Source: a marine group bacterium Sva0996 bin134
Lineage (GTDB): Bacteria; Actinomycetota; Acidimicrobiia; Acidimicrobiales; Bin134
DNA length: 64,000 nt
Direction: 5' to 3'
Assembly: GCA_002239105.1 (NCBI GenBank)
Contig: MPNQ01000007.1
Coordinates: 1 to 64,000 of the forward strand
Numbering within the stretch: the stretch's first letter is position 1; each line of letters starts with the position of its first letter. A model generated the notes under the pieces. That model had not been told where the DNA came from. It saw only the letters and a program-made list of their open reading frames with translations, and made no database searches. The translations under genes and the position numbers were made by a program. Positions 1 through 64,000 of this stretch are shown one piece after another.

Positions 1-418
1 ACGTGCCGCCCGCACCCTGGCCGCCGCTCTTGCCGCCCGACAGCGCCCAGGTGGCGTTGCCCTCCGACTGCTTCTCATAGGCGACGGTCAAGACGGTGTC
101 GTACATGCCCGACTCCACCAAATTCACCGCGGAGATGGCGGTGGAGGCCCCCACTGACCCGGCGGTGTGGACCCGATGGATGGGCTTGCCGATGGCCCCC
201 AGCGCGTCGGCCAGGCTCAGCAGCGGCATCATCACCCCTTCGAGGGCGTCGGGGGCCTTGCCGATCACGATGGCATCGATGTCTTCAAAAGTGGCGCCAG
301 CGTCTTCCAAGGCTCGCAACACGGCCTCGCGCACCAAACCGTCCAGGGTCAGGTCGTCGCGGCGTCGCTTGTACTTGGTCTGGCCGATTCCCAGTACCGC
401 ACATGGTCGAGGGGCCAT
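1..418 (-). CDS. Thiolase-like / lipid-transfer protein (SCP2-thiolase family), 3' part outside the window
   Basis: The N-terminal 139 residues are present and the rest lies beyond the left edge. The protein opens with a typical thiolase first strand (AVLGIGQTKYKRRRDD), then LDGLVREAVLRALEDAG and DIDAIVIGKAPD, the pattern of the SCP2-thiolase / Ltp family. It is predicted to bind an acyl-CoA, for thiolysis or as an Ltp2-like retro-aldolase. The ATG overlaps the stop of the upstream thiolase gene as ATGA, so the two are translationally coupled. A DUF35 protein upstream is the usual partner of such enzymes. The substrate is unknown. Confidence 0.85.
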   Translation of the reverse strand, partial: MAPRPCAVLGIGQTKYKRRRDDLTLDGLVREAVLRALEDAGATFEDIDAIVIGKAPDALEGVMMPLLSLADALGAIGKPIHRVHTAGSVGASTAISAVNLVESGMYDTVLTVAYEKQSEGNATWALSGGKSGGQGAGGT

Positions 419-1485
419 CAGCTGTCTCCTTCCAAGACGCAAAGCAGGTTCTGTTGCAGGGCCGGCCCGCTGGAGGCGTGGGCCACCCCTCGGCGTCCAT
501 CGCCGTTGCGGATGCCTCGGGCCAACTCGATCACCCGAGTGAGGCCCACCGCCATGAACGGGCTGCCGGTGAGCGGCCCGCCCGACGGGTTCACCGAGGT
601 GCCGCCGTTCAACCCGAGGGCGTCCCGCAGGATGATCTCCTCGGGGCTGTAGGTCACGGTCAGCTCGGCGATGTCCACCGGTCCGTCGTGAAGGCCCACC
701 CGCTCGGCGGCAATGCGCACCGACGGCGAGTCGGTGAGATCCCGCAGGGTGGGGTGGTGCGAGTCGATGCGGTGGTCGATGCCCCGGATCCACACCGGGT
801 TGTCGCACAGCTCCCGGGCCTTGTCGGCCCGGGCGATGATCATGGCCGCGGCCCCGTCGCTGGTCGGCGGGCAGTCGTGACTGCGCAGCGGCTGCTGCAC
901 GTAGGGCTCGGCCAACAGCCCGTCCACCGACAGGTCGCCACTGAGCTGGGCGTAAGGGTTGTTCTTGGCGTTGGCATGGCTGCGGGCCACCACCTCGGCA
1001 AAATCCTGCTCGGTTGCCTTGCCCGCGGCGATCAGGGCCTGGGCTTGGAACCCGGCCTGGGTCCGGGGGTCCAGGCCTATGGGGGCGTGCACGTAAGGAT
1101 CGCTCTGGAGCGAGAAGCCTTCCCGATAGCTGCCCGGCGAGCACTTGCCCGACCCCGATACCAGCACCGTGTCGATGTCGCCCGACTGAAGACGCACGAA
1201 ACCCTCGAATAGGGCCCAGGCGCCGTCCATCTCCACATGGCTCTCATACACCGGCGGCCACGCCCCCACCGCGTCGATGTTCATGACGAAGGCGAACGGC
1301 ATCCCCGACAGGTAGTCGCAGCTCCCGGCGATGGTGAAGTCGATGTCGTGGCGGTCCATGCCCACCTGCTCGATCACCGAGTTCACGCACGGCATGATCA
1401 TGGCCGGCTCGCTGTCGTTGAAGTGGGCGTAGGACGGGGTCTGCTCGAACGCGACGATGGCTACGTCTTCGGCCAGGCTTACCAT
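418..1485 (-). CDS. Thiolase-like / lipid-transfer protein (SCP2-thiolase family)
   Basis: This 355-residue protein starts MVSLAEDVAIVAFEQTPSY and carries thiolase-superfamily features, including the C-terminal NGGTSVNPSGGPLTGSPFMA segment that resembles the glycine-rich end of SCP2 thiolases. The ATG at 1485 was chosen because it overlaps the stop of the DUF35 gene by 7 bases (ATGGTAA). The frame is open further upstream, but that part is only the antiframe of the DUF35 gene. With its downstream thiolase-like neighbour and the DUF35 protein it probably forms a heteromeric acyl-CoA enzyme, as in Ltp/ChsH2-type steroid side-chain systems. The substrate is inferred only as some acyl-CoA. Confidence 0.85.
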   Translation of the reverse strand: MVSLAEDVAIVAFEQTPSYAHFNDSEPAMIMPCVNSVIEQVGMDRHDIDFTIAGSCDYLSGMPFAFVMNIDAVGAWPPVYESHVEMDGAWALFEGFVRLQSGDIDTVLVSGSGKCSPGSYREGFSLQSDPYVHAPIGLDPRTQAGFQAQALIAAGKATEQDFAEVVARSHANAKNNPYAQLSGDLSVDGLLAEPYVQQPLRSHDCPPTSDGAAAMIIARADKARELCDNPVWIRGIDHRIDSHHPTLRDLTDSPSVRIAAERVGLHDGPVDIAELTVTYSPEEIILRDALGLNGGTSVNPSGGPLTGSPFMAVGLTRVIELARGIRNGDGRRGVAHASSGPALQQNLLCVLEGDS

Positions 1486-2474
1486 GAGTGCTCCTTGAGC
1501 TCGTCGGCGGGTACGTCGGGCTCGCCGGTGGGCTCGAACCGGGCGTACACCGTCTCGGGGATGTTGCCGTAGCGGTTGTCGATGTCTTCCACCGACCGTT
1601 CTTCGGGATCGCGCCAGATGCAGCGCATCCTCATCCCCACCCGCATCTCGTCCACCGTCATGTCGCGGATATCGATGCCGATAACCGGCTGGTCGGTCCC
1701 GTCGAACAGGATGGAGCACCGCACGTAGGGCTCGGTCTCGGTCTGGCCGTAGTACTGCACCGGGTTCAGCTCGGTGAACGCCACCACGGTGCCCACGTCG
1801 GACACTTCCACTTCGTCGGCTTCGCTCATCAGCACCCGGGACATGTTGTCGTAGCCCCGGCCGGGCACGTACACCTTGCCGGTGACCGGGCTGCGCTGGC
1901 CGATGATCTTGCCGTCCAGCAGCCCCTGGGCGAACCGGGCCCGATGGGGGTAGAGCGGCTCGGCGATGCGCAGGCCGATGAGGTGCTCGGTGATGGTCAC
2001 CGGCTCGTCGCCCTGGCCGATCACCTGCTCGGCGGCATCGGCCTCGGGCACGAAGTACACATCGGCGATGGAACCGTGGCGCTCGTCGCGGAACTGGGCC
2101 TGCACCCTCATGCCGGTGCTCATGGCCCCGGCGTCGCCCCCGGTGTCCACGGCGTGCACGAGGGCGGTATCGGCCCCGTCCAGCTTGATGAAGGCAAAGC
2201 CGAAGGGCCGGTCGAAGGGGTGCTTGGCCGACGGCTCGGCCACCCACGTCCAGTTCACCACCTCCCCGCCGGGGCCAACCTCCACGAGGTCGGGCTCCAG
2301 GGTGGCGAAGGAGTCCGGATCGAACTCCATGGGCGGGCACAGCACCTGTTCACCGCACCGCTGTCCGAGGATGCGCCCGTCGCGCAAACCGGTCAGAAAC
2401 GGACCGATTACCGGCCCGGTGGTGCGGGTATAGGGGTACTCAAGGGTGTAATCAACGTCATGCAACTGGGGCAC
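1479..2474 (-). CDS. Double DUF35 OB-fold protein (acyl-CoA-associated)
   Basis: About 331 residues containing two consecutive DUF35-like units: residues about 10-135 (GPVIGPFLTGLRDGRILGQR, then a VVNWTWVAEP strand) and about 145-320 (RFAQGLLDGKIIGQRSPVTG, then VGTVVAFTELNPVQYY). DUF35 proteins pair with SCP2-type thiolases, and two such genes follow directly. The usual four-cysteine zinc ribbon is not complete in either unit. The start is uncertain: no ATG with a good ribosome site precedes the conserved LHDVDYTLEYPY segment, so the GTG at 2474 is used; TTG codons at 2462 and 2516 are alternatives. Confidence 0.75.
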   Translation of the reverse strand: MPQLHDVDYTLEYPYTRTTGPVIGPFLTGLRDGRILGQRCGEQVLCPPMEFDPDSFATLEPDLVEVGPGGEVVNWTWVAEPSAKHPFDRPFGFAFIKLDGADTALVHAVDTGGDAGAMSTGMRVQAQFRDERHGSIADVYFVPEADAAEQVIGQGDEPVTITEHLIGLRIAEPLYPHRARFAQGLLDGKIIGQRSPVTGKVYVPGRGYDNMSRVLMSEADEVEVSDVGTVVAFTELNPVQYYGQTETEPYVRCSILFDGTDQPVIGIDIRDMTVDEMRVGMRMRCIWRDPEERSVEDIDNRYGNIPETVYARFEPTGEPDVPADELKEHSW

Positions 2475-2552
2475 GGCGGCAAGTTCACCACACCCCAACA
2501 GCCGCCCCCAAAGCAAACCGCCTCAACCGGGAAGGGATCAGGCCAAAGGGGA

Positions 2553-3680
2553 TCAGGCTAGTGAGCCGAAATAGTCCACCACGTCATCGATGTACAGGTC
2601 GGGGGCTTCCAGGGAGGCGAAGTGGCCGCCACGGGGCATCTCGGTCCAACGGACGATGTTGTACCAGTACTCCACCCACGGCCGGGCTGGACGGATGCCG
2701 TCGCCGGGGAAGCGGGCATAGGCAGTGGGCACCTCCACCTGGCGGTCGGGGGCCGAGGAACCCCGCCCGCCCACCCGGGTCTCGTAGTACAGCCGGTTGG
2801 CCGAGGCGATGGTGCCGGTCACCCAGTACACCATCACGTTGGTGAGCAGCTCGTCCTTGGTGAAGCTGGCCTCTATGTCGTTGTCGGGGCCGATATCGCT
2901 CCACACCAGAAACTTCTCGATGATCCAGGCGGCCAGCCCGGCTGGGGAGTCGTTCAGCCCCACCGACAGCGACTGCGGGCGGGTGGCCTGCTGTTCCCGG
3001 TAGCCCCGCTCTACCCGGTTGCGGGCCCCGCCCTCGGCCCTATCGGCCTTCTCCTCGTCGGTGAGGTCGCGTACCGCTCCTGGAGGGGGCTCGGGAGCGA
3101 TGGCCAAGTTCAGATGAATGCCCACCAGCCGCTCGGGGGCTTGCAGGGCCATCTGGGCGGTCACCATCGCCCCCCAGTCCCCGCCCTGGGCGCCAAACCG
3201 CTCATAGCCCAAGCGGCCCATCAGCTCCAGTGAGGCCGCCGCCATGCGCCGGGGCGTCCAGCCCACCTCTGACGTGGGGCCGGAGAAGCCGTAGCCGGGC
3301 AGCGACGGGCACACCACGTGGAAATGCTCCCGAAGCGGCTCGATTACCTTGGCGAACTCGGTGATCGACCCCGGCCACCCGTGGTGGATGACCAGAGCCA
3401 AGGCATCGGGATTGCGGCTGCGGGCATGGATGAAGTGCAGCCTCTGGTTGTCGATGGTGGTGGTGTACTGGGGAAATAGGTTCAACTGGGCCTCGACAGC
3501 CCGCCAGTCGTAGTCGTGGCGCCAGTAGCGGCACAGCTCCCTGAGGTAGTCCAGATCGGTGCCCTCGTCCCATCCGGCGCCGGGCAGAGGATCGAACCAC
3601 CGGGTTGCGTCCAAGCGGCGGTGCAGGTCGTCGAGCACCTCATCGGGCACCTCGATGGCGAACGGATCCACGGCGGTCAT
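2553..3680 (-). CDS. Epoxide hydrolase (EHN-domain, alpha/beta-hydrolase fold)
   Basis: This 375-residue protein has an N-terminal EHN segment (FAIEVPDEVLDDLHRRL) and an alpha/beta-hydrolase core. Visible catalytic features are the oxyanion HGWPGS motif, the nucleophile Asp in GGDWGAMV, a lid tyrosine in RLYYETRV, and the C-terminal His in RGGHFASLEAPD. It should open an epoxide to a diol in the cytoplasm. The ATG at 3680 follows the GGGGGGAG ribosome site and lies 16 bases after the SDR stop; an upstream in-frame extension overlaps the SDR gene and was dropped. The natural substrate is unknown, but the cluster points to xenobiotic, terpenoid or lipid breakdown. Confidence 0.9.
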   Translation of the reverse strand: MTAVDPFAIEVPDEVLDDLHRRLDATRWFDPLPGAGWDEGTDLDYLRELCRYWRHDYDWRAVEAQLNLFPQYTTTIDNQRLHFIHARSRNPDALALVIHHGWPGSITEFAKVIEPLREHFHVVCPSLPGYGFSGPTSEVGWTPRRMAAASLELMGRLGYERFGAQGGDWGAMVTAQMALQAPERLVGIHLNLAIAPEPPPGAVRDLTDEEKADRAEGGARNRVERGYREQQATRPQSLSVGLNDSPAGLAAWIIEKFLVWSDIGPDNDIEASFTKDELLTNVMVYWVTGTIASANRLYYETRVGGRGSSAPDRQVEVPTAYARFPGDGIRPARPWVEYWYNIVRWTEMPRGGHFASLEAPDLYIDDVVDYFGSLA

Positions 3681-3696
3681 CAATCGCTCCCCCCCG

Positions 3697-4551
3697 CTAG
3701 CCAGTGCGGTCGTGGAGGGGGCCGGCGGGCAAGCGGCCATCGATGTCGGTGAATCCATAGGCATCGGCCATGTCTCGGGCCGAAACCGCTTGGCCGGTGT
3801 AGCGGGACCGATCGGCGTCGATAGCCAGGGCAGTCACCGCCCGGCCGGTGAACCGGGGCGACTCGGCCGCCGACAGGTCCAGGCTCGGCGGCAGTTCAAC
3901 CCCAGAGTCGACGGCCACGTCGATGCGCTCGGTGCGCACGAACCCCGGCCACACCGAAACCATCGACACCCCGGTATCCCGGAGCTCGCGGGCACAGTCG
4001 GCGGTCATGCGGTCGAGGGCGCACTTGCCCACCCCGTAGGCCACGTGCCAGGCGTATTCGACCGCCCCCGAAGAGCTGACGTTGGCGATCAACCCGTCGC
4101 CTCGGTCGATCATCACCGGGGCGGCCAGCACCGAGGCCACATAGGCCGAGCGGGTGCCCACGTCCATCATGTCGTCCCAGTTGGAGATGGGCACCTCCCA
4201 GAAGGGCAGCATGGCGGTCAGCTCGTCGGGAATGGCGAAGGCATTGTTCACCAACACGTCCAAGCGGCCGTGTTCCGCGGCAATCTGGTCGAACACCGCC
4301 CGCACGGCGTCATCGTCGCGGTGGTCGCAGGCCACGGCCACCGCGGTGCCTCCCGCGGCGGCAATCTCCTCCGCAGTGGCCCCCACCGTGCCCGGCAGCG
4401 GGTGCTGGCCGGCACCGGTGGTGCGACCGGTGACATAGACCGCGGCCCCCGCGGCGGCCAGCTCCAGGGCACAGCCCTTGCCGATGCCCCTACTGGCTCC
4501 GGTGACCAAGGCCACTTTGCCAGCCAGGGGTGATCCTTCGAACAAACTCAT
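3697..4551 (-). CDS. Short-chain dehydrogenase/reductase (SDR)
   Basis: This 284-residue classical SDR has the cofactor motif TGASRGIG near residues 18-25, a conserved NNAF motif near residue 100, and catalytic Ser in NVSSSG followed by Tyr-x3-Lys in YGVGK. It oxidises or reduces an alcohol/ketone with NAD(P). Its ATG overlaps the stop of the cyclase-family gene (ATGA), and the epoxide hydrolase follows within 16 bases, so all belong to one transcript. The sequence from the first strand resembles DHRS1-like SDRs. The substrate cannot be read from the sequence. Confidence 0.92.
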   Translation of the reverse strand: MSLFEGSPLAGKVALVTGASRGIGKGCALELAAAGAAVYVTGRTTGAGQHPLPGTVGATAEEIAAAGGTAVAVACDHRDDDAVRAVFDQIAAEHGRLDVLVNNAFAIPDELTAMLPFWEVPISNWDDMMDVGTRSAYVASVLAAPVMIDRGDGLIANVSSSGAVEYAWHVAYGVGKCALDRMTADCARELRDTGVSMVSVWPGFVRTERIDVAVDSGVELPPSLDLSAAESPRFTGRAVTALAIDADRSRYTGQAVSARDMADAYGFTDIDGRLPAGPLHDRTG

Positions 4552-5588
4552 AGTGCCTCCTCAGGCGGGTTGGCAATGGCCATGGGGGGCGACGAGCACG
4601 ACGTTGACCCCTGGGCCCGGAACGGAGAGTGGCAGAACACGAATCGGTCCACTCCGGCGGCGGCGACCTCCTCGCAGCTCAGCGACTCGCCCAAATGGAT
4701 GCCCTCCTTCACCAGCATGAGCTGGTGGCCGGCCGACATCCACCCCTCGGTGGCCTCGACATCGAGAACCCCCCACATCCAGCTGTCGGTGGACACCAGC
4801 GCCGGGCGGTGGGAGGCCAGCCACTTGTTCTCGGCGATCCACGGACCGGGCGACCCGGCGAGGAACCGCTCGGGGTCTTCGCGGGTGAGGCTGATCCACC
4901 CGGTACGCAGGCACAGGGCGTCGCCCGGCTCGGGAGCGGGCAGGCCCTGGCGCTCGCAGGCCCCCTCCATCTGCTCGACGGTGATGCGGTGGCGGTCCAT
5001 GAGCCGGGGCAGCCCGGCCTGATTCGCCTCCACATCACCGGTGGTGGCGGCCACCTGGGCGGCTACGTCGATCATCAGGCCCCGGGTGAGCAGGGGCGCC
5101 CCCCACGAGGGCACGTCCATGGCGGTCACCCCCTCGGTGCGAGCCAGATCGGTTCCCCGGTGGCCGTTGTAGAAGGTGCCGTCAACGGCGGCGTGGGTGA
5201 ATCCGTTGATCTTGGTGCTCATGTTGAAGGTGTACGACACCCGCTCCTCGGAGTAGCTCATCTTGGACGCCCCCCTCCCCTCGGTGCCGCCGACGATCTC
5301 CCCCTCGAACCCCTCGCCGGGCTCGTACCCCGAAATGACCAGCCGCTGGGCGAACTCCCGAGTGCCATAGGCGGGATAGCCGGGCCAGATGCCGTCACCC
5401 ATCGAATAGGTGCGGATCGGCCTGGCGAGGTCGAGCATCCCCAGGGCGTCGGCCCGCTTCTGCTCGGTCACCTCGTTATAGGTGCCCAGCACATCGTCGG
5501 ACCCGTACCGACTGGGCGCCCACGCCCCGCCGACCACCGCCTCTACGTCGAACTTCGAATCGTCGAACATCTCGTCGTCAAACTTCAC
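4548..5588 (-). CDS. Cyclase family protein (kynurenine formamidase-like fold)
   Basis: This 346-residue protein of the cyclase/KynB-like metal hydrolase superfamily starts at a GTG. The region around residues 130-150 (INGFTHAAVDGTFYNGHRG) aligns with the family HxGTHxDxxxH metal motif, but the GTH is altered to FTH and the spacing differs, so activity may be changed. C-terminal DALCLRTGWISL and FVFCHSPFRAQG blocks also match the family. It is coupled to the downstream SDR gene by a 4-base overlap. Its role is probably hydrolysis of an amide, lactone or cyclic intermediate in the local catabolic route. Confidence 0.8.
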   Translation of the reverse strand: MKFDDEMFDDSKFDVEAVVGGAWAPSRYGSDDVLGTYNEVTEQKRADALGMLDLARPIRTYSMGDGIWPGYPAYGTREFAQRLVISGYEPGEGFEGEIVGGTEGRGASKMSYSEERVSYTFNMSTKINGFTHAAVDGTFYNGHRGTDLARTEGVTAMDVPSWGAPLLTRGLMIDVAAQVAATTGDVEANQAGLPRLMDRHRITVEQMEGACERQGLPAPEPGDALCLRTGWISLTREDPERFLAGSPGPWIAENKWLASHRPALVSTDSWMWGVLDVEATEGWMSAGHQLMLVKEGIHLGESLSCEEVAAAGVDRFVFCHSPFRAQGSTSCSSPPMAIANPPEEAL

Positions 5589-5630
5589 TGGCGCAGCCTA
5601 GCCAGCCACGGTGGGCGTGCTCAGAAGCGC

Positions 5631-6452
5631 TCAGGCGGGGGCGGCCACGGTGAGGCGGGCCATCTCGCGGCGTTGGGGGTAGTGGTCGGCTACCGCGAAG
5701 TGCTGAGTGCAGCGCTCGTCCCACAAGATCACGTCGCCCTCGGCCCATTCGTAGCGGATGGTGTAGTTGGGCTGGGTGGCGTGCTCGTAGAGATAGTCCA
5801 GCAAAGCGTCGCTCTCGGCCCGGTCGAACCCCACCAGGTGGCTGGTGAAGTTCTTGTTCACGTTGAGATGGCGGCGGCCCGTGTCGGGGTGAGCAGCGAT
5901 CACCGGGCGCTCAGTTCCGGGGAACTGCTCCCGAGTGCGGTCCACCAACTCAGCCCCGGCCTTGGAGATGAACGACTGGCCCGGTCCCATGTCGTGCCAC
6001 GCGGTCAGGCCCTCAAGCCGCTCCCGCAGGGTCTCCGACAGCCCGTCGTAGGCGGCGTACATGCTGGCGAAGATGGTGTCGCCGCCCCGGACCGGCATCT
6101 CAATGGCCCGCAGACTCCCCACAATGGGGGCGTCAGGGTCCCAGGTGACATCGGTGTGCCACTTATCCTGGTAGGGCGGGCGATCCTCGTCGTCCACGAT
6201 GCGCTCCACCTTGGCGTCGGTGGCGCCGGCCGTCCGTCCGATGGGGTGGATGTAGGGCCGGCCCCACGACGACAGCAGATCCATCTGATGGTCGTCCTCG
6301 ATGGACTGCCCGGGAAACACCAGCACCAGATGCTCCAGCAGCAGCTCGTACAGATCCTTCCGCTCGCCGTCGCCCAGCGGCCCCCGCAAGTCGATGTCTC
6401 GCACCCGGGTGCCGAACACCCCGCCGATCGGCTCCACCATCCATTCAGCCAT
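5631..6452 (-). CDS. TauD/TfdA-family Fe(II)/2-oxoglutarate dioxygenase
   Basis: This 273-residue protein has the length and motifs of TauD/TfdA enzymes. The HxD iron ligands are in KWHTDVTWDPD, the distal His in CTQHFAVADHY, and the 2-oxoglutarate-binding Arg in RREMARLTV near the C-terminus. It hydroxylates a substrate using O2 and 2-oxoglutarate, often releasing sulfite or cleaving an ether. It lies 42 bases upstream of the cyclase gene and 10 bases downstream of a GPP34-like gene on the same strand. The substrate is unknown; taurine-type sulfonates are only one option. Confidence 0.9.
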   Translation of the reverse strand: MAEWMVEPIGGVFGTRVRDIDLRGPLGDGERKDLYELLLEHLVLVFPGQSIEDDHQMDLLSSWGRPYIHPIGRTAGATDAKVERIVDDEDRPPYQDKWHTDVTWDPDAPIVGSLRAIEMPVRGGDTIFASMYAAYDGLSETLRERLEGLTAWHDMGPGQSFISKAGAELVDRTREQFPGTERPVIAAHPDTGRRHLNVNKNFTSHLVGFDRAESDALLDYLYEHATQPNYTIRYEWAEGDVILWDERCTQHFAVADHYPQRREMARLTVAAPA

Positions 6453-6462
6453 GGTGGTCTCC

Positions 6463-7119
6463 CTAGAAAAAGCCGCGGCCTTGAACGGCGGCGTTGGCCA
6501 GCCACATCTCGAAATCCTGGATCGACTGGGTCATGGCTTGGCCGATGAGGTCCAGCTTGCGCACCTGCTCGATGCGGGTCGAGGCTTGCTCCAACTCCCG
6601 CTTCGAGAGCAGCTCGGTGAAGATGCCACAGGCGTGGGCCAGACAGATGATCACCACGTCGCGGGGACTGGGGATCTCGTTGCTGAACAACACCCCCATG
6701 ATCCGCAGCTTCACCTCCCGCTCGGCGTGGCCATCGATCATCGGGTAGCGGCGGGACCGGAACACCCACAAGAAGCGGTCGTCCTCACGCTCGAGAATGC
6801 CCTGCTCCACCAGACGGTCCAGCGCCTGCTCCCGGATCTCCGGCGCCTGCCGAGAGATCTGCTCCACCCAGTGGCGGGAGTCGCTCTCCTCGCCCTCGGC
6901 GATCATGGCCAAGGTCGGATCGAGCAGGCTGTCGCCCACCGGGGTGGCGTCGACCAGCATCAAATGCTCTAAGTCGGTGTCGATCCGGTTCTCCATGGCC
7001 AGCTCCATCAGCACCGCGCCGGCGACGGCCCGGTCCATGGACGCCTGGGGAACATTGACGAACTTCCCGTCGTCATCGCGCAACAACAAGAGGATGATCT
7101 CCTCGACGAATCTCAGCAT
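6463..7119 (-). CDS. GPP34 (GOLPH3/Vps74-like) family protein
   Basis: This 218-residue protein starts LRFVEEIILLLLRDDDGKF, the typical opening of the GPP34 family, followed by the helical repeat pattern and the conserved MIDGHAEREVKLRIMGVLF segment. In eukaryotes the family (GOLPH3/Vps74) binds phosphatidylinositol-4-phosphate at the Golgi. Actinobacteria carry many copies of unknown role, probably peripheral membrane proteins. Four bases separate it from the upstream luciferase-like gene, so it is cotranscribed with it. No enzymatic motif is visible. Confidence 0.85.
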   Translation of the reverse strand: MLRFVEEIILLLLRDDDGKFVNVPQASMDRAVAGAVLMELAMENRIDTDLEHLMLVDATPVGDSLLDPTLAMIAEGEESDSRHWVEQISRQAPEIREQALDRLVEQGILEREDDRFLWVFRSRRYPMIDGHAEREVKLRIMGVLFSNEIPSPRDVVIICLAHACGIFTELLSKRELEQASTRIEQVRKLDLIGQAMTQSIQDFEMWLANAAVQGRGFF

Positions 7120-7123
7120 GGTG

Positions 7124-8038
7124 CTAACGATAGGCGATGATCTCTTCGCTGTATTGGTGGAGGGCTTCGATTATCTGCGAACGGGTATCGCCGGCGATAG
7201 GAGCGGACATCCCGGTAACGCCGATCGAAGCCTGGGCGGCGATGTTCTCCCGGTGGCGATCAGCGTTCCAGCTCGGCGTGCCCACCACGCCGCCTTCGAG
7301 GTCCATGTACTTGATGTCGATGGGCTCGGTACGCCCCACCGACGCGGCGTGATCGTGCATGTAGGCGATCATTTCGGCCAGCTCATCCAGGGTTTCCAGG
7401 TGGGCAGACCGGCGGCGGGCGGCCAGCGAGGCCGGGTTGGGCATGGGCATCCATCCCTGGGCCCTCTCGGCCACCCGGCGGCGGGACAGCTTGGAATTGC
7501 CCCCGATCCACACTGGCACCGGCGACTGCACCGGTGTGGGAAGACCGGTACTGTCGGCGATAGAGAAGTTGAGCCCCTGGTAGTTCACCGTCTCGCCGCT
7601 CCAGATGAGGCGCATCACCTCCAGGCTCTCGTCGAACAGGGCATTGCGCTGCTCGAAGTCCACCCCCACCGCCTCGAACTCCGAGTTGAGATATCCCACA
7701 CCAGCCCCGAGGATCACCCGGCCTCCGCTGAGGCGGTCCAGCGTGGCCACCGTCTTGGCCAAGATGGCCGGGTTGCGATACGGCAGCGGCGTCAGGTTGG
7801 TGAGCAGCCGCAGCCGGGTAGTGACCCCCGCAGCCACCGCAAGTGCCACAAAGGGATCTAGGGCGTCATGGCCCCCGCTGGCCAGCCAGGGGTCGCTGGG
7901 AAGCGGATGCTCGGTCAGCGAGCAGGAGTCGAACCCGGCCGCCTCGGCCGCCCGAGCGAACTCGGAAACGGCCGAGGCGGTTAGGAATTCGGGGTTCTGC
8001 GGATGGGCCATCAGGGGAAAGCCGAAACTGAATTTCAC
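7124..8038 (-). CDS. LLM-class (probable F420-dependent) oxidoreductase
   Basis: This 304-residue TIM-barrel protein of the luciferase-like monooxygenase superfamily starts at a GTG. Family blocks seen are FARAAEAAGFDSCSLTEHPLP, RLRLLTNLTPLPYRNPAIL, LDRLSGGRVILGAGVGYL and PVPVWIGGNSKLSRRRVAE. In actinobacteria such proteins mostly use coenzyme F420, which is an inference here. It sits at the distal end of the ten-gene run with the ABC importer and pyrimidine-type catabolic enzymes. It could act as a monooxygenase or as a hydride-transferring reductase. Confidence 0.88.
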   Translation of the reverse strand: MKFSFGFPLMAHPQNPEFLTASAVSEFARAAEAAGFDSCSLTEHPLPSDPWLASGGHDALDPFVALAVAAGVTTRLRLLTNLTPLPYRNPAILAKTVATLDRLSGGRVILGAGVGYLNSEFEAVGVDFEQRNALFDESLEVMRLIWSGETVNYQGLNFSIADSTGLPTPVQSPVPVWIGGNSKLSRRRVAERAQGWMPMPNPASLAARRRSAHLETLDELAEMIAYMHDHAASVGRTEPIDIKYMDLEGGVVGTPSWNADRHRENIAAQASIGVTGMSAPIAGDTRSQIIEALHQYSEEIIAYR

Positions 8039-8071
8039 TCCCCCAGTCTTCTCGATGGCCCGGTCAGTTGA

Positions 8072-9256
8072 TCAATTGCCGCCCTCTTTGACCTCGACGG
8101 TGCGACGGGCGAAGTCGTTGCCGTACACGTCATGGCCCGCGGCTTCGAGGTTGGCGATGGCCTCTGCCGCGATATCGGTGCGGAACGCACCGGCGTCGGG
8201 AGCGGCCTGAAGGATGCCCTGAGACGTGGCCACATCGATGGTCTGGTCATACAGCGCCTGATCCATGACCCCGACCCCTCCTGGCGATGGCCAGATGAGG
8301 GCGTTGATCTCGTTCATCATCCACGCCTGGTGCGCGGGCCCGCCGAAGGGCGGCGATGCCCCCACCACGATGTCAACGCACTCATCGAAGTTGTCGCGGC
8401 AATGGATCCAACCACGCAGCGACGCCTCCACGAAGCGCACCGCAATATCGCGGTACTCCGCATCGGTCTCGAGCTTGTCGGCATCGGCCCAGATGGCGTC
8501 CTGCAACATGGCTGTGCCCACGTCGTTCCAGTCGATGACCGAGAAGTCTTCGGGCTGGAACAGCTCACCGGTTTCGGGATTGATGGTCTCGAGCACCTGG
8601 GCGTACTCGTTGTAGATCATCGCCTGGGCGGCGTCGATGTCTCCGAGGACGAGCGCGGTCATGTTGAAGTCCTGTTGGACCAGGGTCACATCCGACTGCG
8701 GGTCGAGGCCCACGCTGTTGAGCCCAGCTAAGAGCTCGAACTCGTTGCCGAAGCCCCAGTTGCCCACCAGCTTGCCTTCGAGGTCGGCCGGGCCGGCGAT
8801 GCCGGCGTCCACGAACGACACCTGCAAGGTACCGCTGCGCTGGAAGACCTGGGCGATGTTGGTGATGTTCAGGCCTTCTTCGCGGGGTACTAGCCCGCGC
8901 GGGACCCACGAGATGGCGAAGTCCGCCCCCCCGGAATCGAGAACGGTGGCCGGCACGATGTCGACCGCGCCGTCGATGATGGTCACATCTAGGCCGACGT
9001 CCTCGTAGAACCCCAGGTCGCGGGCGGCAAAGTAGCCGGCGAACTGCGACTGCGGGACCCACTGGAGCTGAAGCGATACCTCTTGGAGCTCCGCGGGCGC
9101 CGGAGCCTCAGTTGGCTCGGGTTCTGGCGCGGGCGCCTCCGTTGCCGGCGCGGGCGCGGGCTCGCTTACGTCATCATCGTCGTTGCCGCAGCTCGCGGCA
9201 ACGAGGCCGAAGACAAGCAAGACCGCAAGCAGACGCCAAATTCTTCGTATGTTCAT
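8072..9256 (-). CDS. ABC transporter substrate-binding lipoprotein, NMT1/THI5-like
   Basis: This 394-residue protein has a lipoprotein signal (residues 1-23, lipobox LVAASC with Cys23) and an acidic/Pro linker. The binding fold begins LQLQWVPQSQFAGYFAARDL, the hallmark of NMT1/THI5 proteins that bind pyrimidine-like or thiamine-precursor ligands. The ATG at 9256 follows an AAAGGA ribosome site and fits the signal peptide; a longer frame upstream is not needed. It belongs with the two permeases and ATPase immediately upstream, and the gene context suggests import of a pyrimidine, hydantoin or related heterocycle. Confidence 0.9.
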   Translation of the reverse strand: MNIRRIWRLLAVLLVFGLVAASCGNDDDDVSEPAPAPATEAPAPEPEPTEAPAPAELQEVSLQLQWVPQSQFAGYFAARDLGFYEDVGLDVTIIDGAVDIVPATVLDSGGADFAISWVPRGLVPREEGLNITNIAQVFQRSGTLQVSFVDAGIAGPADLEGKLVGNWGFGNEFELLAGLNSVGLDPQSDVTLVQQDFNMTALVLGDIDAAQAMIYNEYAQVLETINPETGELFQPEDFSVIDWNDVGTAMLQDAIWADADKLETDAEYRDIAVRFVEASLRGWIHCRDNFDECVDIVVGASPPFGGPAHQAWMMNEINALIWPSPGGVGVMDQALYDQTIDVATSQGILQAAPDAGAFRTDIAAEAIANLEAAGHDVYGNDFARRTVEVKEGGN

Positions 9257-9267
9257 TTCTTTTCCTT

Positions 9268-10047
9268 TCATGTTTCTTCCCGATGGGAACGAATCAATGA
9301 GTGCCAGGGCATGGCCACTCGCTCGAGCACTGTGACGACTATGTACAACACGGCCCCAATGGTGGTGCCGGCCAGCACCGCGGCCCACGCATCGTCGTAA
9401 CGGGTGAGGCCCGCCGATTGCGTGATCAACGGGCCCAGGGCGTCTTGTCGTCCGCCGAAATACTCGGCGACGATCGCCGCGATGACGGCCAGCGATGTCG
9501 ACAGCTTCAGCGCGGTGAAGAAGAACGGCATGGCGTTGGGGATCCGAACTTCGCGGGAGATGCGCGACCGGCTGGCCGCATAGGACTCCATAAGCTCGAC
9601 CTGGCTTCGGTCCACCTGGGTGAGACCCCTGGTGGTGTTGATGAAAATGGGGAAGAAAACGAGCGCCACGACTATGGCCTGGTTGGAGCGTGCTGACGTG
9701 AGTCCGAACCAGTTGTTGAAGATCGGGGCCAAGGCGATGATGGGAATGGCGTTTATGGCCACGGCCAATGGCGTGATGGTCTCGTTCGCAGTCCGGAATC
9801 TAGTCACCAATAGCGCAGCCAGAACGCCGAAGATGATGCCCGCCAAGAGGCCGGAAACCACGACGTAGCCGGTGATGCGGGCACCTTGGTACACCTCACT
9901 CCAGTTGTCGATCAGCGCTCCGACGATCTCGCTCGGCGCGGGCAGCACAAACCCCTGGGGGTTGAAGAGAGCGAGCACGCCCTCCCACAACCCGAAGAGG
10001 ACAACTCCGGTCACGATGGGAGCAGAAAACCCCTTCAGCGCGTTCAC
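9268..10047 (-). CDS. ABC transporter permease (BPD_transp_1, SsuC/ThiX-like)
   Basis: This 259-residue integral membrane permease has about six hydrophobic segments and the EAA loop (VELMESYAASRSRISREVRIPNAMPFF) that contacts the ATPase. The GTG start overlaps the stop of the ATPase gene by 4 bases (GTGA), and the binding protein follows 11 bases later. It is one of two non-identical permeases in this importer, as in nitrate/sulfonate/HMP-type transporters. It should move the substrate delivered by the binding protein encoded at 8072-9256. Confidence 0.92.
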   Translation of the reverse strand: MNALKGFSAPIVTGVVLFGLWEGVLALFNPQGFVLPAPSEIVGALIDNWSEVYQGARITGYVVVSGLLAGIIFGVLAALLVTRFRTANETITPLAVAINAIPIIALAPIFNNWFGLTSARSNQAIVVALVFFPIFINTTRGLTQVDRSQVELMESYAASRSRISREVRIPNAMPFFFTALKLSTSLAVIAAIVAEYFGGRQDALGPLITQSAGLTRYDDAWAAVLAGTTIGAVLYIVVTVLERVAMPWHSLIRSHREET

Positions 10048-10811
10048 TCCTCCACCTTCCGCAGGGCCACCCGAACCTCGGTGACCTTGGTGTGGAATGC
10101 AGGGTCATCGCGCACCGAAGCTTGGCGTTGGCCGAGGTCAACTTCGATGACTGAGGCGATATTCCCCGGACGGGGCGACATCACCACCACGCGGGTGGAC
10201 AGATAAACCGCCTCGGGAATCGAGTGGGTCACGAAGACCACCGTGGTCTCGGTTTCCTTCCAAATCCGCAGCAGCTCATCTTGCATGTGCTCGCGGGTCA
10301 TCTCATCAAGCGCCCCGAACGGCTCGTCCATGAGGAGCAGCGCCGGGCTGAACGACAGGGCCCGGGCAATGGCCACTCGTTGCTGCATGCCGCCTGACAA
10401 TTCGGACGGATGATGGGTGGCGAACTCGCCGAGCTTCACCAGCTCCAGCATCTCTTTGGCTCTCCGCCGTCGATCGCCCTTGGTCCAACCCATCAGCTCG
10501 AGCGGGAGTTCGATGTTCTTGGACACCGTGCGCCAATCGAAGAGTCCGGCCGTCTGGAAGGCCATCCCGTAGTCCCGGTCGAGGCGGGCCTGCTCCGCTG
10601 GCTTGGCGTTCACCTCCACCGAACCGGTGCTGGGCGCGATGAGAGCGGCAATCAATCGCAGCAAAGTGCTCTTTCCGCACCCTGACGGGCCGATGAGCGT
10701 CACGAATTCTCCAGGTCTTACGGCCAAATCGATCTCGGCCAAGGCCTCCACCTGGTTGCCCTTGCCGGGATTGAACACCTTGGTTGCTCCCCGGATTTCG
10801 ATCACATTCAT
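10044..10811 (-). CDS. ABC transporter ATP-binding protein (SsuB/TauB-like)
   Basis: This 255-residue ATPase has Walker A GPSGCGKST near residue 40, signature LSGGMQQRVAIARAL, Walker B LLLMDEPFGALD, and the switch His in VFVTHSIPEAV. Its Q-loop region (GMAFQTAGLFDWRTV) fits the nitrate/sulfonate/taurine importer class. The ATG overlaps the stop of the upstream permease gene and its own stop overlaps the next permease, so the three genes are translationally coupled. It powers the NMT1-type importer. Confidence 0.95.
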   Translation of the reverse strand: MNVIEIRGATKVFNPGKGNQVEALAEIDLAVRPGEFVTLIGPSGCGKSTLLRLIAALIAPSTGSVEVNAKPAEQARLDRDYGMAFQTAGLFDWRTVSKNIELPLELMGWTKGDRRRRAKEMLELVKLGEFATHHPSELSGGMQQRVAIARALSFSPALLLMDEPFGALDEMTREHMQDELLRIWKETETTVVFVTHSIPEAVYLSTRVVVMSPRPGNIASVIEVDLGQRQASVRDDPAFHTKVTEVRVALRKVEE

Positions 10812-11785
10812 GCGGTCGCTCCCTTGTCTTGGCGACCAACGACGAGCCGCTCCAGCCCGGTCACCACCAGGTACACGAATATCCCCAAGGCGGCTGCTCC
10901 CAGCACGCTGGCGAACAGGCGATCAGGACCCGTCGTGTAATTGAATGCCTCCCGCAGGATCCTCCGTCCGAGTCCGCCTACGACCCCCGAAGAGATTTCC
11001 CCCACGATTGCGCCCACAATGCTGGCCGTCGCCGCGATCTTGAGCGCGGCAAACAAATACGGCAGCGATGCCGGGAGGCGCAGTCGCCACAGCGTCTGGG
11101 CCCAGTTGGCGGCATACGACTCCATCAGTTCTTGATTCTCAGGCCGAGGCGATTGCAGCCCTCGCAGACCGTTGACCGCGACCGGGAAGAAGGTGAGGTA
11201 GGTGGCGATGATGGAGACCGACATCCAGTCCTGCCACTCCCACGGGAAGACGTCGAAGTTCTTGCGCCCCCAGATCACGATGATGGGGGCGATGGCGATG
11301 AGCGGAATGGTCTGGCTGGCGATCACGAACGGGAGAAGGCCCTGTTCAAGCCGCCGCCACTGGGCCAAGGCCAGTGCGATGGCCATACCGATCACCAGGC
11401 CCACCATGAACCCAGCGAAGGCTTCCCGCAACGTGAACAACGCCTCGTCAAGCAGGATGAGCACATAGATCTGGTCCTCGCCCCCGGGCGTCTCGCCGAA
11501 CTGGCCAATGATCTTGCCAATCGGAGGCATGGTCAGGTCGTCGGTGCGGGGCAGAACCGACCCCACCACAGGCCAGTCGTGTTGCCGGTCGTCGATAGCC
11601 TGGCCGACCTCCTTGTAGCCGGCGTACAACGCGGCGAGCAGACCCATGAACACCACGAAAGTCACCGTCTGGCGGATGATGCGCACAGTGGTGTCGCGGC
11701 GCGTCTCGTGAGCCGCCTGCTGCCTGAGGCGGTGCTCGCGAACGAGAGGATCCTCCGTCTCGGCCATGGTGTCGGTCGCCGGCAT
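10808..11785 (-). CDS. ABC transporter permease with N-terminal cytoplasmic tail
   Basis: This 325-residue permease has about 35 charged residues before the first membrane segment (TVTFVVFMGLLAALYAGY), a periplasmic insert around residues 65-105, then the BPD_transp_1 core with the EAA loop (ELMESYAANWAQTLWRLRLPAS). It pairs with the permease at 9268-10047 and the ATPase at 10044-10811. The ATPase ATG overlaps its stop codon. It lies 8 bases downstream of the luciferase-like gene at 11794-12795. Confidence 0.9.
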   Translation of the reverse strand: MPATDTMAETEDPLVREHRLRQQAAHETRRDTTVRIIRQTVTFVVFMGLLAALYAGYKEVGQAIDDRQHDWPVVGSVLPRTDDLTMPPIGKIIGQFGETPGGEDQIYVLILLDEALFTLREAFAGFMVGLVIGMAIALALAQWRRLEQGLLPFVIASQTIPLIAIAPIIVIWGRKNFDVFPWEWQDWMSVSIIATYLTFFPVAVNGLRGLQSPRPENQELMESYAANWAQTLWRLRLPASLPYLFAALKIAATASIVGAIVGEISSGVVGGLGRRILREAFNYTTGPDRLFASVLGAAALGIFVYLVVTGLERLVVGRQDKGATA

Positions 11786-11793
11786 TGCGCTCT

Positions 11794-12795
11794 CTAGCCG
11801 CTCATCGCCGGAATGATCTGCTGTCCGTAGGCGCTGAGGGTCTCCTCTTTCTGGTCGTGCATGAGATAGATGGCGAACTGATCGACACCCAGGGACTCGA
11901 GCTCGCGCAGACGGGCCAGGTGGGCGTCCTCGTCTCCAAGGAGGCAGAAGCGGTCGATGATCTCATCGGGGACGAAATCGGTGTGGTCATGGCCCGCCTT
12001 GCCGTGTCCGCTGTAGTCGTATCCCTGGCGGCCCGCGATGTAGTCGGTTAGCGCCTGGGGCACGCCCGCACCCTGGTCGCCGTACCGAGACACCAGGTCG
12101 GCCACATGGTTTCCCACCATCCCGCCGAACCAACGGCACTGCTCTCGCTGGTGCTCGATGTTGCCTCCCACATAGGCGGGCGCGGCCACGCAGATATACA
12201 GGCTGTTGGGATCGCGGCCGGCCTCCTCGGCGGCCTGTCGGACAGCAGCAATGGTCCATTCGGCGATGGCCGGATCGGCCAGCTGAAGGATGAACCCGTC
12301 CGTCTCGCTTCCACACAAGTGCAGCGCCTTGGGACCGTAGGCCGCCATCAGCATCTTTAGCTCGGACTCACCCGCCCACGGAAAGTGCTGCTGGGTGTCG
12401 TTGTAGGTGGTCTCCCGGCCCTCGGCGAGATCCTTGATCACCCGCATCGACTCGCTCAATGTGGCCAGGCTGCGGGGCTTGTGGCCGATCACCCTCATGG
12501 CGGAGTCGCCCCGGCCGATGCCGCAGACGGTGCGGTTTCCGAACATCTCGTTCAAGGTGGCGAACATCGACGCGGTGACCGTCCAGTCCCTCGTCCCGGG
12601 GTTGGTGACCATGGGCCCGACAGTCATGCGTTCGGTGGCCGAGAGCATTTGGCTGTAGATCACAAAGGGCTCTTGCCACAGCACATGGCTGTCGAAGGTC
12701 CAGCCGTAGGCGAAGCCGAGCGACTCAGCCCGCTTGGCCAACTCGACCACCCTCCATGCCGGAGGATCGGTCTGAAGAACAACGCCGAATTCCAT
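11794..12795 (-). CDS. F420-dependent LLM oxidoreductase, Mer-like family
   Basis: This 333-residue luciferase-like TIM barrel has blocks MEFGVVLQTDPPAWRVVEL, SDGYVAGFAYGWTFD-like first strands, GNRTVCGIGRGDSAMRVIG and a C-terminal LESLGVDQFAIYLMHD. It resembles the subgroup close to methylenetetrahydromethanopterin reductase (Mer), which transfers hydride from F420H2. It sits between the importer and the dehydrogenase/dihydropyrimidinase genes. Two readings are open: a monooxygenase acting on the imported substrate, or a reductase that supplies the ring-reduction step missing from this cluster. The second is only a hypothesis. Confidence 0.85.
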   Translation of the reverse strand: MEFGVVLQTDPPAWRVVELAKRAESLGFAYGWTFDSHVLWQEPFVIYSQMLSATERMTVGPMVTNPGTRDWTVTASMFATLNEMFGNRTVCGIGRGDSAMRVIGHKPRSLATLSESMRVIKDLAEGRETTYNDTQQHFPWAGESELKMLMAAYGPKALHLCGSETDGFILQLADPAIAEWTIAAVRQAAEEAGRDPNSLYICVAAPAYVGGNIEHQREQCRWFGGMVGNHVADLVSRYGDQGAGVPQALTDYIAGRQGYDYSGHGKAGHDHTDFVPDEIIDRFCLLGDEDAHLARLRELESLGVDQFAIYLMHDQKEETLSAYGQQIIPAMSG

Positions 12796-12840
12796 CTCTA
12801 CCCCCTCATCCGAACGACCGCCTGCTAACGCAGGACGGCC

Positions 12841-14328
12841 TCACTCATTGGTCGGAAAGCCCAGGTCGACTGAGCTGGTCGCGGGATCGGGCCACCGGGC
12901 GGTCATCACCTTGGGCTTGGTGTAGAAGCGGATTCCCTCGGGGCCGTACATCGTGGTGTCGCCGAACAGGGAATCCTTCCATCCCCCAAACGAGTGGTAG
13001 CCGACCGGTACGGGTATTGGGACGTTGATGCCCACCATGCCCGCGTCGGCGTCAAATTGGAACTGGCGGGCTGCGCCGCCGTCGCGGGTGAAAATGGCAG
13101 CACCGTTGCCCCATGGATTGTCGGCAATGAGCTGTACCGCCTCGGCATAGGTGTCGCACCGCACCACGCTGAGGACGGGACCGAAGATCTCGTCCTTGTA
13201 GGCGTCCATGTCGGTGGTTACGTTGTCGAGCAACGACACGCCGAGAAAGAAGCCGTCACCGACAAACCGGGTTTCACGGCCGTCGACCACCACGGTTGCC
13301 CCTTGCTCGGTGGCGGAGCCGACGTAGCCGGCAACCCGATCGCGGTGCTCGCGGGTGATCAGAGGCCCCATGTCCGATGCCGGATCGGTGCCTTCGCCGA
13401 TGACCAGCTTCTCCATGCGGAGCTTGATGGCCTCCACCAGGGCATCGGCCACCTCGCCCACCGCGGCCACCACCGAGATCGCCATGCAGCGCTCTCCCGC
13501 CGAGCCGTAGGCGGCCGACACCGCCGAGTCGGCCGCCAGCTCCACGTCGGCATCGGGCAGCACCACCATGTGGTTCTTGGCTCCGCCCAGCGCCTGCACC
13601 CGCTTTCCGTGCGAAGTGCCCGTGGTGTAGACGTAACGGGCAATCGGCGTCGACCCCACAAAACTGGCCCCCTTCACGTCGGGGTGCTCCAGCAGCCGGT
13701 CCACGGCCACCTTGTCGCCGTTCACCAGGTTGAGCACCCCCGGTGGGAAGCCCGCCTGCTGGAAGAGCTCGGCAATGAACATCGGGGCCGACGGGTCGCG
13801 CTCTGAGGGCTTGAGCACAAAGGTGTTCCCGCAGGCGATGGCGTTGGGCGCCATCCACATCGGGACCATGGCCGGGAAGTTGAAGGGGGTGATTCCGGCC
13901 ACCACCCCGAGGGGGCGGCGCACGGTGTAGACGTCGACGCCGGTAGAAGCCATCTCGTTGTGGCTTCCCTTGAGCTGCTCGGCCAGGCCGCAGGCGAACT
14001 CAATGTTGTCGATGGCCCGAGCCACCTCGCCCCGAGCATCGCCATGAACCTTTCCGTGCTCGGCAGTGAGGCGATTGGCGATCTCCTCGGCGTTCTCCAC
14101 CACCAAGTTCCGGAAGGCGAACATCAAAGCGGTGCGCCGGGCGACGGAAACATGGCCCCACTCCTCGAACGCGGCCTTGGCCGAGGCCACCGCGGCATCG
14201 ACCTCCTCAGCCGAGGCCAGCGAGAGTTGTCCGGTCTGCTCACCGGTGGCCGGGTTGAACACCGGTGATGTCCGGCCCGAAGTACCAACAAATTGCTGGC
14301 CGTCGATTAAATGATGGATTTCACGCAT
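12841..14328 (-). CDS. mmsA: CoA-acylating methylmalonate/malonate-semialdehyde dehydrogenase
   Basis: This 495-residue aldehyde dehydrogenase of the MMSDH subgroup has the nucleophile Cys in GSAGERCMAIS, NAD-binding FNFPAMVPMW and GSTPIARYVY segments, and the family C-terminal GINVPIPVPVGYHSFGGWKDS. It converts methylmalonate or malonate semialdehyde to propionyl- or acetyl-CoA with CO2 release. Behind a beta-alanine-type aminotransferase this is the last step of reductive pyrimidine breakdown (beta-alanine from uracil, beta-aminoisobutyrate from thymine). It lies 22 bases downstream of the dihydropyrimidinase gene. Confidence 0.94.
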   Translation of the reverse strand: MREIHHLIDGQQFVGTSGRTSPVFNPATGEQTGQLSLASAEEVDAAVASAKAAFEEWGHVSVARRTALMFAFRNLVVENAEEIANRLTAEHGKVHGDARGEVARAIDNIEFACGLAEQLKGSHNEMASTGVDVYTVRRPLGVVAGITPFNFPAMVPMWMAPNAIACGNTFVLKPSERDPSAPMFIAELFQQAGFPPGVLNLVNGDKVAVDRLLEHPDVKGASFVGSTPIARYVYTTGTSHGKRVQALGGAKNHMVVLPDADVELAADSAVSAAYGSAGERCMAISVVAAVGEVADALVEAIKLRMEKLVIGEGTDPASDMGPLITREHRDRVAGYVGSATEQGATVVVDGRETRFVGDGFFLGVSLLDNVTTDMDAYKDEIFGPVLSVVRCDTYAEAVQLIADNPWGNGAAIFTRDGGAARQFQFDADAGMVGINVPIPVPVGYHSFGGWKDSLFGDTTMYGPEGIRFYTKPKVMTARWPDPATSSVDLGFPTNE

Positions 14329-14350
14329 TCGCCCTCCGGAAGTCCAGGTT

Positions 14351-15760
14351 TTAAATCAGATAGGAGCTGAGACCGCGGCGCAGGTATTGCCCGTCGCCCA
14401 TCGAACCCAGGTACTGGTTGTCGTCGATGATGATCCGGCCCCTCGACAGCACGGTGTCCACATGGCCCCCCACCTCGATCCCCTCGTATGCAGAGTGGTC
14501 GATGCTCATATGGTGGTTGTCGACGCTGATGGTCCAGGTTGCCCGGGGGTCATAGATCACCACGTCGGCGTCGGCGCCGGGCTGAATGGTGCCCTTGCGG
14601 GGGTATAGGCCCATCATGCGGGCGGGGGTCGTGGAGCACAGCTCCACCCACCGGGGAAGGGTGATCTCCCCGGTCACGACCCCCTGATAGATCAAATCCA
14701 TCCGGTGCTCGACCGTTCCCAGGCCATTGGGAATGGCCCGAAAGTCGCCGACGCCCAACTCCTTCTGCTCCTTCATGCAGAACGGGCAGTGGTCGGTGGA
14801 CACCACCGCCAGATCGTTGGTGCGCAACCCCTTCCACAGCTCGTCTTGATGATGATCGTGCCGGGCGCGGATCGGCGTCGAACAGACATACGCAGCGCCG
14901 TCCCAACCCTGATCCAGGTGCTCCTCGAGGCTGAGGTACAGGTACTGAGGACAGGTCTCAGCGAACACGTTGGCGCCGTTGTTGCGGGCAATGGCCACCT
15001 GCTCCAACGCCTGCTTGGCGGAGAGATGCACGATATAGAGGGGGGCGGCACCCACCTTGGCCAACTGGATGGCCCGATGGGTGGCTTCCGACTCAAACTC
15101 AGCCCGCCGCACGTACCCGTGGTTCACCGGGTCGGTCTCGCCCCGCTCGAATGCCTGTTCGGCCAGCACATCGATGGCGATCCCATTTTCAGCGTGCATC
15201 ATCATGAGCCCGCCGTTGCCGGCGCACTGCTGCATGGCCCGCAAGATCTTGCCGTCGTCGCTGTAGAACACGCCGGGGTAGGCCATGAAGAGCTTGAAGC
15301 TGGTGACCCCCTCGTTGACCAGCAGGTCCATCTCCTTCAGGGCGGCGTCGGTGACGTCGCCGATGATCATGTGAAAGCCGTAGTCGATGGCGCACCGGCC
15401 ATCGGCCTGCCCCATACGGGCGTCGAAGCACTCACGGACGTCGAGCCCGTAACTCTGGGTGGCGAAGTCCACGATGGTGGTGGTGCCTCCCCAAGCCGCG
15501 GCGCGGGTGCCGGTCTCGAAGTCGTCGGACGCAATGGTGCCCCCGAAGGGCAGCTCCATGTGGGTGTGCACATCAACCCCGCCGGGCACAACGAGCTTGC
15601 CGCGGGCGTCGATCACCCGGTCAGCCCCGTTCTCCGCTGAGGTGGCGAGGTCGGATCCCGGTTGCAGCACCGCGACAATGACCTCGCCGTCGATCAGGAC
15701 CTCGGCCGGATCAGCCCCAGTCGAGCTCACCACCGTTCCGTTCTTGATGAGCGTTGTCAC
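14351..15760 (-). CDS. hydA: Dihydropyrimidinase / hydantoinase
   Basis: This 469-residue cyclic amidohydrolase has metal ligands in VDVHTHMELPFGG, the carboxylated Lys in TSFKLFMAYPGV, His in MMHAENG and IVHLSAKQALEQ, and the Asp in VVSTDHCPF. It opens dihydrouracil, dihydrothymine or hydantoins to N-carbamoyl amino acids. The GTG start follows a GGGAGG ribosome site; the aminotransferase stop is 4 bases upstream. The beta-ureidopropionase gene in the same run supports a pyrimidine substrate. Confidence 0.95.
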   Translation of the reverse strand: MTTLIKNGTVVSSTGADPAEVLIDGEVIVAVLQPGSDLATSAENGADRVIDARGKLVVPGGVDVHTHMELPFGGTIASDDFETGTRAAAWGGTTTIVDFATQSYGLDVRECFDARMGQADGRCAIDYGFHMIIGDVTDAALKEMDLLVNEGVTSFKLFMAYPGVFYSDDGKILRAMQQCAGNGGLMMMHAENGIAIDVLAEQAFERGETDPVNHGYVRRAEFESEATHRAIQLAKVGAAPLYIVHLSAKQALEQVAIARNNGANVFAETCPQYLYLSLEEHLDQGWDGAAYVCSTPIRARHDHHQDELWKGLRTNDLAVVSTDHCPFCMKEQKELGVGDFRAIPNGLGTVEHRMDLIYQGVVTGEITLPRWVELCSTTPARMMGLYPRKGTIQPGADADVVIYDPRATWTISVDNHHMSIDHSAYEGIEVGGHVDTVLSRGRIIIDDNQYLGSMGDGQYLRRGLSSYLI

Positions 15761-15764
15761 AGCA

Positions 15765-17063
15765 CTAAACCTCCCTGTCTATTTCCTCAATGGTCTCGAG
15801 AATGGCGACGACTCCTTCGTCGATCTCAGCCTCGGTCACATCCAGCATCGGGGTGATCCGAAGGGCGTTGCCGTACAGCCCCCCCTTGCCCACCAGCAGC
15901 CCCCGCCGCTTGCATCCCTCAAGCAGTTCGCCGGCCCGACGCGCGTCGGGCTGAATGGTGCCCGGCTCCACGATCTCGATCGCCTGCATCAGTCCCTTGC
16001 CCCGCAGTTCAACGATCCACGGGGTGCGATCGGCCACCGGCTGCAATGCATCGGCCAGCCGCTGGCCCATGCGCAGGGCATTGCCCTGGAGGTCGTTCTC
16101 TTGCACGTACTTCAGCGTGGCCAGCCCGGCGGCGGCCGACAGCGGGTTTCCGCCGAATGTGCTGAAGCTCAGGGCGGTGATGGTGTCCATGATCTCGGCT
16201 CGGGCCACGATGCCCGCCAGCGTGCTCCCGTTCCCCACGCCCTTGGCGAAGGTGAGCATGTCGGGAACGATGTCGTGGGCCTGGTAGCCCCAGAAGTGCT
16301 CGCCGGTGCGCCCCCAGCCCGTTTGCACCTCATCGGTCACGAACAGGATTCCCCGGTTGGCCAGCTCTTTGTGCAGCGACCCGAAGAACCCGTCGGGAGG
16401 GGTGGCGAAGCCGCCGACGCCCTGAATGGGCTCGGCTATGAGGCAGGCCACATCCCCGGCCGTCATCATGTCGAGCACTTGGCGGAGGTCCTCGGTGCAG
16501 GCCTCGGTGAATTCGTCGTCGCCCAAGTCTCGGAACGGGCTACGCAGTCGGTAGGCCCCGTGGACGAAGTTCACCGACAGGCCCGAGAGCGCGGTTGACG
16601 ACCACGACGAATGCGAGGTGATGGCCTGAGCCGTGAACGATCGACCGTGATAGCTGTTGCGCATGGCCAACACTTCGTTGGACTTGCGGTAGCTGGTGGC
16701 CAACAGGATGGCGGTGTCGTTGGCCTCAGAACCCGAGGTGGTGAAGAACACCCGGGCGTCGGGTATGCCGCTTATCGCCGCGATCTCCTCGGCCAACTCG
16801 ATCATGGGCTCGCAGAGATAGAGAGTGGATGTGTGCAGCACCCGGGCCGCCTGCTCCTGGATGGCCGCGGTGACCGCGGGGTTGTTGTGGCCCACCATGG
16901 TGGTGAGAACGCCGCCGAAGAAATCGAGGTACCGATTGTCCTCGACATCCCACACATAGCTGCCCTGGCCGCGCTCGATGCTGATGGGATCGGCGTATAG
17001 CGGCTTGACGTACGAGGGGAGTATCGCCTGGTAGCGCTGGTGGAGCTCGGCGTTGGTGGTCAC
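15765..17063 (-). CDS. Class III aminotransferase (beta-alanine / omega-amino acid type)
   Basis: This 432-residue PLP enzyme has the PLP-binding Asp in LFVTDEVQTGWGRTG, the Schiff-base Lys in MLTFAKGVGNGST and an N-terminal YVWDVEDNRYLDFFGG segment. In this cluster it most probably transaminates beta-alanine or beta-aminoisobutyrate to the semialdehyde used by the dehydrogenase at 12841-14328. It resembles the AGXT2/alanine-glyoxylate-type class III group, so exact amino donor specificity is uncertain. A GTG start is used 12 bases after the beta-ureidopropionase stop. Confidence 0.9.
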   Translation of the reverse strand: MTTNAELHQRYQAILPSYVKPLYADPISIERGQGSYVWDVEDNRYLDFFGGVLTTMVGHNNPAVTAAIQEQAARVLHTSTLYLCEPMIELAEEIAAISGIPDARVFFTTSGSEANDTAILLATSYRKSNEVLAMRNSYHGRSFTAQAITSHSSWSSTALSGLSVNFVHGAYRLRSPFRDLGDDEFTEACTEDLRQVLDMMTAGDVACLIAEPIQGVGGFATPPDGFFGSLHKELANRGILFVTDEVQTGWGRTGEHFWGYQAHDIVPDMLTFAKGVGNGSTLAGIVARAEIMDTITALSFSTFGGNPLSAAAGLATLKYVQENDLQGNALRMGQRLADALQPVADRTPWIVELRGKGLMQAIEIVEPGTIQPDARRAGELLEGCKRRGLLVGKGGLYGNALRITPMLDVTEAEIDEGVVAILETIEEIDREV

Positions 17064-17075
17064 GACAGGGTCGGC

Positions 17076-25322: not shown

Positions 25323-26603
25323 CTATTCGGAGGAACTCCCACTTGCCAGGGCCAGAACCCGGTCAAGCTCCGAGTGCATGTTCACGAGGCGACAATCGAA
25401 GTCGCCCAACATCAACTCGTCGATGCCGTTGGAGGCCATCCCGGCCTGCACCCGGCCGATTCCGTCGAGATCTTGGTTCACCACTTCGGCGATAACCGTG
25501 CCCTCGGGGAAGTGGATCATCTCGGCAGGCGCTGCTCGATCGCCGAGGCGGTGGAACAGCCAGAAGTCGAAGTGCGAGTGCCCGGCGTGGTCGCCGGGGC
25601 GGGCTCGGAAAATAGTGAACATGTCGCTGTGCACGTTCAGCACCACGTTGGGGAACACCAGATAGTGGTAGTCGTCGAGGATCTGCTCGTCGGTGTAGTG
25701 GCTGAAGTCCACGCCCTCGGAGGCTGCTCGGTCTCGTACCAGTCCCACTGCCCAGTCCCGGGCGCTTCGACCAGCCAAGTCCACCGAGTCGCCGGGCTGG
25801 AGGCCCAGCATGGTGCTGTAGTTGTCCACGAAGGCTTGGGCCACTTCGCTCTGATCGGCGTCGGGGAACCGGGGCGAGCCGATACCCAGGGGTATCTTCA
25901 TCATGGAGTGGCCCCGATCCCACAGCTCGTAGGTGGTGTTGAGCGCGTCCATGAACCCCCGCAGGCCAGGGTGCAGACCCTCTAGGTGGTAGGCCTCGTT
26001 GAAGGCGTCCACCGTGGTCTTCCAATTGCCAGCCAGCGGAATCGTCCAACAGGCCGTGAGGGATCGCTCCCCCAGGTTGAACGGGGCCAGCGTGTCGGGA
26101 ACCGGGTCAAGAAACTCGTCGAGGTCGGGGCCGTCTTTAGCCGGGTTGATGAATACCATCTGATGCCAGGTGCCCAGCCGTACCGGGGCTAACGACAGGT
26201 TCTCGTTGGCCACCACGCCGAAGTGCTTACGGTACACGATCTCCTTCAGCGAGCCGTCTAGGCCGTAGCACCAGTCGTGGAACCCGCACCGCAGCTCTTC
26301 GGCATTGCCCTTGCCCTCGCACAATTGGAATCCCCGATGGCGACAGGCGTTGTGGAACGCCCGCAACTCGCCGTCGTGGCCCCGCACCACCAGATAGCTC
26401 TGGTCGCCGATGCGGTACTCGAACCAATCGCCGGGCTCGGCCACGTCGCTGGTCAAACAGGCCAGCTGCCAGGTGGCCGGCCACAGCCGCTGCCGCTCCA
26501 TCTCGGCGTACTCCTCTTGCAGATAGCGCCCTTTGGGCAACCGGGCCGGGGTTCCGTCCCCATTGCCGAGGCGAAGCTGGTAGCGGTCCAGGTCGATGCC
26601 CAT
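25323..26603 (-). CDS. Rieske non-haem iron oxygenase, alpha-subunit type
   Basis: This 426-residue protein has an N-terminal Rieske [2Fe-2S] domain with CRHRG and, after 18 residues, CGFHDWCYG, followed by the catalytic domain with mononuclear iron ligands in NEAYHLEGLHPG and an Asp/Glu-rich C-terminal HFDFWLF. It activates O2 for hydroxylation or demethylation and needs a separate reductase and ferredoxin, which are not seen nearby. It lies 12 bases downstream of the amidohydrolase at 26616-28361, suggesting that the two enzymes process one substrate. Confidence 0.9.
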   Translation of the reverse strand: MGIDLDRYQLRLGNGDGTPARLPKGRYLQEEYAEMERQRLWPATWQLACLTSDVAEPGDWFEYRIGDQSYLVVRGHDGELRAFHNACRHRGFQLCEGKGNAEELRCGFHDWCYGLDGSLKEIVYRKHFGVVANENLSLAPVRLGTWHQMVFINPAKDGPDLDEFLDPVPDTLAPFNLGERSLTACWTIPLAGNWKTTVDAFNEAYHLEGLHPGLRGFMDALNTTYELWDRGHSMMKIPLGIGSPRFPDADQSEVAQAFVDNYSTMLGLQPGDSVDLAGRSARDWAVGLVRDRAASEGVDFSHYTDEQILDDYHYLVFPNVVLNVHSDMFTIFRARPGDHAGHSHFDFWLFHRLGDRAAPAEMIHFPEGTVIAEVVNQDLDGIGRVQAGMASNGIDELMLGDFDCRLVNMHSELDRVLALASGSSSE

Positions 26604-26615
26604 GGCGTTTCGCGC

Positions 26616-28361
26616 CTATCGGGTGCCGCGCACCAACCGGCCGGGGCGGGCCCCGGTGTCGGCCCCGTGGCTGCGGGTTACCTCGCCAGCCACAACAGTG
26701 GCCACATAGCCGACGGCCTCCTGATCCAGGCGGCGGCCTCCGGCGGGCAGATCGTGGACCACTCGGGGAGAGCGCAGGGTGAGCGCTTGATGGTCGATCA
26801 CGTTCATGTCGGCCCGCTTGCCCACCTCCAGGGTGCCCCGGTCGCCCAGTCCATACAAAGAGGCGGTGTCGTTGGTCTGCTTCTTCACCACCCACTCCAG
26901 GGGGAGCTGTTCGCCTCGGCTGCGGTCCCTGGTCCAGTGGGTGATCATGAAGGTGGGGATGGAGGCGTCGCAGATCATGCCGCAGTGGGCCCCGCCGTCC
27001 GACAACCCCGACACCCCGGCGGGATGCAGCAGCTGCTCCCGGATGACGTCGTGGTTCTCCTCGACGTAGTTGAACATGGGCAGCATCATCAGCGAATGGC
27101 CGTCTTCTTCCAGGCTGAGGTCGTAGAGCATCTCAAACGGGTCCACTCCCCGGGCCTCGGCCATGGCCGTCACCGTCCGGTCATTGGTGGGCTCGTAGTC
27201 GGGCGGGTCGCCGATCACGTACAGCTTGTGGATCATCGACGCCACCATGCTGGGCATCTGGTCGAACAGCACGGTCGGGTCGGGGGGAAGGTCGTCCTCG
27301 CCCAAGATGGCGGACCGAATCGCCGGCTTTTTGAGCTCAGCCACTAGCTGGTCGAAGGGCAGATGGGCCAGCGACGCGAAGGTGGGGCGCTTGGCGAAGG
27401 CGTGGTTGGTCTGCAAGCCGATGAGCATCCCGAACGGGCGACCGGCAATCTGGGGATACACCCGAGCGCCGTCTTCAACCGCCCGAAGCGACTCGTCCAT
27501 CATCTCCCGCCACAGATCGGGAGCGGCCTCGACTTGCAGCAGGGCAAACGACACCGGCACGTCGAAGTGGGCCGACAGCCGCCGCATCCAGTCCATCTCC
27601 TTGGGCGGCGCCACCAGGTCGAGCCCAGCCGCTCCCGCGGGGGCCAGTTCGAACACGCCGGAGCCGGCGTCGGCCAGCGCCCGGCCCAAGCCGAACAGCT
27701 CGTCCTCGGCGGCGAATGTGCCCGGCACCGGCTCGCCGTCGATGGCCCGGTGGCCCAGCGTGCGAGAGGTGGACACCCCCAGGGCGCCAGCCTCGATGGC
27801 CTCTCGCACTATGGCGTACATCGCCTCTATATCTTCGGGAGTGGCCGGCTCGTTGCGGGCCCCCCGGTCGCCCATGACATAGCCCCGCACCGCGCCGTGG
27901 GCCACCTGGGCGGCCACGTCGATTGACAGCTCGCGCTGCCCCACCACATCGAGGTACTCGGGGAAGCTCTCCCACCCCCATGAGATGCCCTCGGACAGGG
28001 CTGCCCCGGGGATGTCCTCCACGCCTTCCATGAGCTGGATGAGCCAGTTCTCTTGGCCGGGCCGCACTGGGGCGAACCCCACCCCGCAGTTGCCCATCAC
28101 CACGGTGGTCACGCCGTGATTGGACGACGGTTGGAGCTTGTCGTCCCAGGTGACCTGCCCGTCGTAGTGGGTGTGGCAGTCCACGAACCCCGGAGTCACC
28201 AGCAGCCCGGTGGCGTCGATGGTCTTGGCTGCCTCGGGGGCGGGACCGCCGCTGCGGTCCACCACCTCCACCTTGCCGTCCTTTACGCCGATGTGGCCCG
28301 AGAAGCGGTCGGCACCGGTGCCGTCCACGATGGTGCCGTTGGCGATGACCAGATCCAACAC
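26616..28361 (-). CDS. N-acyl-D-amino-acid deacylase-like amidohydrolase, copy 1
   Basis: This 581-residue amidohydrolase-3/COG3653-type protein has metal ligands in DCHTHYDGQVTWD, the conserved GNCGVGFAPVRPG block and the C-terminal LSDGGAHCGMICD and GTLEVGKRADMNVID. These enzymes hydrolyse N-acyl-D-amino acids or related amides. It starts at a GTG 34 bases after the homologous upstream gene at 28396-30129. The two are close paralogues throughout, so they probably act on related substrates. Confidence 0.9.
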   Translation of the reverse strand: MLDLVIANGTIVDGTGADRFSGHIGVKDGKVEVVDRSGGPAPEAAKTIDATGLLVTPGFVDCHTHYDGQVTWDDKLQPSSNHGVTTVVMGNCGVGFAPVRPGQENWLIQLMEGVEDIPGAALSEGISWGWESFPEYLDVVGQRELSIDVAAQVAHGAVRGYVMGDRGARNEPATPEDIEAMYAIVREAIEAGALGVSTSRTLGHRAIDGEPVPGTFAAEDELFGLGRALADAGSGVFELAPAGAAGLDLVAPPKEMDWMRRLSAHFDVPVSFALLQVEAAPDLWREMMDESLRAVEDGARVYPQIAGRPFGMLIGLQTNHAFAKRPTFASLAHLPFDQLVAELKKPAIRSAILGEDDLPPDPTVLFDQMPSMVASMIHKLYVIGDPPDYEPTNDRTVTAMAEARGVDPFEMLYDLSLEEDGHSLMMLPMFNYVEENHDVIREQLLHPAGVSGLSDGGAHCGMICDASIPTFMITHWTRDRSRGEQLPLEWVVKKQTNDTASLYGLGDRGTLEVGKRADMNVIDHQALTLRSPRVVHDLPAGGRRLDQEAVGYVATVVAGEVTRSHGADTGARPGRLVRGTR

Positions 28362-28395
28362 AGCTCTTCCTCCTGCTTTGCTCAGTGTTCTATTG

Positions 28396-30129
28396 CTAGC
28401 TGGCTGCTCCCGCTCGGAGCAGCTTGCCGGGGCGGGCCCCGGTGTCGGTGCCGTTGCGGCGGGTCACCACTCCGCTGACCAGCGTGGCCACATACCCGGT
28501 GGCCCGCTGATCGAAGCGCCGGCCTCCGGCGGGGAGATCGGCCACCAGCTTCGGGGGGTGCAGCGTCAGGTGCTCGTGGTCGATCACGTTGATGTCGGCC
28601 TTCATGCCCGGCTCCAGCGTGCCCCGGTCGGTGAGACCGTACAAACGGGCGGTGTCGCGGGCCTGCTTTCGCACCACATACTCCAGGGGGAGCTTCTCGC
28701 CCCGCTGGCGGTCTCGGGCCCAGAACGTGAGCAGCCAGGTGGGCATGGAGGCGTCGCAGATGGCGCCGCAGTGGGCCCCGCCGTCCGACAGCCCCGACAC
28801 CCCGGACGGGTGCAGGAACATCTCCCGCACCGCGTCGGCGTTGCCGTCGCTGTAGTTGAGGAACGGGAACAGCAGCAGTGCCCGGCCGTCGTCTTCCAAC
28901 AGCAGGTCGTAAAGCAGGTCCTCGGTGTCGCGGCCTTGGGCCTCGGCGATGGCGGCCACCGATCGCTCGGGGCCGGGCTCGTAGTCGGGCGGGTCGCCCA
29001 GCACGTAGATCCGGTGGAGCTGGGTGCCCATGTACTCGGCGAACTGGTTGGTGAACGAGCTCTCCTCCGAGAGGATCGCCGCCTTGCGCTCGGGTCGGCG
29101 CAGCTCGGCCACCAATTCCTCGAGGGGCAGTTCGGCGATCTCGGCGAAGCTGGACCGGCTGCTGAACGCGTGGTTGGTCTGAAGCCCGATCAGGATTCCG
29201 TTGCACCGGGGCGCCACCTGGGGATGGAGCTGGGCCCCCTCGGCCACCGCATCAGCCGACAGATCCATGATCTCCCGCCACATCTCGGGAGCGGCGTCGA
29301 TCTGCACCAGGGCGAAGGTGACCGGTCGGCCGATGGTGGCCGACAGGCGGCGCATCCAGTCGACCTCTTTGGCCGGAGCAGCCAAGTCCTCGCCGATCAC
29401 GCCGGTGGGGGCCAGTTCGTAGAGTCCGTGGCCCACCTCAACCAGGGCCTCGCCGATGCCGAACAGCTCGTCCTCCGCGGCGAAAGTGCCGGGCACCGGC
29501 TCTCCGTCGATGGCCATGTGGGCAATGGTGCGCGACGTGGAGAAACCGAAGGCGCCAGCCCGCAGGGCGTCGGCCACGATGTCGCGCATCTGGGCGATGT
29601 CTTCGGGGGTGGCCGGCTCGTTCTTGGCCCCCCGCTCCCCCATCACGTAGGCCCGCACCGCACCGTGGGGCACCTGGCAGCCGATATCAAGGGACAAAGG
29701 CTTGCGCTCCAGGGCGTCGAGGTACTCGGGGAAGGTCTCCCACTCCCAGGTGATCCCCTCCGACAGGGCGGCACCGGGGATGTCCTCCACCCCCTCCATG
29801 AGCTGGATGAGCCATTCCTCTTTGCCGGGCCGCACCGGGGCGAATCCCACCCCGCAGTTGCCCATCATCACCGTGGTCACCCCGTGATGGGCCGACGGCT
29901 CCAGGATCGGATCCCAAGTGACCTGCCCGTCGTAGTGGGTGTGGCAATCCACAAAACCGGGAGTCACCACCAGTCCGTCGGCATCGATGACCTCTTGGCC
30001 CTCCAGATCGGGATTGCCGCCGGGATACACCCCGGCGATCTGGTCCCCGTCGATGGCCAAATCCCCCGTGAACGGCTCACCACCCGTACCGTCCACAATC
30101 AAACCGCCCTTGATCACCAGGTCGTGCAT
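28396..30129 (-). CDS. N-acyl-D-amino-acid deacylase-like amidohydrolase, copy 2
   Basis: This 577-residue paralogue of the gene at 26616-28361 shares DCHTHYDGQVTWDPILEP, GNCGVGFAPVRPGKEEW, SDGGAHCGAICDASMPT and the C-terminal GTLEPGMKADINVIDH. It is the first gene of a three-gene minus-strand operon that ends with a Rieske oxygenase. The start at 30129 is an ATG. It is divergent from the ArsC-like gene across a 98-base shared promoter region. Substrate specificity cannot be read from the sequence. Confidence 0.9.
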   Translation of the reverse strand: MHDLVIKGGLIVDGTGGEPFTGDLAIDGDQIAGVYPGGNPDLEGQEVIDADGLVVTPGFVDCHTHYDGQVTWDPILEPSAHHGVTTVMMGNCGVGFAPVRPGKEEWLIQLMEGVEDIPGAALSEGITWEWETFPEYLDALERKPLSLDIGCQVPHGAVRAYVMGERGAKNEPATPEDIAQMRDIVADALRAGAFGFSTSRTIAHMAIDGEPVPGTFAAEDELFGIGEALVEVGHGLYELAPTGVIGEDLAAPAKEVDWMRRLSATIGRPVTFALVQIDAAPEMWREIMDLSADAVAEGAQLHPQVAPRCNGILIGLQTNHAFSSRSSFAEIAELPLEELVAELRRPERKAAILSEESSFTNQFAEYMGTQLHRIYVLGDPPDYEPGPERSVAAIAEAQGRDTEDLLYDLLLEDDGRALLLFPFLNYSDGNADAVREMFLHPSGVSGLSDGGAHCGAICDASMPTWLLTFWARDRQRGEKLPLEYVVRKQARDTARLYGLTDRGTLEPGMKADINVIDHEHLTLHPPKLVADLPAGGRRFDQRATGYVATLVSGVVTRRNGTDTGARPGKLLRAGAAS

Positions 30130-30227
30130 AACGCCATGGTAGAGGGTGACGTGTTTCCCAGGCGATCCGCCCGGAAAGCAAGCCGACCTATGGGGAACAA
30201 ATCTAAGCGCTGAGGTAACGTCGGGGG
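30130..30227. promoter_or_regulatory. Divergent promoter region, amidohydrolase operon versus arsC-like gene
   Basis: These 98 bases separate two divergently transcribed genes and must carry both promoters. TAACGT at 30216-30221 is a candidate -10 box for the plus-strand gene, close to its GTG start. No clear operator repeat is seen. Confidence 0.35.
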
Positions 30228-30578
30228 GTGGCTGAGATTTTGGTTTATCACAACCCTGGTTGAGGCAAGTCTCGGGGCGCGCTCGAGATTCTCGAGTCGC
30301 GGGGCGTCGAGTTCGACGTTGTGCAATACCTCAAGAATCCGCTGGGGCGGAACGACTTGGAGCGGTTCTTGGAGTTGCTGCCGGGCGAGCCAGCCGAGCT
30401 GGTTCGAGTAGACGGCCACTTCAAGGAGCTCGGGCTCGATATCGGCGACTACCAGAGTGCCGACGCGGTGATCGACCTGCTGATGGAGCATCCCAAGCTG
30501 ATGCAGCGCCCCGTTGTGGTCCGCGGCGACCGGGCCGTAATCGCCCGCCCATCAGAGTTGGTAGAAGATCTGCTGTGA
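30228..30578 (+). CDS. ArsC/Spx-like reductase with TGA (probable selenocysteine) at the catalytic position
   Basis: Read through one TGA, the frame gives a 116-residue protein, the normal length of glutaredoxin-coupled arsenate reductases (ArsC/YfgD). The TGA at 30261-30263 is codon 12 in VYHNPG-U-GKSRGALEIL, matching the catalytic Cys12 of plasmid R773 ArsC in NPxCxxSR. The three ArsC active-site arginines fall at exactly 60, 94 and 107 (ELVRVD, LMQRPVVVRG, VIARPSEL). No other stop or frameshift occurs. A hairpin immediately follows the TGA. The GTG start (30228) gives the standard N-terminus. The enzyme probably reduces arsenate or another oxidised substrate. Alternatives are a nonsense pseudogene or sequencing error, both less likely given full conservation. 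Confidence 0.85.
30278..30301 (+). promoter_or_regulatory. Candidate bacterial SECIS hairpin in the arsC-like mRNA
   Basis: CGCG-CTCGAG (30278-30287) pairs with CTCGAG-T-CGCG (30291-30301), giving ten base pairs with one bulged T at 30297 and a short ATT loop, or a five-base GATTC loop if the closing pair opens. The loop lies about 25 bases after the TGA and has a G at its 5' side, as expected for bacterial SECIS elements that bind SelB. The hairpin lies within the coding sequence, which is normal in bacteria. Its bulge is on the 3' side, unlike E. coli fdhF. Confidence 0.65.
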
Positions 30579-30592
30579 GGGTTGAGAGCGGC

Positions 30593-31357
30593 ATGTCTCA
30601 GGCTGAGGCCAGAGCACGGCTGCATTCCCATTCGAGGCGCTCGAAGCCGCGGAAAACTCCAACGGAACCCGAGGTCCAGACGATCGTGGACGGGCCCGAC
30701 GGCAAGCCGTACCCGGTGGCCGCAGTGTGGCGGCGGGCTCTGGCCCGGATCATCGACGCCGTGACCGTGTTCTTCATCCAGTGGATGCTCACCGTCATCC
30801 AGGTGCTTTGGTTCATGGACGACGTGTCCACCCGGTGGCAGCCTGAGCCCTGGGGTCGGGCCACCGCAGCCATGCTGGGCTACGTGTTCTTCCACTTCGT
30901 GTACACCATGGTGTTCCTGCGCTGGAACGAGGGCCAGACCCCGGCAATGGACCTGTTGAAGCTCCGGGCGGTGCGCACCAAAGACGGCAGCCACCTCGGT
31001 CTCGGCCGGTGCGCGGCCCGCTGGCTGGTGGGCGGGGCGTCGTGGATAGTGCCCCCCGTGGCGCTCGGCGGGCTGATCGTGAACGCCGCCACCTATATCA
31101 CCGTCCCCTTTGACCGCCGTCGCCGCACGGTGTCGGACTGGATGGCCGGCACCACGGTCATCGCCTACAACCGCGACCAGGAAGACCCCGACGGGCAACT
31201 CGAGGAAGTGCTGGATGAGTTTGGCCGGCCGATGACGGTTCGCGAGCAGATCCGACGCAAGTACGGTCTCTTCGGCGGCCTGCCTGGTTTGGGTAGGCGG
31301 CTCGGCGACCGGAATCGGGATGACCGCAGATCACCGCGGGATTCCCAGAGGCATTGA
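30593..31357 (+). CDS. RDD-family membrane protein
   Basis: About 254 residues. A basic N-terminus is followed by the RDD-type first membrane segment (RRALARIIDAVTVFFIQWML), a second (AMLGYVFFHFVYTMVFL), the conserved GQTPAMDLLKLRAVRTKDGS block and a third segment, then a charged C-terminal tail. RDD proteins are small membrane proteins of mostly unknown role. The ATG at 30593 has a weak GAGAG site; an in-frame GTG at 30575 would overlap the stop of the ArsC-like gene (GTGA). The gene is in the same direction as that gene. Confidence 0.85.
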   Translation: MSQAEARARLHSHSRRSKPRKTPTEPEVQTIVDGPDGKPYPVAAVWRRALARIIDAVTVFFIQWMLTVIQVLWFMDDVSTRWQPEPWGRATAAMLGYVFFHFVYTMVFLRWNEGQTPAMDLLKLRAVRTKDGSHLGLGRCAARWLVGGASWIVPPVALGGLIVNAATYITVPFDRRRRTVSDWMAGTTVIAYNRDQEDPDGQLEEVLDEFGRPMTVREQIRRKYGLFGGLPGLGRRLGDRNRDDRRSPRDSQRH

Positions 31358-31415
31358 GATTCGCGTACGATGTCGGCCACATCGAGAACAGCCCATAGAC
31401 AACGGGGGGAACGGC

Positions 31416-32486
31416 GTGGCAACTGAGCGTCCACTTTTGGAGGTGGAGAACCTCCGCACCTATTTCGACACACCGCGCGGGATCCTGAAGGCGGTTGACG
31501 GGGTGAGCTTCACGCTTGACAAGGGCGAGACCATCGGGATCGTGGGCGAGTCGGGTTCGGGCAAGTCGGTGCTGGTGCGCTCGATCATGAACATCTTGAC
31601 CAGCAACGCCATCATTCCCGACGGCTCCGACGTAATTTTCGACGGCAAGGACACCCGCAACCTGAGCCGGAGCGAGGCCAAGCACTTCTGGGGCACCCAG
31701 ATGGCCATGATCTTCCAAGATCCGATGACGTCACTGAACCCGGTCAAGAAGGTGGGCGTCCAGATCACCGAGTCCATCCGCTACCACCTCGGAGCGTCCA
31801 AGCAGGAGGCTATGCAACGAGCCCTTGAGCTCATGGTGCAGGTGGGCATCCCCGAGCCCCGCAAGCGGCTCAAGGAATATCCCCATCAGCTCTCCGGCGG
31901 TATGCGCCAGCGCGTCACCATTGCCATCGCCTTGGCCTGCAATCCCAAGCTGCTGATCGCCGATGAGCCCACCACCGCGCTGGACGTGACCGTGCAAAAG
32001 CAGATCCTCGACCTCTTGGCATCGCTCCAAGAGGAGTTGGGCATGGCCATGATCCTCATCACCCACGATCTAGGCGTGGTGGCCGGCCGAGCCCGGCGCA
32101 TCGGGGTGATGTACGCCGGCAAGATGGTGGAGACCGCCGACACCACCACGCTGTTCCACCACATGAACCACCCGTACACGGAGGCGCTGTTCAAGTCGAT
32201 CCCCCGGGTGGAGCACACCAGCCACACCCGGCTGGACGCCATCAGCGGCCGGCCGCCCGACATGGTGCTCGATTTGGTGGGATGCCGGTTCGCCCCCCGA
32301 TGCCGCTACGCCCAGGAGCAGTGCATCACCACCGAGCCCGACCTGTTCGAAACCGGACAGTCCGGACACCGTCAAGCTTGCTTCTACCCGGTGGGATCGA
32401 CGGAGAACGCCGAGGCACTGGCCGCCAACCAGGCAACCGGAATCACCGCCGCCGGACTCGACCTGACCGCCGCCGCGGTCTCCTAG
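31416..32486 (+). CDS. Oligopeptide/dipeptide ABC transporter ATP-binding protein (DppD/OppD type)
   Basis: This 356-residue ATPase has Walker [14 protein letters not shown], signature [15 protein letters not shown], Walker [13 protein letters not shown] and the C-terminal oligo_HPY-type cysteine block ([15 protein letters not shown]). The GTG at 31416 follows a GGGGGGA site and gives the family N-terminus ([11 protein letters not shown]). It forms a pair with the DppF-type ATPase 34 bases downstream. No permease or binding-protein gene of this class is in the window, so the partners must be elsewhere. Confidence 0.93.
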
Positions 32487-32520
32487 CCCGGCGATCGCAC
32501 GTCCGAGGAGGACTCAACTA

Positions 32521-33531
32521 ATGGCAGGTACAGGCAAAGCCCATATGAGGGGCGAAGAGGCCCTGATTTCCGTCGAGGACTTGGTGATGGAGTTTCCAGC
32601 CGGTCGAAGAGCGGTGGTCCATGCCGTGTCGGGCATCAGCTTCGACATCCTCGAAGGGGAGACCCTGGGCTTGGTGGGCGAGTCGGGCTGCGGCAAGTCC
32701 ACCACCGGCCGGGCAATGATGCAGTTGCCCTCGCCCACGGCGGGATCGGTGCGCTTCGACGGCGTGGAGATGACCCAGCTGCCCAAGGAAGACCTACGCC
32801 GCACCCGCACCCGGATGCAGATGATTTTCCAAGACCCCATCTCGTCGCTGAACCCCCGGCGCAAGGTGAAAGACATCGTGGCCGAAGGCCTGTCCATCTG
32901 GCACAACGACACCGGAGAGCAGTCGGCCCAGAAGGTGAACGAGGTGCTCGACGCGGTGGGGCTTGACCCCGAAGTGGTCTCCGACCGCCGCCCCCATCAG
33001 TTCTCCGGGGGCCAGTGCCAGCGCATCTGCATCGCCCGGGCCCTGGTGCTCGACCCCAAGGTGATCATCTGCGACGAGCCGGTGTCGGCCCTTGACGTGT
33101 CGGTGCAGGCCCAGATCCTGAATCTGCTGGAGGAGATGAAGGAGCGCTACGGGCTCACCCTGGTGTTCATCGCCCACGACCTGGCCGTGGTCAAGAACGT
33201 CTCCGACCGGGTGGTGGTGATGTATCTGGGCAAGGTGTGCGAGGTGGCCGGGCCCGACGCCCTCTACGCCCACCCCGCCCACCCCTACACCGACGTCCTG
33301 CTGGCCTCCATTCCCGAACCCGATCCCGACCATCCGGTATCCGACCGCCAGATCGAGGGCGAGCTGCCGTCGCCCATCAACCCCCCGTCGGGCTGCCGGT
33401 TCCGTACCCGGTGCGAGAAGGTGCAAGACCTCTGCTCAGAAGAGGAGCCTGTGCTCCGGGAGATATCCCCCGACCACTACGTGGCCTGCCACTTCCCCAA
33501 CGAGGTCCCGGTCAGCGTCAACGGCAGCTAG
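32521..33531 (+). CDS. Oligopeptide/dipeptide ABC transporter ATP-binding protein (DppF/OppF type)
   Basis: This 336-residue ATPase has Walker A GESGCGKSTTGRAM, signature FSGGQCQRICIARAL, Walker B VIICDEPVSALD, the switch His in VFIAHDLAVVKN and a C-terminal cysteine block (GCRFRTRCEKVQDLC). The ATG follows a strong GGAGGA site. It is the second ATPase subunit of an oligopeptide-type importer together with the upstream gene. It is convergent with the GNAT gene, whose stop is 15 bases away. Confidence 0.94.
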   Translation: MAGTGKAHMRGEEALISVEDLVMEFPAGRRAVVHAVSGISFDILEGETLGLVGESGCGKSTTGRAMMQLPSPTAGSVRFDGVEMTQLPKEDLRRTRTRMQMIFQDPISSLNPRRKVKDIVAEGLSIWHNDTGEQSAQKVNEVLDAVGLDPEVVSDRRPHQFSGGQCQRICIARALVLDPKVIICDEPVSALDVSVQAQILNLLEEMKERYGLTLVFIAHDLAVVKNVSDRVVVMYLGKVCEVAGPDALYAHPAHPYTDVLLASIPEPDPDHPVSDRQIEGELPSPINPPSGCRFRTRCEKVQDLCSEEEPVLREISPDHYVACHFPNEVPVSVNGS

Positions 33532-33546
33532 CCCGCCGTCTCCAAC

Positions 33547-34024
33547 TCAAAGCGTGTAGCGGAAGACGTTGGTGTCGCGGATCACGAAGCCGAGGCGCAG
33601 GTAGAGGCGGTTGGCCGCCTCCCTTGACGGGCGGGAGGTCAAGTCCACGGTCACCGCTCCCGCGTCGCGGGCCAACGCCAACGCAGCCTCGTTCAACAGC
33701 CGGCCGACGCCCTGGCCCCGAACCTGCTCATCCACCACAACGTCCTCGATGATGGCCCGAATTCCGGTGGGGATGCGCACCAGCACCAGGGTGAGGCTGC
33801 CAACTATGGCGCCGTCGGCTCGGGCCCCCAGCCCCCCGGGGGCGTCTGGGGCGGCGGGGGCGCCCCGGGCCCCGGCGCGGCGGGGGGGGGTGGGCGGCGG
33901 CGATGGCATCCAGGGCCTCGGCCGACGGTGGCGGGTTGGACGATGAGAGCTGGGGGGTGAGGCGCTCGAAGGCCTCCACCAGCTCTGCGGTGGCCTCGCT
34001 GGCCTCGGTGATCTCAACCGCCAT
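33547..34024 (-). pseudogene. GNAT-family acetyltransferase interrupted by a frameshift in a C9 tract
   Basis: The N-terminal part (MAVEITEASEATAELVEAFE) is in one frame and the GNAT core (GAIVGSLTLVLVRIPTG, then VVVDEQVRGQGVGRLLNEA and RLGFVIRD) is in another. The switch falls in a low-complexity stretch (33829-33900) with a nine-G run at 33882-33890 (C9 in the coding sense). The interval is 478 bases, so removing one base restores a continuous 158-residue protein. This may be a slipped homopolymer, a phase-variable tract or an assembly error. The acceptor binding motif VRGQGVGRL is intact. Confidence 0.75.
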
Positions 34025-34108
34025 GGGGCGAGACTACCGGCGCGCGAGCGCAAACAAGATTCATCGCGCGAGCGGAGAATCGCTGGCGCGGGGCGATAGG
34101 TTGGACGG

Positions 34109-34999
34109 GTGACGATGATCACCTGGGTGGACGACTCCCCCCGCAAGCGCCCGGCCCTGGTGGCCGCCTTCACCGGGTGGAACGATGCCGGCGATGCTGC
34201 CTCCGGGGCATTGGCCTGGCTGGCCAGCCGCTGGGATACCACCGAGGTGGCCACGCTGGATCCCGAGCCGTTCTACGACTTCGCCGACACCCGCCCCCGG
34301 CTTCGCCTGGAGGACGACGGCTCCCGCTCGCTGATCTGGCCCAGCAACGACCTGCTCGCCGCCACCATCACCGCCGCCGAGGCGCCCGACGGCGCCGAGA
34401 CCGAGCTGGCCCTGTTGGTGGGCACCGAGCCTCAGCTCAAATGGCGCACCTTCGCCCAGCAGATCGTGGACATGGCCCAACGACTCGACAGCCCGCTGGT
34501 GGTCACCTTGGGGGCGCTGTTGGCCGACATCCCCCACACCCGACCCACCCCGATATATGGCAGCAGCGACGATGCGGAGATGGCCTCCCAGCTTGGGCTC
34601 ACCCCCTCCAGCTACGAGGGCCCCACCGGCATCGTGGGGGTGCTCCACAACGCCTGCGCCACTGCCGGGCTGAACACCGCCTCCCTGTGGGCCGCGGTGC
34701 CGGGCTACGCCTCGGAGATCCCCTCGCCCAAGGCCTCCCTCGCCCTGGTGAAGAGGCTGGGAACCCTGCTGGACCTCTCTCCCGACACCTCAGAGCTAGA
34801 GGAGATGGCCGCAGGCTACGAGCGCCACGTGTCCGACCTGGCCGACCAAGCCGACGAGACCTCCGAGTACATCTCCCAGCTAGAGAGCGCCTACGACCAA
34901 GAAGAGGCCGAGAACGGCGAGATAGAGGAGATGCGCTCCACCGACCCCACCGAGTTCGTCGACCAGATCGAGCAATTCCTCCGCGACCAGCGCAGCTGA
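34109..34999 (+). CDS. PAC2-family protein (proteasome assembly chaperone-like)
   Basis: This 296-residue protein has the PAC2 core: PALVAAFTGWNDAGDAASGA near the N-terminus, then VTLGALLADIPHTRPTPIYG and GPTGIVGVLHNACATAGLN. The C-terminal 90 residues are acidic and helical (DETSEYISQLESAYDQEEAE). Actinobacterial PAC2 proteins are common, and only some lineages also keep proteasomes; the bacterial role is not settled. The start is GTG at 34109 or ATG at 34115. It is convergent with the NUDIX gene. Confidence 0.88.
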   Translation: MTMITWVDDSPRKRPALVAAFTGWNDAGDAASGALAWLASRWDTTEVATLDPEPFYDFADTRPRLRLEDDGSRSLIWPSNDLLAATITAAEAPDGAETELALLVGTEPQLKWRTFAQQIVDMAQRLDSPLVVTLGALLADIPHTRPTPIYGSSDDAEMASQLGLTPSSYEGPTGIVGVLHNACATAGLNTASLWAAVPGYASEIPSPKASLALVKRLGTLLDLSPDTSELEEMAAGYERHVSDLADQADETSEYISQLESAYDQEEAENGEIEEMRSTDPTEFVDQIEQFLRDQRS

Positions 35000-35034
35000 T
35001 TTTCAGCGCAGGCCTGGCGACCCGGCGTACGGTT

Positions 35035-35733
35035 TCAACCCTGGTGGCCGTCGGTGCGCCAGGGTGGGGTGCGAGGGTGGTCGAAGAGGAACTCTATGGG
35101 CTCGCCACGGATGGCGGCGAAGGAGTGGGACAGCCACCAGTCGCTGCCGTGGACGCCGTCGGGAAGGTTGTCGGGGCCGAAGAATCCGACGTCGCGGCAT
35201 TCCAAGGGATGGGGATCGAGTTGGCCTCCAACCGCCCGGCATAAGAACACCATCGAGTACATCGGCACGGTGGTGAAGCCCCGGCGCAGGCCGTCGTGGA
35301 TGGCGATGGGCCGCACAACCTCGCATTGGATGCCGGTCTCCTCCAGCACTTCCTTCACCACCACCTCTGAGGGGGAATAGCCCACATCGGCCCAGCCGGT
35401 GGGGTACAGCCACACGCCGGAGTCGGCCCGCTGCACCAGCAGGATCTCGCCGTAGTCGTTGCCCACCACCGCCCCCACCGCCACCTTGGGGGTGACATAG
35501 CCAGGCACCCCGTCGCCCACCGACTTCATCCACTCGGCCACGAAGTTGTCGGGCGTCCATCCCGTGCTCAGCGCAGCGGCCATGTCGGCGGCCACGTGCA
35601 GCACCTCCTCGAACCGCTCCTGCTCGTACTGGTTGTCGGTGAAAGCCAATCCGGTTCGGGCGATCCCGGCCAAGGCCTCCGACCACCTCCGCAGGTCGTC
35701 CTCCCCTACAACTGGCCGGCCTTCGTCATTCAT
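35035..35733 (-). CDS. NUDIX hydrolase
   Basis: This 232-residue protein has an N-terminal helical extension and a C-terminal NUDIX domain. The NUDIX box appears as GWADVGYSPSEVVVKEVLEE-TGI, with the core E-x2-EE present but K in place of the usual R before the first E. Substrates are probably nucleoside diphosphate derivatives or similar, but the exact one cannot be inferred. It lies 25 bases downstream of glnD on the same strand. The long N-terminal part (about 100 residues) resembles that of NUDIX proteins annotated as hydrolases with an N-terminal helical domain. Confidence 0.85.
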   Translation of the reverse strand: MNDEGRPVVGEDDLRRWSEALAGIARTGLAFTDNQYEQERFEEVLHVAADMAAALSTGWTPDNFVAEWMKSVGDGVPGYVTPKVAVGAVVGNDYGEILLVQRADSGVWLYPTGWADVGYSPSEVVVKEVLEETGIQCEVVRPIAIHDGLRRGFTTVPMYSMVFLCRAVGGQLDPHPLECRDVGFFGPDNLPDGVHGSDWWLSHSFAAIRGEPIEFLFDHPRTPPWRTDGHQG

Positions 35734-35758
35734 AGCGGCTAGGTGGTACCAATCGCCG

Positions 35759-38101
35759 TCATACCCGGGTGGAGCAAGTGTCGATGGCGTGCTGGAGCGC
35801 CAGATTGATCTCCTGAATGTGGTCTTGATCGGTCACTTTGTTGCCCTCGCCGTCGCGCACGTAATAGGCGTGGACCACATCCCCGCCGAGGTCTTGCACC
35901 TTGGCGCTGAGAATGTCGAGTCCAAGCTGCGACAGCGCACTGGTGACTCGGCTCAGCAGGCCGATCCGGGCTTGAGCGGCCAACTCGATGATGGTGGCGG
36001 TAGAGGAGGAGTCGTTGTCCATGCTCACCTTGGGGGCGATCACCGGCCGGGGGGTGAAGTCGGGCTCGACTTCGTAGGTGCTGATTCGCTCGGCAAGACG
36101 GGCTTCGATGGCCAGGCGTCCGGCCAGGGCCTGTTCCACATAGGCCGTGACCTGAGGCCAATCGATCTCCAAGCCCAGGGTGCTCTCCACTTGGAACCGC
36201 TCCAGTGCCATCCCGTACTCGGAATGAGCCGCGGCCAACAGCACCCGGAGTCCACTCAGGGCCAATGCCCCGGCTACCCGGGAGAACATGCCGTGTTGAT
36301 CGGGGGCGATCACCAACAGAGTGTCGCCTTCCCCCAGCACCAGGCGCTCGCCAGCTTCCATCATGCCCCGCTGCTCTGGGGTGGGGAACCTCGACGTGAT
36401 CTCGTCTATGTCGCCGCCCTCCAAAACGTGGGCGCAGCGGGCCACCAGCTCGCGCACCAAGCTGGCCTTCCACTTGCTCCACGCCGAGGGTCCGGTGGCC
36501 ACTGAGTCGGCCTCGGTGAGCGCTCCCAACAGCCGCAGGGTCTCCACCGTGCCAGCCTGGCGGGCCACCTCCGCGATGGTGTCGGGATCTTCCAAGTCGC
36601 GTCGGGTGGCCACATCGGGCAGCAGCAGGTGGTGCTCCACCATCGCCACCAGCACGTCCACGTCGGTGGGCGGGTATCCCATCCGGTGGGCGATGTCGGC
36701 CACCAGGTCCATGCCCACCTCCGTATGGTCGCCGGGATAGCCCTTGCCGATGTCGTGGAGCAGGGCCCCCACTACTAACAGGTCGGGGCGGTCCACCCGG
36801 TCGACCAGATCGGCGGCCAATGCCGCGGCCTCGCACAGATGCCGGTCCACCGTGAATTGGTGGTAGGCGTTGCGCTGGGGGCGACTGCGGTTGGGCGCCC
36901 ACTCGGGCAGAATGCGCACAAACAGGTCCATCTGGTCCAACGCCTCGATCACCGGCGGGGCAGAAGCGCCGGTCATCAGCAGATCCACGAACATCTTGCG
37001 GCCCTCGTCGGGCCAACGGTCGGGCATGGGGGCCATCTGTGCTTGGAGTCGCTCCAAGCTGGGGCGGTCCATGCGCAGCCCGTGAGATGCGGCCGCCCGG
37101 GCCAGGCGCAGCCCAATACAGGGATCAGCGGCATCGGCATCGGCAGCCAACACCGCCCGGCCCTCGTGGTTCATCACGCCGGCATCCAATGCAGTGTTGC
37201 TGCGGCTGGTGCGACGGCGCAGCCTCCGGCGCCATTCGGGGGGCAGCTCGGAATCCCGCAGCCACGCCCAGATCTCGTCGCTGCGCCAGGCGATGGAACG
37301 AGCCGAACTGGCGATGGCCCCCATCATCTCATCGGCATCGGCATAGTCCAGCGCGGCGGCCACACCGTCTTGCTCTTGGAGCAGGAGCTGATCCCCAGGA
37401 CGATCGGTGGTTCGGTGCAACTCCACCCGGGCGGCCAGGATCACCTCGTAGTCGGCCCACAGTTTGCGGCTGTCGGCCTCGTCCATCTCGAACACGGCTC
37501 CTTCGGCCCACCGCAGCGCATGGACGTCCCGCAGTCCTCCCCGACCCTGTTTGAGGTCTGGCTCCAGCTTGTAGGCCACCTCGCCGCTGCGCCGATGACG
37601 CTCGGCCACCCGCTGAGCCAGCGAGGGGAGCCACCGCCGGGCGTTGCGGCGCCACTGGGTGTCATTGTCGGCGGTCAGATCGGCGGTGAGCTCGGCATCA
37701 CCGGCGATGTGGCGGCCGTCCAGCAGCGACGTGGCCGTATCCAGGTCGGTCTTGGCCAGGTCTCGGGTCTCTCGGGGTGTCCGCACCGAGTGGCCCAGCT
37801 TGAGCCCATCGTCCCAGATCGGATACCACAACCGAGTGGCGATGTCGCCTATGTCGGGGCGGTCGCGGTGCAGCAGCAACAGGTCGATATCGCTGTAGGG
37901 ACACAGCTCGGCCCGGCCGTACCCCCCCACCGCAACCAGGGCGATGCCCTCGGGGTCGGCCACCTCCGCCTCGAAGATGCCCAGGAGCCACTCGTCCATG
38001 CGCCGGGCCAGGGCGCGACACCAAACCGTCCCCACCATGCTGCGATCAGCCAGCAGCTCATCGCGGCGCAGTGCGCCCGTTCTCGCCTCGCCTATCGCCA
38101 C
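35759..38101 (-). CDS. glnD: [Protein-PII] uridylyltransferase/uridylyl-removing enzyme GlnD
   Basis: This 780-residue protein has the nucleotidyltransferase motif GGYGRAELCPYSDIDL (residues 59-74, catalytic Asp71 and Asp73), a central helical part, an HD domain with ALLHDIGKGYPGDHTEVG near residue 440 and two C-terminal ACT domains (around 590-660 and 700-775). It uridylylates and deuridylylates PII in response to glutamine. The start is GTG. No glnB/glnK gene is near; an amt gene lies 5.5 kb away on the other strand. Confidence 0.93.
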   Translation of the reverse strand: MAIGEARTGALRRDELLADRSMVGTVWCRALARRMDEWLLGIFEAEVADPEGIALVAVGGYGRAELCPYSDIDLLLLHRDRPDIGDIATRLWYPIWDDGLKLGHSVRTPRETRDLAKTDLDTATSLLDGRHIAGDAELTADLTADNDTQWRRNARRWLPSLAQRVAERHRRSGEVAYKLEPDLKQGRGGLRDVHALRWAEGAVFEMDEADSRKLWADYEVILAARVELHRTTDRPGDQLLLQEQDGVAAALDYADADEMMGAIASSARSIAWRSDEIWAWLRDSELPPEWRRRLRRRTSRSNTALDAGVMNHEGRAVLAADADAADPCIGLRLARAAASHGLRMDRPSLERLQAQMAPMPDRWPDEGRKMFVDLLMTGASAPPVIEALDQMDLFVRILPEWAPNRSRPQRNAYHQFTVDRHLCEAAALAADLVDRVDRPDLLVVGALLHDIGKGYPGDHTEVGMDLVADIAHRMGYPPTDVDVLVAMVEHHLLLPDVATRRDLEDPDTIAEVARQAGTVETLRLLGALTEADSVATGPSAWSKWKASLVRELVARCAHVLEGGDIDEITSRFPTPEQRGMMEAGERLVLGEGDTLLVIAPDQHGMFSRVAGALALSGLRVLLAAAHSEYGMALERFQVESTLGLEIDWPQVTAYVEQALAGRLAIEARLAERISTYEVEPDFTPRPVIAPKVSMDNDSSSTATIIELAAQARIGLLSRVTSALSQLGLDILSAKVQDLGGDVVHAYYVRDGEGNKVTDQDHIQEINLALQHAIDTCSTRV

Positions 38102-38189
38102 TACCCGCCGAGGCTAGCGGCTGCGGCCATAGAGGCTGCTGTTGATGCCTGCTGTTGACCCCACGCCGAGGGGTCGGCACTTTTGACGG

Positions 38190-38936
38190 CTACGAACCCA
38201 TCAGCGTGCCCAGGTAGAGGCTCACCACTTTGGGGTCTTCGAGGAGTTCTTGGCCGGTGCCGGTGTAGGCGTTGGCCCCCTGGTCGAGCACGTAGCCCCG
38301 ATCGCAGATCTCCAGGCAGCGCCGGGCGTTCTGCTCCACCATGATCAGCGACACGCCGTGTTGGGCGATGTGGGTGACCTGTTCGAACACCTGGTCTTGG
38401 TACGCGGGGGAAAGCCCGGCTGAGGGCTCATCCAGCAGCACCACCTGGGGATCCATCATCAGCGCCCGGCCGATGGCCACCATCTGGCGCTGCCCCCCGG
38501 ACAGGCCATCGGCCCGCTGGTGCCGGCGCTCGGCCAAGAGGGGAAACAGCTCGGCAACGGCCTCGAAGCGCCGGGCAAACGTGTTGGGCTTCTGGAACGC
38601 CCCCATTTCCAGGTTCTCCTGGATGGTGAGCCGGGGGAAGACGTTCTCAGTCTGGGGAACGAATCCGATCCCCCGCGACACCAGCTCGTGGGGGCGCAGC
38701 CCGGTGATGTCGTCGGTGCCCATGCGAACGGCGCCCGACCGGATGTCCACCAGGCCGAACACGGCCTTCAGCAGGGTGGACTTGCCCGCGCCGTTGGGGC
38801 CGATGATCCCAATGACCTCACCGGAATGCAGCTCCAAGGAGCATCCGGTCAAGATGTCGACCCCGGGCAGATACCCGGCCACCACGTCGCACACCTGGAT
38901 CAAGGGGCCGGGGATCAAGGGGCCGGGCTCGCTCAT
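38190..38936 (-). CDS. livF: Branched-chain amino acid-type ABC transporter ATPase LivF
   Basis: This 248-residue ATPase has Walker A GPNGAGKST, signature LSGGQRQMVAIGRAL, Walker B VVLLDEPSAGLSP and IMVEQNARRCLEI, all typical of LivF. The ATG at 38936 overlaps the stop of livG (ATGA); a longer open frame upstream lies inside livG and was dropped. The LivG-LivF pair serves the two permeases upstream. The transported ligand could be a branched-chain amino acid, an amide or a urea-type compound. Confidence 0.95.
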   Translation of the reverse strand: MSEPGPLIPGPLIQVCDVVAGYLPGVDILTGCSLELHSGEVIGIIGPNGAGKSTLLKAVFGLVDIRSGAVRMGTDDITGLRPHELVSRGIGFVPQTENVFPRLTIQENLEMGAFQKPNTFARRFEAVAELFPLLAERRHQRADGLSGGQRQMVAIGRALMMDPQVVLLDEPSAGLSPAYQDQVFEQVTHIAQHGVSLIMVEQNARRCLEICDRGYVLDQGANAYTGTGQELLEDPKVVSLYLGTLMGS

Positions 38937-39805
38937 GATCCTGCCCCGGCCCGGCGCCGGCCCAGGTAGGCGTCGATGACCTCGTCGTCGTGTATGACCT
39001 TCCATGGCGGCCCCTCGGCGATGACCCGTCCTTGGGCCAGCACCACCACCCAGTCGCTGATGCCGGTCACCACATCCATGGCGTGCTCGATGAACACCAC
39101 GCTCAGCCCCTCGTAGGCCAGCAGCGTGATGTGGCGCATGAGCGACTGGGCCAGAGCGGGGTTCACGCCGGCCATGGGCTCGTCCAGCATGATCAGCACC
39201 GGCTCGGCCATCAGGGCTCGGGCCACCTCCAAGAGCTTGCGCTGACCCCCCGACAGGGTGCCGGCCAGCTCATCGCGCATGTGGGCCAAATTGAACCGCT
39301 CCAACAGCTCCTCGGCCCGCTCGGTGTTGGCCTGCTCTTGGTGGCGCCACCTCGACCGGAATGGAGCCACCGGCAGCCGCTCCCCCACCTGACCGGGAGC
39401 GCCCAACAGAACGTTGTCGAGCACGGTCAGCTTGGCCAGCGACTTGGTGAGCTGAAAGGTGCGGATCATGCCCTTGCGGGCCAGTTGGTCGGGCGATGGC
39501 GAGGTCACCGGCTGTCCGTCGAACGACCACCTTCCGGTGTCGGCTCGGTCGAAGCCGGTCAGCAGGTTGAACAGGGTGGTCTTGCCGGCCCCATTGGGGC
39601 CGATGAGGGCGGTCACCACCCCTCGCTCCATTTCCAGGTGGTCCACATCCACCGCCCGCAGGCCGCCGAAGCTCCGGGTGAGGTTGTCCACCACCAAAAT
39701 GGGGTTGGGCTTGGGCGCACCCACCTCCGGGGGCACGGTCAAGATCGGCTCGATCTCGCCCGCGGCGGGCCCCGGCTCGGGCCTCGGCGTCAGATCATCG
39801 GGCAT
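38933..39805 (-). CDS. livG: Branched-chain amino acid-type ABC transporter ATPase LivG
   Basis: This 290-residue ATPase has Walker A GPNGAGKTTLFNLLTGF, signature LSGGQRKLLEVARAL, Walker B LIMLDEPMAGVNP and VFIEHAMDVV. The N-terminal 40 residues are a Pro/Gly-rich extension before the first strand. It overlaps livM by 11 bases at its start and livF by 4 bases at its end. Together with LivF it energises the permeases of this importer. Confidence 0.95.
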   Translation of the reverse strand: MPDDLTPRPEPGPAAGEIEPILTVPPEVGAPKPNPILVVDNLTRSFGGLRAVDVDHLEMERGVVTALIGPNGAGKTTLFNLLTGFDRADTGRWSFDGQPVTSPSPDQLARKGMIRTFQLTKSLAKLTVLDNVLLGAPGQVGERLPVAPFRSRWRHQEQANTERAEELLERFNLAHMRDELAGTLSGGQRKLLEVARALMAEPVLIMLDEPMAGVNPALAQSLMRHITLLAYEGLSVVFIEHAMDVVTGISDWVVVLAQGRVIAEGPPWKVIHDDEVIDAYLGRRRAGAGS

Positions 39806-40802
39806 CCAACTGCATTTCTGTGCGATTGCCGACTATCCCCTGGGGGCGGAACAACATGAGCAGAACCAAGGCCAGGCCCACCATAGCCACGCTGATAACC
39901 CCCTCGGTGCCGTCCAAGAAGTCGGCCGCGGCATCGGGCAGCCATGCCTCAGCGGTCAGCTGGCGCAAGAACGACTCGATCCACTCCCGCAGGAACCAGA
40001 ACAAGATGGCTCCCAGCACCGGGCCCAGATAGGTGGCCGATCCCCCCAGCAGCAGGGCGGTGTAGGCGAAGAAGGTGACCTGGGGGCGGAACCCGTTGGG
40101 ATCGGCGCCCGAGGTCTTGATGGCGTCTATCACCCCGCCCATGCCGCCGATGACTCCGCCGATGACCAGGGCCTGCATCTTGTAGGAGAAGACGTTCTTG
40201 CCCAGGCTGCGGGCCGCGTCCTCATCCTCCCGGATCGACTTCAGCACCCGACCCCACGGACTGCGCACGATGAGGAACACGGCCAAGCACACCAGCGCCA
40301 CCAACACCCAGCCCACGGTGATCACCCAAAGCTGCTGGCCGGTGAACTCAAACGTGCCGATGCCGTAGCGGTCGTGGGGCCCGTCGGGGTAGGGATTGAG
40401 GTCGTAGAACGCCCCGGCGTCGAAGCTCACGCTGAGCGGCCCTCCGGTGAGGCCGATGGCGTCGGTGGAGCCTATGAGGATGCGGATGATCTCCGCGGCG
40501 GCGATGGTGACGATGGCAAACATCACCGCGTGCAGGCGCAGGGTGGGAAAGCCGAGGGCCACCGCCAGCGCCACCGAGAGTACGAGGCCCACCACCACGC
40601 CCACCCACAGCGACCAGCCGAAGGTGGCCACCGACACGCTGGTGCCGTAGGCCCCCAGCAGCAGGAACCCGACTTGGCCGAAATTCAAGAGCCCTGTGAA
40701 GCCGAAATGGACGTTCAGGCCGACGGCGGCCAAGGCCAGGATCACCGCCTCGGGCCCGAAGGCCGCTCGGGCCGCGTTGCCAAAGATGATGTCGAAGTCC
40801 AC
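39795..40802 (-). CDS. livM: Branched-chain amino acid-type ABC transporter permease LivM
   Basis: This 335-residue permease has about nine hydrophobic segments and the LivM block GFTGLLNFGQVGFLLLGAYG near residue 35, plus KSIREDEDAARSLGKNVFSYK, the ATPase-contact loop. The GTG start follows the stop of the LivH gene by 36 bases. It partners LivH and the LivF/LivG ATPases. Confidence 0.93.
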   Translation of the reverse strand: MDFDIIFGNAARAAFGPEAVILALAAVGLNVHFGFTGLLNFGQVGFLLLGAYGTSVSVATFGWSLWVGVVVGLVLSVALAVALGFPTLRLHAVMFAIVTIAAAEIIRILIGSTDAIGLTGGPLSVSFDAGAFYDLNPYPDGPHDRYGIGTFEFTGQQLWVITVGWVLVALVCLAVFLIVRSPWGRVLKSIREDEDAARSLGKNVFSYKMQALVIGGVIGGMGGVIDAIKTSGADPNGFRPQVTFFAYTALLLGGSATYLGPVLGAILFWFLREWIESFLRQLTAEAWLPDAAADFLDGTEGVISVAMVGLALVLLMLFRPQGIVGNRTEMQLDAR

Positions 40803-40838
40803 TTAGCGCGCCCGTCTCATCGGGTAGCCCGAAACCAC

Positions 40839-42122
40839 CTAGCCCACCCGAGCCTTGATCCCGAACAGGCCTTGGGGTCGGAGCAGCAGCACGAGGATGA
40901 GCGCGGCCAAAGGCACCACGAACTTCAGCTCGGGCGAGATCCACAGCGTGCTCACCTCGGTGGACATGCCGATGATGAGCGACCCGGCCAAGGCGCCGAA
41001 CGCCGTGCCCAACCCTCCGAGCTCCACCCCGGCGAAGATCAACAAAAGGAGCTGGAAGCCCAAGAATGGGTCGATGTCGGTGTCGAGGCCTTGGAACACT
41101 CCGCCGAGCCCGGCCAGTGCGGCGCCGATGGCCCACACCATCACCACGATGCGGTTCACGTTGATACCCGATGCCTCGGCCAGGCTGGCGTTGTCCGACA
41201 CCGCCCGGGTGGCCTTGCCGAAACGGGTTCCATGGAGCATGAGCCCCACGGCCACCAGCACCGCGAAGATCACCACCACGGTGATGAGCTCTCGGGGAGT
41301 CACCGCCCAGGGTCCGAACTCCCACCGCTCCTGCACCTGGTAGTCGGAATAGGGAAGCGGCTCTGCGCCGAAGAACAGCTGGATCAACTGGCGCCCGAGC
41401 AGCGACAGGCCGATGGTGACCACCACCAGCTGGAATATGCCCAGCCGTCGACGGCGCATGGGTCGGAACAATCCCGTTTCCAAACCCGCGCCCAGCATCC
41501 CGCACACCACCATGGTCAAGATGGCCGCCACGATCAGGTTCAGCCCTCCCCAAGAGCTGTTGAAGAACCAGGCGATGACCGCGCCGAAGGTCACCAGCTC
41601 TCCGTGCGCGAAGTTGACCAGGCCGGTAGTTCCGTAGATGAGCGACAGTCCGATGGCACTCATGGCGATGATCAGGCCGAACTTGAGGCCGTTGAACACC
41701 GTCTGCGCCGCCCGTTCGCCGAAGGGTGTGCCCTTGGGGGCTTCGCCCACCGCGAACACCACCGCCCGGGATGCCCCCTGCGCCACCGTCACCGGGGTGG
41801 TGGATTCGTAGCCCTCCCGCAAACTGACACCGTCGGGAAGGGAGGCCTCATCCAGGGTCACCAGATAGGTGCCTGCTCCAGGCACTTCCACCGACCAGCG
41901 ACCATCGGCGTCGGTGATCGCCTGCCCCACCCGGGCGCCGGCCTCATCGGCCACAGTGATTTTGATCCCGGAGAAGAACTGGTCGAAGCCCAGCCGAAGC
42001 GTGCCCTCCACCACGGTTTGCTCGGTGCTTTCGGCGTCGCCGCCTGACTGGGCTGCGCCGGGAACCGCCCATGCCAGCACTAGGCAGAGGACAAATCCAG
42101 CGAGCGCGACCCATCTCCGCAT
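40839..42122 (-). CDS. livH: LivH-type permease fused to a secreted N-terminal domain
   Basis: This 427-residue protein has a signal-like segment (residues 1-25), then about 90 residues of beta-rich extracytoplasmic sequence (VVEGTLRLGFDQFFSGIKIT through VTVAQGASRAVVFAVGE) resembling carboxypeptidase-regulatory/SpaA-like domains, then from about residue 140 the LivH permease (LSLIYGTTGLVNFAHGELVTFGA and the loop VSDNASLAEASGINV). Ordinary LivH proteins are about 290-300 residues and lack such an N-terminal domain. Its role may be docking a binding protein. Binding-protein genes with the right family lie at 44848-48098. Confidence 0.9.
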   Translation of the reverse strand: MRRWVALAGFVLCLVLAWAVPGAAQSGGDAESTEQTVVEGTLRLGFDQFFSGIKITVADEAGARVGQAITDADGRWSVEVPGAGTYLVTLDEASLPDGVSLREGYESTTPVTVAQGASRAVVFAVGEAPKGTPFGERAAQTVFNGLKFGLIIAMSAIGLSLIYGTTGLVNFAHGELVTFGAVIAWFFNSSWGGLNLIVAAILTMVVCGMLGAGLETGLFRPMRRRRLGIFQLVVVTIGLSLLGRQLIQLFFGAEPLPYSDYQVQERWEFGPWAVTPRELITVVVIFAVLVAVGLMLHGTRFGKATRAVSDNASLAEASGINVNRIVVMVWAIGAALAGLGGVFQGLDTDIDPFLGFQLLLLIFAGVELGGLGTAFGALAGSLIIGMSTEVSTLWISPELKFVVPLAALILVLLLRPQGLFGIKARVG

Positions 42123-42234
42123 TCGGCATCACGTTACTGCCTGGGTACACGGCGTTTCGGAAGGGCTGTGGGCTGCTGGCCGTCAATTCCCCCTCCCCTT
42201 TCACGGGCCGTCGGCGAGCGGCCACAATGGTGGC

Positions 42235-43047
42235 GTGGGCGACTGGGACCGGCTGCGGAGCGACTTGGCCGAGATGGACAAGGTGATGGTGGCCTTCAGC
42301 GGCGGCGTGGACTCCTCGTTTTTGGCCTGGGTGGCCCACGATGTGCTGGGCGACCGGTCTCATGCGGTGACCGCAGTGTCGCCATCATTGGCTGCTGCTG
42401 AGCGCGAGGACTGCGCGACTCTGGCGGCCGAGTGGGGTCTGCGGTGGAGCGAGGTACACACCGCCGAGATGGAACACGCCGCCTACCTGGCCAACGACGG
42501 CGACCGGTGCTACTGGTGCAAGGACGCCCTGATGGAGGCGGTGGCCCCGCTGGCCGAGGCCACATCGTCGACGGTGGCCTTAGGGGTTAACACCGACGAC
42601 CTGGGCGACCACCGTCCTGGTCAGCGGGCCGCGGCCGAGCGGGGCGCGGTCTTCCCCTTGGTGGACGCCGGGTTCTCCAAGGCCGACGTACGGGAGTGGT
42701 CGCAGCGGCTGGGGCTGCGCACCTGGGACAAGCCAGCCGCCCCGTGCCTGGCCTCCCGGATCCCCTACGGCACGCCGGTGACGCTCGGGGCGCTGGCTTC
42801 CGTGGGCGATGCCGAAGCCGCCCTGCGGCGCTTGGGCTTTGCCGAGCTACGGGTCCGCCACTATGGGGACGTAGCCCGCATAGAGGTGCCCGACGAGCGC
42901 TTGGCCGACGTCGTGGCCCAGCGGGCCACGGTGGTCGAGGCGGTGCGCGAAGCCGGCTACCGGTACGTAACGCTGGATTTGGAGGGCCTCCGCTCCGGCA
43001 ACCTGAATGCCGCCCTAGGCCTCGGCCCCACGGTCCGGCGGCCTTGA
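42235..43047 (+). CDS. larE: LarE-like ATP-dependent sacrificial sulfur transferase
   Basis: This 270-residue PP-loop protein has FSGGVDSS near residue 20, RCYWCKDAL and the APCLASRIPYG motif with its sacrificial-type Cys, as in LarE. LarE supplies sulfur to the nickel-pincer cofactor of lactate racemase. larB and larC are not present in the window, so cofactor synthesis may be elsewhere or the protein may have another thiolation role. A GTG at 42235 gives the usual N-terminus. Confidence 0.9.
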   Translation: MGDWDRLRSDLAEMDKVMVAFSGGVDSSFLAWVAHDVLGDRSHAVTAVSPSLAAAEREDCATLAAEWGLRWSEVHTAEMEHAAYLANDGDRCYWCKDALMEAVAPLAEATSSTVALGVNTDDLGDHRPGQRAAAERGAVFPLVDAGFSKADVREWSQRLGLRTWDKPAAPCLASRIPYGTPVTLGALASVGDAEAALRRLGFAELRVRHYGDVARIEVPDERLADVVAQRATVVEAVREAGYRYVTLDLEGLRSGNLNAALGLGPTVRRP

Positions 43048-43505
43048 CCGACCGCGAACTGCGGGCTGGCGAACAGCAGCTAGCCGAGTGCGCCAGGGAG
43101 CTGTCGGAGGGGATCACCCAAGCCCTGCCCGGGTGGGTGATGTCGGCGGTGGAGAGCCGGCTCCTCGCAATGAGCCCGGGGGTTCGAGAGGCAGCTGAGG
43201 CCGCGGGAGCGGCTGCTGCGGCTGAGATCGGGGGTGAGGTGGCCCGGCTGTTGGCCGCCGATGTCGACGACCAGCGGGAGAACCCCTTGGCTGTCTTGCG
43301 CCGTGCGGTGCGCTACCCAACCGAGGTGCTGATCGCCGCCGGCGCGGTCCCGGTAGAGCGGGACGATTTCGCCATCAACCGGTTCCCCGACGACATCTAT
43401 GACCTGACCCCGGCGTCATTCGGCGACGTCCACCCCGACCTGCAAACCCCCGGCCTGACTTGGGGGGCGGCCAAGGCATTCGTGCATCGCCGACGCCACC
43501 GCTGA
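43044..43505 (+). CDS. Hypothetical protein downstream of larE
   Basis: 153 residues if a TTG start that overlaps the larE stop (TTGA) is used; an ATG at 43140 would give a shorter form. The sequence is helical at first (AGEQQLAECARELSEGITQAL) and ends with a conserved-looking block (FAINRFPDDIYDLTPASFGD and VHRRRHR). The last block resembles small actinobacterial proteins of unknown function seen near larE. No catalytic motif or signal peptide was found. Confidence 0.7.
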   Translation: MTDRELRAGEQQLAECARELSEGITQALPGWVMSAVESRLLAMSPGVREAAEAAGAAAAAEIGGEVARLLAADVDDQRENPLAVLRRAVRYPTEVLIAAGAVPVERDDFAINRFPDDIYDLTPASFGDVHPDLQTPGLTWGAAKAFVHRRRHR

Positions 43506-43598
43506 CCAGGATGAAGCCAGTTCGGAGATGAATGCGCCAAACCTGACATACTGGCGGTGCCAACAGGCGGAATAGTCGTCAATTCAATGGGAGTAGTG

Positions 43599-44795
43599 AT
43601 GGACGCTGATACCGCATGGGTACTCATATGTGCCGCACTTGTGTTGTTCATGGTGCCGGGCCTGGCTCTGTTCTACGGGGGCATGGTCGGCACGAAGAAC
43701 GTGCTCAACATGATGAACATGAACCTCTACTGCCTGGGCATCGTCCCCCTGCTGTGGGCGGTGGCCGGCTACGGATTCGCCTCCGGAGACTGGAGCTTCC
43801 CGCTGTTCGGAGATTTCGACGCTTTCTGGCTCAACGGCGTGGACGACATGGTGGCCAAGAGAGAATTCGTCTTCGGGATGACTTTTGCGGCCATCACCCC
43901 TGCGCTCATCTCCGGTGCGGTGGCCGGGCGCATGAAGTTCTCCGCCTGGGCCATCTTCGTTCCCGTCTGGTCGTTCTTGGTGTACTCGCCGGTGGTCTAT
44001 TGGATCTATGGCGGTGAAGGCTGGATCTTCCAGTTGCCGGCCCACGACTTCGCCGGCGGCACCGCCATCCACATCAACGCCGGCGCCGCGGCCTTGGCTG
44101 TTGTGCTGATACTTGGCCCCCGCAAGGGCTGGCCCCGCGATGTGGACTTCCCCCACAATCTGCCCCTCGTGCTGCTGGGGGCAGGGATCCTGTGGTTCGG
44201 CTGGTTCGGATTCAATGCCGGCTCGGCGTTGGCCTCCGATATCACGGCCTCCCACGCCTTTTTGACCACGTTCTTGGCCGCGGCCGCCGGGCTGTGCTCG
44301 TGGATGCTGGCCGAGACCATCAAAGACGGCAAGCCCACCGCACTGGGCATGGCCTCGGGCATTGTGGCCGCCCTGGTGGCCATCACCCCGGCGGCCGGCT
44401 TCGTGGGGGCGATGTCGTCCATCGTGATCGGCGCCGCAGCCGGCGTGCTGTGCTTCTTGGCCATCGGGCTCAAGCTGCGCTACAAGTACGACGACAGCCT
44501 CGACGTGGTGGGAATCCACATGTTCGGCGGCATCGTCGGCGGAGTGCTGATCGGGTTCTTCGCCGATTCGGGAGCCATCGAAGGGGCCGACTTCATCGAC
44601 GGCATTTTCTTCGGCGGCGGCGAGCTGCTGGGCAACCAGATCATCTCCATCGTGGCGGTCATGGCCTACAGCTTCGTGGCCACCTACATCATCACTTGGG
44701 TGCTCCATAGCACCATGGGGATCCGGGCCTCCGCCGAGGACGAGAGCGTAGGGCTCGACCAATCGCTCCACGCTGAGACGGCGTACAACAACTGA
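43599..44795 (+). CDS. amt: Ammonium transporter
   Basis: This 398-residue membrane protein of the Amt/MEP/Rh family has LFMVPGLALFYGGMVGTKNV in helix 1, the GGTAIHINAGAAALA block with the first conserved pore His, and the later LDVVGIHMFGGIVGGVLIGF with the second. It has about 11 hydrophobic segments. The ATG at 43599 was chosen because of the GGGAGT site just before it. It moves ammonium across the membrane and is probably regulated by a PII protein, whose gene is not adjacent. Confidence 0.95.
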   Translation: MDADTAWVLICAALVLFMVPGLALFYGGMVGTKNVLNMMNMNLYCLGIVPLLWAVAGYGFASGDWSFPLFGDFDAFWLNGVDDMVAKREFVFGMTFAAITPALISGAVAGRMKFSAWAIFVPVWSFLVYSPVVYWIYGGEGWIFQLPAHDFAGGTAIHINAGAAALAVVLILGPRKGWPRDVDFPHNLPLVLLGAGILWFGWFGFNAGSALASDITASHAFLTTFLAAAAGLCSWMLAETIKDGKPTALGMASGIVAALVAITPAAGFVGAMSSIVIGAAAGVLCFLAIGLKLRYKYDDSLDVVGIHMFGGIVGGVLIGFFADSGAIEGADFIDGIFFGGGELLGNQIISIVAVMAYSFVATYIITWVLHSTMGIRASAEDESVGLDQSLHAETAYNN

Positions 44796-44847
44796 TAGGC
44801 AATATCTAGTCGGACTCGGGTTGGGTCCGGGCCATTGGGCCCCGGGC

Positions 44848-46077
44848 TCAGCCCAGGTCAGCCAAGTCGGCGTCCTGGCTGGCTGTCACGGTCAACACTC
44901 CATCGATGAATTCGGCGATGAGGTACCGGCCGTAGCCCGGGTCGCCCACATCGTCCAACTCCAGCGGACCGGATACGCCGTCGTAGTCGATATCGACCCC
45001 GTCAGCCATCAACCCGGCACATTCGGCGTAGGCAACGCACTTTTGACCGCCGCTGGTCACCGCATGGACCTGATCGACAATGGACGGACCATCAGTAGTT
45101 CCCGCCGCCAGTGCCGCAAGAGCCAGCACGATCACACAGTCGTAGGCCTGACCGCCGTAGATCACGTCGCCGTCGGTGAGAGCCCCAAGGCGAATGCTGT
45201 ACTCGTCGCTTCCCCCCGCGGCGATGGCCACAAACCCGTCGATGACATTGGGATTGTCGGGGTCCACCAACTCAGCGAGACCTCGGTCGTAGATGCCATC
45301 GCTGCCGTACATGGCACTGGGGGGCACTCCACCCTCCAACAGTCCTCGGATGATCTGCACGCCCTCGACAAAAGAAACGAGAACAACCGCGTCGGGGCTC
45401 ATGTTCTCAATGGCAGCGACGGTGGGATCGAAGCTGGTGGCGTCCTCGTCATAGAAGATGACCTGGTATCCCACTCCAAGCTCATCGAAGTTCTGGGCCA
45501 TCAGCTCGGCCAGAGCGTTGCCCCAGTCGTCGGCTCGGGCCGGGATGGCCACGTTGGTGGCTCCATCCGCCGCGACGATGTTGGCCAAGATCAGCGCGAC
45601 TGCCTGATCAGGGGCAACCGTCCGGAAGTAGTAGGCGGCGTTTTCCTGGGTCGAGAATGAGGGTGAGGTGTTCGACGGAGAGCATTGTGGGATCTGGGCG
45701 TCGTACAACGTCTGGATGAACGACTGCGACACTCCCGACGCCGCCGCCCCCACGATCGCATGGGCCCCTTCGCCCACGAGCCGGTTGACCGTTTCGGGAG
45801 CCACATCAGGGTCGGTGGCAGTGTCGCCGGTCAACAGCCGGACGTTCCCCCCTGCGGCCTGGATGTCCTGCACCGCCAGGTCGATGCTCACGATCATCGG
45901 CTGGCCGAGGAATGCCAGCGCGCCGGTCTCAGGCATCACCGAGCCGATCACCAGCTCGGCATCGCCAGGCGCCGGTGCAGCCGGTGATCCGGTGTCACCT
46001 CCGTCGTCGTCATTTCCGCACCCGACAACAATCAGCGCCACCGAGACAACAGCCCAGAACCAGCGAATCCTCTTCAT
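44848..46077 (-). CDS. LIV-type ABC transporter substrate-binding lipoprotein, copy 1
   Basis: This 409-residue lipoprotein has lipobox IVVGC (Cys20) and a periplasmic-binding fold (VIGSVMPETGALAFLGQPM, then LVGEGAHAIVGAAASGVSQ). It is a close paralogue of the gene at 46830-48098, and the two flank chdC. It is predicted to bind an amino acid or related ligand for a LIV-type permease such as livH-livM here, but that link is inferred. The ATG at 46077 fits the signal peptide; an earlier one is possible. Confidence 0.9.
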   Translation of the reverse strand: MKRIRWFWAVVSVALIVVGCGNDDDGGDTGSPAAPAPGDAELVIGSVMPETGALAFLGQPMIVSIDLAVQDIQAAGGNVRLLTGDTATDPDVAPETVNRLVGEGAHAIVGAAASGVSQSFIQTLYDAQIPQCSPSNTSPSFSTQENAAYYFRTVAPDQAVALILANIVAADGATNVAIPARADDWGNALAELMAQNFDELGVGYQVIFYDEDATSFDPTVAAIENMSPDAVVLVSFVEGVQIIRGLLEGGVPPSAMYGSDGIYDRGLAELVDPDNPNVIDGFVAIAAGGSDEYSIRLGALTDGDVIYGGQAYDCVIVLALAALAAGTTDGPSIVDQVHAVTSGGQKCVAYAECAGLMADGVDIDYDGVSGPLELDDVGDPGYGRYLIAEFIDGVLTVTASQDADLADLG

Positions 46078-46113
46078 GCCCACGAGTTTTTCACTCAGGA
46101 ACGACAATTTCAG

Positions 46114-46818
46114 CTATTGCTGTGCCAGTCGATCGAGAACGGTCTTGATCGGGGCTACCATGCCGACATAGAAGGGGCCGAACTCGGCGTAGCGGGCCGA
46201 CGCCTCGTCGTAGCGCATGGTGTACACCACCTCTTTGAGGTCGTCGGGGTGGCCGCAGAACAGGGTCACCCCCCATTCGTAGTCGTCGATGCCGGTGGAG
46301 CCGGTTATGAGCTGCACCACCCGGCCGGCGAACTTGCGGCCGCTGGCCCCGTGCTCGTACATGAGCTCTTTTCGACGCTCGAAGGGCAGCTCATACCAAT
46401 TCTGCTCCGGGTTGCGGCGCTTGGACATGGGATAGAAGCACCACGCTGGCTTGCCCTCGGGGGGGAGCTGGGGATAGAGCCGGGCCTGCTTGGTCTCTTC
46501 TGGGAGCCCGGCGGCGTACTCCGACATCTCAGTGAGCGACACATAGGAGTCCACAATGTCGAGCCCGCCCTGGCGCAGCCTGGTCTGGAAATCTCGCAGC
46601 CGCCACAAATCAGAGTGCAGGGCCATGAACGCGATGTCGGCCTTGTGGCCCAGTACGGCCACCACCACCACCTGCACACCTTCGGCCTCGGCCTCTTTGA
46701 CCGCGGCGGTTATGGCATCGGGATCCACCGCCGACCCGAGTTTGCCCAAAAGGTGGAGAACGCCGATGCCGATCGACGGCTCGACCGGCCCTGCCGCTTC
46801 GCTATCCAAGTCGCTCAT
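46114..46818 (-). CDS. chdC: Coproheme decarboxylase (chlorite dismutase family, HemQ/ChdC)
   Basis: This 234-residue protein has the actinobacterial HemQ/ChdC pattern: WCFYPMSKRRNPEQNWYELP, RKELMYEHGASGRKFAGRVV and GSTGIDDYEWGVTLFCGHPD. It converts coproheme to haem b in the coproporphyrin-dependent route used by most actinobacteria. It lies between two paralogous binding-protein genes, so its location is probably incidental. Start at 46818 (ATG); a GTG one codon earlier is possible. Confidence 0.93.
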   Translation of the reverse strand: MSDLDSEAAGPVEPSIGIGVLHLLGKLGSAVDPDAITAAVKEAEAEGVQVVVVAVLGHKADIAFMALHSDLWRLRDFQTRLRQGGLDIVDSYVSLTEMSEYAAGLPEETKQARLYPQLPPEGKPAWCFYPMSKRRNPEQNWYELPFERRKELMYEHGASGRKFAGRVVQLITGSTGIDDYEWGVTLFCGHPDDLKEVVYTMRYDEASARYAEFGPFYVGMVAPIKTVLDRLAQQ

Positions 46819-46829
46819 CACCGCTGATA

Positions 46830-48098
46830 CTACGGCCCAAGGACGACATCTTCGATCTTGACCACCTCGAGGGTGCCGCCGCGCACATTGGCGACGGCGT
46901 AGCGCCCAACTGTGGTGTCGCCCACTTCATCGAGCTCCACCGGACCCGAGGCACCGTCGTAGTCGATGTCCACCCCGTCGGCCAAAAGAGCCGCACATTC
47001 TCGGTAGGTCGTGCACTTTTGGCCCCCACGGGTGATGTCGGGAACCACTGCGATCAGCTCAGGCCCGTTATGAGTACCCGCGGCCAGGGTGGCCAATGCC
47101 AACACCATCACGCAGTCGTAGGCCTGGCCGCCGAAGATGATGTTCCCGCCGACGGTCTCAGACAGCCTCTCGTTGAACTCGTCCCCTCCCGATGCGCCGT
47201 AGACGGTGAGTCCGTCCAAATCCGCTGGATTGCCGGGACTCACCAGCGAGGGCAACTCGAGGTCGAACATGCCCGCACCGGCGTGGATGGCGCTGGGTGG
47301 CACATTGATCTCCAACAAGCTGCGGAGGATCTGGGCTCCTTCGGCAAAGGCAAGCACCGCCACGGTGTCAGCGCCCATCTGGCCTACCGACTGGGCGATG
47401 TCGTCAAAACTGGGGGCGTCTTGGGAAAACGGCACGATCTCGGACGCGATACCCAGTTCTTGCAAGCTCGCTTCCAGCAGAACCGACAATGACCTCCCCC
47501 AGTCGTCGGACCGGGCCAAGATGGCTACGTTGGTTCCGCCGCCTCGGGCGATGTTGTTGGCCATGACCGGCGCGTCGGCCTCCGCGGTGACCACGGTTCG
47601 GAAGTAGTACTCGGCGTTCTCCTGGGTGCTGAAAGACGGCGACGTGTTGGACGCCGCACACTGGACTATCTGGGTCTCGTAGAGGGTTTGGATGATCGAC
47701 TGCGACACTCCGGACGCAGCCGCACCCACGATGACCTGGGCGCCCTCCCCCAACAGTCGATTCACCGTCTCCCCGGCAATATCAGGATCGGTGCCCGAGT
47801 CGCCTTCCAGGATTCTCACCTTGCCGCCCGCGGCTCGGATGTCCTCCACCGCCAGCTTCACTCCGGAAATCTCCGGCAGGTGCAGGTAGCTGAGCGCTCC
47901 GGTCTCCGGCAGCACCGTGCCGATCACCAGCTCAGGAGCATCGGCCAGAATTTCGGACGCGCCGTCGGACTGCGGCGCCTGAGTTGGCTCAGCCGTGGCG
48001 CTCTCTTCGCTGGTGCTGTCTGATCCGCCGCCGCAAGCTGAGCTGATCAGCGCCGCGGCCAGGACGAGGGCAACTGACTTGACGAGTCGACGTCTCAT
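46830..48098 (-). CDS. LIV-type ABC transporter substrate-binding lipoprotein, copy 2
   Basis: This 422-residue lipoprotein has lipobox LISSAC (Cys22), a Ser/Glu-rich linker and the same binding fold as the gene at 44848-46077 (VIGTVLPETGALSYLHLPE, LLGEGAQVIVGAAASGVSQ). Overall identity between the two copies is high enough to call a duplication. It may deliver a ligand to the LIV-type permease. Confidence 0.9.
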   Translation of the reverse strand: MRRRLVKSVALVLAAALISSACGGGSDSTSEESATAEPTQAPQSDGASEILADAPELVIGTVLPETGALSYLHLPEISGVKLAVEDIRAAGGKVRILEGDSGTDPDIAGETVNRLLGEGAQVIVGAAASGVSQSIIQTLYETQIVQCAASNTSPSFSTQENAEYYFRTVVTAEADAPVMANNIARGGGTNVAILARSDDWGRSLSVLLEASLQELGIASEIVPFSQDAPSFDDIAQSVGQMGADTVAVLAFAEGAQILRSLLEINVPPSAIHAGAGMFDLELPSLVSPGNPADLDGLTVYGASGGDEFNERLSETVGGNIIFGGQAYDCVMVLALATLAAGTHNGPELIAVVPDITRGGQKCTTYRECAALLADGVDIDYDGASGPVELDEVGDTTVGRYAVANVRGGTLEVVKIEDVVLGP

Positions 48099-48117
48099 CG
48101 CCCTGAACTGCGCATGG

Positions 48118-48417
48118 TCAGTCGCCGAAGCCGTTCACCAGTACCGCGAAGTGGCGACTGGTGGCATCGAAGCGCTTGCCGACCACCGCCCGATAGGCAT
48201 CGGATTCCCAAACCTCGCGGGCCTTCTCCTTGGAGTCGAACTTGATCACCACCGTCTGGTGGCCGGCGGTGTCGCCCTCGATCACTTCCGACTCAGTGTC
48301 GAATGCGACTAGGTCGGCCCCGTCGCCGATGCCCAGAGCGCCCGCGGCACCCTGCATGTACTCCCCGTACAGCTCGGGATTGTCGACCTGATAATTGACG
48401 ATGATGTAAGCAGCCAT
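48118..48417 (-). CDS. DUF1330-family protein
   Basis: This 99-residue ferredoxin-like alpha/beta protein begins MAAYIIVNYQVDNPELYGEY and ends near VGKRFDATSRHFAVLVNGF, the DUF1330 pattern. Members are dimeric alpha-beta barrels of uncertain function. It lies between the binding-protein gene and the DUF35-thiolase gene on the same strand. Confidence 0.85.
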   Translation of the reverse strand: MAAYIIVNYQVDNPELYGEYMQGAAGALGIGDGADLVAFDTESEVIEGDTAGHQTVVIKFDSKEKAREVWESDAYRAVVGKRFDATSRHFAVLVNGFGD

Positions 48418-48463
48418 GGCTCACTTCTAGCAGACCGAATCAGCCCCGGACGAAGAGGCCAGG

Positions 48464-50101
48464 TCATCCCCGAACAAAAAGAAACGCGCCTCCGGGATGG
48501 CCACCACCGGTGCTGACCACCGCCACTTCGGCATCTTCCACTTGCCGGCCCCCGCCGTCGCCCCGGAGCTGGGTCACCGCCTCGTGCAGGAATCCATAGC
48601 CGTGGAGCCGCCCCGCTGAGAGCTGGCCCCCGTGGGGGTTGAGCGGGATCTCTCCGCCTCGGGCGATGCGGGTACCGCCCTCCACGAATGCGGCACCCTC
48701 TCCTTTCTTGCAGAACCCCAGTCCTTCCAGCCATGACAGGGCGTTGAAGCTGAACCCGTCGTACAGCAGGGCCACATCCACATCGGCGGGCTTGAGGTTT
48801 GTGCGGCTCCACAGATGGGCTGAGGGGCCGTCCACCATGGGCTCGTGCAGCAGCGTCCCCTGGTCCCACGACATCCGCTCTCGCATCTGGGTGCCCACGG
48901 CCTCCACCAGCACCGGGGGGTGAGGCCGGTCATACGCGGTCTCCACCGCCGACACCACCAGCGCAGTCGAGCCGTCGCAGGGCACGTCGCAATCGAACAG
49001 TCCGAACGGGGTGGTCACCATGCGGGCGTCGAGATAGTCGTCGATGGTCATGGGCCCCTGGTAGATGGCCACCGGGTTGTGGGCCGCGCCGGCCCGCTCG
49101 GTCACCGGTATCCATCCCAGCTGCTCGCGGGTGGCGCCGTAGCGGTGGAAGTAGTGGCTAGCTTGAAGGGCGATCCAATTGCCCGCCGACATGGCCCCAT
49201 AGGGCAGCCGCCACTCCATCTCCCCCGAGATCCGGCTGCCCCCGCCCACGCCGGTGTTCTGGCGATTCCCCCAGGCGATCGACGTGGTCTCCCACACCGT
49301 GCGGAAACACAGCACGTGGCGGCACAGTCCCGAAGCCACCGCCAGCATGGCGTTGACCACCGCGCCGCTCTGGCCCGGGGTCTCCATGGTGCCGCAAAAC
49401 CAGGTGGGGGCAATGCCCAAGGCGTCGGCCACCGGGTAGATGCCGCCCTCGGAGTGGCCGCCGTCTTTGGCCGCGCCGCCGGGATAGGTGGATAAGCCGT
49501 CGATGTCGTCCATGGTTAGCCCGGCGTCGGCCACCGCCACCCGACAGGCTTCGACGGCCAGGCTCATGGGGTCGCGGCCCAGTCGGCGGCCCACCTCCGA
49601 CAGGCCGATCCCGGTGACGGCCACCCGTGATTCGAACTTTTCGGCCGTCGGCATGGGCCGAACGGGCGCAGGGCGGGGCTCGGGATACTCGTTTGCCTCC
49701 GATGGGGACTTGCCGGTGGGGGCGAACACCGGCAGCCATACGTCCTTGTGCTGCTCGAAGCGCACCGACACCGGCATCCCGATGACCACCTCGTCGGGAT
49801 CGGCGTCCACAATCAAGGTGGTGAGCCGCACCAGGGGGTCGTCGTCTATGGCCACCAGCCCGATCACGTAGGGAACCTCCATGTCGGGCAGCCACGGCTG
49901 GTAGTTGACGGTGACCCCCACCACCGTTGCCCGACCGGACACGTCCTTTATCCCGGGAACGCCCCCGCACCGGGAGCAGACAACGCCGGGCGGGTGGAGA
50001 AGGCGGTCGCAGTCTTCGCAGTGCTGGAACCGCAGCACTCCGTCGGCGCCAGAAGTCCAGAAGAACTCGTTCTCAGGAGTGAGCTTGGGAAGGGGGCGCA
50101 C
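48464..50101 (-). CDS. DUF35 and SCP2-thiolase fusion protein
   Basis: About 545 residues. The N-terminal 125 residues are a DUF35 domain with an intact four-cysteine zinc ribbon (CEDCDRLLHPPGVVCSRCGG) and an OB fold (VTVNYQPWLPDMEVPYVIGL). Residues about 170-545 form an SCP2/Ltp-type thiolase (VAVTGIGLSEVGRRLGRDP through HPGGAFLFVRG). In most genomes, and elsewhere in this window, these are separate partner proteins. A GTG at 50101 is used; the start is uncertain. It probably handles an acyl-CoA as an Ltp2-like retro-aldolase or thiolase. Confidence 0.85.
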   Translation of the reverse strand: MRPLPKLTPENEFFWTSGADGVLRFQHCEDCDRLLHPPGVVCSRCGGVPGIKDVSGRATVVGVTVNYQPWLPDMEVPYVIGLVAIDDDPLVRLTTLIVDADPDEVVIGMPVSVRFEQHKDVWLPVFAPTGKSPSEANEYPEPRPAPVRPMPTAEKFESRVAVTGIGLSEVGRRLGRDPMSLAVEACRVAVADAGLTMDDIDGLSTYPGGAAKDGGHSEGGIYPVADALGIAPTWFCGTMETPGQSGAVVNAMLAVASGLCRHVLCFRTVWETTSIAWGNRQNTGVGGGSRISGEMEWRLPYGAMSAGNWIALQASHYFHRYGATREQLGWIPVTERAGAAHNPVAIYQGPMTIDDYLDARMVTTPFGLFDCDVPCDGSTALVVSAVETAYDRPHPPVLVEAVGTQMRERMSWDQGTLLHEPMVDGPSAHLWSRTNLKPADVDVALLYDGFSFNALSWLEGLGFCKKGEGAAFVEGGTRIARGGEIPLNPHGGQLSAGRLHGYGFLHEAVTQLRGDGGGRQVEDAEVAVVSTGGGHPGGAFLFVRG

Positions 50102-50142
50102 GACGGGCTTTACGTTACCGAGCCAGCCAGACCCTCGTCGTA

Positions 50143-50934
50143 CTAGCCGGGAGAGTAGAAATTGAGCTGGCCGTCGCGGACGAATCCGGCCAGGCACAAA
50201 CCGGCGACCGCCGCCGTCTCCACCGCCAGCGCCGACGGGGCGCTCACCGCCACCAGGGCCGCGAAACCTGCGGCCCACGCCTTTTGCACCATCTCAAACG
50301 ATGCCCGTCCGCTGACGAAGAGTCCTCGGCCGTGGGCGGGAAGGTCGCCGTCCAGCAGCATGCGGCCCACCACCTTGTCCACCGCGTTGTGGCGGCCGAT
50401 GTCCTCCCGCACCAGGGTGGGCTCGCCGTCGGCGGTGAAGGCGGCCGCGGCGTGGACGCCCCCGGTGGTGCCGAAGAGATCTTGGGATACCCGGACCCGC
50501 TCGGGCACCGCGGCCAGAACATCGGCAGATATGGCCGTTGCCCCACCGGGCAGCGGGCGCAGCCGCTCCAGCAGCGCCTCGATGCTCTCGGTCCCGCACA
50601 GCCCGCAGGCTGAGGTGGTGAGCCCTAAGCGGGGTGTAGCCGGAGGGGCGCCGTCGGTCTCCACCGTCACCAGGTTGAACTCGGTGTCGACCGCCGGTTC
50701 GTTGGCGCAGTAGCGAATGGACGTGACCGAGGCCTCACCCAGGAGTCCCTCGGTGAGGCAGAAGCCGGCGGCCAACTCGAAGTCGTGTCCTGGCGTGCGC
50801 ATGGTGGTGGTGACGGTCACATTGTCGAGCTCAATGGTGAGAGGCTCCTCCACCACCAAGTCGTCGGGGCGCCGGCGCTCTTCGCTTCCGTCCCAGTGAC
50901 GCACCAGCACCCGCTGGGATCGCCCCCGGGTCAT
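50143..50934 (-). CDS. fdhD: Formate dehydrogenase accessory sulfurtransferase FdhD
   Basis: This 263-residue protein has the hallmark CGLCG motif (TTSACGLCGTESIEALLERL), DIGRHNAVDKVVGRMLL and GRASFEMVQKAWAAG blocks. FdhD passes sulfur to the molybdenum cofactor of formate dehydrogenase. Its ATG overlaps the stop of the nitrobindin-like gene (ATGA). No formate dehydrogenase gene is in the window. In many bacteria that enzyme is a selenoprotein, which is relevant to the ArsC-like gene at 30228-30578. Confidence 0.94.
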   Translation of the reverse strand: MTRGRSQRVLVRHWDGSEERRRPDDLVVEEPLTIELDNVTVTTTMRTPGHDFELAAGFCLTEGLLGEASVTSIRYCANEPAVDTEFNLVTVETDGAPPATPRLGLTTSACGLCGTESIEALLERLRPLPGGATAISADVLAAVPERVRVSQDLFGTTGGVHAAAAFTADGEPTLVREDIGRHNAVDKVVGRMLLDGDLPAHGRGLFVSGRASFEMVQKAWAAGFAALVAVSAPSALAVETAAVAGLCLAGFVRDGQLNFYSPG

Positions 50935-51401
50935 GAAAGTCGATACATCTCGGAGACCACATGGTGCTGGAGATCCAGTCCCACGGCCGCCATGGCCACC
51001 GAGGAGTGCAACACCTCGCCATCTACCCAAAAGCGCCTTTCGGTGGCCGTAACCGACTTGGCGGAGGCGGTGCCCACCACCGCGGTGGACGCCAACTGGA
51101 TGTCGCGGCCCTCTACGGCGCCTTCCAGCAGCTCGGTGATGCCCGACGGCTGCGCCAGCACCAGCTCGATGCGCCCATCACCTTGGGGGCGAAGGAATCC
51201 GGCCTCGGCGTGCAGAGGCAAGCCGGTCACGGCGTCTTTGGTCTTCTGCGCGTAGGCCACGAACGGCTTGCCCACATGGGTGAAGGAAACCTCCTCGGCA
51301 TACGAGAAGTCCTCGATGGTGGGGTACACCCCCGTGCCCGTGCCCTGCCATGTTCCCAGCAGAAACTCCAGTGGCGCACATACCTGATGAAGCTCGGCCA
51401 T
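50931..51401 (-). CDS. Nitrobindin-like FABP-family haem-binding protein
   Basis: This 156-residue beta-barrel protein has the GTWQGTGTGVYPTI motif of the nitrobindin/THAP4-like FABP family and later HAEAGFLRPQGDGRIELVLA. These proteins bind ferric haem and can isomerise peroxynitrite. The proximal His (conserved near the C-terminus in family members) is probably in HSSVAMAAVGLDLQHHV. It is coupled with fdhD by a 4-base overlap. Confidence 0.85.
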   Translation of the reverse strand: MAELHQVCAPLEFLLGTWQGTGTGVYPTIEDFSYAEEVSFTHVGKPFVAYAQKTKDAVTGLPLHAEAGFLRPQGDGRIELVLAQPSGITELLEGAVEGRDIQLASTAVVGTASAKSVTATERRFWVDGEVLHSSVAMAAVGLDLQHHVVSEMYRLS

Positions 51402-51503
51402 ACCGCGACGTTACCGCCGTGAACGGCCGAACCGGCCCGTCAAGCCAAGATTCAGAGGTGGGCAGTTAATGCCCGTTTCAACTGATCAGAAGAGGATTAG
51501 GAC

Positions 51504-53147
<1,644 letters not shown>

Positions 53148-53184
53148 CTATCGGCCTGTTTGCCGGCGACTATCGCGCCGGGTT

Positions 53185-53211
53185 TTAGCACTCTCAGTAT
53201 GAGACTGCTAA
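53185..53211. promoter_or_regulatory. CIRCE operator upstream of groEL
   Basis: TTAGCACTC (53185-53193), nine bases, then GACTGCTAA (53203-53211). This is the CIRCE inverted repeat (TTAGCACTC-N9-GAGTGCTAA) with one mismatch in the right arm. HrcA binds CIRCE and represses chaperonin genes. The element sits about 60-85 bases before the groEL start. Confidence 0.9.
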
Positions 53212-53265
53212 AGGTTACCGAGGAGGCCGAGAAACGCCAAACTCAAGTGGTACGGAAGTGAGAAA

Positions 53266-53541
53266 TCAGCCGCCAGCCACCGCGGGCACGATGGCCACCG
53301 TCTGGCCGTCGGGAACCGACGTGGCCAAGCCGTCGGCAAACCGGACGTCGTCGTCGTCCACAAACACGTTGACGTACCGATGCAGGCCGCCCGCCTCGTC
53401 GATAAGCCGGTCCATGAAACCGGGATGGGTGGCATCCAGCGAAGCGATCACGTCGCGCACCGTCCCGCCCTCTACGGTCACTTCGCTGGCCCCTCCGGCC
53501 AGCGGGCGAAGGGTGGTCGGTATCCGAACGGTAACGCTCAT
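53266..53541 (-). CDS. MoaD/ThiS-family ubiquitin-like sulfur carrier
   Basis: This 91-residue beta-grasp protein (MSVTVRIPTTLRPLAGGASE, VRDVIASLDATHPGFMDRL) ends with VPAVAGG, the double-Gly C-terminus that is adenylated and thiocarboxylated in MoaD, ThiS and CysO. The length fits MoaD-like carriers. It lies between groEL and the divergent gpgS. The partner activating enzyme is not in the window, so the pathway is open. Confidence 0.88.
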   Translation of the reverse strand: MSVTVRIPTTLRPLAGGASEVTVEGGTVRDVIASLDATHPGFMDRLIDEAGGLHRYVNVFVDDDDVRFADGLATSVPDGQTVAIVPAVAGG

Positions 53542-53598
53542 GGGCCATGATGCTATTCGGATGAAGCGCTGGACACGACTCGTAAAAGGGGGGACGCA

Positions 53599-54495
53599 GT
53601 GACCGGGCGGCGGAGATTCGCGTCGGGTGAGTTCACCGCCGCCGACCTCGTGGGCTACAAGGGTTCGACGACGGTGTCGGTGTGTCTGCCCGCCCGCAAC
53701 GAGGAAGCCACCGTGGGGACCATCGTGCAGGTGGTCCGCACCGAGCTCATGGACAAGCTGGGCCTGGTGGACGAGCTGATCGTGATGGACGACCACTCCA
53801 CCGATCGCACCGCGGCGGTGGCCGAAGCGGCCGGGGCCACCGTGGTGGCCTGCGCAGACGTCCTCACCCATTTGGGCAACCAGCCCGGCAAGGGCGAGAC
53901 GCTGTGGAAGTCGCTGTTCGCGTCCACCGGCGACATCGTGGTTTGGTGCGACAGCGACGTGGCCAACTTTGGCCCCCACTTCATCTCCGGCTTGCTGGGA
54001 CCGTTGTTGACCGACGACTCCATCGGCTACTGCAAGGGCTTCTACCACCGCCCGGTGGGGGCCGATCAGCGGGGCGGGGGACGGACCACGGAGCTGGTAG
54101 CCCGGCCGCTGATCGCCGTGCTGTTCCCCGAACTGGGCCAGATCGTTCAACCCCTGGCCGGGGAATACGCCGGGCGGCGGGATGTGCTGGAGCGGGTGCC
54201 GTTTGTGCAGGGGTACGGGGTTGAGATGGGGCTGCTCATCGACGTGTGGCGGTTGGCCGGCCTTGACGCCATTGCCCAAGTAGACCTGGGCACCCGCGTC
54301 CACCGCAATCGGCCCCTGCACGAACTGTCGTCGCAGGCGACCGAGGTCATACAGGTGGCCCTCCACCGCGCCGATCGCACTCTGGTGGACACGGCGATCA
54401 CATTGCGCCGCCCCGGCTTCGCCGAGACCGAAATCACGATGCAGGAGCGTCCACCCTTGATCGAGGTCACCGGCTACTTCCGCCAAACCCACTGA
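53599..54495 (+). CDS. gpgS: Glucosyl-3-phosphoglycerate synthase GpgS
   Basis: This 298-residue GT-A glycosyltransferase (GT81) has SVCLPARNEEATVGTIVQ, VDELIVMDDHSTDRT, the metal-binding DxD in VWCDSDVANFGPHF and the C-terminal GYGVEMGLLIDVWR segment. It makes glucosyl-3-phosphoglycerate from UDP-glucose and 3-phosphoglycerate, the first step to glucosylglycerate and methylglucose lipopolysaccharides. It is convergent with a glycerate kinase gene. Confidence 0.93.
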   Translation: MTGRRRFASGEFTAADLVGYKGSTTVSVCLPARNEEATVGTIVQVVRTELMDKLGLVDELIVMDDHSTDRTAAVAEAAGATVVACADVLTHLGNQPGKGETLWKSLFASTGDIVVWCDSDVANFGPHFISGLLGPLLTDDSIGYCKGFYHRPVGADQRGGGRTTELVARPLIAVLFPELGQIVQPLAGEYAGRRDVLERVPFVQGYGVEMGLLIDVWRLAGLDAIAQVDLGTRVHRNRPLHELSSQATEVIQVALHRADRTLVDTAITLRRPGFAETEITMQERPPLIEVTGYFRQTH

Positions 54496-54530
54496 TGGAA
54501 GGGCTCAGTTTGGCTATGCGTCCAGCCCAG

Positions 54531-55517
54531 CTATGACTCCAAATAGCCCGAGATCACTTCGCCAACCAAGCGCACGGTGTCAGCCATGGCCGACTCGGGG
54601 CCGTAGCGGTCGCTCAGACTAATCAACTCCCCGCAGACCGGTGAGGCAGTGCCATCGACCCGGCCTACGACAGTGAGTACCGGCACACCCGCGGCCGACG
54701 CCATCTCGCCCACTCCGCCCACCACCTTTCCCTGAAGCGACGTGGCATCGAAGGCGCCCTCCCCGGTCACCACCAGATCGGCCCCCTCGATGAGGCCGTA
54801 CAAGTCCACCTCTTCGGCCAGCAGCTCAAAGCCGTTGCAGAGCTCGGCGCCCACGCACGCCAAACCGCCGGCCAGCCCACCGGCCGCCCCCGAGCCCTCC
54901 AGCTCGCCCACGTCGATGGCGTATGTCTCGGCGTACACCTGGCTCAGCCTCTCCAAGCGGCGGCGGAGCAGTTCCACCTGCGCTGGGCTGGCCCCCTTCT
55001 GGGGCCCGAACACCTCGGCGGCGTCAACGAAGCGGGTCGTGACGTCGCAAGCCACGGCCAAGTCCAATCCCTTGAGGCGCTGCGTGGGGTACAGGGCTCG
55101 CAGCGCGCCCAGTCCTCCGTCGGTGGTGGCCGAGCCTCCCACCCCCACCAGCACCCGCCGGGCGCCCCGCTCGATGGCGGCTTCTATCAACTCTCCGGTC
55201 CCATAGGTTGTGGCCCCTAAGGGATCGTTGGCCTCGGCCCCACCCACCAACATCAATCCCGAGGCCTGAGCCATCTCAATCACCGCAGTATGGCGATGAA
55301 GGCGCCACGGGGCCTCCACCGGATCGCCCAGGGGACCGGTCACAGTAGTGGTGCGGTTGGCCCCGCCCACCACGTCTAGCGTGCCCTCTCCACCATCGGC
55401 CATGGGAGAGGCAACGGCGGACGCCCCGGCCTGTTCGGCGGCGAGGACTATGGCGTCGGCGACTTGGGCAGCCGTGGCCGTGCCCCGGAATTTGTCGGGG
55501 GCGGCAACAATGCGCAT
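54531..55517 (-). CDS. Glycerate kinase (GlxK/GarK type I)
   Basis: This 328-residue protein begins MRIVAAPDKFRGTATAAQVA and has GGEGTLDVVGGA, GGSATTDGGLGALRALYP and GAFDATSLQGKVVGGVGE, all characteristic of type I glycerate kinases. It phosphorylates glycerate to a phosphoglycerate. It is next to gpgS, which uses 3-phosphoglycerate, and it may recycle glycerate from glucosylglycerate, though this link is inferred. Confidence 0.92.
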   Translation of the reverse strand: MRIVAAPDKFRGTATAAQVADAIVLAAEQAGASAVASPMADGGEGTLDVVGGANRTTTVTGPLGDPVEAPWRLHRHTAVIEMAQASGLMLVGGAEANDPLGATTYGTGELIEAAIERGARRVLVGVGGSATTDGGLGALRALYPTQRLKGLDLAVACDVTTRFVDAAEVFGPQKGASPAQVELLRRRLERLSQVYAETYAIDVGELEGSGAAGGLAGGLACVGAELCNGFELLAEEVDLYGLIEGADLVVTGEGAFDATSLQGKVVGGVGEMASAAGVPVLTVVGRVDGTASPVCGELISLSDRYGPESAMADTVRLVGEVISGYLES

Positions 55518-55570
55518 ACGGCCTAGACGATCAAACGGTCAGCCAGGCAAACGGTCTGCCAGGCAAACTG

Positions 55571-56218
55571 TCAGCCTGGTCGCTGGGCCAGGCTGTCGGG
55601 TCCGATCAGGACGAGGACATAGGCGTTGCCCAGCGTGTCGAGGGTGATGCCACCAGGAGGAGGATCGGGCATCGGCCACAATGGCTTCTGGCTTTCACCC
55701 AGCAGTCGGGCGATGCACTGGGCGTCTACTTCATACCCGGCGCGGTAGTAGAAGGCCGAGCCCGTCTGGGCGGCGCCGGCGTTCACCGGGGGCAGCGTCA
55801 CGTAGTTGGCGGCGTTCAACTCGCCCGAAAGCCGGCCGGCCGCCCCGCTCACATCGGTGCCGTTGGCTACCAGCACGCCGATCTCCGACGGATTCCGACA
55901 TTCCAGCACTTCATCCGGGTCGGGTGCAGGAGGCTGGGTCACCTCGGGAGCAGCGGTGGTTTCCTGGGTCTCCTCAGGCACGGGGGCAGGGGTGGGGGTC
56001 GCGTCGCTGCTGTCTTCCGATGGGGTATCGACCGGGTCGGGGATCTCCTCTGCCTCCATCGTCGCCTCAGCCGTGGGCTGTGCAGTGGTCGTTGTGGGTT
56101 CACTGCTGTCGTCGTCGAGGCCCCGGGCCAGGACAAAGGCCCCTGCCGCGACGAGGGCGACAAGCAGCAGCATCCCCTTGAAGGCCATCTGGTTGTTGGG
56201 TGCTCGATTCGACTCCAT
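55571..56218 (-). CDS. Membrane-anchored LytR_C-domain protein
   Basis: This 215-residue protein has an N-terminal membrane segment (MLLLVALVAAGAFVLARGL), a long Thr/Pro/Glu-rich linker (residues about 40-105) and a C-terminal LytR_C domain (EIGVLVANGTDVSGAAGRL through AFYYRAGYEVDAQCIARLL). Proteins of this type lie in the actinobacterial cell envelope. It lies 21 bases downstream of the DUF3263 gene. Confidence 0.88.
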   Translation of the reverse strand: MESNRAPNNQMAFKGMLLLVALVAAGAFVLARGLDDDSSEPTTTTAQPTAEATMEAEEIPDPVDTPSEDSSDATPTPAPVPEETQETTAAPEVTQPPAPDPDEVLECRNPSEIGVLVANGTDVSGAAGRLSGELNAANYVTLPPVNAGAAQTGSAFYYRAGYEVDAQCIARLLGESQKPLWPMPDPPPGGITLDTLGNAYVLVLIGPDSLAQRPG

Positions 56219-56239
56219 AGTGCCTCTGGTTTCGGGCCG

Positions 56240-56500
56240 TTATCTCGACGGCTGCCGGCCAACCGAGGGTTGGCCGAACTTCGACCGTCTGCGGCGATCG
56301 CGCAAACGGCGCAGACGACGCACGACCATTGGGTCGTACTCCATTGCATCCGCCTCTTCCAATAGTTCGTTCAGCAGCTGATAGTACCGAGTGGTGGATA
56401 ACTCGAAGCGCTCGCGTATAGCCGCTTCCTTCGACCCGGTCTCCTGCCACCAGGTTCGCTCAAAGTCCAAGATCTCCCGATCTCTACTAGCGAGAGCCAT
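56240..56500 (-). CDS. DUF3263-family protein
   Basis: About 86 residues from the ATG at 56500 (an earlier ATG at 56518 is possible). It has ILDFERTWWQETGSKEAAIRERF and LSTTRYYQLLNELLEEAD, the helix-turn-helix-like DUF3263 pattern found almost only in actinobacteria, with a basic C-terminal tail (RRLRRLRDRRRRSKF). It may bind DNA. It precedes the LytR_C gene, a usual pairing. Confidence 0.88.
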   Translation of the reverse strand: MALASRDREILDFERTWWQETGSKEAAIRERFELSTTRYYQLLNELLEEADAMEYDPMVVRRLRRLRDRRRRSKFGQPSVGRQPSR

Positions 56501-56580
56501 TCCACAAGCGTTGCCCACGCCAAGGCCTTATTCAAGCACCCTCCCCAAACCGCACCCCATAAGCTGTTTTCTCAACACAG

Positions 56581-56653
<73 letters not shown>

Positions 56654-56735
56654 CCGATCTTCCGCTGGCATAAGGCTTCCCCGTCACGTCATTGCCACCT
56701 AGTCTCCCAGTAGTTGTCGGAAAGGAGTCGCCGAG

Positions 56736-57872
56736 GTGGACGAGCCAGCCTGGACGATGGGGATTGAGGAGGAATACCTCCTTGTGGAGCGCGAGAGCGG
56801 GGCTCTCATCACCGAGCAGCCGTCCGGGATACTTGAGAAGGTGGCCGACTTGCACCATGGCCTCGTGGCCAGGGAGCTGTACAGCTCGCAGCTCGAAATA
56901 GGCACCGGCATCTGCACCGACTTCAAGCACCTACGGGCCGACGTCGGACTTCTGCGCCTCGCGGTCACCGAGGCCGCCGCCGAATACGGACTCGCGCCGA
57001 TAGCGGCCTCTTCCCACCCATTCGCCCACTTGAGCCAGCAGCAGGTCACCAAAGGGGAGCGCTACCAAGCCCTGGCCGAAGATCTGCAAGGGGTGTCCCG
57101 CCGGCTGCTCATCTCCGGCCTGCACGTCCACGTCGGCATTGAAGACCCCGACTTGCGGGTGGACCTGATGAACCAGGTCTCCTACTTCCTGCCCCACCTC
57201 CTGGCCCTCTCCACCTCGTCGCCGTTCTGGGAAGGACGTGACACCGGCCTCAAGAGCTACCGCATGGCGGTGTTCCGGTCGCTGCCCCGCACCGGGCTGC
57301 CGGAGAAATTCGACTCGTGGGCCGAGTACCGGCGCCATGTGGACGTGCTGGTGCAGGCCGGGGTCATCGAGGACTCCAGCAAGGTGTGGTGGGACATCCG
57401 TCCGTCGGAGCGCTACCCCACTCTGGAGATGCGGGTCACCGACCTGCCCACGAGAATGGAGGACACCGTCGCCGTCGCCGCCCTGTATGTGTGCCTGCTG
57501 CGGATGCTGTGGAGGCTCAAGCTGGGGAACCGCCGGTGGCGCAGCTACGCCAACTTCCTGGTGTCGGAAAACCTGTGGCGGGCCGAGCGATACGGGATCA
57601 GCGATGGCCTCATCGACTTCGGCAAAGGCGAATTGGTGCCGGTGCCCGATCTGGTGGAAGAAATGATCGAACTGGTCCGCCCCGACGCCGAGGCCTTGGA
57701 CTGCGTGACACAAGTGGAGCACGCCCGCACCATCTGCCGCCGCGGCACCTCCGCCGACCGCCAACTAGCCGTTTACCGCGAGGCACTAGCCGAAGGCGCC
57801 ACCGAAGAAGAAGCCCTCCAAGCCGTAGTCCAATCCCTAATCGCCGACACCCTCGCCCCACCCGAGGTCTAG
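56736..57872 (+). CDS. ybdK: Carboxylate-amine ligase, YbdK/GCS2 family
   Basis: This 378-residue protein of the glutamate-cysteine ligase 2 family has MGIEEEYLLVERESG, SSQLEIGTGICTDF, GLHVHVGIEDPDLRVDLMN and VWWDIRPSERYPTLEMRV. It joins a carboxylate to an amine with ATP; in actinobacteria it is a weak glutamate-cysteine ligase-like enzyme of unclear substrate. The GTG start follows a GGAAAGGAG site. Its stop overlaps that of rlmB on the other strand. Confidence 0.93.
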   Translation: MDEPAWTMGIEEEYLLVERESGALITEQPSGILEKVADLHHGLVARELYSSQLEIGTGICTDFKHLRADVGLLRLAVTEAAAEYGLAPIAASSHPFAHLSQQQVTKGERYQALAEDLQGVSRRLLISGLHVHVGIEDPDLRVDLMNQVSYFLPHLLALSTSSPFWEGRDTGLKSYRMAVFRSLPRTGLPEKFDSWAEYRRHVDVLVQAGVIEDSSKVWWDIRPSERYPTLEMRVTDLPTRMEDTVAVAALYVCLLRMLWRLKLGNRRWRSYANFLVSENLWRAERYGISDGLIDFGKGELVPVPDLVEEMIELVRPDAEALDCVTQVEHARTICRRGTSADRQLAVYREALAEGATEEEALQAVVQSLIADTLAPPEV

Positions 57873-58822
57873 TCGACGGCACGCTGGCGGTGGCGGGCGA
57901 CTTCGAAGGAGGCTATAGCTACTGCGGCGGCGGCGTTTAGGGAGCTGAGGCTTCCTGATAGGGGGATGGTGGCCACTACGTCGCAGCGCTGGCGGGCGAG
58001 GCGGGACAGGCCGCGGCCCTCGCTGCCCACCACCAGGGCCACCGCGTCGGCGGCCACGCCTATGTCGTAAACCGAGGTCGGCGCGGCCACGTCGAGTCCC
58101 ACCGACCACACCCCCAGCTCGGCTAGGCGGGCCAGGGCGTTGGGGATGCCCGGCACCAGGGCCATGGGCACATGTTCCACTGCACCGGCGGCGGCTTTGG
58201 CCGCGGCGGGGGTGATGTGGGCGGCGCGGTGCTTTCCCAGCACTGCGCCGGTGACCCCGGCGCACTCGGCGGTGCGCAGGGCCGCCCCGACGTTGCCCGG
58301 ATCGGTTATCCCGTCGAGTACTAACAAGAACGGGGGGCGGCCATCGGGGGGGCGGGCCAGCTCTTCCAAATCGTGCTCCCGCAAGGGCGCGGCCCGAGCC
58401 ATCACGCCCTGGGGGGACTCGGTGACGGTCATCGACTCGAACTTGGCCTTGGCCACCTCCTTCAACGGCACCCGAAGCTCGGCGGCCAACTCCACGATCT
58501 GGGCCAGCAACCCGGTTTGGTTCTGACCGGCGGCGACCACCACCTCATGGGTGGGGCGGGCGCCGGCCAGCAGCAGCTCCCGCACCGCCTGACGGCCCTC
58601 AACCCGATCACCGCCCAACCCGGCTGGTTGGCGGCGACGCTCTCGGTGGTCGCTGGCCTGACGGCCCTTCCCCTGGTTCCCGCCCCCGCCTCGGTTCCCG
58701 CCTTGGACCCGGTTCCCGCCTTGGACCCGGTTTCCGGCCCCGCCTCGCCTCTGATTCCCGCCTTGGCCCCGATCCTCACCTCGCCCTCGCCCTCGCCCTG
58801 GCTTCGGACCCCGAGAGCTCAT
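57869..58822 (-). CDS. rlmB: 23S rRNA 2'-O-methyltransferase, TrmH/RlmB family
   Basis: This 317-residue SPOUT enzyme has a substrate-binding domain (VEGRQAVRELLLAGARPTHEV) and C-terminal methyltransferase domain with LDGITDPGNVGAALRTAECAG, VVGSEGRGLSRL and IPLSGSLSSLNAAAAVAIA. The first about 65 residues are a Gly/Arg/Asn-rich low-complexity tail encoded by short repeats. It methylates a ribose in rRNA (G2251 in E. coli). The ATG overlaps the ispF stop (ATGA), and its own stop overlaps ybdK tail to tail. Confidence 0.93.
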   Translation of the reverse strand: MSSRGPKPGRGRGRGEDRGQGGNQRRGGAGNRVQGGNRVQGGNRGGGGNQGKGRQASDHRERRRQPAGLGGDRVEGRQAVRELLLAGARPTHEVVVAAGQNQTGLLAQIVELAAELRVPLKEVAKAKFESMTVTESPQGVMARAAPLREHDLEELARPPDGRPPFLLVLDGITDPGNVGAALRTAECAGVTGAVLGKHRAAHITPAAAKAAAGAVEHVPMALVPGIPNALARLAELGVWSVGLDVAAPTSVYDIGVAADAVALVVGSEGRGLSRLARQRCDVVATIPLSGSLSSLNAAAAVAIASFEVARHRQRAVD

Positions 58823-59301
58823 GGGCGCTCTATCAGCGCAACCGCCCAGCAGGCCAGGCCCTCGCCCCGGCCCAACGCGCCCAAGGCCTCGGCCCGCTTG
58901 CCCTTCACCGTGACCGGAGCGCCAACGACGCCGCTGAGCCGGGCCTCCATCTCATCGCGGCGAGGGGCGATACGGGGCGCTTCAGCTACCACCGTGCAGT
59001 CGGCGTTAACCACCCTCCAGCCCGCCTCGGCCAATCGAGCCACCGCGTCGGCCAATAGCTGGAGGCTGTCGGCACCGGCCCAGGCGTCGTCGGTGTCGGG
59101 GAACATCACCCCGATGTCGCCCAGGCCGGCTGCGCTCAGCAGGGCATCGGTTACGGCATGGGCCGCCGCATCTCCGTCGCTGTGGCCGACAAGGCCGGGC
59201 ACGCCTTCAAACCGGACCCCGCCCAGAATCAAGGGGCGGTCGGGATCGTCGCTGAACCGGTGGGTGTCGAACCCGTGGCCCACCCGAGTTTCCCCGTTCA
59301 T
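58819..59301 (-). CDS. ispF: 2-C-methyl-D-erythritol 2,4-cyclodiphosphate synthase IspF
   Basis: This 160-residue enzyme of the MEP isoprenoid pathway begins GETRVGHGFDTHRFSDDP (metal-binding D-x-H), with GHSDGDAAAHAVTDALLSA and FPDTDD. The ATG at 59301 overlaps the ispD stop (ATGA) and gives the usual length. It cyclises CDP-methylerythritol phosphate. Confidence 0.96.
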   Translation of the reverse strand: MNGETRVGHGFDTHRFSDDPDRPLILGGVRFEGVPGLVGHSDGDAAAHAVTDALLSAAGLGDIGVMFPDTDDAWAGADSLQLLADAVARLAEAGWRVVNADCTVVAEAPRIAPRRDEMEARLSGVVGAPVTVKGKRAEALGALGRGEGLACWAVALIERP

Positions 59302-59936
59302 GTCGCCAACCATGCCTCAGCCGCGGCCAAGTCGTCGGGGTGGGTGATCTTGATGTTGCGGGAATGGCCCTGCACCGCAACCACGGAAAAACCGGCCGCC
59401 TCTACCAAACTGGCATCGTCGGTGGCGTCGCCAGCGTCGTCGTGGGCCGCCCGAAGCAACTCGCCTCGAAACGCCTGCGGGGTCTGCACGGCTTGCAGGG
59501 CGCTGCGATCCACCACTCCCCCGTCCACCCTGCGGATCGTATCGGTCACCGGCACCACCGGCACGGCACCCCCAGCACCCGACCGCACCTCGTTGATGAC
59601 TCTCTGGTAGACGTCGGCGCCAGCCAGCGGGCGGGCGGCGTCATGGACGCAGATGATGGCCGCGTCGGGAGGCACCGCGGTCAGCCCGTTGCGGACCGAG
59701 GCGGCCCGGCTCGGCCCCCCAGCCACCACCGAGTCTGCGGCCAAGCGGGCTGACTCGGCGCTGACATCGGAAGCGGGTACCACAACCACCACCCCATCAC
59801 TCACCTGGGCGGCCACCGCCACGCTGCGGTCCACCACTCGGGTTCCCGCCAATTCCAGATACTGCTTGGCACCCCCGAAGCGGGTGCCCGAGCCCGCGGC
59901 TACGATCACCGTCCACACCGAGGGTTGGGTGGCCAT
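59298..59936 (-). CDS. ispD: 2-C-methyl-D-erythritol 4-phosphate cytidylyltransferase IspD
   Basis: This 212-residue nucleotidyltransferase has VWTVIVAAGSGTRFGGAKQY, AAIICVHDAARPLAGADVY and TVIVQTPQAFRG-like sequence (LQAVQTPQAFRGELLRAAH). It makes CDP-methylerythritol. The ATG at 59936 is used; a TTG three codons upstream is an alternative. The dienelactone hydrolase stop is 5 bases upstream. Confidence 0.95.
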   Translation of the reverse strand: MATQPSVWTVIVAAGSGTRFGGAKQYLELAGTRVVDRSVAVAAQVSDGVVVVVPASDVSAESARLAADSVVAGGPSRAASVRNGLTAVPPDAAIICVHDAARPLAGADVYQRVINEVRSGAGGAVPVVPVTDTIRRVDGGVVDRSALQAVQTPQAFRGELLRAAHDDAGDATDDASLVEAAGFSVVAVQGHSRNIKITHPDDLAAAEAWLAT

Positions 59937-59941
59937 AGAGG

Positions 59942-60592
59942 TCAACCGCTCAGAAACTCGATGACCCGAGCCCAGGCGTCGGCGGCATCGTCGGGGCGGT
60001 GGGCGGGACGGACGGGATCGTGGACAAATCCGTGATCGGCGCCCTCATACGACACGACCTGAGCCCCGGCCGCTTCCAGGGCGGCCACATCGTCAGCCGG
60101 GGTGAACGGATCTTCGGTTCCGATGATCGCCAAGAGCGGACAGGAATCTCCATTGGCCAGTAGATCCAGCGGCTCACCCTGACCAGGACCCTTCCAGTGC
60201 TCGGGCAGGCGGATCATCCCGTAGAAGGCGGCCGCCCGATGGAACCGGCCGGTGACCGCCGCCTTGATCGTGTACATGCCCCCCATGCAGAAGCCGGCGA
60301 TCACAACCGTTTCACATTCGGTGGCATCGGCCGCGGCCGAGACATCGGCCATCACCTGGTGATCGATCAACTCGCAGACCGCGGCCATCCGCTCCTCGGC
60401 CACCAAGTCCTCTCGACCGGGGAAAACCTGGGGAGCGCACACCGTCCATCCCTGGTCGGCAGCGAGCCGGGCCACATGGTCGTCAAACAGGGGTCGCAAC
60501 CCCATGAGGTCGGGGATCAGCACCAGTCCCCGGTCGGCGCCCTCAACCCGTGCCAACTCAGCCGACGTTCCTGTCGACAACTCGATGCGCAT
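59942..60592 (-). CDS. Dienelactone hydrolase-family protein
   Basis: This 216-residue alpha/beta-hydrolase has nucleophile Cys in IAGFCMGGMY, Asp in IIGTEDPFTPADD and His in GADHGFVHDPVRPAH. It resembles enzymes that hydrolyse dienelactones or related esters, but the cellular role in this operon with isoprenoid and rRNA genes is unclear. It starts with ATG. Confidence 0.9.
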   Translation of the reverse strand: MRIELSTGTSAELARVEGADRGLVLIPDLMGLRPLFDDHVARLAADQGWTVCAPQVFPGREDLVAEERMAAVCELIDHQVMADVSAAADATECETVVIAGFCMGGMYTIKAAVTGRFHRAAAFYGMIRLPEHWKGPGQGEPLDLLANGDSCPLLAIIGTEDPFTPADDVAALEAAGAQVVSYEGADHGFVHDPVRPAHRPDDAADAWARVIEFLSG

Positions 60593-60716
60593 GGCCCTTG
60601 TTTAGCCCATCGACTGGACACGAAGGAGGTCTAGGCCGCCGCGAGCATTTGGTGTGCAAGCTCTCGTTTAGCCCACCGGCAATGCGCGACAGGAGCAGAG
60701 ATGGGAGCATTAAGGC

Positions 60717-61703
60717 ATGGCCCATCCGCATTTGGAGCTGACTGCCCGGCCCCGGCGCAACCGGCGCACCCCGGCGATCCGGGACATGGTGCGCGAGACC
60801 GAGCTGAGCCCGGCCCATCTGGTGCTGCCTCTGTTCGTACACCGGGGCTCCGACGAGCCCATCGACTCGATGCCCGGGGTGAACCGCTGGAGCCTGGACG
60901 GCCTGGTAGGCGAGGTGGGGCGGGCGGCCGATTTGGGAGTTCGGGCAGTGGTGCTGTTCGAAGCCGCTCCCGAGGAGATCAAGACCCCCACCGGTGACGA
61001 GGCTTGGAACCCCGACGGGCTAATTCCCCAGACCATCGGGGCCATCAAGGCCCATCACCCCGACACGGTGGTGTTGACCGACGTGGCCCTCGATCCCTAC
61101 AACAGCGATGGCCACGACGGCATCGTGGCCCCCGACGGCACCATCGTCAACGACGAGACCGTCGAGGTGCTGTGCCGCCAGGCCCTGACCCATGCCGACG
61201 CCGGGGCCGACATCGTGGCCCCCAGCGACATGATGGACGGCCGGGTGGGGGCCATCCGGGAGACGCTCGACCACCACGGGCACACCGAGGTAGGCATCTG
61301 CGCCTATACCGCCAAGTACGCCTCAGCATTCTTCGGGCCGTTCCGGGGAGCGCTGGACTCGGCCCCCCGCTCCGGCGACAAGAAGACCTACCAGATGGAC
61401 CCGGCCAACAGCCGCGAAGCCCTGCGGGAGATGGAGCTGGATATCGCCGAGGGTGCCGACATGGTTATGGTGAAACCGGCTGGGCCCTACTTGGACGTGG
61501 TGCGGCTATTCGCCGACGCTTCGGTGGTGCCGGTGGCCGCCTACCAGGTGAGCGGCGAGTACCTCATGGTGAAGGCGGCCGCGGCCTCGGGGTGGCTTGA
61601 TGAGCAGGCCATCATCACCGAAACCCTGGGTGGCATCCGCCGCGCCGGAGCAGACGTGATCCTCACGTACTTCGCCGTACAGGCCGCCCGGCTTCTCAGC
61701 TAG
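60717..61703 (+). CDS. hemB: Delta-aminolevulinic acid dehydratase (porphobilinogen synthase)
   Basis: This 328-residue TIM barrel has catalytic lysines in ICAYTAKYASAFFGP and MVMVKPAGPYLD and YQVSGEY. The usual zinc-cysteine region is LDPYNSDGHDGIV here, that is, Asp/Asn residues replace the Cys ligands, as in the metal-switch variants that use Mg2+ or no zinc. It condenses two ALA molecules for tetrapyrrole synthesis. The ATG follows a GGGAGCA site. Confidence 0.95.
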   Translation: MAHPHLELTARPRRNRRTPAIRDMVRETELSPAHLVLPLFVHRGSDEPIDSMPGVNRWSLDGLVGEVGRAADLGVRAVVLFEAAPEEIKTPTGDEAWNPDGLIPQTIGAIKAHHPDTVVLTDVALDPYNSDGHDGIVAPDGTIVNDETVEVLCRQALTHADAGADIVAPSDMMDGRVGAIRETLDHHGHTEVGICAYTAKYASAFFGPFRGALDSAPRSGDKKTYQMDPANSREALREMELDIAEGADMVMVKPAGPYLDVVRLFADASVVPVAAYQVSGEYLMVKAAAASGWLDEQAIITETLGGIRRAGADVILTYFAVQAARLLS

Positions 61704-61734
61704 CGCAGCGCCTCAGCTAGCCCAGCGTCTCGGG

Positions 61735-63210
61735 TCAGGAACGGGGCCGACGGCGGAAGAAGTCGGAAAAGCTGGTCACCACGGCGTGGCCGGGGGCCTC
61801 GCCTTCTTGGGGGCGGGATTCAGCCAGCAATGCAGTGGACATCCCGAGCGCTTGGGCGGCATCGAGATGCTCGGCGTCCACGTCTACCAGCAGAGTGTTC
61901 TCATAGGGAACCGACGTTGTTCGCCGCAGGGCCTCATAGATGCCGGGCGCCGGCATGCACACGCCCACATCGCTGCTCACGATCCAGGTGTCCACACCGG
62001 TCATCTCTAGCCGCTCCCGCAACGCCGACGACCACGGGGAGATGTCGTTGGTGAGACAGGCCACGGGAAGCTCCCGACGGGACATCTCGGACACGAAGTC
62101 TCGAGCTCCGGATCGAACGGTGTACTGAGCCAAGAACTGCTCGGTCAGCTCTATCGGATCGTCGTCCAACCCAACCCCTTCCCACAACTCCGCCGGGGTG
62201 ATGCGGCCCAAAACTGCCTGGTGGTGGAGCTGCTGCACGCTCTCCTCGTCAACCTCAGAGCCGCGCTGGTCAGCGAAATCGGCCAGAAGCTTGGCTGGCT
62301 CTTCGGCCGGCTCGAACAGCACCCCGAGCGGGTTCAATACCACCATCCGCAACCGTCGAGATGGAGGCTGCGCCGCGGTGGAGCCCGTGGTCCGGGCCAG
62401 CGATTCTTGGGAAATGGTTGGGTCGGTGCTGCGATCGCGGGCTCGGCGCTCCAGCAGATACCCGGCAACCGCGATGAGCACCGACAGGCCTACCAGCACG
62501 AACGCCGCCCAGGCCACCCACCTGAGGGTCACCGCCGTGCCGCTCTCATCTTGCGCGGACATCTCTAGGCGGGTCGCTTGATTACCCCCAAACCCCAGAA
62601 CTTCTTCCCGCTCGGGGCCCACCGGCAGATCCAACACCACCCGCATGGTGACCCCGTCCAATAGGCCCTCCAAGTCGGGAGTGGACTCGCCTAAGGGGTT
62701 GCCGCCCAGGCGCTCGGTGAGCTCGGTGTCGGTGAACAGGTCCAGTCCGTCCGACAAATCGACCACTCCGGTAACCCGGTAGTCGGTCTTGGCGAAAGAG
62801 GTCTCGCGTTCAAAGGTGAAGTCCCGGAACACTTCCTCAGATCCGAAGATCTCAGCCAACACCGCCTCAAGCTGCTCGGGGGATCCGAAGGGCTTGGAGG
62901 CGGAGAAGCTGGTACGGCCTTGGTCATCAAGGCGCGGATCGCTGTACGACCAGCCCGAGGCAGGGTCTTCAATGTCCTCGGTCAGCAGCAGAGAGGTGAT
63001 TTCGGGTGCCCGGGCCATCGCGTCGGCGTCTAGGGCCACATCAACCGTGACCACCCCGGAACCGTCTTCGTTGAAGCCGATGCCCACCTTGATCTCCGCT
63101 TGGCAGGCGGTCAGGCCCAATATCACCACCAAGAGGAGCGCGCCCCTGCGGGCTATTGCCGACACGCCAGCCCGTTGCCTCGCGGCCCCCCTGCGAACCA
63201 CCGCTGGCAT
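61735..63210 (-). CDS. LppM-like lipoprotein fused to an inactive-looking HAD domain
   Basis: This 491-residue protein has lipobox LTAC (Cys36), an LppM-like extracytoplasmic part (QAEIKVGIGFNEDGSGVVTV to about residue 225), one membrane helix (about 240-262) and a cytoplasmic HAD-like domain (VVLNPLGVLFEPAEEPAKL, CLTNDISPWSSALRERL, ENTLLVDVDAEHLDAAQAL). In the HAD part the nucleophile Asp is replaced (NPLG in place of DxxG) and the motif III Lys is not seen (CMPAPGIYEAL), suggesting loss of catalysis. The start is ATG 63210, 4 bases after the clpC stop. Confidence 0.8.
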   Translation of the reverse strand: MPAVVRRGAARQRAGVSAIARRGALLLVVILGLTACQAEIKVGIGFNEDGSGVVTVDVALDADAMARAPEITSLLLTEDIEDPASGWSYSDPRLDDQGRTSFSASKPFGSPEQLEAVLAEIFGSEEVFRDFTFERETSFAKTDYRVTGVVDLSDGLDLFTDTELTERLGGNPLGESTPDLEGLLDGVTMRVVLDLPVGPEREEVLGFGGNQATRLEMSAQDESGTAVTLRWVAWAAFVLVGLSVLIAVAGYLLERRARDRSTDPTISQESLARTTGSTAAQPPSRRLRMVVLNPLGVLFEPAEEPAKLLADFADQRGSEVDEESVQQLHHQAVLGRITPAELWEGVGLDDDPIELTEQFLAQYTVRSGARDFVSEMSRRELPVACLTNDISPWSSALRERLEMTGVDTWIVSSDVGVCMPAPGIYEALRRTTSVPYENTLLVDVDAEHLDAAQALGMSTALLAESRPQEGEAPGHAVVTSFSDFFRRRPRS

Positions 63211-63214
63211 TTGA

Positions 63215-64000
63215 CTATGCGCCGGCCATTTCTTCCAGCGGGGGCGGTTCGAAGCCCTCGATCGCCCGGAAGATGATCCGCTCCGAGCCGGGTTCGTCGG
63301 GATCGTCCTCTGCGTCGACCAAAATCGTCTCGCCGGCTCGGAACTCCTTCCACAGGAGCCGCTCCGACAGCGGGTCCTCCACCAGCCGCTGGATGGCCCG
63401 GCGCAGCGGGCGAGCGCCCAGAGTGGGGTCGTAGCCCCGGAGGGCCAGCAGAACCTTGGCCGAGTCGGTGAGCTCCAAACCGATTCCCTGGCCCTCAAGC
63501 TGGTTTTGCAAACGCTTGATCATCAAGTCCACGATCCGGGTCACCTCCGCCCGGGTCAGCTCGTGGAACACGATGACCTCGTCGATGCGGTTCAAGAATT
63601 CGGGGCGGAAGTGGTCTTTGAGCGCGTCGGTGACCTTCTCCTTCATGCGCTCATAGGTGATGGCCTCATCGTTCTTGGTGAATCCCAGATTGGCCTTGCG
63701 CAGGTTCTGGGTTCCCAGGTTGGAGGTCATGATGAGCACGGTATTGCGGAAGTCCACCGACCGGCCCTGGCTGTCGGTCAAACGACCCTCCTCCAAGATC
63801 TGTAGGAGGGTGTTGAACACGTCGGGGTGAGCTTTTTCAATCTCGTCGAACAACACCACCGAGAACGGCTTGCGGCGCACCGCCTCAGTTAGCTGACCGC
63901 CCTCTTCGTAGCCGACGTAGCCCGGCGGAGAGCCCACCAGCCGGCTGACCGTGTGCTTCTCCATGTACTCGGACATGTCTAGGGCGATGAGAGCCTGCTC
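63215..64000 (-). CDS. clpC: ATP-dependent Clp protease ATPase ClpC, C-terminal part (5' end outside window)
   Basis: The visible 261 residues cover the second AAA+ module: SRLVGSPPGYVGYEEGGQLT, Walker B VVLFDEIEKAHPDVFN, sensor I IMTSNLG and RPEFLNRIDEVIVFHEL, then GYDPTLGARPLRRAIQRLV. ClpC unfolds proteins for ClpP. The gene continues past the right edge. It is cotranscribed with the LppM/HAD gene, 4 bases downstream. Confidence 0.95.
   Translation of the reverse strand, partial: EQALIALDMSEYMEKHTVSRLVGSPPGYVGYEEGGQLTEAVRRKPFSVVLFDEIEKAHPDVFNTLLQILEEGRLTDSQGRSVDFRNTVLIMTSNLGTQNLRKANLGFTKNDEAITYERMKEKVTDALKDHFRPEFLNRIDEVIVFHELTRAEVTRIVDLMIKRLQNQLEGQGIGLELTDSAKVLLALRGYDPTLGARPLRRAIQRLVEDPLSERLLWKEFRAGETILVDAEDDPDEPGSERIIFRAIEGFEPPPLEEMAGA

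Follow-up and report, generated by a model that had tools for sequence, protein, structure and literature searches.

Known ArsC-Family Proteins and Selenoproteins

Selenocysteine (Sec) has been found in enzymes of the ArsC family from the ocean. A Sec-containing arsenate reductase with a UxxS motif was described from the Sargasso Sea metagenome in 2005, where it was represented by 14 sequences (PMC1088965), and the GOS marine metagenome yielded 77 sequences of a Sec-containing UxxS protein, "ArsC 1", in 2008 (PMC2398784). An AEM review of 2026 files Sec-ArsC under TIGR00014 (PMC13188914). The gene described here lies in the window, the whole stretch of 64,000 nucleotides that was analysed. Its likeness to the published marine proteins (COG1393/PF03960/TIGR00014), as judged from their description, extends to the fold family, Sec at the position of the catalytic Cys, the UxxS motif, the common occurrence of Cys homologues, and a SECIS-like hairpin after the UGA. 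The published sequences are unassigned metagenome reads, whereas the window gene is genome-resolved in the Acidimicrobiales, with decoding machinery, a protein tree, and Sec/Cys switching among its relatives. An earlier reading of the DNA, made from the sequence alone, had noted that Sec-containing ArsC-like proteins were known from metagenomes, and this is indeed a published family (PMC1088965, PMC2398784). Since Sec-ArsC was already known from ocean metagenomes, the window gene adds a named bacterial order to the range of a known family, and the Sec-ArsC type of unassigned marine reads can now be tied to resolved genomes, to decoding machinery, and to RNA signals. In the PMC literature, as judged by titles and abstracts, no paper was found that has the selenoproteins of Acidimicrobiia as its subject.

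The R773 plasmid ArsC is a protein of 141 amino acid residues with a C-terminal tail and is encoded in an ars operon. This glutaredoxin-coupled enzyme (PDB 1j9b, 1i9d, 1jzw) can be aligned end to end with the window protein over a core of ~116 residues, and position 12, R60, R94, and R107 are shared. At position 12, R773 ArsC has Cys and the window protein would have Sec. The Spx/MgsR regulators (TIGR01617) have the thioredoxin-like ArsC/Spx fold in common with the window protein, which differs from them in having UxxS instead of CxxC and in keeping the ArsC catalytic arginines. Another ArsC-like selenoprotein is the "arsenate reductase-like protein" of NF041106 (PMC13188914). Its motif is UxxC rather than UxxS, and the NF041106 model gave no match to the window protein at E<=0.001.

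The Gene and Its Product

The coordinates of the locus are given in Table 1. In all probability, judging from sequence comparisons, the product of the gene is a Sec-containing ArsC-family oxidoreductase.

Table 1. Positions, strands, and properties of the features at the locus (window numbering).
Feature	Position	Strand	Remarks
Predicted selenoprotein gene, ArsC family	30228..30578	+	116 aa, UxxS motif, GTG start, TGA stop
In-frame TGA (UGA), codon 12, catalytic Cys12 position	30261..30263	+	79 homologues TGA, 42 TGC/TGT
Predicted SECIS-type hairpin	30278..30301	+	9 bp, one bulged base, apical loop 30287-30291 (GAUUC), within coding sequence
Membrane-protein gene 3' of the selenoprotein gene, RDD-like (by eye)	30575..31357	+	4-nt overlap (GTGA) with selenoprotein stop
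Divergent upstream gene, amidohydrolase / N-acyl-D-amino-acid deacylase-like (by eye)	28396..30129	-	Neighbour only

The reading frame begins with the GTG at 30228 and ends with the TGA at 30576-30578. Between the TGA of codon 12 and the terminal TGA lie 104 sense codons, giving a read-through product of 116 residues, including the TGA residue, with the N-terminal motif YHNPGUGKSR; the frame holds no further stop and no indel. When translation table 11 is applied without read-through, only a GTG fragment of 85 residues, 30321-30578, is predicted, which is all that a standard-code ORF search recovers of such a gene. The start and stop are conserved throughout the genus. The downstream membrane-protein gene is probably co-transcribed with the selenoprotein gene, and in the relative L051 both neighbours have the same order, with the same 4-nt overlap with the downstream gene. 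When the window was scanned mechanically for further TGA frames open to read-through, none resembled a selenoprotein by eye.

Profile searches of the window protein were run with Cys substituted at the TGA. The PF03960 ArsC model gave 47.6 bits (cut-off 24), and the TIGR00014 ArsC model gave 103.8 bits, just below its cut-off of 106.05; the same-genus protein L020 scored 108.2, above that cut-off. The best solved relatives in the PDB are glutaredoxin-type arsenate reductases, aligned over the full length. An identity as Spx was rejected, with TIGR01617 giving 46.3 bits against a cut-off of 75.05 and with a UxxS motif, not CxxC. The sequence-only reading had described a full-length, 116-residue read-through product with no second stop or indel, a TGA replacing the catalytic Cys of ArsC, and arginines at the R773 numbers 60, 94, and 107. 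The window sequence bears out each of these points, and 42 homologues have TGC or TGT at the position of the TGA. Its label "ArsC/Spx-type" can be narrowed to ArsC (TIGR00014/PF03960), whose catalytic residues the protein has, and away from Spx.

Proposed Function

We propose that the selenol stands in for the ArsC catalytic thiolate. Arg60, Arg94, and Arg107 would hold the substrate (arsenate, another oxyanion, or an oxidised thiol) for attack by the selenol, and a small thiol or a redoxin would then resolve the adduct. The conserved catalytic set, His8, Sec12, Arg60, Arg94, and Arg107, argues for an ArsC-type oxyanion reductase, and arsenate would be the likeliest main substrate, a choice we favour modestly. 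The arsenate role is uncertain because no match to the arsenite exporters Acr3 or ArsB, whose presence would support an ArsC role without defining it, was found in the gene's own genome, which is 94% complete, and because the gene lies outside an ars operon, its neighbours being the amidohydrolase, the membrane protein, and an ABC transporter, with no ars genes. The same two facts, together with the TIGR00014 score just under the cut-off, speak for a selenoprotein that is no arsenate reductase and that, with its ArsC/Spx fold, acts instead as a thiol-disulfide or peroxide reductase or as a redox sensor. This has a substantial probability, though one short of even, since the oxyanion-binding arginines of ArsC and His8 are conserved, the Spx models score well under their own cut-offs, and the same-genus L020 passes the TIGR00014 cut-off. 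The best match to MshA (mycothiol) in the genome scored 381.9 against a cut-off of 462.5.

Codon 12 in the Homologues

The search for relatives covered 198 related genomes at the level of the order, and a homologue was present in 120. The best match contained one internal TGA in 65 of these 120 genomes and none in 55, so that Sec appears widespread in an ArsC-type enzyme across an order of Actinomycetota. The homologue DNA was retrieved, and each gene was read with TGA as U before codon alignment. Among 121 distinct homologous genes, the aligned codon 12 is TGA in 79, TGC in 39, and TGT in 3, with nothing else at this position, and no gene has another stop inside the homologous region. In the genus itself, codon 12 is TGA in every one of the 18 other genomes that have a homologue, and the TGA-bearing genes include those of the one-contig genomes G007 and G014. 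Asn9, Arg60, Arg94, and Arg107 (R773 ArsC numbering) are invariant in 121/121 genes; His8 is present in 78 of the 79 Sec genes.

The TGA is not an error or the mark of a pseudogene, because 79 distinct genes, including 18/18 in the genus, share it and 42 have Cys. The draft genome consists of 77 contigs, which would leave room for a nonsense change or a miscalled TGC or TGG, but the same TGA occurs in independent assemblies, one-contig genomes among them, with the reading frame otherwise open, synonymous variation reduced after the TGA, and the TGA tracking the Sec machinery, so that we give such an error next to no weight.

Sec Decoding Machinery

We propose that the UGA at codon 12 is decoded as Sec by tRNA-Sec and SelB. 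The gene's own genome has a tRNA-Sec (67.5 bits, above the cut-off) with a UCA anticodon by ARAGORN, and a SelD (352.7 bits, also above the cut-off). That SelD (L047, G000:C27:5504-6448) is a selenoprotein candidate itself, with a TGA in the motif HGAGUAGK. A profile search of the assembly's 77 contigs found no SelA and no true SelB above the cut-off; the top "SelB" match, on contig C58, is EF-Tu, judged from its ORF, and was not counted. At the edge of contig C77, however, lies the 3' end of selB. It encodes 103 residues that are 88% identical to G007 SelB, followed by an apparent frameshift and the contig end, and the stretch of C77 that contains it is collinear with the selA-selB region in both G007 and G014. 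The absence of selA and the presence of only the 3' end of selB would follow from the contig ending inside selB. The genes selA and selB are adjacent in 21/21 other same-genus genomes, and we infer that the missing selA reflects an assembly gap, the selA-selB region lying beyond the end of C77, and that the strain has selA. The fragment (L166:4980-5203) has one apparent frameshift, ~215 nt from the contig end, which is probably an assembly error.

The in-frame stop is almost certainly a Sec codon, since dozens of related genomes that possess the machinery have it too, at the identical position in the active site. While the frame alone does not decide the inserted residue, reassignment of UGA to Trp or Gly, or a suppressor tRNA, is a very improbable source of the readthrough, as TGA is the normal stop of the same gene throughout the genus, the non-TGA homologues carry Cys only and never Trp or Gly, and tRNA-Sec and SelD are present.

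The sequence-only reading had called the gene a probable selenoprotein, and the conservation of the TGA, the Cys homologues, and the machinery support it. It had held a chance nonsense mutation at the redox Cys to be unlikely, in keeping with the same-codon TGA found since in 79 of the 121 genes. Aligned homologues show Cys or TGA only at codon 12, and the scattered stops that it named as counter-evidence are absent from all 121. The machinery whose absence it would have counted against itself is there as tRNA-Sec, a SelD of the Sec type, and the 3' end of selB; selA is the part not found in the assembly.

The Predicted SECIS Hairpin

The stem-loop just 3' of the UGA, in the coding sequence, would guide decoding as a bacterial SECIS, presumably through SelB. 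The window hairpin has a predicted stability of -13.8 kcal/mol, which is equalled in only 0.7% of synonymous recodings. In the window's genus (16 sequences), 95.8% of the stem cells are paired, versus 26-53% when the stem is slid. There are almost no compensatory changes (56/500 shuffles scored as high), the genus having too little variation for covariation. Synonymous diversity in the genus is 0.12 for codons 13-25 and 0.29 for codons 26-116; of all 8-codon stretches in the gene, the one beginning at codon 11 has the lowest value.

A different stem is found in a sister Sec clade, its loop being as far from the UGA (~26 nt) as in the window's genus. The RNA of this clade, CCUUGGC-GGUC-GCCGAGG, lies at a fixed distance, its loop 26 nt past the U of UGA, and the GGUC loop is invariant in most of the clade's genes. 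In 30 sequences, 93.3% of cells pair, and 13 cells are compensatory, with both sides changed. The covariation score is 0.260 versus a shuffled mean of 0.134 (0/500 shuffles as high), and it is at most 0.105 when the stem is slid. Cys homologues show 61% pairing at the position of this hairpin. Over all genes, the mean z of hairpin stability against synonymous recodings is -0.72 for Sec and 0.03 for Cys (p 5e-4, with ancestry ignored). A hairpin ~26 nt past the UGA thus fits a bacterial SECIS, on covariation in the sister clade and on stability and conservation in the window's own genus.

Most bacterial SECIS elements have a guanine at the first positions of the apical loop. In the genus members L018, L019, and L032, the predicted loop is CAUUC (Asp codon GAC), with no G at the first loop positions. 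A further Sec subclade (L121, L122, L124, L126, L131, L132, L142, L144, L149, and L150; families f7, f18, f40, and f52) has no GGUC hairpin and has instead a CAAUGC...GCAUUG hairpin closer to the UGA, which suggests SECIS turnover.

Exchange of Sec and Cys

Machinery was counted as present if selA, selB, or tRNA-Sec was found in a genome. By this measure it is present in 64/65 genomes with TGA-ArsC, in 34/55 with Cys-ArsC, and in 31/78 without a homologue. The difference between TGA and Cys genomes has a Fisher p of 9e-8, a statistic that ignores shared ancestry. The only TGA-ArsC genome without detected machinery, G187, is 83% complete. The protein tree requires ~7 Sec/Cys changes, at least 5 of them forced by well-supported branches, and G121 is a Cys member within a Sec clade and is without Sec machinery.

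It is tempting to propose, with slightly less than even confidence, that ArsC in the Acidimicrobiales has undergone at least 5-7 Sec/Cys exchanges that broadly track the machinery, that Sec subclades have differently built SECIS hairpins, and that one Sec lineage is apparently shared by transfer with Gammaproteobacteria, the MAGs being apparently from the same sponge studies. If this is true, the Acidimicrobiales are a natural experiment in Sec/Cys exchange and SECIS turnover within one enzyme family. Several natural Sec/Cys pairs among close relatives would permit a direct test of what Sec contributes to ArsC catalysis.

The Sec-ArsC proteins of six MAGs titled Gammaproteobacteria/Pseudomonadales (L062-L067) share 62-65% identity with the window protein and branch within the Sec clade of the Acidimicrobiales; transfer or mis-binned contigs are possible explanations of this placement. 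The genomes of family f54 have two different TGA-containing ArsC genes each (L087, L088; also L037/L125 and L039/L148). In the case of L087 and L088, both TGA-ArsC genes lie ~2 kb apart on opposite strands.
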